Shown here: positions 1 through 32,550 of the stretch, one piece after another
Layout: each line of letters begins with the position of its first letter
How positions within the stretch are numbered: position 1 is the first letter of the stretch
Assembly (NCBI GenBank): GCA_900318015.1
Contig: ONJB01000072.1
Coordinates: forward strand, 1 to 32,550
Source: an uncultured Bacteroidales bacterium
Lineage (GTDB): Bacteria; Bacteroidota; Bacteroidia; Bacteroidales; UBA932
Length of the DNA: 32,550 nt
Direction of reading: 5' to 3'
Program-made: the position numbers and the translations under genes
Notes under the pieces: generated by a model
Databases searched by the model: none
Seen by the model: only the letters and a program-made list of their open reading frames with translations
Told to the model about the DNA's origin: nothing

Positions 1-624
1 GGCCTTGGGATCATAGACCCACACGTCGTCCGCCATGCCGCCCCGGTAGTACTTCCAGGTGCGGAATTCGCGCATCACGCGGTTGTAGGCCAGCTTCTTT
101 CCGTCCGGGGAATAGGAGCAGAAACCGCCTTCCGGGAGGGGAATCTCGGCCGGCATCCCGCCTTCGGGGCCCACGGTCCAGAGCTTGCCCGGGAAGCCGT
201 CGCCGATGCGGTTGCGGTACACGATCTTCTTCCCGTCGGGGGACCAGCCCATCACGATGTTGTTCGGGCCCATGCGGTCGCCCAGGTCGTCACGGCCGTT
301 GGTGGACGTGTACGTGAGCCGGACGGGTTCGCCGCCCGTGGCCGGGATCAAATAAACCTCCCGGTTCCCGTCATATTCGCCCGTGAAGGCGATGCTCTTC
401 CCGTCGGGAGAGAAACGGGCGAACATTTCGTAGCCGATGTGCGAGGTGAGCCGCCGGGCCACACCGCCCTGGATGGGCACGGTCCAAAGGTCGCCGGCGT
501 AGGAGAAGGCGACCTCGGTGCCGTTTGTGGCGGGGAAACGCAGCAGGCGGGCCTCATCGGCCCGTGCGGAAACGCCGGCTGCCAGGGCGGCGGCCAGCGC
601 AAGGATGGTAAAAGAATGCTTCAT
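1..624 (-). CDS. Tricorn-like S41 family protease, N-terminal part (runs off the window)
   Basis: The 208 visible codons begin with a signal peptide (MKHSFTILALAAALAAGVSA). They continue as WD40-like PD40 beta-propeller repeats, seen as recurring FSPDGKSIAF, WSPDGKKIVY and YSPDGKKLAY strands and the blade segment YAGDLWTVP. This is the N-terminal propeller layout of tricorn-type peptidases of family S41 in Bacteroidota, which act on peptides in the periplasm. The PDZ and protease domains would lie beyond base 1 and are not seen. TolB-like or DPP-type propellers also carry PD40 repeats, so the protease call is an inference from the N-terminal pattern DEARLLRFPATNG. The start at 624 is fixed by the signal peptide and the promoter just upstream. 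Confidence 0.75.
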   Translation of the reverse strand, partial: MKHSFTILALAAALAAGVSARADEARLLRFPATNGTEVAFSYAGDLWTVPIQGGVARRLTSHIGYEMFARFSPDGKSIAFTGEYDGNREVYLIPATGGEPVRLTYTSTNGRDDLGDRMGPNNIVMGWSPDGKKIVYRNRIGDGFPGKLWTVGPEGGMPAEIPLPEGGFCSYSPDGKKLAYNRVMREFRTWKYYRGGMADDVWVYDPKA

Positions 625-649
625 ATCAGGTGTTTATGGTATTCTTTTA

Positions 650-657
650 CAAACATA
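650..657 (-). promoter_or_regulatory. Bacteroidota -7 promoter box for the tricorn-like gene
   Basis: Read on the minus strand this is TATGTTTG, a full match to TAnnTTTG, 25 bases before the start codon at 624. No clear -33 TTTG element is present; a T-rich stretch occupies that position. Confidence 0.65.
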
Positions 658-681
658 CGAAAAAAAAGGGACTTCCGCCAC

Positions 682-2268
682 CTAATCGCACCGGATCCGC
701 TCGACCTGCCCCTTCTTCCGCTGCAGGTTCTCCAGGTCCAGCGTCCCGTTCAGGAACGGAGCCGGATCCGTCAGGGCGTCGGACTTGAGTTTCCCGGTCG
801 GAGGATCGACCGCGAAGGCGGCCATGAGGTCCAGGTGCTTGTTGGGGACGTCGGTGTCGTCGAAGGCGTTGCCCGTCTTTCCGGTGTAGCCGATCAGGTC
901 CCCGGCGAACACCCGGTCGCCCTTCGCGAAGGGTTTTCCGGTGCGGGGATTGACCGCGACCGGCGTCCCGTGTCGCAGATGCGAATACTGCAGGAACACT
1001 TTCCCGGTATATCCTTTCACCTCGTTCTCGGTGACGATGACGTTCCCGAAGGACTTCTCCTCGTACCGGTCCGGATGGTTGGTTTCCGTCCGGAGGACGT
1101 ATCCGGAATACATCGAATACACCGGTGTCCCGGGCTTCGCGTACAGGTCGATGCCCCAGTGATACCGGGGCGATCCGTCCTCGTAGTAGCCCCGCAGCGC
1201 CTTGAAGGTGCCGTTGACATAGCTCCCGCTGCCGGTGGCGGCCACGGACATCCGCTGGAGCGGGTTCGCGACGCCGCGCTCCAAGTCCATGCACGGGCCG
1301 CTATCCTCGTACCAGGCTGTCGCCCCGATGTCATGGGTCACTTTCCAGGGGAAATAAGGCCGCTTTTCCCCGGCGAAATCGCCGGTCCACCGGCCGAAGT
1401 CCAGGATCATGAACGTGTGTTTGGGGAAACAGCCGATGGTCGCCCAGCTCCCGGAACTGTACGTCCCGCATCCTTTTACATCCACATAGTCGGGCAGGTT
1501 GGTCGTGATGCTGACGGTATACTGCGGATGGGGAAGGAGGACCGCGCTCTTTCGCGCCGGGTCCGTTTCCGGTTTTTCGGCCAGGCAGACCGCCGTCTCC
1601 AGCTCCCATCCGTCCGGATTCCCGCCCGTCCTGGTGTCCGGTGCCGGCCGGTACAGTTTCAGGTAGCGCAGCCCGCTTTTCCCGTCGGCTTCCTTTTTGG
1701 ACAGGAGCCGGGACTCCCGGAGGAGGCCGCCCTGGTAGTTTTCCACCCGGAAGACTCCGCCTTCCGGTGTGGACAGGAGGACGGCCCCCGTGAATCCCGG
1801 CATGTCCAGGTAATCGAAATCCGGGTGACTGCCGGCATACTGCGCCTCGGCGACCATGGCGGCGACGAACCGGTAGCGGACACCGTCCTGCAGGGTTTCG
1901 ACGTAAAATTTCCGGATGGCGGTGGCGGCGCCGATGTCGGGCGTCAGGTCCGTTCCGTACTCGGCGAGCGAAGGTTCTCCGTCGGGAAAGAAGGGAATCT
2001 GGATGAAGGTGATGTCTCCGAAACGGACGTTCCGCGTATGCTCCGTGTTTAGGAGGTCGCCCAGCGTGACGGTCTTGCCATCCGTCCGCGTACCGGTGTT
2101 GCCGGGGAGAAGATTGTAGGAAGACAGGTTGCCGTAGAGCGGCACCTGCGCGGTGGGAATACGGCGGTCCCGGACGGCGTCCGGCCCGCCGGCATCCGGA
2201 CCCGCCTCCTTGCCGCACGCGGCGACGAGGAGGACAGCCGGAATCAAGAATCTTGTTGCAGTGCGCAT
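682..2268 (-). CDS. M23 (LytM) family metallopeptidase lipoprotein, altered third zinc ligand
   Basis: The 528-residue protein starts with a lipoprotein signal (MRTATRFLIPAVLLVAACGK, lipidated Cys at 19). The first 360 residues or so match no domain I recognise. The C-terminal part is an M23 peptidase fold: HWGIDLYA gives His370 and Asp374, YSHL gives His430, and the last motif is KHLDL (His478, Asp480). M23 enzymes cut peptidoglycan cross-bridges and normally end in HLH, whose second His binds zinc; here it is Asp. The enzyme may therefore use Asp as a ligand or be inactive. An upstream in-frame ATG at 2391 exists, but it lies inside the structured leader and would bury the signal peptide, so 2268 is preferred. 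Confidence 0.82.
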   Translation of the reverse strand: MRTATRFLIPAVLLVAACGKEAGPDAGGPDAVRDRRIPTAQVPLYGNLSSYNLLPGNTGTRTDGKTVTLGDLLNTEHTRNVRFGDITFIQIPFFPDGEPSLAEYGTDLTPDIGAATAIRKFYVETLQDGVRYRFVAAMVAEAQYAGSHPDFDYLDMPGFTGAVLLSTPEGGVFRVENYQGGLLRESRLLSKKEADGKSGLRYLKLYRPAPDTRTGGNPDGWELETAVCLAEKPETDPARKSAVLLPHPQYTVSITTNLPDYVDVKGCGTYSSGSWATIGCFPKHTFMILDFGRWTGDFAGEKRPYFPWKVTHDIGATAWYEDSGPCMDLERGVANPLQRMSVAATGSGSYVNGTFKALRGYYEDGSPRYHWGIDLYAKPGTPVYSMYSGYVLRTETNHPDRYEEKSFGNVIVTENEVKGYTGKVFLQYSHLRHGTPVAVNPRTGKPFAKGDRVFAGDLIGYTGKTGNAFDDTDVPNKHLDLMAAFAVDPPTGKLKSDALTDPAPFLNGTLDLENLQRKKGQVERIRCD

Positions 2269-2280
2269 GACCAGGGTTTT

Positions 2281-2458
2281 AAGGAAAACAAATCCGCACC
2301 GCGGACCCTCCGCGGCGGAGTTACGAAAAACCCGGAAAAGACTCGGGGGCGGGCGCTCTCCGGCCGGAGAGCCCCAGTGGCTCAGACCCACAGGGTTCAG
2401 ATGGGGGCGCCTGTAACCAAGGCTTGAACGCTACGTCCCGCACCCTTCGCAGTCTGAG
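2281..2458 (-). ncRNA. Structured leader RNA upstream of the M23 gene; candidate riboswitch or small RNA
   Basis: A strong promoter lies directly upstream, and the start codon is about 190 bases away. A 78-nt domain (2381-2458) closes by CTCAGAC against GTCTGAG. Inside it are AGGG/CCCT, TTCA/TGAA and the hairpin GCCT-TGGTTAC-AGGC. Downstream come an 18-base perfect palindrome (2355-2372), a 7-bp hairpin with a 3-base loop (2299-2315), and an overlapping, mutually exclusive hairpin TCCGC-GGT-GCGGA followed by TTTGTTTT (2285-2305). GAGCC-ACTGG-GGCTC also competes with the closing stem. Closed domain, competing helices and a U-rich end look like an aptamer with an expression platform. It does not match the conserved cores of TPP, SAM, cobalamin, SRP or tmRNA that I know. 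An independent sRNA remains possible. Confidence 0.5.
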
Positions 2459-2460
2459 AG

Positions 2461-2490
2461 CAAAGATAGGAGATAAACCGGAAAAACAAA
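2461..2490 (-). promoter_or_regulatory. Strong Bacteroidota promoter for the leader RNA and M23 gene
   Basis: On the minus strand there is TTTG at 2487-2490, an 18-base spacer, then TATCTTTG at 2461-2468, a near-ideal -33/-7 pair. Transcription would start near 2455, at the first closing stem of the structured leader. The -33 element sits within the T-tract of the aldolase terminator, so the two signals overlap. Confidence 0.75.
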
Positions 2491-2520
2491 AGAACGGCGC
2501 CCGAAAAGGACGCCGTTCCT
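2482..2520 (-). terminator. Intrinsic terminator of the aldolase gene
   Basis: On the minus strand GAACGGCG (2511-2518) pairs with CGCCGTTC (2492-2499). It is followed by a T-rich run, TTTTTGTTTT, down to 2482. It lies 22 bases past the aldolase stop codon. Confidence 0.8.
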
Positions 2521-2541
2521 TGAACTTTTTCAGCCGGGGGA

Positions 2542-3569
<1,028 letters not shown>

Positions 3570-3599
3570 TTAAACAGATATCGCTACTTTAACCATCCG

Positions 3600-3607
3600 C
3601 AAATTTA
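3600..3607 (-). promoter_or_regulatory. -7 box of the aldolase promoter
   Basis: The minus strand reads TAAATTTG, a full TAnnTTTG match 43 bases before the aldolase start. It is divergent from the gmk promoter, with the two -7 boxes only 12 bases apart. Confidence 0.65.
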
Positions 3608-3619
3608 GCAATTTTTTCG

Positions 3620-3627
3620 TATTTTTG
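3620..3627 (+). promoter_or_regulatory. -7 box of the gmk-nadD-CYTH operon promoter
   Basis: TATTTTTG matches TAnnTTTG. With initiation about seven bases downstream, the ATG at 3639 would have almost no leader, which favours the ATG at 3654 as the gmk start. Confidence 0.65.
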
Positions 3628-3653
3628 TATCATCATCCATGCACAATAGGACC

Positions 3654-4217
3654 ATGAACAAAGTATTGATTTTCTCCGCGCCCTCCGGCTCGGGCAAAAG
3701 CACGGTCGTAAACCATATCCTGAGCGGCCACAAGGGTATCGAGTTTTCCGTCTCGGCCACCTCCCGGCCGCCGCGCGGCGAGGAGAAGGACGGGGTGGAG
3801 TATTTCTTCTACTCCGCCGACATCTTCCGCCTCCTGGTGCGGGACGACAAGTTCGTCGAGTTCGAGGAAGTCTATCCCGACCGCTTCTACGGCACGCTCA
3901 AGGCGGAAGTGAACCGCATCTGGGCCCGCGGGAACGTCATCATCTTCGACGTGGACGTCAAGGGCGGGGTGAACCTCAAGAAATACTTCGGCGACCAGGC
4001 CCTTTCCGTCTTCATCCAGGCTCCTTCCGTGGAGGTCCTCCGGCAGCGTCTCATCGGGCGCGGCACGGATTCCGCCGAGGACATCGAGAAGCGCGTCGCC
4101 AAGGCGGCCGAGGAAATGACCTACGCCCCCCAGTTCGACAAGGTCCTCATCAACGACGACCTCGCCACCGCGCTGGCGGAGGCCGATGCCATGGTCGATG
4201 CGTTCCTGGCCGAATGA
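3654..4217 (+). CDS. gmk: Guanylate kinase
   Basis: Guanylate kinase phosphorylates GMP to GDP with ATP in the cytoplasm, an essential step of guanine nucleotide supply. The 187-residue product has the Gmk P-loop SAPSGSGKST (residues 8-17). It also has the GMP-binding segment VSATSRPPRGEEKDGVEYFF, the segment FYGT, and the lid region RLIGRGTDS. Length is normal for the family. An in-frame ATG at 3639 adds five residues. I chose 3654 because AGGACC lies just before it and because of the distance from the promoter. It overlaps nadD by four bases (ATGA), so the two are translationally coupled. Confidence 0.95.
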   Translation: MNKVLIFSAPSGSGKSTVVNHILSGHKGIEFSVSATSRPPRGEEKDGVEYFFYSADIFRLLVRDDKFVEFEEVYPDRFYGTLKAEVNRIWARGNVIIFDVDVKGGVNLKKYFGDQALSVFIQAPSVEVLRQRLIGRGTDSAEDIEKRVAKAAEEMTYAPQFDKVLINDDLATALAEADAMVDAFLAE

Positions 4218-4771
4218 GAATTGCGGTTTATTCCGGGAGTTTCAACCCGTTGCATATCGGCCATCAGGCCATCATGGAGTATCTGACGCTGGATGCGGCG
4301 TTCGATTGGGTGTACCTGGTGGTGTCGCCGCAGAGTCCGTTCAAGGGGGCGGAGAATGCGCTGACGGGGAGGGAACGGTATGAGGCGGCCGTTGCGGCCG
4401 TGAAACGGCATCCGGAGATCCGGGTCTGGGTCGATGACATCGAACTCGGGATGGAACCGCCGCATTATACGATCCGTACGCTGGATGCCTTGCAGGCGCG
4501 GGAACCGGAGAACGAGTTCACGCTGGTCATCGGCGCGGACAACCTGGAAAGCTTTCCACGCTGGCGGGAGCACGAGCGGATCCTGAAGGAATACGGGGTC
4601 GTGGTCTTTCCTCGGAAGGGCTTTCACCGCGGTTACCTGAAGGCCCGTCTCCTGCGCGAGTGCCCGGACTACCGCATCGAACTGCTGAAAGCGCCCCGCA
4701 TCGACATTTCTTCCACCGAGATCCGCGACGGCCTCGCCGCCGGCCGCGACATGTCGGCCTGGCTCATGTAA
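4214..4771 (+). CDS. nadD: Nicotinate-nucleotide adenylyltransferase
   Basis: NadD joins nicotinate mononucleotide to the AMP part of ATP, giving deamido-NAD in NAD synthesis. The 185-residue protein carries the nucleotidyltransferase signature GSFNPLHIGH at residues 8-17 and the C-terminal ISSTEIR motif. The substrate-site segment VIGADNLESFPRW lies in the middle. It overlaps gmk by four bases and is followed three bases later by the CYTH gene, so all three are one transcription unit. Confidence 0.95.
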   Translation: MRIAVYSGSFNPLHIGHQAIMEYLTLDAAFDWVYLVVSPQSPFKGAENALTGRERYEAAVAAVKRHPEIRVWVDDIELGMEPPHYTIRTLDALQAREPENEFTLVIGADNLESFPRWREHERILKEYGVVVFPRKGFHRGYLKARLLRECPDYRIELLKAPRIDISSTEIRDGLAAGRDMSAWLM

Positions 4772-4774
4772 ACT

Positions 4775-5242
4775 ATGAACATCGAAACTGAAAAAAAGTT
4801 CCTCGTCCTGGACGATGGATTCAAGGCGCAGGCGGTCAAGTCCTACCGCATCCGCCAGGGCTATCTGGCCCACGACAGCGGCCGGACGGTCCGCGTACGC
4901 ATCCGGGACGACCAGGGTTTCCTGACCATCAAGGGCCCGTTCCTCCTTGCCGGAAGCCGTCCCGAATGGGAGAAGGAAATCTCCCTGCAGGAGGCCGAGG
5001 ACCTGTTCGCGCTGTGCAAGCCGGGCAGCGTGGACAAGACGCGCTGGATCGTACCGGCGGGCATCCGCAAGTTCGAGGTGGACGAGTTTCACGGGGAGAA
5101 TGAAGGCCTGGTCATGGCCGAAATCGAACTGGGAAGCCCGGACGAGCCGTTCGAAAGACCGTCCTGGCTGGGACAGGAGGTCACGGAAGACGGGCGGTAT
5201 TACAACGGCTATCTGGCCACGCATCCTTTCAAGACCTGGTAA
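4775..5242 (+). CDS. CYTH domain protein (triphosphate tunnel metalloenzyme family)
   Basis: The 155-residue protein opens with IETEKKFLV, the ExExK signature of CYTH/TTM proteins, at residues 3-11. It continues with the charged tunnel strands TVRVRIRDDQGFLTIKG, EWEKEI and FEVDEF, and MAEIEL. Family members hydrolyse inorganic triphosphate or thiamine triphosphate using divalent metal; the exact substrate cannot be read here. Its position behind gmk and nadD suggests nucleotide or phosphate metabolism, but that is only context. The stop codon lies in the loop of the terminator hairpin. Confidence 0.88.
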   Translation: MNIETEKKFLVLDDGFKAQAVKSYRIRQGYLAHDSGRTVRVRIRDDQGFLTIKGPFLLAGSRPEWEKEISLQEAEDLFALCKPGSVDKTRWIVPAGIRKFEVDEFHGENEGLVMAEIELGSPDEPFERPSWLGQEVTEDGRYYNGYLATHPFKTW

Positions 5243-5254
5243 TCCAGGTTTTTT
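5234..5254 (+). terminator. Intrinsic terminator of gmk-nadD-CYTH
   Basis: ACCTGG, the loop TAAT, CCAGGT and six T bases. The loop contains the stop codon of the CYTH gene. The next promoter's -7 box begins three bases past the T-tract. Confidence 0.8.
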
Positions 5255-5256
5255 CG

Positions 5257-5264
5257 TATCTTTG
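5257..5264 (+). promoter_or_regulatory. -7 box of the cobalamin uptake operon
   Basis: TATCTTTG is a full TAnnTTTG match directly upstream of the riboswitch. A -33 element is not evident, because that position is taken by the preceding terminator stem. Confidence 0.7.
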
Positions 5265-5265
5265 C

Positions 5266-5465
5266 ACCAGAGGATGGTGCTGCGGCCGGGAGTCTTCCCG
5301 GCGAGCTCAATAGGGAAGCCGGTGGGAATCCGGAACTGTGCCCGCAGCTGTGTCGTCCGTAACGGCTCCGAATCGATGCCATTGAAGAGATTGCCGGTCA
5401 CGCCGGCAATGACGGATTCTTCGAGAAGGCCGGAGCCGGGACCAGTCAGAAGACCTGCCATCGTC
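5266..5465 (+). promoter_or_regulatory. Cobalamin riboswitch
   Basis: The conserved core is present in order: GGGAAGCCGGTGGGAATCC (from 5313), GGAACTGTGCCCGCAGCTGT, the GATGCCATTG element with the peripheral stem TTGCCGG/CCGGCAA, and the B12 box AGTCAGAAGACCTGCC at 5444-5459. Cobalamin riboswitches bind adenosyl- or other cobalamins and switch off downstream expression, in Bacteroidota usually by hiding the translation start. About 60 bases separate the B12 box from the btuG ATG and would hold the expression platform. The gene pair behind it is cobalamin uptake, which agrees with the call. Confidence 0.95.
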
Positions 5466-5523
5466 AAGTTGCACAATCGGGCTCGGGGACAAGTCCGTGT
5501 GGGAACGTAAACTTTGTTTTTCA

Positions 5524-6702
5524 ATGAAAAAAGCAACGCTGCTTTTGCTGTGCGGTGCGCTGGCCTTCTGCGCGTGCCGCAAGGACCCTGTGCCGGAGCC
5601 GCCGTCCAAGGATGCGGACCTGACCGGCCAGAAAGTCGATGTCTCCGGTTTCCCGGAATCGACCCGGAAACTGTTCGTCCTGAACGAGGGGGGCATGGGC
5701 TCCAACAACGCGAGCCTGGATTTCCTCCGGTTCTCCGACGGAAACTACGTCACGGGCGCTTTCAAGAAGATGAATCCGAGTGTGGGCGCCGGCCTCGGCG
5801 ACGTGGGCAACGATATCGCGGTCCAAGGGGATGAACTCTGGATGGTCGTGAACAATTCCGGCATCGTGGAGGTCGTCTCCGCCAAAGACGAGACGGAAAT
5901 CGCCGCCATCGCGGTTCCCACCCCGCGGAATCTGGCCTTTGACGACCAATATGCCTATGTGACTTCCTGGGCGGGAGCCTATGCGTCAGGAAGCTATGAC
6001 GAGAACGGCTATTACGTCATCACGGATTCCAAGAACCCGAAGGGCCAGGTATACCGGATTGACCTGAAAACCAAGAAGTTGGCTGGGAGCGTCGAGGTGG
6101 GTTACCAGCCGGAAGGGATTGCATCCTACGACGGGAAACTCTATGTCGCAAACTCCGGCGGTATTTCCAGTCAACTGCCTCCGGACTATTCATATGACAA
6201 TACCGTCAGCATCATCGACACCAAGAGCTTCAAGGTTACCCAGGCCGTGGCGGTACAGGTGAACCTGAAGAATGTCTATTCCGACGGGAAAGGCAACATT
6301 TATGTGACGTCGCTGGGGGATTACTGGAGCACTCATTCAGGATTGTACCGGATCCAGACGAAAATCGGAAGTGAAGACACTGTCTCCAAGGTATCGGATT
6401 ATGTGAGCGTTTCCTCCCTGTGCGGGGATACGGTCTACTGCATCGGCACCGATTCGGAATTCGACTGGTCGGCCGCCCATGTCTACAAGGCCTGGTGCGT
6501 CCAGGGTGGAAACAAGAAGGATTGGAACTTGAATGTTGCCGCGACAACCCTGTACAGCCTGTATGCGCTGGATGCCGATACCTTCTTCGTCGGGGATGCG
6601 GGAGATTATTTCAACCCCGGCACCGTCTCTTGTTACTACAAAGGCGCCAAGCGCTGGAGCGTAGACGCCGGCGTCTGCCCGGGTCATTTCGCCGCGTATT
6701 GA
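5524..6702 (+). CDS. btuG: BtuG-type surface cobalamin-binding lipoprotein (beta-propeller)
   Basis: The 392-residue protein begins with a lipoprotein signal (MKKATLLLLCGALAFCACRK, Cys18 the likely lipid site). It is followed by YncE/DUF5074-like propeller repeats such as LFVLNEGGMGSNNASLDFL, GNDIAVQGDELWMVVNNSG, PEGIASYDGKLYVANSGG and DNTVSIIDTKSF. In Bacteroides the BtuG lipoproteins cap BtuB on the cell surface and hand over cobalamin. The call rests on this architecture, the cobalamin riboswitch in front and the BtuB-like receptor one base behind. An in-frame ATG at 5497 would add nine residues before the signal peptide, so 5524 is preferred. Confidence 0.85.
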   Translation: MKKATLLLLCGALAFCACRKDPVPEPPSKDADLTGQKVDVSGFPESTRKLFVLNEGGMGSNNASLDFLRFSDGNYVTGAFKKMNPSVGAGLGDVGNDIAVQGDELWMVVNNSGIVEVVSAKDETEIAAIAVPTPRNLAFDDQYAYVTSWAGAYASGSYDENGYYVITDSKNPKGQVYRIDLKTKKLAGSVEVGYQPEGIASYDGKLYVANSGGISSQLPPDYSYDNTVSIIDTKSFKVTQAVAVQVNLKNVYSDGKGNIYVTSLGDYWSTHSGLYRIQTKIGSEDTVSKVSDYVSVSSLCGDTVYCIGTDSEFDWSAAHVYKAWCVQGGNKKDWNLNVAATTLYSLYALDADTFFVGDAGDYFNPGTVSCYYKGAKRWSVDAGVCPGHFAAY

Positions 6703-6703
6703 G

Positions 6704-8689
6704 TTGCGTAAGCGCGCTGTCATAGCGCTGGCCGCCGCCTTGTCCGCCCCCTGGAGCCTGCCGGCCCAGGAGGCGGATACGCTTGCGGCGGCGACCGTCT
6801 ACTCCGTCCAGGCCTTTCCCGTGGTCCGGGCGGCCGAGGAGGTCGACCTGTCCGGCGCTTTAGCGGCGCCGGCGCAGGTGGCGGATGTCCTCCGCCGGTT
6901 CACCGGAGTCCAGGTCAAGGACTACGGAGGCGTGGGCGGCCTGAAGACGGTGAATGTACGGAGCCTCGGCAGCGAGCATGTGGGCGTCTTCCTGGACGGG
7001 ATCCAGGTGGACAACGCCCAGAACATGCAGGTGGACCTGGGCCGGTTCTCCGTGGACGGAATCGGACGGATTACGCTCTATAACGGACAGAAGACCAGCC
7101 GTTTGCAGACTGCCAAGGAGTATGCGTCCGGGGCTTCGGTCCATCTGGACGGCGAGCGCCCCCTGCTCCTGGACAAGGACGGGGGAAAGGTGCGGCTCCA
7201 GGGCGGTTCCTTCGGAACCTTCCAACCCTCGCTGCAATGGGACAGGGACCTGGGGCCGGTGATCCTCCGCGTGTCGGCCGAGGGGATGACCAGCTCCGGA
7301 AAATACAAGTTCCCGTTTTTCGATACCACCCTGGTGCGGGAGAACGGGGATATCAGGAGCCTCCGCCTGGAATCGGCCCTGTTCGGCCGGCTCAGGCGGG
7401 GGGACTGGCGCCTCCGCCTGTACGGCTACGGCTCGGAACGGGGCTTCCCCGGACCGGTCATCCGGCGCGCCTCGGGATTTCCTTTCAGCGCCGAGCGCCA
7501 GGCGGACCGCAACCTTTTCCTACAGGGCGGCTGGAACCAGGACTGGACGCCCCGCTACTCCTCTGCGGTCCGGTTCAAGTACGCCGATGATTACATCCAT
7601 TACGACACCCATCCGGAAAAGAATCCGATGGCCCTGCCGTACGACCTGCACTATCACCAGCGTTCCGGATACCTGTCCCTGGCCCAGTCGCTGGTCCTGG
7701 CCGATCCGTGGTCCGTGGACCTGAGTACGGATGTGCAGCGGAATGCGCTGGATTCCGATGCCGGGCAGTCCGTCACCCCGCGACGGACCGTCTTCACGGG
7801 AGTGCTGGCCACCCGGCTGGCTTGGGACCGCTTTCGTATGGCGGCCCATCTGGTGTATCAAGGGGCCTGGGACCGGTTCCGGACTCCGAATGCGGGTGGC
7901 TGGTCCCGGGAAAACACGTACCGGGATGCGTGGATGCCCTCTTTCAGCGTGTATTATGCGCCTTTCCGATGGCTGGAACTGGACGGATTCCTCAAGCGGA
8001 GCTACCGGCTTCCGTCCTTCAACGACCTCTATTATTCCCAGATGGGCAATTCCGCGCTGGTCCCGGAATCCGCCGCCCAGGCCGGTGCCGACATCCGGTT
8101 CCATCATGTTGCCGGACCTTGGTCCTGGGAGAGCCGGATATCACCCTATTTGAACCGGGTGACGGACAAGATCGTCGCCATCCCGACTTCTTCGCAGTTC
8201 CGGTGGACGATGCTCAACATCGGCCGGGTGGATGTCACGGGCCTGGATGTGCGGTTGGAAGCCCGGTTCCACCGGCAGGACTGGACGGTGGAGGCCGTAC
8301 TCCGGTACAGCTTCCAACAGGCGCTGGACCGAAGCGATCCGGCCGGAAGCACGTTCGGGAACCAGATTCCCTATATTCCGCGGCATAGCGGAGGGATCGA
8401 CCTCGTCGCCGGCTGGCGGAACTGGACGTTGTCCTGGAATACGGTCGTGACCGGGGAGCGCTGGTCCCGGACGGCCAACACCCCGGATTACCGCATCGCG
8501 CCGTGGACGGTCAGTGATGCGGGCCTGACCCGGACCATCGATTTGCCCGCTTCCGGCAGCCGGGCAAAGAAACCGGCGCTGGAAGCGGGCATGGTGGTCA
8601 GGAACGTCTTCGACCGGCCTTATCAGGTGGTCCAGGGCTATCCGATGCCTGGAATCAACCTGATGCTGTCCGTCACATATTCCTGGTAG
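6704..8689 (+). CDS. btuB: TonB-dependent cobalamin receptor BtuB
   Basis: The 661-residue outer-membrane receptor has a signal peptide (MRKRAVIALAAALSAPWSLP) and a short TonB-box region. A plug domain follows, with VADVLRRFTGVQVKDYGG, VNVRSLGSEHVGVFLDGIQV and DGIGRITLYNG. The rest is a 22-strand-type barrel ending in LSVTYSW with the typical terminal aromatic residue. It imports cobalamin using TonB energy, presumably under the BtuG lid. The start is an unusual TTG one base after the btuG stop codon. No ATG lies between that stop and the signal peptide, so translation probably depends on btuG. The periplasmic BtuF and the BtuCD transporter are not in the window. Confidence 0.88.
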   Translation: MRKRAVIALAAALSAPWSLPAQEADTLAAATVYSVQAFPVVRAAEEVDLSGALAAPAQVADVLRRFTGVQVKDYGGVGGLKTVNVRSLGSEHVGVFLDGIQVDNAQNMQVDLGRFSVDGIGRITLYNGQKTSRLQTAKEYASGASVHLDGERPLLLDKDGGKVRLQGGSFGTFQPSLQWDRDLGPVILRVSAEGMTSSGKYKFPFFDTTLVRENGDIRSLRLESALFGRLRRGDWRLRLYGYGSERGFPGPVIRRASGFPFSAERQADRNLFLQGGWNQDWTPRYSSAVRFKYADDYIHYDTHPEKNPMALPYDLHYHQRSGYLSLAQSLVLADPWSVDLSTDVQRNALDSDAGQSVTPRRTVFTGVLATRLAWDRFRMAAHLVYQGAWDRFRTPNAGGWSRENTYRDAWMPSFSVYYAPFRWLELDGFLKRSYRLPSFNDLYYSQMGNSALVPESAAQAGADIRFHHVAGPWSWESRISPYLNRVTDKIVAIPTSSQFRWTMLNIGRVDVTGLDVRLEARFHRQDWTVEAVLRYSFQQALDRSDPAGSTFGNQIPYIPRHSGGIDLVAGWRNWTLSWNTVVTGERWSRTANTPDYRIAPWTVSDAGLTRTIDLPASGSRAKKPALEAGMVVRNVFDRPYQVVQGYPMPGINLMLSVTYSW

Positions 8690-8692
8690 GTC

Positions 8693-9298
8693 TTACAGGA
8701 CCTGGATGAGTTCGACGACGAACTTCAGGGCGCTGTACGGCGGGATGGCGTTGCCGGCTCCGCGCTCGCCATAGGCGAGGTCGTACGGCAGGTAGAGCTC
8801 GTACTTGGAGCCTTCCGCCATCAGCTGGAGGCCTTCGGTCCAGCCCTTGATGACCTGGTTCAGGCCGAAGACGGCCGGTTCGCCCCGTTTGTAGGAGCTG
8901 TCGAAGATCTGTCCGTTCGGGAAGGTACCCTCATAGTGGCACTTCACCTGGCTGGTGGCCGTTGGTTTCTTGCCGAAGCCCTGTTTCAGGACCTTGTACA
9001 TGAGGCCGCTGCCGGTGGCGCGGACCTGCGGGTCGCGGGCGGCCTTGGCGAGGAACTTCTCGCCTTCTTCCTTCGCGGCGGCGCCGGCTGCGGCGGCCCG
9101 CTCGGAAGCCTCTTCCTCCATCTCCTTGTAGAACTGCTCGAGAGCCTCGCCGGCCTCCTCCATCGAGATGGCGAGTTCCTCCCCCTGGAGCATGGCCTTC
9201 AAGCCGGCCACGAAATCGTCGAAATTGAGCCCGTGCACTCCGTTCTGGAGCAGGTTGCCGGCCAGGCTCATGCCGAATGCATAACTTTTCTTGTCCAT
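8693..9298 (-). CDS. FKBP-type peptidyl-prolyl isomerase (FkpA/Mip-like layout)
   Basis: The 201-residue protein has an N-terminal helical dimerisation segment (KKSYAFGMSLAGNLLQNG, then a Glu/Ala-rich helix around residues 50-80). A C-terminal FKBP domain follows, with VKCHYEGTFPNGQIFDSS, VIKGWTEGLQLM and YDLAYGERGAGNAIPP. It speeds prolyl cis-trans isomerisation in protein folding. No signal peptide is visible, so it is probably cytoplasmic even though the layout resembles periplasmic FkpA. It converges on btuB with a three-base gap. Its start codon lies only 20 bases from the divergent NRPS start, so its promoter must overlap the NRPS coding sequence. Confidence 0.92.
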   Translation of the reverse strand: MDKKSYAFGMSLAGNLLQNGVHGLNFDDFVAGLKAMLQGEELAISMEEAGEALEQFYKEMEEEASERAAAAGAAAKEEGEKFLAKAARDPQVRATGSGLMYKVLKQGFGKKPTATSQVKCHYEGTFPNGQIFDSSYKRGEPAVFGLNQVIKGWTEGLQLMAEGSKYELYLPYDLAYGERGAGNAIPPYSALKFVVELIQVL

Positions 9299-9318
9299 AG
9301 CTTAAATTCTAGAGCCAC

Positions 9319-12300
9319 ATGAGTAAGTCCGTTCCCAAATCTTCCCCCGCGAGCCCGGAAGAGGCCCGTACCTGGTTCGTCGAACATTTTTCGGCGTGCG
9401 CCGATCTGGATACGCGCCTGATTCCCGACCTGCATGCTGGCGGGCCGGGCGAGATGAAGCGGGTGGAATGTCCCATTGCGTTTGGAGCCAAGGACCTGGA
9501 TGCGCTTCGCCAGCGTTTCTCCTGCGACGCGGACATCCTGCTGACCACCGCTTTCGGTGTCACCGTTTCCGTCTGGAATGCCGATACGAAGGCGTTCTTC
9601 CCGACGGGAGGCGGCCAGCGGCCGGTCCTGGTGGAATGGACTCCGGAACAGTCCCTGGAAGAACTGGTCCGGAACCGGCAGGAACAGGCCGAGGGCGCGG
9701 CCCGATTCGGGGACTATACCTACGAAGACTGTGTCCGTGACTTGGGACCGGGATTCTCCGTCTCTTTCGACGGCCCCGATGACCCGGAAGCCGAAGTGGG
9801 GGACGATGCCCTTGCCTTCCGGCTGACGGACGCCGGCAAGGGCGGATTCAAGCTGGTGTGCCAGTTCCGTTCCGACCAGTACTCGGAGGGTATCCTGCAG
9901 CAGTTTGCGGACAGCTTCTCCGCCTGCCTGCTGTCCATGGGAAAGGCCGACAAGGTAAGTGACCTTGAGTTTGCGACGGAAAAGCAGGTGGCCGAGACCG
10001 ATTCCTTCAACCCGGAACCCTTCCCCGGCGACCCGGATGTGACTCTCCTGGACCTCTTCCGCGAGAATGTCGCCAAGTACCCCGACCATCCGGCCGTCGT
10101 CTTCCGCGATACGACGCTCACCTATGCCGAACTGGACGCGTTGACGGACCGGCTCGCCGCCTATGTCGCTTCGGTCGTGAAGCCCGGCGGCGTGGTGTCC
10201 GTCATCCTCAACCGGAACCAGTTCATGGTCGTCGCTCCGCTCGGTGTCCTGAAGGCCGGCTGCGCCTATGAGCCGCTGGACCCGTCCTATCCGACCGAGC
10301 GCCTTTCCTTCATGGTCCAGGATGCGGGAGCCTCCCTGCTCATCGCCGATCCCGGCCTGGAAGGCCTCATCAGCGGCTATGAGGGGCCGGTCCTGTCGAC
10401 GGACAAGATCCAGTCCCTGCCCGAGGGGAAGGCGAATGTGCCTGCGCCCGCGCCGGACGACCTGTTCATCCTGCTCTATACCAGCGGAACCACCGGTGTT
10501 CCCAAGGGCGTGCAGCTCTGCCACCGGAACATCTCCGTCTTCGCCCGGAACAATGACGCCTCCCTGGGCATCACGCAGGTTTCCCATACCGCGGCCTACG
10601 CCAGTTTCGGTTTCGACGCCAACATGAGCGATTTCTCCACGGCCCTCGCGGCCGGCGCGTCCCTGTATATCATCCCGGAGGAGATCCGGCTGGACCTCCT
10701 CGCCCTGAACGAATATTTCGAGCAGAACGGCATCACGCATTCGATGATGACCACGCAGGTGGCCACGCAGTTCGCCATCAACTTCCCGGAAAACAAGTCC
10801 CTGGTGGGCCTGTATACGGGCGGCGAGAAGATGGCCAGCTTCCCCGTGCCCAAGTTCGGCATGTTCAACTGCTACGGCCCTACGGAGACGACGGCCTATG
10901 TCGTGAGCAAGCATGTGACCGTCCAGGAACCCGACGTCCCGATCGGGCGTCCGCTTCCGGGCGTCCATGCCTTCATCGCCGGCAAGGGCGGCTGGCGGAT
11001 GCCGGTGGGCGCCGCCGGTGAGCTGCTGATTTCCGGCCTGCAGGTGGGCAAGGGCTATCTCGGCCGCCCGGAAAAGACGGCCGAAGTGTTCGTGGACAAC
11101 CCCTATACCGACGATCCTTTGTTCAAGCATATGTACCGGACCGGCGACATAGTCCGCTGGCGCGCCGACGGGGACATCGAGTTCATCGGCCGCAAGGACA
11201 TGCAGGTCAAGATCCGGGGCTTCCGGATCGAGCTGAAGGAAGTCGAGAGCGTGATCCGGGAGTTCCCCGGCATTTCGGACGTGACGGTCCAGGCCTTCGA
11301 CGAAGAAGGCGAGGGCGGCGGCAAGTTCCTGGCGGCCTATGTCGTCAGCGACGCCCCCGTGGATATCGACGCCCTGAATGCGTTCATCCTGGAGCGAAAG
11401 CCCCCGTACATGGTCCCTGCCGTGACGATGCAGATCGAAGCCATCCCGCTGAATGTCAATCAGAAAGTGGACCGGAAGGCCCTTCCGAAGCCCGAGGTCC
11501 GCAAGGCGGAGAAGCCCGCGGTGGAGGCTCCGCTCAATATCCTGGAACAGGACATCGCCGCGCTGATCAAGGAATCCGCGCACATCGACGGGTTCTCCCT
11601 GACGGATCCGCTCGTCTATGCCGGCCTGACCTCCCTGTCGGCCCTGCGGCTGGCCGTGGAGCTGCACAAGAAATACGGCATCTCGGTGGATATGCACACC
11701 TTTGTCAAGACGGCTACCCTGCAGAGCATCGAGAACGAGATCCTCACCTCCCTGATCTCCGGGCAGGCCGCCCACGGGGCGGGTGTCGCCTCGCACGGGA
11801 CCGGTCCGGAGCCGCTGACCTTCCAGCAGGAAGGCCTCTACTTCGAGTGCATGAAGGCCCCGGCCCAGACGGTCTATAACCTGCCGGAGATCTGGACCCT
11901 CCCGGGCTCCCTGGATCCGGAGAAGGTCCGGGATGCCGTCCTGAAAGTGATCAAGTGCCATCCGGTCCTGAATTCCCATTTCGAGATGCGGGAAGGCCAG
12001 GTGATGCTCGTCCCGTGCGAGCAGGAGCCGGAGGTGGGCATTTCGACCATCCCGGAGGAAAACCTCGAGGACTGCAAGGCCCATTTCCTGGAACCGTTCA
12101 ATCTCAGCGAAGGCCCCCTGTACCGCGCTGAAATCGTGAAGGCGGGCGAAGGTCTGTACCTGCTCACCGATTTCCATCACTTGGTCTTCGACGGCCGTTC
12201 CATGGACATTTTCATGACGGAGCTCTGCGCCGCCGTGGACGGCGTGGATCCGACTCCGGAAGAATACACCTATTACGATTATGCCGCGGACCAGAAAGCC

Positions 12301-15300
12301 GCGGAGGAAGGCGAGGAGTTCGCCGCCGCGGCCGCGTTCTTCCAGGAGAAGATGGCCGGCTGCGAAGGCGCCAGCGCCATCCTGCCCGACCGGGAGAAGG
12401 GCGACGCCGCCGGCGTGGTGGCCTCGTTGGAGATTCCCGTGGACGGGAAGATTGCCGAGCGCTGCCTGGCGCTGGGCATCTCTCCCGCCAGCTATTTCCT
12501 GTCGGCCGCCTTCCTCTCCGTCGGCGCCTTCTGCGGAAACAAGAAGGTCTATATCTGCACGGTCAGCAACGGCCGTTCGGACCTGAAGGTCTCCGACACG
12601 CTGGGCATGTTCGTGAATACGCTGGCCCTCGCCGGCGACACGGGCATGGAACAGGTGGCGGATTATCTCAAGGAAACGGACAATCTCTTCACCGAAACCC
12701 GTGCGCATGAATACTATCCTTTCGCCAAGGTCTCTTCCGACTACGGTTTCCAGCCGCAGGTGATGATGGCCTACCAGGTAGGCCTGCTGGAGGCCTACAA
12801 GATGGGCGGCGTCGAGATTTCCTCCGAGGACCTCGCCACCGAGACGCCGATGTTCCCGGTGAGCATTTTCGTCAACGGCGGGGAAGCGGCCGAAAGCATC
12901 CTCATCCAGTACGACGAGACCCTGTACAGCCAGGAACTCATGCAGAGTTTCGCCGATACGATGGCGCAGGTGCTGCGCGGGATGCTCGTGGACGGTCCGA
13001 TGGACGGCATCGCGCTCATCGACAAGAAACAGGAGAAGGTCCTGGACGGTTTCAATGCCTATACCCTTCCGGTGGACACCACGCAGACGATCGTGTCCCT
13101 GTTCCGGACCCAGGCCGCCCAGCGGCCGGACGCCCCGGCGGTGTGCTATGGAGGCAAGACGCTGACATACAAGGAACTGGACGAGGTATCCGACCGGATC
13201 GCCGCGTACATCGCCTCGCTGGGCCTCGGACGGGAAGACGTCGTCTCCGTCCTGATCGGCCGCAGCGAGAACATGGCCGTGGCCTCCCTCGGCGCCCTCA
13301 AGGCGGGCTGCGCCTACCAGCCGCTGGATCCTTCCTATCCCGCCGATGCGCAGTACAGGCCCCTGATCACTTCCTATGACGGCCCTGTCCTGGACACCGC
13401 GGATATCGCCGCGCTATCCGCGGGCCCCGTCCCGGAAGGTCCCACCCCGGAGAACCTGTTCATCCTCCTGTACACGTCCGGCTCCACCGGCGTTCCGAAG
13501 GGATGCATGCTCGAGCACCGCAACCTGGTGAACTTCTGCGCCTGGTACCGGAACTATTACGGACTTACCCCGGACAGTCGGGTGGCGGCCTATGCCAGCT
13601 ACGGCTTCGACGCCTGCATGATGGATATGTATCCCGCCCTGACGACGGGCGCCTCCGTGTATATCATTCCGGAGGAAACCCGGCACGACATGTCCGAACT
13701 GGACCGCTTCGTCACGGAGAACGGCGTCACCCATAGTTTCATGACGACACAGGTGGGCGTGATGTTCGCTCTGAACTATCCGGAGAATCCTTCCTTGAAG
13801 CATCTGTCTGTGGGCGGCGAGAAGCTCGTGTCGATGGACCCGCCTGCCTACGCCTTCCACAACGGGTACGGCCCGACGGAATGCACCATCTTCTCCACGA
13901 TCTTCGACGTGCAGAAGAAGGAACCGAACATCCCGATCGGCCATCCGCTGGACAACCTGCGGCTGTACGTGACGGACACCGCCGGACGCCGGCTTCCCGC
14001 GGGCGCCGTCGGCGAGCTCTGGATCTCCGGCCCGCAGGTGAGCCGGGGTTACCTGAACCGTCCGGAAAAGACGGCGGAGACCTTCATTGCCAACCCGTTC
14101 GCCCAGGAGTATCCCTATGACCGGGCGTACCGGACCGGCGACATCGTCCGGTACCGGCTGGACGGCAACATCGAATTCGTGGGCCGCAACGACGGCCAGG
14201 TCAAGATCCGGGGCTTCCGGGTGGAGACCAAGGAAGTGGAGGCCGTCATCCGGGAATTCCCGGGCGTGAAGGACGTGACGGTCCAGCCGTTCGACAATCC
14301 TTCCGGCGGCAAGTTCATCGCCGCGTACGTCGTGTGCGAAGGGGAGCTGGACACCAAGGCCCTGTCCGCCTTCATCCTGGAGCGGAAACCGCCGTACATG
14401 GTCCCGGCCGCGTTCGCGAAACTGGACAAGATTCCGCTGAACGTGAACCAGAAAGTGGACCGCAAGGCCCTGCCGGCGCCCGTGATGACTTCGGGCGGCG
14501 ACTATGTCCAGCCCGAGGGACCGACCGAGACCGCCCTGTGCGAAGTCTTCGCCGAAATCCTCGGCATGGAGCGGGTGGGCGCCACCGACAGCTTCTTCGA
14601 CCTGGGCGGTTCCTCGCTCATGGTGACGAGCGTGCTGGTGAGCGCTGAAAAGCGCGGCCTGAAGTTCTCCTACGGCGACGTGTTCAACAATCCGACGGCC
14701 CGTGCCCTGGCGGCCTTCCTGACAGGAGGCGCCGAAGCGCCGGCCGCGGACAAGGACGATGTCACCGCCTACGATTATTCCGCCATCGAAAACCTGCTCG
14801 CGGGCAATACCCTGGATGCTTTCCAGGCCGGAGAACGCCGCGGGCTCGGGAAGAACATCCTACTGACGGGCGCGACCGGTTTCCTGGGCATCCACGTCCT
14901 GCGCGAACTGATCGAGCAGACCGGGAAGGACACCGTCATCTGGTGCCTCCTCCGGGGCAAGGGCTCCATCACCGCGGAGCGCCGCCTGTCGGAGATGCTG
15001 GTGTACTACTTCGAGAAGAACTACCGTCCGCTCCTGGGCCGGAGGGTCCGGATGATCGAGGGCGACATCACGGGCGCGGAGATATTCGACGCCCTGCTCG
15101 TGTCCGGCACCCCGTTCGACCTGGTGGTGAACTGCGCGGCCAACGTCAAGCACTTCTCCCGCGGCGACGATATCCTGAAAGTCAATTATGTCGGCGTGCA
15201 GAACCTCGTCGGTTTCTGTATGGCCGCGAAGGCCCGGCTGATCCAGGTGTCCACCATCAGCGTGGGCGGCATGACCGAGGGTACCGTGCCGGTGGTCATG

Positions 15301-15960
15301 GACGAGCAGATGCTGTTCTTCGGGCAGAATACGGACAACCAGTACGTCGTGTCCAAGTTCCTGGCCGAACGGTGCATCCTGGAGAAGGTCGCGGAAGGCC
15401 GTCTGGACGCGAAGATCATCCGGGTGGGCAACCTGTCCCCGCGCGCCACGGACGGCGAGTTCCAGATCAACTTCAATTCGAACGCCTCGATGGGCCGCCT
15501 GAAGGCGTACCGGATGCTGGGCGGATGCCCGTACCCGCTGCTGGAGGAACGGATGGAGTTCTCGCCGATCGACCAGACCGCCCGCGCCGTCGTCCTGCTG
15601 GCCGGAACGCCCGCCGCGAACGTGGTCTTCCACGTGCAGAACGACCATATGCTGCCGATGGACGACATCCTTTCCCGGCTCCACAAGGATGACGGAAGCC
15701 CCCTGGACTATCTGGAGGTGGAAGAATTCGTCCGCCGGATGGACGAGGCCAAGGCCGATCCGGAGAAAGCCCGGATCCTTTCCAGCATCATCGCTTACTC
15801 GCAGGCGGAAGGCCAGGTCCAGATGGTGGAGAACGTGGCTTCGAGCGTCTTCTCCATGCAGGTGCTGCACCGGCTGGGATTCCGCTGGGACGAGACTTCC
15901 AGCGCGTATGTGGATATGATCTTCCGCATCCTGGACTCTTTCCGTTTCTTTGACGACTGA
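9319..15960 (+). CDS. Two-module NRPS ending in a thioester reductase domain
   Basis: The 2213-residue enzyme reads half-C/A/PCP/C/A/PCP/R. Residues 40-220 match only the C-terminal lobe of a condensation domain; no HHxxxDG is present there. A1 (242-735) has LLYTSGTTG at 385, NCYGPTETT at 517 and Lys716. PCP1 attaches phosphopantetheine at Ser772 (GLTSLS). The full C domain has HHLVFDG at 953-959. A2 (1250-1720) has LLYTSGSTG at 1383, NGYGPTE at 1515 and Lys1712, but lacks about 17 residues after PSYP. PCP2 uses Ser1766 (LGGSSL). The reductase starts near 1846 with GATGFLG and has Thr1979/Ser1981 and YVVSK (2009-2013). The enzyme should join two amino acids and release them as an aldehyde using NAD(P)H. 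My reading of the ten-residue specificity codes is DASMYGCAYK for A1 and DAMFSGGIFK for A2. The second resembles small aliphatic codes; neither is a secure call. No PPTase or exporter is in the window. Confidence 0.93.
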   Translation: MSKSVPKSSPASPEEARTWFVEHFSACADLDTRLIPDLHAGGPGEMKRVECPIAFGAKDLDALRQRFSCDADILLTTAFGVTVSVWNADTKAFFPTGGGQRPVLVEWTPEQSLEELVRNRQEQAEGAARFGDYTYEDCVRDLGPGFSVSFDGPDDPEAEVGDDALAFRLTDAGKGGFKLVCQFRSDQYSEGILQQFADSFSACLLSMGKADKVSDLEFATEKQVAETDSFNPEPFPGDPDVTLLDLFRENVAKYPDHPAVVFRDTTLTYAELDALTDRLAAYVASVVKPGGVVSVILNRNQFMVVAPLGVLKAGCAYEPLDPSYPTERLSFMVQDAGASLLIADPGLEGLISGYEGPVLSTDKIQSLPEGKANVPAPAPDDLFILLYTSGTTGVPKGVQLCHRNISVFARNNDASLGITQVSHTAAYASFGFDANMSDFSTALAAGASLYIIPEEIRLDLLALNEYFEQNGITHSMMTTQVATQFAINFPENKSLVGLYTGGEKMASFPVPKFGMFNCYGPTETTAYVVSKHVTVQEPDVPIGRPLPGVHAFIAGKGGWRMPVGAAGELLISGLQVGKGYLGRPEKTAEVFVDNPYTDDPLFKHMYRTGDIVRWRADGDIEFIGRKDMQVKIRGFRIELKEVESVIREFPGISDVTVQAFDEEGEGGGKFLAAYVVSDAPVDIDALNAFILERKPPYMVPAVTMQIEAIPLNVNQKVDRKALPKPEVRKAEKPAVEAPLNILEQDIAALIKESAHIDGFSLTDPLVYAGLTSLSALRLAVELHKKYGISVDMHTFVKTATLQSIENEILTSLISGQAAHGAGVASHGTGPEPLTFQQEGLYFECMKAPAQTVYNLPEIWTLPGSLDPEKVRDAVLKVIKCHPVLNSHFEMREGQVMLVPCEQEPEVGISTIPEENLEDCKAHFLEPFNLSEGPLYRAEIVKAGEGLYLLTDFHHLVFDGRSMDIFMTELCAAVDGVDPTPEEYTYYDYAADQKAAEEGEEFAAAAAFFQEKMAGCEGASAILPDREKGDAAGVVASLEIPVDGKIAERCLALGISPASYFLSAAFLSVGAFCGNKKVYICTVSNGRSDLKVSDTLGMFVNTLALAGDTGMEQVADYLKETDNLFTETRAHEYYPFAKVSSDYGFQPQVMMAYQVGLLEAYKMGGVEISSEDLATETPMFPVSIFVNGGEAAESILIQYDETLYSQELMQSFADTMAQVLRGMLVDGPMDGIALIDKKQEKVLDGFNAYTLPVDTTQTIVSLFRTQAAQRPDAPAVCYGGKTLTYKELDEVSDRIAAYIASLGLGREDVVSVLIGRSENMAVASLGALKAGCAYQPLDPSYPADAQYRPLITSYDGPVLDTADIAALSAGPVPEGPTPENLFILLYTSGSTGVPKGCMLEHRNLVNFCAWYRNYYGLTPDSRVAAYASYGFDACMMDMYPALTTGASVYIIPEETRHDMSELDRFVTENGVTHSFMTTQVGVMFALNYPENPSLKHLSVGGEKLVSMDPPAYAFHNGYGPTECTIFSTIFDVQKKEPNIPIGHPLDNLRLYVTDTAGRRLPAGAVGELWISGPQVSRGYLNRPEKTAETFIANPFAQEYPYDRAYRTGDIVRYRLDGNIEFVGRNDGQVKIRGFRVETKEVEAVIREFPGVKDVTVQPFDNPSGGKFIAAYVVCEGELDTKALSAFILERKPPYMVPAAFAKLDKIPLNVNQKVDRKALPAPVMTSGGDYVQPEGPTETALCEVFAEILGMERVGATDSFFDLGGSSLMVTSVLVSAEKRGLKFSYGDVFNNPTARALAAFLTGGAEAPAADKDDVTAYDYSAIENLLAGNTLDAFQAGERRGLGKNILLTGATGFLGIHVLRELIEQTGKDTVIWCLLRGKGSITAERRLSEMLVYYFEKNYRPLLGRRVRMIEGDITGAEIFDALLVSGTPFDLVVNCAANVKHFSRGDDILKVNYVGVQNLVGFCMAAKARLIQVSTISVGGMTEGTVPVVMDEQMLFFGQNTDNQYVVSKFLAERCILEKVAEGRLDAKIIRVGNLSPRATDGEFQINFNSNASMGRLKAYRMLGGCPYPLLEERMEFSPIDQTARAVVLLAGTPAANVVFHVQNDHMLPMDDILSRLHKDDGSPLDYLEVEEFVRRMDEAKADPEKARILSSIIAYSQAEGQVQMVENVASSVFSMQVLHRLGFRWDETSSAYVDMIFRILDSFRFFDD

Positions 15961-15965
15961 TCGGA

Positions 15966-17726
15966 ATGGCCTCTTTCATCGACAGGATCCGCACGTTTTT
16001 CAAGGAGAGGAAGGGTTCCCGCCTGATTCTCATCCTCCTGACGGCCCTCTTGCTGGAGCTGGTCGCCGCCCTGCAGTATACCTATACCCGAAACCTGCTG
16101 ATCAAGGAGGAAGAGCGGATTACGCGGATGGAACTGACGATGGAGTCCGAGATCATCCTCCATACCCTGGAGGAGGCGGAGCTGTCGATGTTCGAGAATG
16201 AATGGAGTGTCAAGGAGAGCCTGGCCCACCCGGATTCCCTGTTCGGAGCGGTCGGGCGGATGATCGAGAGCAATTCGAACGTCTCAGGCGCCTGTATTGC
16301 CGTGCTGCCGGATTACTATCCGGAAAAAGGCCGGCTTTTCGAACCCTATGCCCATCGGGAAGACGGACGGATCCTGGTGGACCAGATTGCCGGCCCCGAC
16401 CACGACTATACGCTGGGGCCCTACTTCCAGCAGGCGCTCCGGGAGGAAACGGAATTCTGGAGCGATCCGTATGACTACGGCGCGGACCCGGTCCAGAAAC
16501 TGACCACCTACACGTATCCCGTCCGGGACCGGTCGGGCCGTCTCGCGGCCATCTGCGGCCTGGACATCGACCTGACCTGGCTCAGCGATACCCTGAACGT
16601 CCATCCTTACTATCCCTCCAGCTTCGGTTTCATGCTCACCGGCCCCCGGGAGGAACGGGTTTCGTCTCGGACCATGGACTATGTGGCGGGCCTGGTGATG
16701 GACCCGACCGTCGACCGGACCATCCGGGGACGTCACCGGGTCAGTTGCATCGAATTCCGGGATCCCGTCAGCGGGAAGCGGGCCTATCTCGATTACAGGG
16801 CCCTGCCGCGGGATCCGGGCTGGATCGTCGCGGAGGTGTCCTACCGGGATGAGGTGCTGGCCCCGGTGCGAGCGATGATGTGGCGGATCCTGCTGATGGC
16901 CCTCGCGGGCTTTGCCTTCCTCCTCGTGATCATCCACCGGTTCGCCCGGAACGGGAAACGGCTCTGGGAGGCGGATGTGAAGCAGGCCCGCATCGGGAGC
17001 GAACTCCGGATCGCCCGGCGCATCCAGGAGGAAATGCTGCCGAAGGCTTCCCTGGACCGGAGCGACCTGACTGTCCAGGGATCCCTGGCGCCGGCCAAGG
17101 AAGTAGGGGGAGACCTCTTCGATTACTACATCCGGGAGGAGAAGCTGTTCTTCTGCATCGGAGACGTATGCGGGAAGGGCGTTCCGGCCGCCATGTTGAT
17201 GGCTGTCGTCCATTCCATGCTGCGGATGCTTTCCGAGCAGGAGGAGGCTCCCGCCCGGATTCTCGGGGAACTCAACCGCGAAGCGTGCCGGAACAATGCG
17301 ACGGGAACGTTCGTGACGCTCTTCCTGGGAGTACTGGACTTGTCCACCGGCCGCTTGCGGTACTGCAACGCCGGTCACGACCGCCCGGTCCTCGTCGGCG
17401 ACTCCGTGGAGGAACTGCCGGCCCTGGCGAACGTGCCGGTGGGAGCGTTCGACGATGTCACGTACCAGGAGCAGGAGGCCATGGTCGCTCCCGGGACCCT
17501 TCTGTTCCTCTATACGGACGGGGTAACCGAATCGATGGATGCCGACCGGAGGCAATACGGACGCGAGCGGCTCCTCGGAGCCCTGTCGGCCTGTCCCCGG
17601 AAACCGGATGTGCTGGTGCGCACGATCGAAGCCGGCGTCCGGGCCTTCGCCGGGGAGGCCGAGCAGAGTGACGACCTCACGATGCTCGCCATCCACTATC
17701 ATCCGAACGAGAATACAATAGGCTGA
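15966..17726 (+). CDS. Membrane-bound SpoIIE/RsbU-type PP2C phosphatase with extracellular sensor
   Basis: The 586-residue protein has a membrane segment at 18-38, a periplasmic Cache-like sensor region at about 45-300 (GPYFQQALRE, YTYPVRDRSGRLAAICGLDI) and a second membrane segment at 304-324. A short linker helix leads to a PP2C phosphatase domain. Catalytic motifs are VGGDLFDYY (Asp383), GDVCGKG (Asp400), YTDGVTE (Asp518) and SDDLTML (Asp569/570). Such enzymes dephosphorylate STAS anti-anti-sigma proteins in partner-switching pathways, and a STAS gene follows 27 bases later, which fits exactly. The ATG lies five bases after the NRPS stop, so the two are almost certainly co-transcribed. The ligand is unknown. 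No RsbW-like kinase is nearby. Confidence 0.9.
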   Translation: MASFIDRIRTFFKERKGSRLILILLTALLLELVAALQYTYTRNLLIKEEERITRMELTMESEIILHTLEEAELSMFENEWSVKESLAHPDSLFGAVGRMIESNSNVSGACIAVLPDYYPEKGRLFEPYAHREDGRILVDQIAGPDHDYTLGPYFQQALREETEFWSDPYDYGADPVQKLTTYTYPVRDRSGRLAAICGLDIDLTWLSDTLNVHPYYPSSFGFMLTGPREERVSSRTMDYVAGLVMDPTVDRTIRGRHRVSCIEFRDPVSGKRAYLDYRALPRDPGWIVAEVSYRDEVLAPVRAMMWRILLMALAGFAFLLVIIHRFARNGKRLWEADVKQARIGSELRIARRIQEEMLPKASLDRSDLTVQGSLAPAKEVGGDLFDYYIREEKLFFCIGDVCGKGVPAAMLMAVVHSMLRMLSEQEEAPARILGELNREACRNNATGTFVTLFLGVLDLSTGRLRYCNAGHDRPVLVGDSVEELPALANVPVGAFDDVTYQEQEAMVAPGTLLFLYTDGVTESMDADRRQYGRERLLGALSACPRKPDVLVRTIEAGVRAFAGEAEQSDDLTMLAIHYHPNENTIG

Positions 17727-17753
17727 TATTGAATGATATAAACATTTAGGAAT

Positions 17754-18056
17754 ATGAAAACAACCGTACAAGAACTGGATGGGAGACTGGTCGCCATCCT
17801 TGCCGGCGAACTGGACACCGCCTCGGCTGCGGAGACGGAAGCCGCGCTCAAACCCCTGTTCGACAGCACCGGAAAGGACCTCGTCCTCGACTGCACCGAT
17901 CTGCAGTACATCGCCTCGAGCGGCATCCGCATCCTGGTGAACCTGCTCAAGACGGCGAAGGCGAAGGGGGACCGGGTCGTCCTGAAGAATGTCAATGAGG
18001 TGATCCGGGACGTGCTGGAACTCACCGGGTTCGTCTCCTATTTCGTCTTCGAATGA
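17754..18056 (+). CDS. STAS-domain anti-anti-sigma factor (RsbV/SpoIIAA-like)
   Basis: This 100-residue single-domain protein has the STAS core LAGELDTASAAETEAAL and LVLDCTDLQYIASSGIRIL. Ser56, in the ASSG motif, sits where SpoIIAA is phosphorylated by its partner kinase. In known systems the unphosphorylated form binds an anti-sigma kinase and frees a sigma factor or other target. The upstream SpoIIE-type phosphatase is the likely activator. A TTAGGAAT stretch precedes the start. The stop overlaps the next gene by four bases (ATGA). Confidence 0.92.
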   Translation: MKTTVQELDGRLVAILAGELDTASAAETEAALKPLFDSTGKDLVLDCTDLQYIASSGIRILVNLLKTAKAKGDRVVLKNVNEVIRDVLELTGFVSYFVFE

Positions 18057-19345
18057 AACGGCTTGCCCTGATGCTCCTGGCCGCCCTGCCGCTCTGTGCC
18101 CGGGCGCAGGAAAACACGTTCTCGGTCGATGCCGATTACCTCACGCGCGGTGAGATCCGGCGTGGCGGCATTTCTGTCGAGGAAGACGGGGATGCGCTCA
18201 ATTCGCGTTTCATCCTCAGCAGGACCCGTCTGGGAGCTTCCTATTCCCGCGACTGGCTGACGGCGCGTCTGACCGCCCAGCATGCCGACACCTGGGGAAG
18301 TGCGGCCGGAAACGGCCTGTCGATGAACGAGGCCTGGGTGAAAGCGCAGCTTCCGGTGGGCTTCTTCGCCCAGATCGGCCGCCAGCGTCTCTCGTATGAC
18401 GACCAGCGTATCTTCGGCGCAGACGACTGGTCCATGACCGGCTACTCCCACGACGGCTTGAAACTGGGATTCGAGCGGGCCGGACACAAGGTCCATCTGT
18501 TCGGCGCCTATAACCAGGATGTGAACAACATCGACGAGGGCGGCACCCGCTTTTCCGGAGGCATCCAGCCGTACAAGTCCCTGGCTTCCTTCTGGTATCA
18601 CTTCGATATCCCGAAAACCAACATCGGCGCCTCCCTTCTCTTCGTCAATATGGGCCTGGAAAGCATGAATGTCGGGGAAGAAGATACCTATACGACGTAT
18701 TTCCAGCAGCTTGCCGGCTCTTTCCTGTCTTGGACTCCGGAGCATTTCGGGCTGGAGGCGTCCTATTACCACCAGTGGGGAAAGGCTTTTGGAGGCATTC
18801 CCCTGAATGCGTGGATGGCCAGCGCGAAAGCCACGGCCACGCCGTCGGAGCACTGGTCGTTCCGGGCCGGCTATGATTACCTGAGCGGTGAGGAGGATTT
18901 TCCTATCCCGGGAGGGGGCAACATCGGCCTGGTGCGGCACGAGATCGTCCGGGGATTCAATTCCCTGTACGGTTCGAACCACAAGTTTTACGGGGCGATG
19001 GATTTCTTCTATGTGTCGACGTATGTGAACGGATTCACGCCCGGCCTCCAGAATCTCTATGCCGGCGTTTCCTGGACCCCCGTCCAGCAACTGTCGGCGG
19101 ACGCCGCCTACCATTTCTTCTCCACGGCCGCTCCCGTCAAGGATGCCAAGCGGGCTCTGGGACATGAGGTGGAGCTGGCGTTGACCTGGACCATCGTCCC
19201 TTCCGTGTCGCTCAGCGCCGGCTATTCGTTCATGCAAGGCACCGAGACCATGTCCGTCCTCAAGCGGAGTGCCAATAACAACCGGTTGCACTGGGGCTGG
19301 CTGATGCTGAACGTGACCCCGACCTTCTTCAAAGGGAAATGGTGA
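18053..19345 (+). CDS. Outer-membrane beta-barrel protein, porin-like (alginate-export-type fold)
   Basis: The 430-residue protein has a signal peptide (MKRLALMLLAALPLCARA) followed by alternating amphipathic strands throughout. Examples are TRLGASYSRDWLTARLTAQ, AWVKAQLPVGFFAQIGRQRL and LHWGWLMLNVTPTF. The segment QIGRQRLSYDDQRIFGADDW is typical of porins with an alginate-export-like barrel. No plug domain or TonB box is seen, so it is a passive channel rather than a TonB-dependent receptor. Its cargo cannot be read. Placement after the NRPS and switch genes, and before PnuC, leaves both metabolite exit and vitamin entry open. Confidence 0.72.
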   Translation: MKRLALMLLAALPLCARAQENTFSVDADYLTRGEIRRGGISVEEDGDALNSRFILSRTRLGASYSRDWLTARLTAQHADTWGSAAGNGLSMNEAWVKAQLPVGFFAQIGRQRLSYDDQRIFGADDWSMTGYSHDGLKLGFERAGHKVHLFGAYNQDVNNIDEGGTRFSGGIQPYKSLASFWYHFDIPKTNIGASLLFVNMGLESMNVGEEDTYTTYFQQLAGSFLSWTPEHFGLEASYYHQWGKAFGGIPLNAWMASAKATATPSEHWSFRAGYDYLSGEEDFPIPGGGNIGLVRHEIVRGFNSLYGSNHKFYGAMDFFYVSTYVNGFTPGLQNLYAGVSWTPVQQLSADAAYHFFSTAAPVKDAKRALGHEVELALTWTIVPSVSLSAGYSFMQGTETMSVLKRSANNNRLHWGWLMLNVTPTFFKGKW

Positions 19346-19353
19346 ACTGAAAG

Positions 19354-19926
19354 ATGAGCGTCATCGAAATCATCGAGATCTTCGCCCTGGTGACGGGTGT
19401 CGCCTACGTCGTCCTGGAGATCCTCCAGAAGAATGCGATGTGGGTGGTGGGCATCCTCACCGGCGCGGCCTGCGCGTACAGTTTCGCGGTGCAGCGGAGC
19501 TGGGGGATGATGGGCCTGAACCTCTATTACATCGTGATGTCCGTCATCGGCCTCGTGCAGTGGAGGAAGGACGATGCCGCGGTAGGGGAGGATGTGATCC
19601 ATCTGCGGTCCCTGCCGAAGAAAACGGCCCTCTGGAGCGCCGTGGGCTTCGTCCTGGGCTCCCTCGTCCTCATCTGGGTGTTCCGTGCCCTGGGGGACGG
19701 GGTGTCCGAATTGGATGCCCCCGCGACGGTCCTGAGCGTCATCGCGACCTGGTGGCTCACCCGTTCGTACATCCAGCAGTGGATGCTGTGGGTGGTGGCC
19801 GATGCCCTGACCACGATGCTCTGCGTGGTGAACGGCCAGTACTGGATGGCGTTCCTGTATCTCGCCTACATCGCCTCGGCGGTGTACGGCTATTGTCATT
19901 GGAAAAAGAAAGGAGTGGAACTATGA
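19354..19926 (+). CDS. pnuC: PnuC-family vitamin precursor transporter
   Basis: This inner-membrane protein of 190 residues has about seven hydrophobic helices. It has the family motifs ILQKNAMWVVGILTGAACAY, NLYYIVMSVIGLVQW and TRSYIQQWMLWVVADAL. PnuC carriers pass nicotinamide riboside by facilitated diffusion; the PnuT and PnuX branches carry thiamine or riboflavin. No thiamine riboswitch precedes it and no thiamine gene is adjacent, so nicotinamide riboside is the default reading with moderate confidence. It overlaps the next gene by four bases. Confidence 0.88.
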   Translation: MSVIEIIEIFALVTGVAYVVLEILQKNAMWVVGILTGAACAYSFAVQRSWGMMGLNLYYIVMSVIGLVQWRKDDAAVGEDVIHLRSLPKKTALWSAVGFVLGSLVLIWVFRALGDGVSELDAPATVLSVIATWWLTRSYIQQWMLWVVADALTTMLCVVNGQYWMAFLYLAYIASAVYGYCHWKKKGVEL

Positions 19927-20738
19927 TCCTGATCGTCGAAAGCGGCGCCACCAAGACCGACTGGTGCCTGGTGGAGGGCGGAAAACCGGTCCGCCGGTTG
20001 CAGACTCCGGGCATGAACCTGTCCACGATCGCGGCGGAGGCCAACGCTTCCGTCTTCGCGGACGCGGTCGAGTCCTTCACGGACGTGCACGAGGTCCATT
20101 TCTACGCGGCCGGCCTGCTGGAATTCCCCGCCGAGCTGGACCGCATCTTCAAGGAGCGCTTCCCGGGTGTCCGGTGCGAGTATGCGTCCGACCTCCTGGC
20201 GGCCGCCCGCGCGGCCTGCGGCCACGAGGCGGGCCTCGCCGCCATCCTGGGAACCGGTTCCAATACCTGTCATTACGACGGGGAAAAGATCGTACGGAAC
20301 ATCCATGGCGGCGGTTTCATCATCGGCGACGAGGGCAGCGCAGCGGCCCTGGGCCGGCTGTTCCTCGCAGATCTCGTCAAGGACCTGGTTCCGGAGGAGC
20401 TGGTGGAAGCTTTCTCCGCCTTCCACGAGGTGGATTATGCTTCCGTCGTCCGGAATGTCTATAAGAGCCCTGCGCCTTCCCGCTATCTCGGGAGCCTGGC
20501 CCCCTTCATCCTGGAGCACCGGGGAGAGCCCTATGTGGACGCCCTGGTGGAAAGGAACTTCCGCGACCTGTTCGAGCGTACGCTCGTGCGCTACGACCGT
20601 CTCCCCGTGGGCGTGGTGGGCGGTTTCGGCTGCGCCTGTCGGGCGGAGCTGGAACGACTCGGGGCCGGATACGGCCTGACTTTCTCCCGTTTCATCCCTT
20701 CTCCGATGGAAGGACTTGTCGACTACCATGGCGTATAA
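19923..20738 (+). CDS. BadF/BadG/BcrA-type ATPase, likely sugar (GlcNAc-type) kinase
   Basis: The 271-residue protein belongs to the ASKHA fold. LIVESGATKTDWCLVEGG (residues 3-20) is the first phosphate loop, AILGTGSNTCHYDG the second, and HGGGFIIGDEGSAAALGR the sugar/ATP region. Bacteroidota homologues are usually annotated as N-acetylglucosamine kinase-like. In this position a role in salvage of a vitamin ribonucleoside brought in by PnuC is conceivable but unproven. The ATG at 19923 overlaps the pnuC stop by four bases and gives the family's normal N-terminus. The end overlaps recR by 11 bases. Confidence 0.82.
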   Translation: MILIVESGATKTDWCLVEGGKPVRRLQTPGMNLSTIAAEANASVFADAVESFTDVHEVHFYAAGLLEFPAELDRIFKERFPGVRCEYASDLLAAARAACGHEAGLAAILGTGSNTCHYDGEKIVRNIHGGGFIIGDEGSAAALGRLFLADLVKDLVPEELVEAFSAFHEVDYASVVRNVYKSPAPSRYLGSLAPFILEHRGEPYVDALVERNFRDLFERTLVRYDRLPVGVVGGFGCACRAELERLGAGYGLTFSRFIPSPMEGLVDYHGV

Positions 20739-21354
20739 AGAGAAATACCCTTCCGAACTCCTTTCCGATGCGGTCGAAGCCATCGGCTCGCTGCCCGGCG
20801 TAGGCCGTCGCAGCGCGCTCCGGCTGGCCCTGCACCTGCTTCGCCAGCCGCAGGAGAACGTCCACCATTTCACGGAGGCCATCAACCGCCTCCGGGACGA
20901 TGTCCGCTACTGCAAGGAATGCCGCATGATCTCCGACGAGGAAACCTGCTCCTTCTGCGCGGACCGTTCCCGCGACCATAGCGCCATCTGCGTGGTCGAG
21001 AGTGTCCGTGACGTGATGAGCATTGAGAATACCGGCCAGTACCACGGCGTGTACCACGTCCTCGGCGGCATCATTTCCCCGATTGCCGGCATCGGCCCGT
21101 CCGACCTGAGCATCCCGGAACTGGTCCGCCGCGTGGAGGCACTGGAGAATCCCGCCGGTGCGGAAGTGATCTTCGCCCTCAGCGGCGACGTGGAAGGGGA
21201 GTCCACCGCCTTCTATCTGTATCGTAAACTGTCCCATACGGGGGTCCGTTTCTCCACGCTGGCTCGCGGGCTCGGCTTCGGCGACGACCTTGAATATGCC
21301 GACGAACTCACCCTGGGCCGTTCCATCGCGGCCCGTCAGGAATTCAAGCCATGA
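20728..21354 (+). CDS. recR: Recombination mediator protein RecR
   Basis: The 208-residue protein starts with a helix-hairpin-helix region (SLPGVGRRSALRLALHLL). It has a four-cysteine zinc site (YCKECRMISDEETCSFCAD), the Toprim segment ICVVESVRDVMSIE and the C-terminal LARGLGFGDDLEYADELTL. RecR with RecO loads RecA on gapped DNA in repair. The ATG at 20728 is preferred over a TTG at 20716 and matches the family's usual length. The gene is embedded in a tight run, overlapping the kinase by 11 bases and mntP by four. Confidence 0.96.
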   Translation: MAYKEKYPSELLSDAVEAIGSLPGVGRRSALRLALHLLRQPQENVHHFTEAINRLRDDVRYCKECRMISDEETCSFCADRSRDHSAICVVESVRDVMSIENTGQYHGVYHVLGGIISPIAGIGPSDLSIPELVRRVEALENPAGAEVIFALSGDVEGESTAFYLYRKLSHTGVRFSTLARGLGFGDDLEYADELTLGRSIAARQEFKP

Positions 21355-21926
21355 ATGTGATCTTAAGCGCTATCCTGCTGGGGATTTCCCTCTGCGCCGA
21401 CTGCTTCGCGGTCGCGCTCTGCTCCAGCGTGACCGTCACCCGCGAGGAGGTCCGCCGCAAGGTATGGACCATCGCCGCCGTCTTCGCCGTCATCCAGACG
21501 GGCCTGTTCCTGGCCGGCTGGGGACTAGGAACCGTGGCGGCGGAACTGATTTCCGAATATGTCAGCCATTTCGAGAAAGTGGCCCATGTCATCGGCTTCC
21601 TCCTGCTGCTGTACGTGGGCGGCGAAATGTTCATCGACGGTGTCCGCAGCAAGTCGGAGCACCTGAACCTCAGCGGCTTCAAGAGCATCGTCATCGGGGG
21701 AATCGCCACCTCCATCGATGCGGCGGTGGTGGGCCTTTCCATGGCGATGGACACCGCTCCATGGAAGGAAATCTGGCCCATTTCGGTGTCCATCTTCGCG
21801 TTCACGGCCCTTTCGGTCGTGGTCGGGATGCTCTCCGGCAGCTTCATCGGCCGGAAACTCGGCTATTCCGCCCGCATCGTCGGGGGGCTCGTCCTCATCG
21901 GCCTGGGCGTCAACATCCTGTTGTAG
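21351..21926 (+). CDS. mntP: Manganese efflux pump MntP
   Basis: The 191-residue membrane protein has six helices in two similar halves. The paired motifs are GISLCADCFAVAL near the start and ATSIDAAVVGLSMAM near residue 125, each with the conserved Asp of the MntP family. It exports excess Mn2+. A four-base overlap with recR (ATGA) indicates coupling. No yybP-ykoY riboswitch is visible because no leader exists between the genes. Confidence 0.92.
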   Translation: MNVILSAILLGISLCADCFAVALCSSVTVTREEVRRKVWTIAAVFAVIQTGLFLAGWGLGTVAAELISEYVSHFEKVAHVIGFLLLLYVGGEMFIDGVRSKSEHLNLSGFKSIVIGGIATSIDAAVVGLSMAMDTAPWKEIWPISVSIFAFTALSVVVGMLSGSFIGRKLGYSARIVGGLVLIGLGVNILL

Positions 21927-21943
21927 TTCTTTCCGTTTTTTCG

Positions 21944-21951
21944 TATTTTTG
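21944..21951 (+). promoter_or_regulatory. -7 box of the LOG-family gene promoter
   Basis: TATTTTTG matches TAnnTTTG and lies 22 bases before the start codon at 21974, in the 47-base gap that ends the long eight-gene run. Confidence 0.65.
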
Positions 21952-21973
21952 AAATCCAGAATCCAAGTAGACG

Positions 21974-23092
21974 ATGGCGAACAAACCTTACCAGGAAATC
22001 TCCGATATCAACCAGCTGCCTGCTCCGGACGAGACGGGATTCATCTCCCGCTATGCGTTCCAATACATAGACTTCAACGAGGTCCCGCAATATGTGGCGG
22101 CGGGGCACCGCTTTTCCGACTGTTGTTTCCTCGGCTGTGAGATTCCCACCGGGATGGAAGGAAACATTGGCAGTACCTGCCTGGTGTTCCCCCGGTTGGG
22201 ACGCATCTACAATACCTTCCGGGGTCATCTGTACAATGGGGAGAGCCTGTACGCCGGCTATGATCCCGAGAACGAGGAATCCTATGCGACCTGCTTCGAC
22301 TCGCGGGTCTATGCCGACTACAAGGAGAAAGGTGTCAACTGCGACGACATCCGGGAGACCCTGGGCCGGACGATGCACGACCGGGCCATCGGCGACGCGA
22401 TGCGGGAATTCCTGAGCCGCTTCGACGAGCACCAGGTCGTCGCCATCATGGGCGGCCACGCGCAGTTGCGCACGGAGGCATCTTTTCGCCGGGTGGCTTT
22501 GATCGCGAAAGCGCTCACCGAACGGGGCAAGCTGATGGCCTCCGGCGGCGGCCCCGGCGCCATGGAGGCGACGCACTTCGGCGCCTGGATGGCGGGCAGG
22601 TCGATGGAAGAGTTCGACGACGCCCTGGAAATCCTTTCCGTCGCGCCCACGTTCAAGGACGAAGGGTGGCTCCGCACGGCCTTCGAGGTCCGGAAAAAGT
22701 ATCCGCAGAACAAGTATCGCAGCCTGGGCATTCCGACCTGGTTCTATGGGCACGAGCCCGCCACGCCGTTCGCGACCCATATCGCTAAGTACTTCTTCAA
22801 CAGCCTCCGGGAGGATGTCCTGCTGGCCATCGCCAAGGGCGGCATCATCTATTCGCCCGGATCGGCCGGCACCATCCAGGAAATCTTCCAGGACGCCGCG
22901 CAGAACCATTACGAGACCTTCGGCGCTCCCAGTCCGATGATCTTCCTGGACAAGGAGTTCTTCACGAAGGAAGTCCCCGTATACCCCCTGCTGGAAGACT
23001 TGCTCTCCCGCGGGAAGTATAGAGGACTTCTGATCTCCGTAACGGACGACCCTCAGGAAGTCATCGACACCCTGATGTCTTTCCCGAAATAG
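21974..23092 (+). CDS. LOG-family (Rossmann) nucleotide-processing protein
   Basis: The 372-residue protein has the LOG-family signature in its middle, LMASGGGPGAMEATHFGAWM (about 190-210), and a variant of the second motif, PGSAGTIQEIFQDAAQNHY (about 295-313). Family members such as LOG and PpnN cleave nucleoside monophosphates to base and ribose phosphate. The usual PGGxGTxxE reads PGSAGTIQE here, keeping the catalytic Glu. The N-terminal 150 residues are an extension not found in short LOG proteins, closer in size to the longer PpnN-like class. It converges on the esterase gene with one base between stops. Confidence 0.8.
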   Translation: MANKPYQEISDINQLPAPDETGFISRYAFQYIDFNEVPQYVAAGHRFSDCCFLGCEIPTGMEGNIGSTCLVFPRLGRIYNTFRGHLYNGESLYAGYDPENEESYATCFDSRVYADYKEKGVNCDDIRETLGRTMHDRAIGDAMREFLSRFDEHQVVAIMGGHAQLRTEASFRRVALIAKALTERGKLMASGGGPGAMEATHFGAWMAGRSMEEFDDALEILSVAPTFKDEGWLRTAFEVRKKYPQNKYRSLGIPTWFYGHEPATPFATHIAKYFFNSLREDVLLAIAKGGIIYSPGSAGTIQEIFQDAAQNHYETFGAPSPMIFLDKEFFTKEVPVYPLLEDLLSRGKYRGLLISVTDDPQEVIDTLMSFPK

Positions 23093-23093
23093 C

Positions 23094-24359
<1,266 letters not shown>

Positions 24360-25703
24360 TTAATTGTGATGTCCGTGTGTCCTGTTCCAGTTGTCCCAAG
24401 GCGCGGAAGCCTTCTTGCAGAGGTCCAGGAAATGGGCCTTGAGCTCGTCCCAGCGGTAATACGGACCGGAGACCGGTTCGATGCCGGGGATGAGGATCTC
24501 CTTCTCGTTGTAGAGGACCTTCGTGAGGACCTCGCCCTTCTTGTTCTGGTAGAAGATCATCTGGCAGTTGGTGGCCATCGGGACCTGGAAGAAGGCGTGG
24601 GGATCATCGACACCCATCAGGGCGAAGAGGGGCAGGATGGAGGTGTCGTGGCCGAAGCGCAGGTCGGCGGTGCGGTGGCTGCCGGGCTGCATGGCGGCGT
24701 CGGCCTTCTCGATGAAGTCCATCATCAGCGGACGGATCGCGAAGCGGATGACATCGCCGTTCTCGACGGAACCGCCCCACATGCGGTAGATGGAGTCATT
24801 GCCGCTGGCCCAGAGATAGACCAGCTCCTCGGGAACGAAGTATTTCCGGAGGATGTCGATGCCCATGAAGTCGATGACCTGGCACAGGCCGCCGGCGGTG
24901 AAGCAGGCCTTGACGAAAGGCTCGGGATTGCCGATGACCTTGAGGGCGGCGTCGTAATCCTTGAACAGCGGGGTCAGGAATCGGGTGAAATCATAGCCGG
25001 GCGTACCGGTAGCAGGCGTATACTTGGCGCTTTCCGGGTTACCGCCGCGCATGCGGGCCATCTGCTCGGGCGTGAAGCTCGGACGCGGCGCCGGCACCTC
25101 GCCGGGACGCGGGACGCGGAGGCTCGGATTGATATAGCCCATGAACCGTTCGGCGCTCGTGTAGGTGAATTCCTGCCGGGGGCTTTCCGCCTTCATCGAG
25201 TTGGTGAAGTTGCACATCGACACAATGCAGCGGAAGTTCGTGCTGGAGAAGCTGTTCACCTCCCAGCGGTCCTTGTTCTTGAACACGGCGGGGAACCTTT
25301 CCACCATCCGGGCCGCCAGCAGCTGGTGCTCCTTGGCGCCACGGGGCGTGAGGGAGCCTTCCATGCCCTTGTGGGCCTCCACGATGGCGTTCACATCGGC
25401 ATACAGGGCCTTTCCGGTCTCGGTGAGCAGGCCCAGGGAGTCCAGGACGGGGAACGCGCCCATCGCCGCGCGGGCGAAGGTGGCGTTCTGCTCATACCGG
25501 GAGCCGTGGCGTCCGTAATGGGAGATGTAGAACGGCTTGAAGCCCTTCGGGGCCTTCGTGTCCACGATGGGATTGAACTCGTACGAGTGCATGTTGTTCG
25601 CCGACCGGTCGGGGTTCTCGGTGAACAGGCGCACGACTTCCTCCTGGGCGCCGAGGCTCAGGCAGAAAATGGCCAAAAGTGCTGTGGTAAAGAGTCTTTT
25701 CAT
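24360..25703 (-). CDS. Exported histidine acid phosphatase (phytase/MINPP-like)
   Basis: The 447-residue protein has a signal peptide (MKRLFTTALLAIFCLSLGAQ). The histidine-phosphatase clan 2 motif SHYGRHGSRY contains His66 within RHGxR, and LRFGHDTS gives the His352-Asp353 proton donor. Clan members dephosphorylate inositol phosphates or other phosphomonoesters in the periplasm or outside the cell. The donor is HD, as in AppA-type phytases, rather than the HAE of MINPP, so substrate is open. It is transcribed with the downstream esterase from a clear promoter at 25724-25753. Confidence 0.88.
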   Translation of the reverse strand: MKRLFTTALLAIFCLSLGAQEEVVRLFTENPDRSANNMHSYEFNPIVDTKAPKGFKPFYISHYGRHGSRYEQNATFARAAMGAFPVLDSLGLLTETGKALYADVNAIVEAHKGMEGSLTPRGAKEHQLLAARMVERFPAVFKNKDRWEVNSFSSTNFRCIVSMCNFTNSMKAESPRQEFTYTSAERFMGYINPSLRVPRPGEVPAPRPSFTPEQMARMRGGNPESAKYTPATGTPGYDFTRFLTPLFKDYDAALKVIGNPEPFVKACFTAGGLCQVIDFMGIDILRKYFVPEELVYLWASGNDSIYRMWGGSVENGDVIRFAIRPLMMDFIEKADAAMQPGSHRTADLRFGHDTSILPLFALMGVDDPHAFFQVPMATNCQMIFYQNKKGEVLTKVLYNEKEILIPGIEPVSGPYYRWDELKAHFLDLCKKASAPWDNWNRTHGHHN

Positions 25704-25723
25704 CAGTGTTATTGTTTGTTTTA

Positions 25724-25753
25724 CAAATATAGTAAAAACTGATGAAAGAGCAA
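25724..25753 (-). promoter_or_regulatory. Bacteroidota promoter of the phosphatase-esterase operon
   Basis: On the minus strand TTG (25751-25753), a 19-base spacer and TATATTTG (25724-25731) match the -33/-7 consensus, 20 bases before the ATG. Confidence 0.75.
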
Positions 25754-25769
25754 GACTTTCTTTTTTCGG

Positions 25770-26360
25770 CTATAGAAGTGCAAGCAGCAGGCCCTGGATG
25801 CGGGCGTATTCCGCTTCGAAATTGGGGGTGAGCAGATCCTTGCCGATGGCGGCGGTCAGTTCCTCCTGCGTCCACCAGCGGCCTTCGGTCACTTCGTCGT
25901 TTTCGGGATGCAGGTCGGGATGGCCCACGGAAGCGAAGATGAAGACAAACTCGCGGTCCCGCTCCGTTTCCCAGATGTTGGTCTCCAGGAAGACCGGATT
26001 GAAGGCCGTGAGCCCCAGTTCCTCGGCGGCTTCCCGATACAAGGCCTCTTCCGCCAGTTCTCCGTAGGTGACATGTCCGCCGACGGCCGTATCCCAGTAG
26101 CCCGGGAGGAGGTCCTTTTCCATCGACCTTTTCTGCAGGAAAACCCTCCCCAGACGGTCCACCAGGTGGAGATGGACCACCGGGTGAAGGGGTTTGGCGC
26201 CGCTGTGGCACCAGGTGCGGGTCGCCTGTCCATAGACCAGTCCGCTGGGCTCGATGAGCGGGAGCATCTCTTCGGACGAAACGGAGGGAAGCCCGGGCGC
26301 GTCCACGGTCGGCCGGGGATAGACCGGCGCGGGTTCCAGGGGGTATACGAGATCGACCAT
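25770..26360 (-). CDS. NUDIX hydrolase
   Basis: The 196-residue protein carries a complete Nudix box. It begins at GGHVTYGELAEEALYREAAE and continues ELGL, keeping every consensus position of GX5EX7REUXEEXGU. Flanking strands VVHLHLVDRLGRVFLQKR and DREFVFIFASV complete the fold. The layout resembles isopentenyl-diphosphate isomerase-like or YfcD-like hydrolases, but the substrate cannot be told. ATG at 26360 overlaps the stop of the upstream transporter gene (TGATG), so the two are translationally coupled. The N-terminal 60 residues, rich in Pro, are not part of the Nudix core. Confidence 0.9.
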   Translation of the reverse strand: MVDLVYPLEPAPVYPRPTVDAPGLPSVSSEEMLPLIEPSGLVYGQATRTWCHSGAKPLHPVVHLHLVDRLGRVFLQKRSMEKDLLPGYWDTAVGGHVTYGELAEEALYREAAEELGLTAFNPVFLETNIWETERDREFVFIFASVGHPDLHPENDEVTEGRWWTQEELTAAIGKDLLTPNFEAEYARIQGLLLALL

Positions 26361-28045
26361 CAGGCGAAGGAAATGAGGATGAGCAGCTGGGCGACCAGCA
26401 CGCGGAGGAACATGGACAGCGGGTACACCGTCGCGTAATTCACGGAAGTATAGTCGCTGCCGTACATCCCCTGTGCGAACGCCAGGGCCGGCGGATTGCA
26501 GCAGGAGCCGGCGATGAGGCCGCACACCTGGTAGAAATTCAGCCGGACGAGGAAGCGGGCGATGACGAAGGTGAGGAACACAGGGACGATCGTGATGATC
26601 GCGCCGTACAGGATCCACCAGTAGCCGCCGTTCACGATGGAACTGACGAAGTTCTCGCCGGCGCCGAGGCCCACGGCCGCGAGGAACAGCGAGATGCCGA
26701 TCTCCCGGATCATCAGGTTGGCGCTCATCGTGGTGAAGGTCGTGATCTTGTGCTTCGGGCCGAAATGGCCCAGGAGGATGGCGATGATGAGCGGACCGCC
26801 GGCCAGTCCCAGCTTGATGGGCTGCGGGATGCCCGGGAAGCGGATGGGCAGGGAACCGAAGATGATACCGACCACGATGCCCAGGAAGATGGGCACGAGG
26901 TTCGGCTTGTCAAGGGCGCCGCTGGAGTTGCCCACCTGCTCGGCCACGCGCTTGATGTTCTGTTCGGCGCCGATGCAGATCAGGGCGTCGCCCATCTGCA
27001 GGTACAGGTCCGGGCGGGCGACCAGTTCGACGCCGGTGCGGATGACGCGGGTCACGCTCACCTCATAGGCCTCGCGGAAATGCAGGTCTCTCAGTTTCTT
27101 GCCGGTCAGGGACGATTTCGTGACCGTCAGACGGCGGGTTACCAGGTGATGGTCCATCCGGTCCCAGTCCTCCAGGTGCATGGGCACTTCCTGGCCGAAG
27201 AGGATGCGGAGTTTCTCCACCTCCTGCTGGGAGGTGACGATGAGGACCTTGTCTCCTTCCTCGAGCACGATGTCGCCGGTCGCGAAGAGGATTTCCTTCC
27301 CCTTCATGATGCGGGAGACGACATACTCGCCGTTGAATTCGTGCAGGATGTCGGACAGTTTCTTGCCGAAGATGGCCGGGTTCTCGACGGCCACGTGCAT
27401 CCGGCGGGGGTGGGAGCCGGTATCGTCCTGGGCTTCCAGTTCCGCCAGCTCCTTGGCCGGATCGACCTTGAAGAGGCTCTTCCCCACGAGCAGGACCAGG
27501 ATGACGCCGATGACACCGATGGGATAGGTCACGGCATAGCCGGAAGCCAGTTCGGAAGCGACCTTGGAGGCGGCGACCGGGTCCATGCCGCCGGCCGAAG
27601 CCACGTCGATGTAGGTCTGCTGGGCGGCGCCGAGGCCCGGGGTGTTGGTCACCGCGCCGGACATCACGCCCACCATGGTCTTGAGGTCGACACCCGTGAT
27701 CAGGGAGATGCACCAGGTTACGGCCACCGCGAGCAGGACGTTCACGAGGGCCAGGAGGTTCATCTTCACGCCCCCGGACTTGAGGGAGTGGAAGAAGCCG
27801 GGGCCTACCTGCAGGCCGATGGAGAAGACGAACAGGATGAGGCCGAACTCCTTGATGAAATGGAGCATCTCGGGATCCGCGCGGAAGCCGAGATGGCTCA
27901 TCAGGATGCCCATGAACAGGATCCAGGTGGCGCCGATGGAAACGCCTTTTATCTTGAACCGGCCCAGATAGATGCCGAGGCCGATCACAAAGGCGAGCAG
28001 CATGATCGTATGGGCGACGCCCTGACCGAGGAACAGATCTTTCAT
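26360..28045 (-). CDS. AspT/YidE/YbjL-type transporter with two RCK-C domains
   Basis: The 561-residue inner-membrane protein has two blocks of hydrophobic helices (about 10-200 and 385-561). Around a cytoplasmic middle are two RCK/TrkA-C domains: VENPAIFGKKLSDILHEFNG to about 300, and RRLTVTKSSLTGKKLRDLHF to about 380. Each membrane half has the duplicated antiporter motif, seen as GAVTNTPGLGAAQQTY and AGSCCNPPALAFAQGMYG. Relatives include the aspartate:alanine exchanger, but the substrate of the YidE/YbjL branch is largely unknown. The RCK domains suggest control by a bound nucleotide or other ligand. It is three bases from the thioesterase gene. Confidence 0.9.
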   Translation of the reverse strand: MKDLFLGQGVAHTIMLLAFVIGLGIYLGRFKIKGVSIGATWILFMGILMSHLGFRADPEMLHFIKEFGLILFVFSIGLQVGPGFFHSLKSGGVKMNLLALVNVLLAVAVTWCISLITGVDLKTMVGVMSGAVTNTPGLGAAQQTYIDVASAGGMDPVAASKVASELASGYAVTYPIGVIGVILVLLVGKSLFKVDPAKELAELEAQDDTGSHPRRMHVAVENPAIFGKKLSDILHEFNGEYVVSRIMKGKEILFATGDIVLEEGDKVLIVTSQQEVEKLRILFGQEVPMHLEDWDRMDHHLVTRRLTVTKSSLTGKKLRDLHFREAYEVSVTRVIRTGVELVARPDLYLQMGDALICIGAEQNIKRVAEQVGNSSGALDKPNLVPIFLGIVVGIIFGSLPIRFPGIPQPIKLGLAGGPLIIAILLGHFGPKHKITTFTTMSANLMIREIGISLFLAAVGLGAGENFVSSIVNGGYWWILYGAIITIVPVFLTFVIARFLVRLNFYQVCGLIAGSCCNPPALAFAQGMYGSDYTSVNYATVYPLSMFLRVLVAQLLILISFA

Positions 28046-28048
28046 AGC

Positions 28049-28807
28049 TTAGAATACCAGTTTGACACAGAAGGCGGACTTGCCGTCCACACGGCCTTCC
28101 ACGTACCAGACCGTCGCCCCGTCTTCCTCCGCCTGCAGCCGGAACAGCTGGACGGTGGCGCCGGGCGTGGTCTCCTTGTTGAAATTGATGTACGCGTCCC
28201 GGACCCGGCGGCCCGAGACGGTCTCATAGTCGATGCAGTCCATCGCCCAGACCATGTAGCGGGCGTTGTTGGTGTGGCCGATGATGTCCACGTCGGAATA
28301 CACGACCGTGTGTTCGCCGGCGGGTTCGGGCTCCGCCCCGCGGGGCATCGCGACCTTCGGCGCGCGCTCCGCAATGGCATCGTCCACGTCCCCTGTGCTC
28401 AGCTTGTCCTGCAACTCCTCGGGACGGACCAGGCGGCGCGTACGCTCGTCAATCACCACCCAGGAACTGGTGCAGGTCACGAGGCGGTTGCCCTCGGCAT
28501 CCCGCAGGAAGAAATCACGGAGGTAGAACAGGCCGTCCGCTCCCTTGTGCCAGGTATACAGCGTGACGTTGTCCCGCCATTTGGGCGGATTCTCGAAATG
28601 GAAATGCATCCGGGACAGTACCCAGGCCACGTGGTGGACATGCAGGTCGTCATAGCCGAAACCCAGCTCCTGGGCGGCCCAATAGGCGATTTCCTGGGCC
28701 ATGTCCATGAAGGCGGCCGGCTTCAGGTAGAACGATGCGTCCGTGTCGTAGCACGGGACGCAGATATCCTGACAGAATTTGTATCCTTCTCTTCTGACTT
28801 CGCTCAT
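28049..28807 (-). CDS. Acyl-ACP thioesterase (FatA/FatB family)
   Basis: The 252-residue protein has two hot-dog folds in tandem. The first contains VPCYDTDASFYLKPAAFMDM and the second VVYSDVDIIGHTNNARYM, whose DxxxHxNN matches the catalytic Asp/His/Asn set of bacterial and plant acyl-ACP thioesterases. It hydrolyses acyl-ACP to free fatty acid and ACP in the cytoplasm. Length is normal for bacterial members. It lies seven bases after the HU-domain gene and three bases before the transporter. Confidence 0.9.
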   Translation of the reverse strand: MSEVRREGYKFCQDICVPCYDTDASFYLKPAAFMDMAQEIAYWAAQELGFGYDDLHVHHVAWVLSRMHFHFENPPKWRDNVTLYTWHKGADGLFYLRDFFLRDAEGNRLVTCTSSWVVIDERTRRLVRPEELQDKLSTGDVDDAIAERAPKVAMPRGAEPEPAGEHTVVYSDVDIIGHTNNARYMVWAMDCIDYETVSGRRVRDAYINFNKETTPGATVQLFRLQAEEDGATVWYVEGRVDGKSAFCVKLVF

Positions 28808-28814
28808 AAGTACG

Positions 28815-29678
28815 CTAGTAACGCAGAATCTGAAGTTCCTCCCGGGAGTACAGCAGGGGATCCAGCAGCCCCGGCGCGAGTCGGCTCAACAGGACGAAAA
28901 TCAGAAGCAGTCCCACCAGCACGCACAAAACGATCAGTACCACCCGCCTGAACTTGCGATGCGATTTCTTGACCTTCGGCTCCTCCACTGGCCCTTCGAC
29001 AGGTTCAGGGACCGGTTCGGGTGCGGGTTCCGGCTCCGGTTCTGGAGTCGGTTCCGGTTCAGGTTTAGGAGTCGGCTCGGGTTCGGGTTCCGGTTGGAGA
29101 GCTTGTCGAACCACCGGTTCTTCCACCGGCCCTTCGACAGGCTCAGGGACCTGCTCTTCCTCGTCATTCCGGGCCTGATCCGGAATCTCCTCAGGCTCCG
29201 CGATCAGCTCTGCCAGTCCCGCGACAGCCGTCGCAACCTCTTCGGGCGTTTCCACATGCGTCTTGAGGGAGAGGGGAGCGAGGCCCAGACCTTCGGGATA
29301 GATGTCCAGGTCCTCGTCGGCGACGAAGAAGAAATGGTTCTCGCGCGTGGCGCGGAGACGTCCGAGGCCCGGGAAGACGACCGTCTTCTTGACCTTCAGG
29401 ACCTCCTTCATCTCGGTGAGGAACTCCGTCAGGATGCGGGTCGCCATGTCGGCATCGACCTCCTCGTTGTCCCGGGCATACAGGTCTACGAGATACGTGT
29501 CGCCGCCCTGCTTCGGGGAGAAATACAACCGCCGGTAGGGAGGGTTGATCGTGTAGCCCTTGTCGGAAAAGGTGGAAGGCACCAGTTCGGCCACGAAGCA
29601 GCCGACCCCGGGCAGGGTTACGGTGTCATGGTCCAGGATGGCCTCCTTCACCATTTTTGCAAGCAGATCGATATCCAT
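28815..29678 (-). CDS. HU-domain (HU-CCDC81-like) single-pass membrane protein with a Pro/Glu-rich linker
   Basis: The 287-residue protein starts with an HU-like DNA/protein-binding domain (DIDLLAKMVKEAILDHDTVTLPGVGCF) and a second HU-like half containing VKKTVVFPGLGRLRATREN. A Pro/Glu-rich linker follows at 161-235, then a basic stretch KKSHRKFRR, a membrane helix at 244-264 and a short tail. Bacteroidota proteins of this type usually carry a SPOR domain after the helix, probably linking to the division site; here the SPOR domain is missing. The linker DNA contains interspersed repeats (see 28981-29190). ATG at 29678 sits 25 bases from the -7 box. It heads the operon with the thioesterase, transporter and NUDIX genes. 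Confidence 0.78.
   Translation of the reverse strand: MDIDLLAKMVKEAILDHDTVTLPGVGCFVAELVPSTFSDKGYTINPPYRRLYFSPKQGGDTYLVDLYARDNEEVDADMATRILTEFLTEMKEVLKVKKTVVFPGLGRLRATRENHFFFVADEDLDIYPEGLGLAPLSLKTHVETPEEVATAVAGLAELIAEPEEIPDQARNDEEEQVPEPVEGPVEEPVVRQALQPEPEPEPTPKPEPEPTPEPEPEPAPEPVPEPVEGPVEEPKVKKSHRKFRRVVLIVLCVLVGLLLIFVLLSRLAPGLLDPLLYSREELQILRY
28981..29190. repeat. REP-like interspersed repeats inside the HU-protein linker coding region
   Basis: CCCTTCGACAGGTTCAGGGA at 28992-29011 and CCCTTCGACAGGCTCAGGGA at 29130-29149 are near-identical, and the similarity extends about ten bases on the left. AGCTTGTCGAA near 29100-29110 is the inverse of TTCGACAGGCT, forming an arm pair. ATTCCGG/CCGGAAT (29165-29185) is another palindrome. 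Such units are usually intergenic short palindromic repeats. Here they are in frame and read PEPVEGPVEEP, VRQALQ and DQARND. Confidence 0.7.
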
Positions 29679-29703
29679 CGCGGTCAGTTTCAGATTCGCG
29701 TTG

Positions 29704-29711
29704 CAAAGATA
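29704..29711 (-). promoter_or_regulatory. -7 box of the HU-thioesterase-transporter-NUDIX operon
   Basis: The minus strand reads TATCTTTG, 25 bases before the HU-protein start at 29678. It is divergent from the tRNA promoter. Confidence 0.65.
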
Positions 29712-29732
29712 GTGAAAAAAACTGCAAAAAAG

Positions 29733-29763
29733 TTTGGAGTTTCCGAAAAAGGTTGTACCTTTG
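29733..29763 (+). promoter_or_regulatory. Promoter of the tRNA-Asn gene
   Basis: TTTG at 29733-29736, a 19-base spacer and TACCTTTG at 29756-29763 form a full Bacteroidota promoter, with the tRNA beginning 43 bases downstream. Confidence 0.75.
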
Positions 29764-29806
29764 CAATCCCGAAACAACAACAGGGCATCCGCAAGGATGA
29801 AAATAT

Positions 29807-29880
29807 TCCTCAGTAGCTCAGTTGGTTAGAGCATCTGACTGTTAATCAGAGGGTCCTAGGTTCAAGTCCTAGCTGGGGAG
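29807..29880 (+). tRNA. tRNA-Asn (anticodon GTT)
   Basis: The 74 bases fold as a standard tRNA. The acceptor stem is TCCTCAG/CTGGGGA with discriminator G. The D-arm contains AGCTCAGTTGGTTAGAGC. The anticodon stem TCTGA/TCAGA encloses the loop CTGTTAA with anticodon GTT at 29841-29843. The T-arm is TCCTAGGTTCAAGTCCTAG. The 3' CCA is not encoded. A terminator follows 9 bases later. Confidence 0.97.
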
Positions 29881-29889
29881 CGCCTGAAA

Positions 29890-29919
29890 ACCAATCACAT
29901 GAAAGTGGTTGGTTTTTTT
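29890..29919 (+). terminator. Intrinsic terminator of tRNA-Asn
   Basis: ACCAATCAC pairs with GTGGTTGGT over nine base pairs, around the loop ATGAAA, followed by seven T bases. Confidence 0.85.
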
Positions 29920-29956
29920 GTGTCTAACCCGGATAACGATAGTTCTTCTGTTTCTC

Positions 29957-29986
29957 TTTGATTAATTGGATTATTCCTTACCTTTG
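29957..29986 (+). promoter_or_regulatory. Promoter of the ion channel gene
   Basis: TTTG at 29957-29960, an 18-base spacer and TACCTTTG at 29979-29986 match the -33/-7 consensus. The leader to the ATG at 30057 is about 65 bases and contains a run of seven G bases at 30014-30020. Confidence 0.68.
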
Positions 29987-30056
29987 TGGGTAAACTGGAC
30001 TTTCATGACCCTGGGGGGGAGTGATTGGATTGGCAATACGGGAGAACCAATAAGAT

Positions 30057-30815
30057 ATGAGAAAACGCGTCTATGAAATAATAGAGCCTTCACGAAATGG
30101 AGATGGGCCGAGTCTCGCCTATGACATTTTTATGCTCATAGCCATCACGGCAAGTATCGTTCCTCTTATGTTTGTGGAGGATACCCAAGCATTTCGGGTC
30201 ATCGAGCAGATAACCGTCACCATTTTTATCCTTGATTATCTGCTTCGGTGGATGACAGCGGATTACAGGATGGGGAAGAAAGCGTGGTCCTTCGTCTTCT
30301 ATCCATTCACCGGGTGGGCTATCGTGGATCTCCTGTCGATCTTGCCGGGGCTCAGCGTCCTGAGCAGAGGGTTTAAGATCCTCAGAGTGACTCGGCTTCT
30401 GAGAATCCTTCGGCTTGTCAAGTTTATTCGGTACACCGAAAAGATTCAAGTCTTGGGCAAGGTCATCCGGAAAGAGAAGGGCGTGCTGCTGACTGTGCTA
30501 GGGATAGCAGTGTTTTACGTTTTCCTCACGGCATTGATCATGTTTAATGCGGAGCCGCATGTGAACCCGGTAACAGGGGCCACGGTATTCGAAGATTTTT
30601 TTGACGCGCTTTATTGGGCAACCGTCACGTTGACTACGGTTGGCTACGGAGACCTGACTCCAGTGACCGATATAGGCCGTTTAGTGAGCATGCTCTCCTC
30701 GTTGTTCGGCGTGGCCATTATCGCACTTCCCTCGGGCGTTATCACGGCTCGCTACTTGGAGGAGCTGAGGTCACAAAGGAATCGGAATCCAAAGGATGAC
30801 AATCCGGCCCATTGA
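30057..30815 (+). CDS. Voltage-gated-type potassium channel subunit
   Basis: The 252-residue protein has six membrane segments and a pore loop. S4 is RGFKILRVTRLLRILRLVKF (104-123), with basic residues every third position (104, 107, 110, 113, 116, 119), a complete voltage-sensor pattern. The selectivity filter TVGYGD is at 194-199, in TLTTVGYGDLTPVTDIGR, as in K+ channels such as KvAP. The cytoplasmic tail is short, without an RCK or cyclic-nucleotide domain. Four such subunits would form a K+ pore in the inner membrane. Base composition is more AT-rich than upstream genes, and the gene sits between tRNA-Asn and a diverged copy of the tRNA's terminator region, suggesting acquisition. Confidence 0.9.
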   Translation: MRKRVYEIIEPSRNGDGPSLAYDIFMLIAITASIVPLMFVEDTQAFRVIEQITVTIFILDYLLRWMTADYRMGKKAWSFVFYPFTGWAIVDLLSILPGLSVLSRGFKILRVTRLLRILRLVKFIRYTEKIQVLGKVIRKEKGVLLTVLGIAVFYVFLTALIMFNAEPHVNPVTGATVFEDFFDALYWATVTLTTVGYGDLTPVTDIGRLVSMLSSLFGVAIIALPSGVITARYLEELRSQRNRNPKDDNPAH

Positions 30816-31003
30816 CCGGGTTCCGCATCATTCCGTGATGTGAAAGCATAGTGTCGTACCGGGGGAACACCACTCCAGGTTCTCGTCAATGACGGTCATG
30901 CCTTTCTAGACATTCCGCCAAAGGTTTTACATCATACTGCTTCGGAGAACGCTTGAAAACCAATTACTTATACAATTGGATCGAAGATTGGTATGTTTAA
31001 CCC
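30816..31003. other. Convergent intergenic region with a diverged copy of the tRNA-Asn downstream sequence
   Basis: No gene is seen here. At 30945-31006 the sequence GCTTGAAAACCAATTACTT, later ATTGGT, and then TTTAACCC parallel the segment behind tRNA-Asn (29878-29930: GCCTGAAAACCAATCACAT, TTGGT, TCTAACCC). CCAATT/AATTGG still forms a small hairpin, but the T-run is lost. Confidence 0.5.
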
Positions 31004-31501
31004 TTATTTGACGTTTTTCTTGAAGATCTTTCCTAATTCTTCTCCAAGATCCTCAAAAGCATCTCCCATGAGATTGATGGCAGAACCGAACATCCCGGCT
31101 TCATTGTCGAAACGGTGTTGGAATACTTCAAGGCCTTCTTTGTTCGTAATTGAAAGGATCCCTTTTATATGTGATCCGCTTTCTGTGACAGTCAAAGGGA
31201 TGATTGTCAGTGTGTAATCTGTCTCTTTACTAGTAACAGCCCTCACACTCGACTTTTCATTGAACGCTTGGATGAATTTGGTCTTCATTTCAGCCAGGCC
31301 CTTATCCCAATCCAACTCTTGGGCGATGAAGTCCTCAGCGTCCATATTCAAGATATCTGCCTTCGAGAAATCAACGACAAGACTAATCCGGCTTTGGCCT
31401 AAAAGCAATGAGAGATCTTTCCAAGATTGTTCTTTGGCTCTTTGAGCAAATAGGTTCAAGGAAACAATAGCCAGGGCAGAAAGAAGAATTATTCTTTTCA
31501 T
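31004..31501 (-). CDS. Exported protein of unknown function
   Basis: The 165-residue product has a clear signal peptide (MKRIILLSALAIVSLNLFAQ) and no recognised domain. The mature part alternates strands such as RISLVVDFSKADIL and YTLTIIPLTVTE with an amphipathic C-terminal helix (MGDAFEDLGEELGKIFKK). The mixed alpha/beta pattern suggests a small soluble periplasmic domain. An in-frame ATG at 31543 would place 14 residues before the signal peptide and lies at the promoter, so 31501 is preferred. It converges on the channel gene; composition is AT-rich like its neighbours. Confidence 0.75.
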   Translation of the reverse strand: MKRIILLSALAIVSLNLFAQRAKEQSWKDLSLLLGQSRISLVVDFSKADILNMDAEDFIAQELDWDKGLAEMKTKFIQAFNEKSSVRAVTSKETDYTLTIIPLTVTESGSHIKGILSITNKEGLEVFQHRFDNEAGMFGSAINLMGDAFEDLGEELGKIFKKNVK

Positions 31502-31540
31502 GGTTGGGTGAAAGTTTTTTACTTTTGAGCGCTTTATATA

Positions 31541-31548
31541 CAAAAGTA
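31541..31548 (-). promoter_or_regulatory. -7 box for the exported protein gene at 31004-31501
   Basis: The minus strand reads TACTTTTG, a TAnnTTTG match 39 bases before the start codon at 31501. Confidence 0.6.
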
Positions 31549-31780
31549 ATGAAACTATTCCAGTTTGTCAAAATAAAGATCCCTTGTGCAAATTATTACG
31601 AAATTATCTTTTCTCTTCAAGTAATTGTCAGAGAACATGCATTCAGTATAATTGTCAACCCGAAAACATGTAAACGAGGTAAAAAAGAACCTAGAAATAG
31701 AGATTCAGCGTAAAGAACTACTGAAAACACTGATTATGGGATAGTTAAAGCTAATAAGAAAAGAACTGTTATTTTTTTTC

Positions 31781-31817
31781 TTGGAAAACTCAATAGAGAA
31801 AGCTATCTTTACATTTG
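31781..31817 (+). promoter_or_regulatory. Promoter region of the gene at 31838
   Basis: TTG at 31781-31783, a 20-base spacer and TATCTTTA at 31804-31811 give a good -33/-7 pair. An overlapping exact TAnnTTTG box, TACATTTG, lies at 31810-31817 but has poor -33 spacing. Confidence 0.55.
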
Positions 31818-31837
31818 GATAATCAACACTTTACGAT

Positions 31838-32410
31838 ATGAAAAAACTATTTCTTTCCATCTTTGTGGCCATTGCTGCTACTTTGTCTGCTTCAGCTCAG
31901 TATGCATCCGCTCCTGAGTATTTTGCTAAGAATCCGGATCAGGTCGTTCCGGGGCTCAAGTACAGAAAAATAAAGAAATTATATAATCCGAAGGACTACG
32001 TATATCTGGCCGACCCTGAATATGGAACAAGTCGTGCATGGTTCAACGTGCTGGTTCCGGGACTTGCTCAATTTACCATGAAGGAACCGGGGCGAGGTGT
32101 TCGTTTTTTGTTGATTGGCTTATTCACGGATGCGATTGCAAGTTCGGCAGCGTATTTTTATTTCGTGGAAGATTCGACCGATGTAAGCGCTCTATACGGT
32201 TTTCTTGGCTTTGGCGCCCTCTCTCTCGGAAATTTTATCTGGTCCGTTGTTGATGCAAAGAAAATTGCAAAGGTCAAGAGCCTATATGAATATGACCTGA
32301 ATAAACTCGGTCGGCGGGTTTCCTTCGAGACGATGCCGTTTGTCGCTCCTGTCCGGGTCGGAGACAAAGTACAACCTGCCGCTGGCGTCACCTTCGCCAT
32401 GCAGTTCTAA
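31838..32410 (+). CDS. Exported or membrane protein resembling DUF5683-type proteins
   Basis: The 190-residue protein has a signal peptide (MKKLFLSIFVAIAATLSASA). A segment of unknown role follows to about residue 70, then the motif NVLVPGLAQFTMKEPGRGVR and two hydrophobic helices (FLLIGLFTDAIASSAAYFYF, ALYGFLGFGALSLGNFIWSV). The PGxxQ turn followed by paired helices is typical of the small DUF5683-type membrane proteins common in Bacteroidota, whose function I cannot state. It ends 46 bases before an IS3-type terminus and appears intact. Confidence 0.65.
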   Translation: MKKLFLSIFVAIAATLSASAQYASAPEYFAKNPDQVVPGLKYRKIKKLYNPKDYVYLADPEYGTSRAWFNVLVPGLAQFTMKEPGRGVRFLLIGLFTDAIASSAAYFYFVEDSTDVSALYGFLGFGALSLGNFIWSVVDAKKIAKVKSLYEYDLNKLGRRVSFETMPFVAPVRVGDKVQPAAGVTFAMQF

Positions 32411-32456
32411 AAGTCAGTAGTCAGCTTCCTCAGGAAAAGGCCCCTGGATTATGATG

Positions 32457-32550
32457 TGACCCCCAAAAGTTGGACGGTTTAACATTAGTTACGAGGCCTT
32501 AGATTGGAACAGAGCTCGGTATTGCACCGGGCTCTTTCCTTTTAGCCTCA
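32457..32550. mobile_element. End of an IS3-family insertion sequence (runs off the window)
   Basis: The terminal sequence TGACCCCCAAAAGTTGGAC (32457-32475) is typical of Bacteroidota IS3-type inverted repeats. A transposase C-terminus reads outward toward it on the minus strand, so this is the end beyond the transposase stop. The other end and any target duplication lie outside the window. Confidence 0.82.
32489..32550 (-). CDS. IS3-family transposase OrfB, C-terminal end only
   Basis: The last 19 residues read RLKGKSPVQYRALFQSKAS before the stop at 32489-32491. LKGxSPVQYR is the conserved C-terminal signature of the IS3-family integrase-type OrfB. The catalytic DDE core is beyond the window edge. 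Confidence 0.85.
   Translation of the reverse strand, partial: RLKGKSPVQYRALFQSKAS

Follow-up and report, generated by a model that had tools for sequence, protein, structure and literature searches.

The aureusimine synthetase AusA of Staphylococcus aureus has the domain order A1-T1-C-A2-T2-R and releases its product reductively as a dipeptide aldehyde, which then becomes a pyrazinone, as described in the available portion of PMC12153313. A second non-ribosomal peptide synthetase (NRPS) cluster, that of mru0068 in the archaeon Methanobrevibacter ruminantium M1, was reported in 2010. In the available parts of that paper, mru0068 comprises two C-A-T modules whose last domain is a thioester reductase in the legend to Fig. 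S8 and a thioesterase in the main text; its flanking genes encode two serine phosphatases, an anti-sigma factor antagonist and MatE, and the NRPS products of this methanogen are called unknown (PMC2812497). This was the only paper on an association of an NRPS with phosphatase and STAS genes in our literature search, which mainly covered papers outside subscription journals, and rumen NRPS clusters number 5,346 in the accessible text of PMC8241843. The RsbU/RsbV/RsbW partner switch, as far as it is described in the accessible part of PMC8256260, and SypE/SypA share with the NRPS loci considered here a PP2C phosphatase, a STAS protein with a conserved serine motif and an RsbW-like kinase.

We analysed a 32,550-nucleotide stretch of contig ONJB01000072.1 from an uncultured Bacteroidales bacterium (the window). 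An open reading frame at positions 9319 to 15960 of its plus strand, uninterrupted throughout 2213 codons, encodes a two-module NRPS of 2213 aa with the order halfC-A-PCP-C-A-PCP-R, as read from its translation and from Pfam and NCBIfam matches. Pfam places AMP-binding (2.8e-132) in three stretches, AMP-binding_C and PP-binding in two stretches each, Condensation (1e-47) in a single stretch at residues 832-1223, and NAD_binding_4 (2e-29) at residues 1849-2090. All features lie on the plus strand: the A1 domain (10057-11505; residues 247-729, ends approximate; code DASMYGCAYK), the PCP1 carrier serine 772 in GLTSL (11632-11634), the internal condensation domain (11812-12987) with HHLVFDG at residue 953, the A2 domain (13066-14478; code DAMFSGGIFK), which by alignment is 17 residues short after LDPSYP (gap at 13342), the PCP2 carrier serine 1766 in LGGSSL (14614-14616), and a terminal thioester reductase (14857-15957) with GATGFLG at 1851, ST at 1978-1979 and YVVSK at 2009. 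The order A-PCP-C-A-PCP-R given in a preliminary description of this DNA was thus borne out in one chain, and every motif cited there was recovered, including two copies of LLYTSG(T/S)TG; the N-terminal half C domain, the 17-residue A2 gap and the downstream beta-barrel gene of this gene run had been overlooked. Across the genome (3.2 Mb, 92.5% complete), this NRPS alone gave Condensation matches.

The domain order is that of AusA, and the AusA model is the top NCBIfam model for the window NRPS; its score is 917 bits, far short of the cut-off of 2500, so that an AusA orthologue was rejected, and in this comparison with the AusA model no near-identity to a characterised NRPS emerged. The reductive release proposed earlier was supported by comparison with solved chains: the best match to PCP2-R is the PCP-R didomain 6vtj (E 1e-88 over 485 residues), and the R domain of AusA (4f6l) matches at 5e-39, the two R domains being homologous. 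The didomain (6vtj/6vtz) presumably comes from M. ruminantium. The reductase carries both the nucleotide loop (GATGFLG) and the Tyr/Lys pair (YVVSK) that mark AusA-type R domains. Unlike AusA, the window NRPS has a half C domain in front, and its neighbours are SpoIIE and STAS genes, whereas the ausAB cluster has a PPTase instead in the available portion of PMC12153313. Like mru0068 as described in the available parts of PMC2812497, the window sets a reductase-ended NRPS beside a serine phosphatase and an anti-sigma-factor antagonist (15966-18056), and the mru0068 cluster, likened by description, resembles full-length Bacteroidales clusters; unlike it, the window is bacterial, its NRPS lacks the catalytic lobe of the starter C domain, and no MatE gene turned up there.

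Near-full-length relatives of the NRPS could be aligned as 67 proteins, the window copy included, and by this comparison the NRPS is conserved beyond chance. Over 12 pairs and seven regions, dN/dS was 0.03-0.26 wherever dS could be estimated, with zero in four PCP cells and no dS estimate in five cells. A plasmid search with the NRPS returned 2848 records, all below 60% identity, the 15 listed being at 29-32%.

The front of the window NRPS (residues 14-235; 9358-10023) corresponds, by alignment with full-length relatives, to the C-lobe of their starter condensation domain; the lobe bearing HHxxxDG, and with it a complete N-terminal C domain, is absent. The N-terminal lobe with HHxxxD(G/A) is kept in 55 of the 67 proteins and missing from 11, and in L069 the lobe is there while the motif is missing. 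A profile built from 60 C-lobes, full-length forms included, hit solved C/E domains in their C-terminal part, with 9rde at the top (E 1e-21); the window piece by itself gave no solved structure at E<=1 and no Pfam Condensation match. On the tree, the states of the catalytic lobe require three changes, which are most simply taken as three losses that each left the C-lobe behind, and a tree uniting the half-C proteins in one clade was rejected on the C-lobe (p-AU 5e-7). The remaining piece gave dN/dS of 0.09-0.26 in nine half-C pairs and 0.10-0.19 in three full-length pairs. Over the 12 pairs, its identity fell below that of A1 ten times, matched it once and exceeded it by one point once, and for this reason we regard it as constrained but loosely.

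The genes downstream of the NRPS form a co-directional run on the plus strand, with intergenic gaps, counted from the NRPS through to PnuC, of 5, 27, -4 and 8 bases. A membrane sensor phosphatase with a PDC-type sensor and a PP2C (SpoIIE) domain, and with no kinase domain (15966-17726), is followed by a STAS anti-sigma-antagonist-like protein with YIASSGI at the usual phosphoserine (17754-18056), a predicted outer-membrane beta-barrel (Alginate_exp above the Pfam cut-off; 18053-19345) and a PnuC nicotinamide riboside transporter by Pfam and NCBIfam (19354-19926), the last probably a bystander. The divergent gene for an FKBP-type isomerase (8693-9298, minus strand) lies 20 bases from the NRPS start. 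The placement in a regulatory operon stated in the preliminary description was right, and its view that no exporter is adjacent held in part, as the predicted barrel lies within the operon. MatE had no match among the 29 window ORFs scanned. The barrel profile had no match to solved structures at E<=0.1. The PP2C phosphatase and the STAS serine motif by which an RsbU-RsbV-RsbW switch is recognised are both in the window; unlike that system, the gene clusters inspected held no recognisable sigma factor, and the kinase, which 41 of the 50 nearest SpoIIE ORFs carry as a fusion with the phosphatase (47 have a PDC sensor), is absent from the window's protein. As candidates for an RsbW-type kinase acting on the STAS protein, the rest of the genome offers three HATPase_c_2 matches over threshold (C68, C56, C69).

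Conservation of this neighbourhood was assessed in 79 related loci. A SpoIIE gene lay within 10 kb in 49 and a STAS gene in 52; among the 60 loci with at least 5 kb upstream, the counts were 41 and 43. SpoIIE was not found within 10 kb in 30 of the 79, some on short contigs, and was missing in 19 of the 60, including the close kin L068 and L036 and the full-length L038, L042 and L044. The 50 linked loci, window included, fall into four gene arrangements (36, 9, 3 and 2). Among the nearest SpoIIE ORFs, 12 of 50 are at most 34% identical to the window's, no closer than its 38% identical paralogue elsewhere in the genome, which indicates that what is linked is a kind of switch, and not the same orthologue in every locus. 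Of the 61 genomes of the genus, 11 have a close NRPS; SpoIIE matches reaching 400 bits were confined to nine of these 11 (3e-9), and the barrel family was present in all 11 but also in 6 of the remaining 50 (3e-8), both with thresholds chosen after the tables were seen and with kinship ignored. The two NRPS-bearing genomes that lack a strong SpoIIE are G018 and G037, and the strong SpoIIE lay on a contig other than that of the NRPS in three of the nine genomes. Since the barrel also occurs in those six genomes, its reading as a part dedicated to the NRPS product is weakened. MATE transporters occurred in 12 of the 80 clustered sequences (window plus 79 loci), SNF-type ones in 11.

From the domains, motifs, linkage, lost lobe and A2 gap, all read from the sequence, we infer substrates, a product and a direction of regulation. 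The reading we prefer, with a probability of about 0.62, is that an AusA-like NRPS releases its product reductively as a dipeptide aldehyde or pyrazinone, and that a linked partner switch senses the outside and adjusts production, export or response. A1 and A2 would each activate one amino acid, the internal C domain would join them on PCP2, and the R domain would reduce the thioester to a dipeptide aldehyde. As no functional starter C domain precedes A1, the first amine would be free, so the aldehyde should cyclise to a dihydropyrazinone or pyrazinone, most likely the product of the window enzyme. The aldehyde or pyrazinone predicted in the preliminary description accordingly stands as the best guess for the lobe-less form; the starter-C motif in 55 of the 67 proteins makes an N-acyl dipeptide aldehyde the more likely product of the full-length relatives, from which a free-amine pyrazinone could not form. 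The sensor phosphatase, an RsbW-like kinase and the STAS protein would form a partner switch sensing something beyond the membrane, which probably controls, or reads, production by the NRPS. Speaking against this reading, the 17-residue gap may cripple A2 in this assembly and puts the window copy in doubt, and the window's SpoIIE has no kinase. The enzyme type is already known; the repeatedly lost front part and the signalling link are the noteworthy aspects.

The half starter domain, the A2 gap and the kinase-less sensor could instead mean that the NRPS is decaying in the source strain and yields little or no product, which we consider unlikely. The 17-residue stretch is complete in all 66 other proteins and its absence is visible against LgrA too, so the window copy may be impaired by a crippled A2, or the assembly may be wrong there, an error in a metagenome-assembled genome being a possible source of such a gap. 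Nothing upstream resembled an N-lobe at E<1 in 12 stretches (6-10 kb; L053 0.5 kb), with both controls recovered. Against decay, the frame is intact and dN/dS between the window and L032 is zero in the two PCPs and 0.04-0.12 in the other five regions (C-lobe, A1, C, A2, R); L032 and L041 likewise lack the lobe and the kinase, so that neither absence is a sign of recent decay. It is similarly improbable, in our judgement, that the SpoIIE and STAS genes are merely co-located with the NRPS at a favourable locus and serve an unrelated response, as genome paralogues do. SpoIIE-STAS-barrel sits on an NRPS-free contig in G022 and G046, as does SpoIIE plus barrel in G054, another SpoIIE/STAS pair in the window's genome is separate from the NRPS, and 12 of 56 scorable rows are unlinked. 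Yet the linkage recurs among NRPSs as little as 41% identical, and its four arrangements changed 7 times across 44 linked rows; standalone RsbW-like genes stand near the NRPS in four loci with no SpoIIE match (L051, L056, L080, L081); and a similar constellation surrounds mru0068 in the available parts of PMC2812497.

Somewhat less doubtful is the possibility that the product is a peptide aldehyde inhibiting rumen or competitor proteases and that the switch merely times its production. Release by an R domain would give an aldehyde, and the MATE and SNF-type transporters in some clusters fit such a role, but the scanned ORFs near the window NRPS held no recognisable protease target or immunity gene, and the present data do not separate inhibition from signalling. 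Extending our preferred reading, NRPS and sensor phosphatase might form one circuit, a decidedly speculative proposal: the reduced dipeptide, once exported, would bind to the linked SpoIIE protein at its PDC (Cache-type) domain, and SpoIIE would dephosphorylate the STAS protein. With A1 varied and A2 near-fixed, related Bacteroidales of the rumen, and methanogens that carry a cassette like theirs, might then speak dialects of one peptide-aldehyde or pyrazinone signal, and loss of the starter lobe would switch a lineage from N-acyl aldehyde to pyrazinone. The near-fixed A2 and variable A1 residue, the common sensor switch and the repeated loss of the acylating lobe make the chemistry switch and product sensing directly testable, and the similar constellation in a methanogen would carry the question across domains of life.

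The window's genome has five SpoIIE genes in 3.2 Mb, the linked one included, and the other SpoIIE/STAS pair mentioned above adjoins RelA_SpoT and HD_4 genes. Across the 67 proteins, A1 has 40 distinct pocket codes and A2 has 8, the A2 code of the window occurring in 38. Among solved structures, A2 scores best against LgrA's first A domain (346.6 bits), which activates Val. Diversifying selection on the A1 pocket was not upheld: within the A1 core its mean entropy is not exceptional, being reached in 5766 of 20000 random draws (57 rows). Conservation above that of the domain core was confined to the A2 pocket, whose mean entropy was equalled or exceeded in 19202 of 20000 draws (57 rows).

Translation of the NRPS open reading frame (9319–15960, + strand; 2213 aa) and Pfam searches bore out the A-PCP-C-A-PCP-R order read in the preliminary description; the motifs cited there were found, with carrier serines at 772 and 1766. 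The observation was sound; the kind of enzyme is already known, and its setting is less known and testable. According to PMC12153313, AusA has a domain order identical to that of the window NRPS and makes pyrazinones. The window is contig C82 (32,550 bases) of a 3.2-Mb genome, 92.5% complete, in which condensation-domain matches were confined to this NRPS and the one PPTase-family match lay away from it on contig C96. An FKBP gene and the NRPS have divergent starts 20 bases apart (9298–9319); the real NRPS start or promoter may be at another position.

The NRPS is followed co-directionally by genes for SpoIIE (15966–17726), STAS (17754–18056), an Alginate_exp barrel (18053–19345) and PnuC (19354–19926), with gaps of 5, 27, −4 and 8 bases. 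By Pfam, the SpoIIE protein combines a PDC-type sensor with a PP2C domain and has no kinase domain; HATPase_c_2 proteins encoded on contigs C56, C68 and C69, outside the NRPS locus, could serve as the kinase for this switch. The window's genome, the sole background genome, holds five SpoIIE genes in 3.2 Mb.

Linkage was scored within 10 kb of the NRPS (SpoIIE at least 60 bits, STAS at least 40 bits) at 79 related loci taken from the best 80 of 327 confirmed stretches. SpoIIE was linked at 49 loci, STAS at 52, the barrel at 29 and any of the three at 54; among the 60 loci with at least 5 kb upstream, the counts were 41, 43, 24 and 45, respectively. Nineteen of these 60 had no SpoIIE, of which L051, L056, L081 and L082 nonetheless carried STAS and L080 an RsbW-like gene. 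By BLAST, the nearest SpoIIE frames (the 49 loci plus the window, n = 50) contained PP2C in all 50, a PDC sensor in 47 and an RsbW-like kinase in 41, a make-up checked by Pfam on L101. Their position was upstream on the same strand in 36, downstream on the same strand in 9, upstream opposite in 3 and downstream opposite in 2; for the 44 linked rows the tree called for seven changes of arrangement, and identity to the window SpoIIE was at most 34% in 12 of the 50. Other neighbours recurring among the 80 clustered sequences were MATE (12), an SNF-type symporter (11), PPTase (10) and standalone RsbW (5), with one or two members of each cluster Pfam-checked. As we read the title codes (RUG, RGIG, rumen, reindeer, sheep, RUI), 59 of the 79 loci come from ruminant sets or hosts; origin is not stated for 20.

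Across 61 genomes of the genus, a close NRPS (at least 50% identity and 500 bits) was present in 11 and a SpoIIE of at least 400 bits in nine, each with a close NRPS; the barrel occurred in 11/11 close-NRPS genomes and 6/50 others. The hypergeometric probabilities, 3e-9 for SpoIIE and 3e-8 for the barrel, rest on post hoc thresholds and are uncorrected for kinship. NRPS and SpoIIE matches adjoined on one contig in six of the nine genomes and were on separate contigs in G022, G046 and G054. In the M. ruminantium genome paper (PMC2812497), the neighbours of mru0068 comprise MatE, two serine phosphatases and an anti-sigma factor antagonist, and sensing, regulation and export are suggested; the NRPS–switch association is therefore not without precedent. 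The literature searched, available in part, yielded no account of its spread over Bacteroidales or of the fused sensor-phosphatase-kinase.

Alignment with relatives revealed an N-terminal half C domain that the earlier domain reading omitted. Among 67 near-full-length proteins from the 79 loci and the window, 55 bear HHxxxD(G/A) in an N-terminal C domain, L069 keeps the N-lobe with the motif missing, and 11 (window, L032, L041, L068, L033, L036, L039, L104, L090, L110 and L053) lack the N-lobe, all 11 retaining the C-lobe. Compared with four full-length rows, a stretch like NGR...GM.V.TLPV is shorter in 10 of the 11 half-C rows; in L090 it is altered yet just one column shorter. The C-lobe tree and the rest-of-protein tree each need three changes, read most simply as three losses, a pattern not found in the partly available literature searched; alternatively, fewer losses may have been followed by regain through recombination. 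A single half-C clade was rejected on the C-lobe (p-AU 5e-7), with long branches present and the group named after the tree was seen. The C-lobe tree places L110 next to L104, the rest-of-protein tree next to L053, a discordance that points to recombination of the N-terminal part. Sequence comparison indicates that the C-lobe is under constraint (dN/dS 0.09–0.26 in nine half-C pairs, 0.10–0.19 in three full-length pairs); judged by identity, it is less constrained than A1 in 10 of these 12 pairs. When 60 C-lobes were combined into a profile, solved C and E domains were matched in their C-terminal part; the window piece by itself had no such match among solved structures. L040 shows a third form, about 2000 aa long and devoid of the N-terminal C domain, and similar open frames are present in G010, G026, G036 and G046. 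At L040 (3956–17236), reductase-ended NRPS genes of 2009 aa without and 2414 aa with this domain stand in tandem.

Overlooked in the preliminary description was a 17-residue gap in A2 immediately after LDPSYP (51 bases, in frame, at 13342). The absent stretch is complete in 66/66 other rows, the gap being private to the window assembly, and the alignment of A2 with LgrA is short at the same place. The gap may mean a crippled A2, and thus an impaired NRPS copy, or else an assembly error. With code positions assigned on GrsA numbering, the A2 code DAMFSGGIFK occurs in 38 of 67 rows (eight codes in total), and DASMYGCAYK, one of 40 A1 codes, is shared by the window with L032 and L041. Among solved structures, A2 is best matched by the first A domain of LgrA, presumably Val-specific, and our guess for the A2 substrate is therefore an aliphatic residue.

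The domains, motifs, linkage and losses observed here would fit a scheme in which the A domains activate amino acids, and condensation followed by reduction gives a dipeptide aldehyde. In half-C and no-C forms, a free amine would let the aldehyde cyclise; full-length forms would N-acylate. The partner switch would convert an outside cue into the phosphorylation state of STAS.

SpoIIE genes also had other neighbours. An NMT1/THI5-like binding protein gene immediately precedes SpoIIE in L084 (15920–18798), where the pair adjoins the NRPS too, and in L130 (4553–7515), possibly forming a binding-protein-coupled sensor. In two genomes, a SpoIIE/STAS switch lies beside a RelA_SpoT-domain protein (L092, 18774–23049; L126, 3875–8874, contig C56 of G000), hinting at a possible tie between a partner switch and (p)ppGpp enzymes; in L092, a Pfam-checked HD_4 protein also adjoins it.
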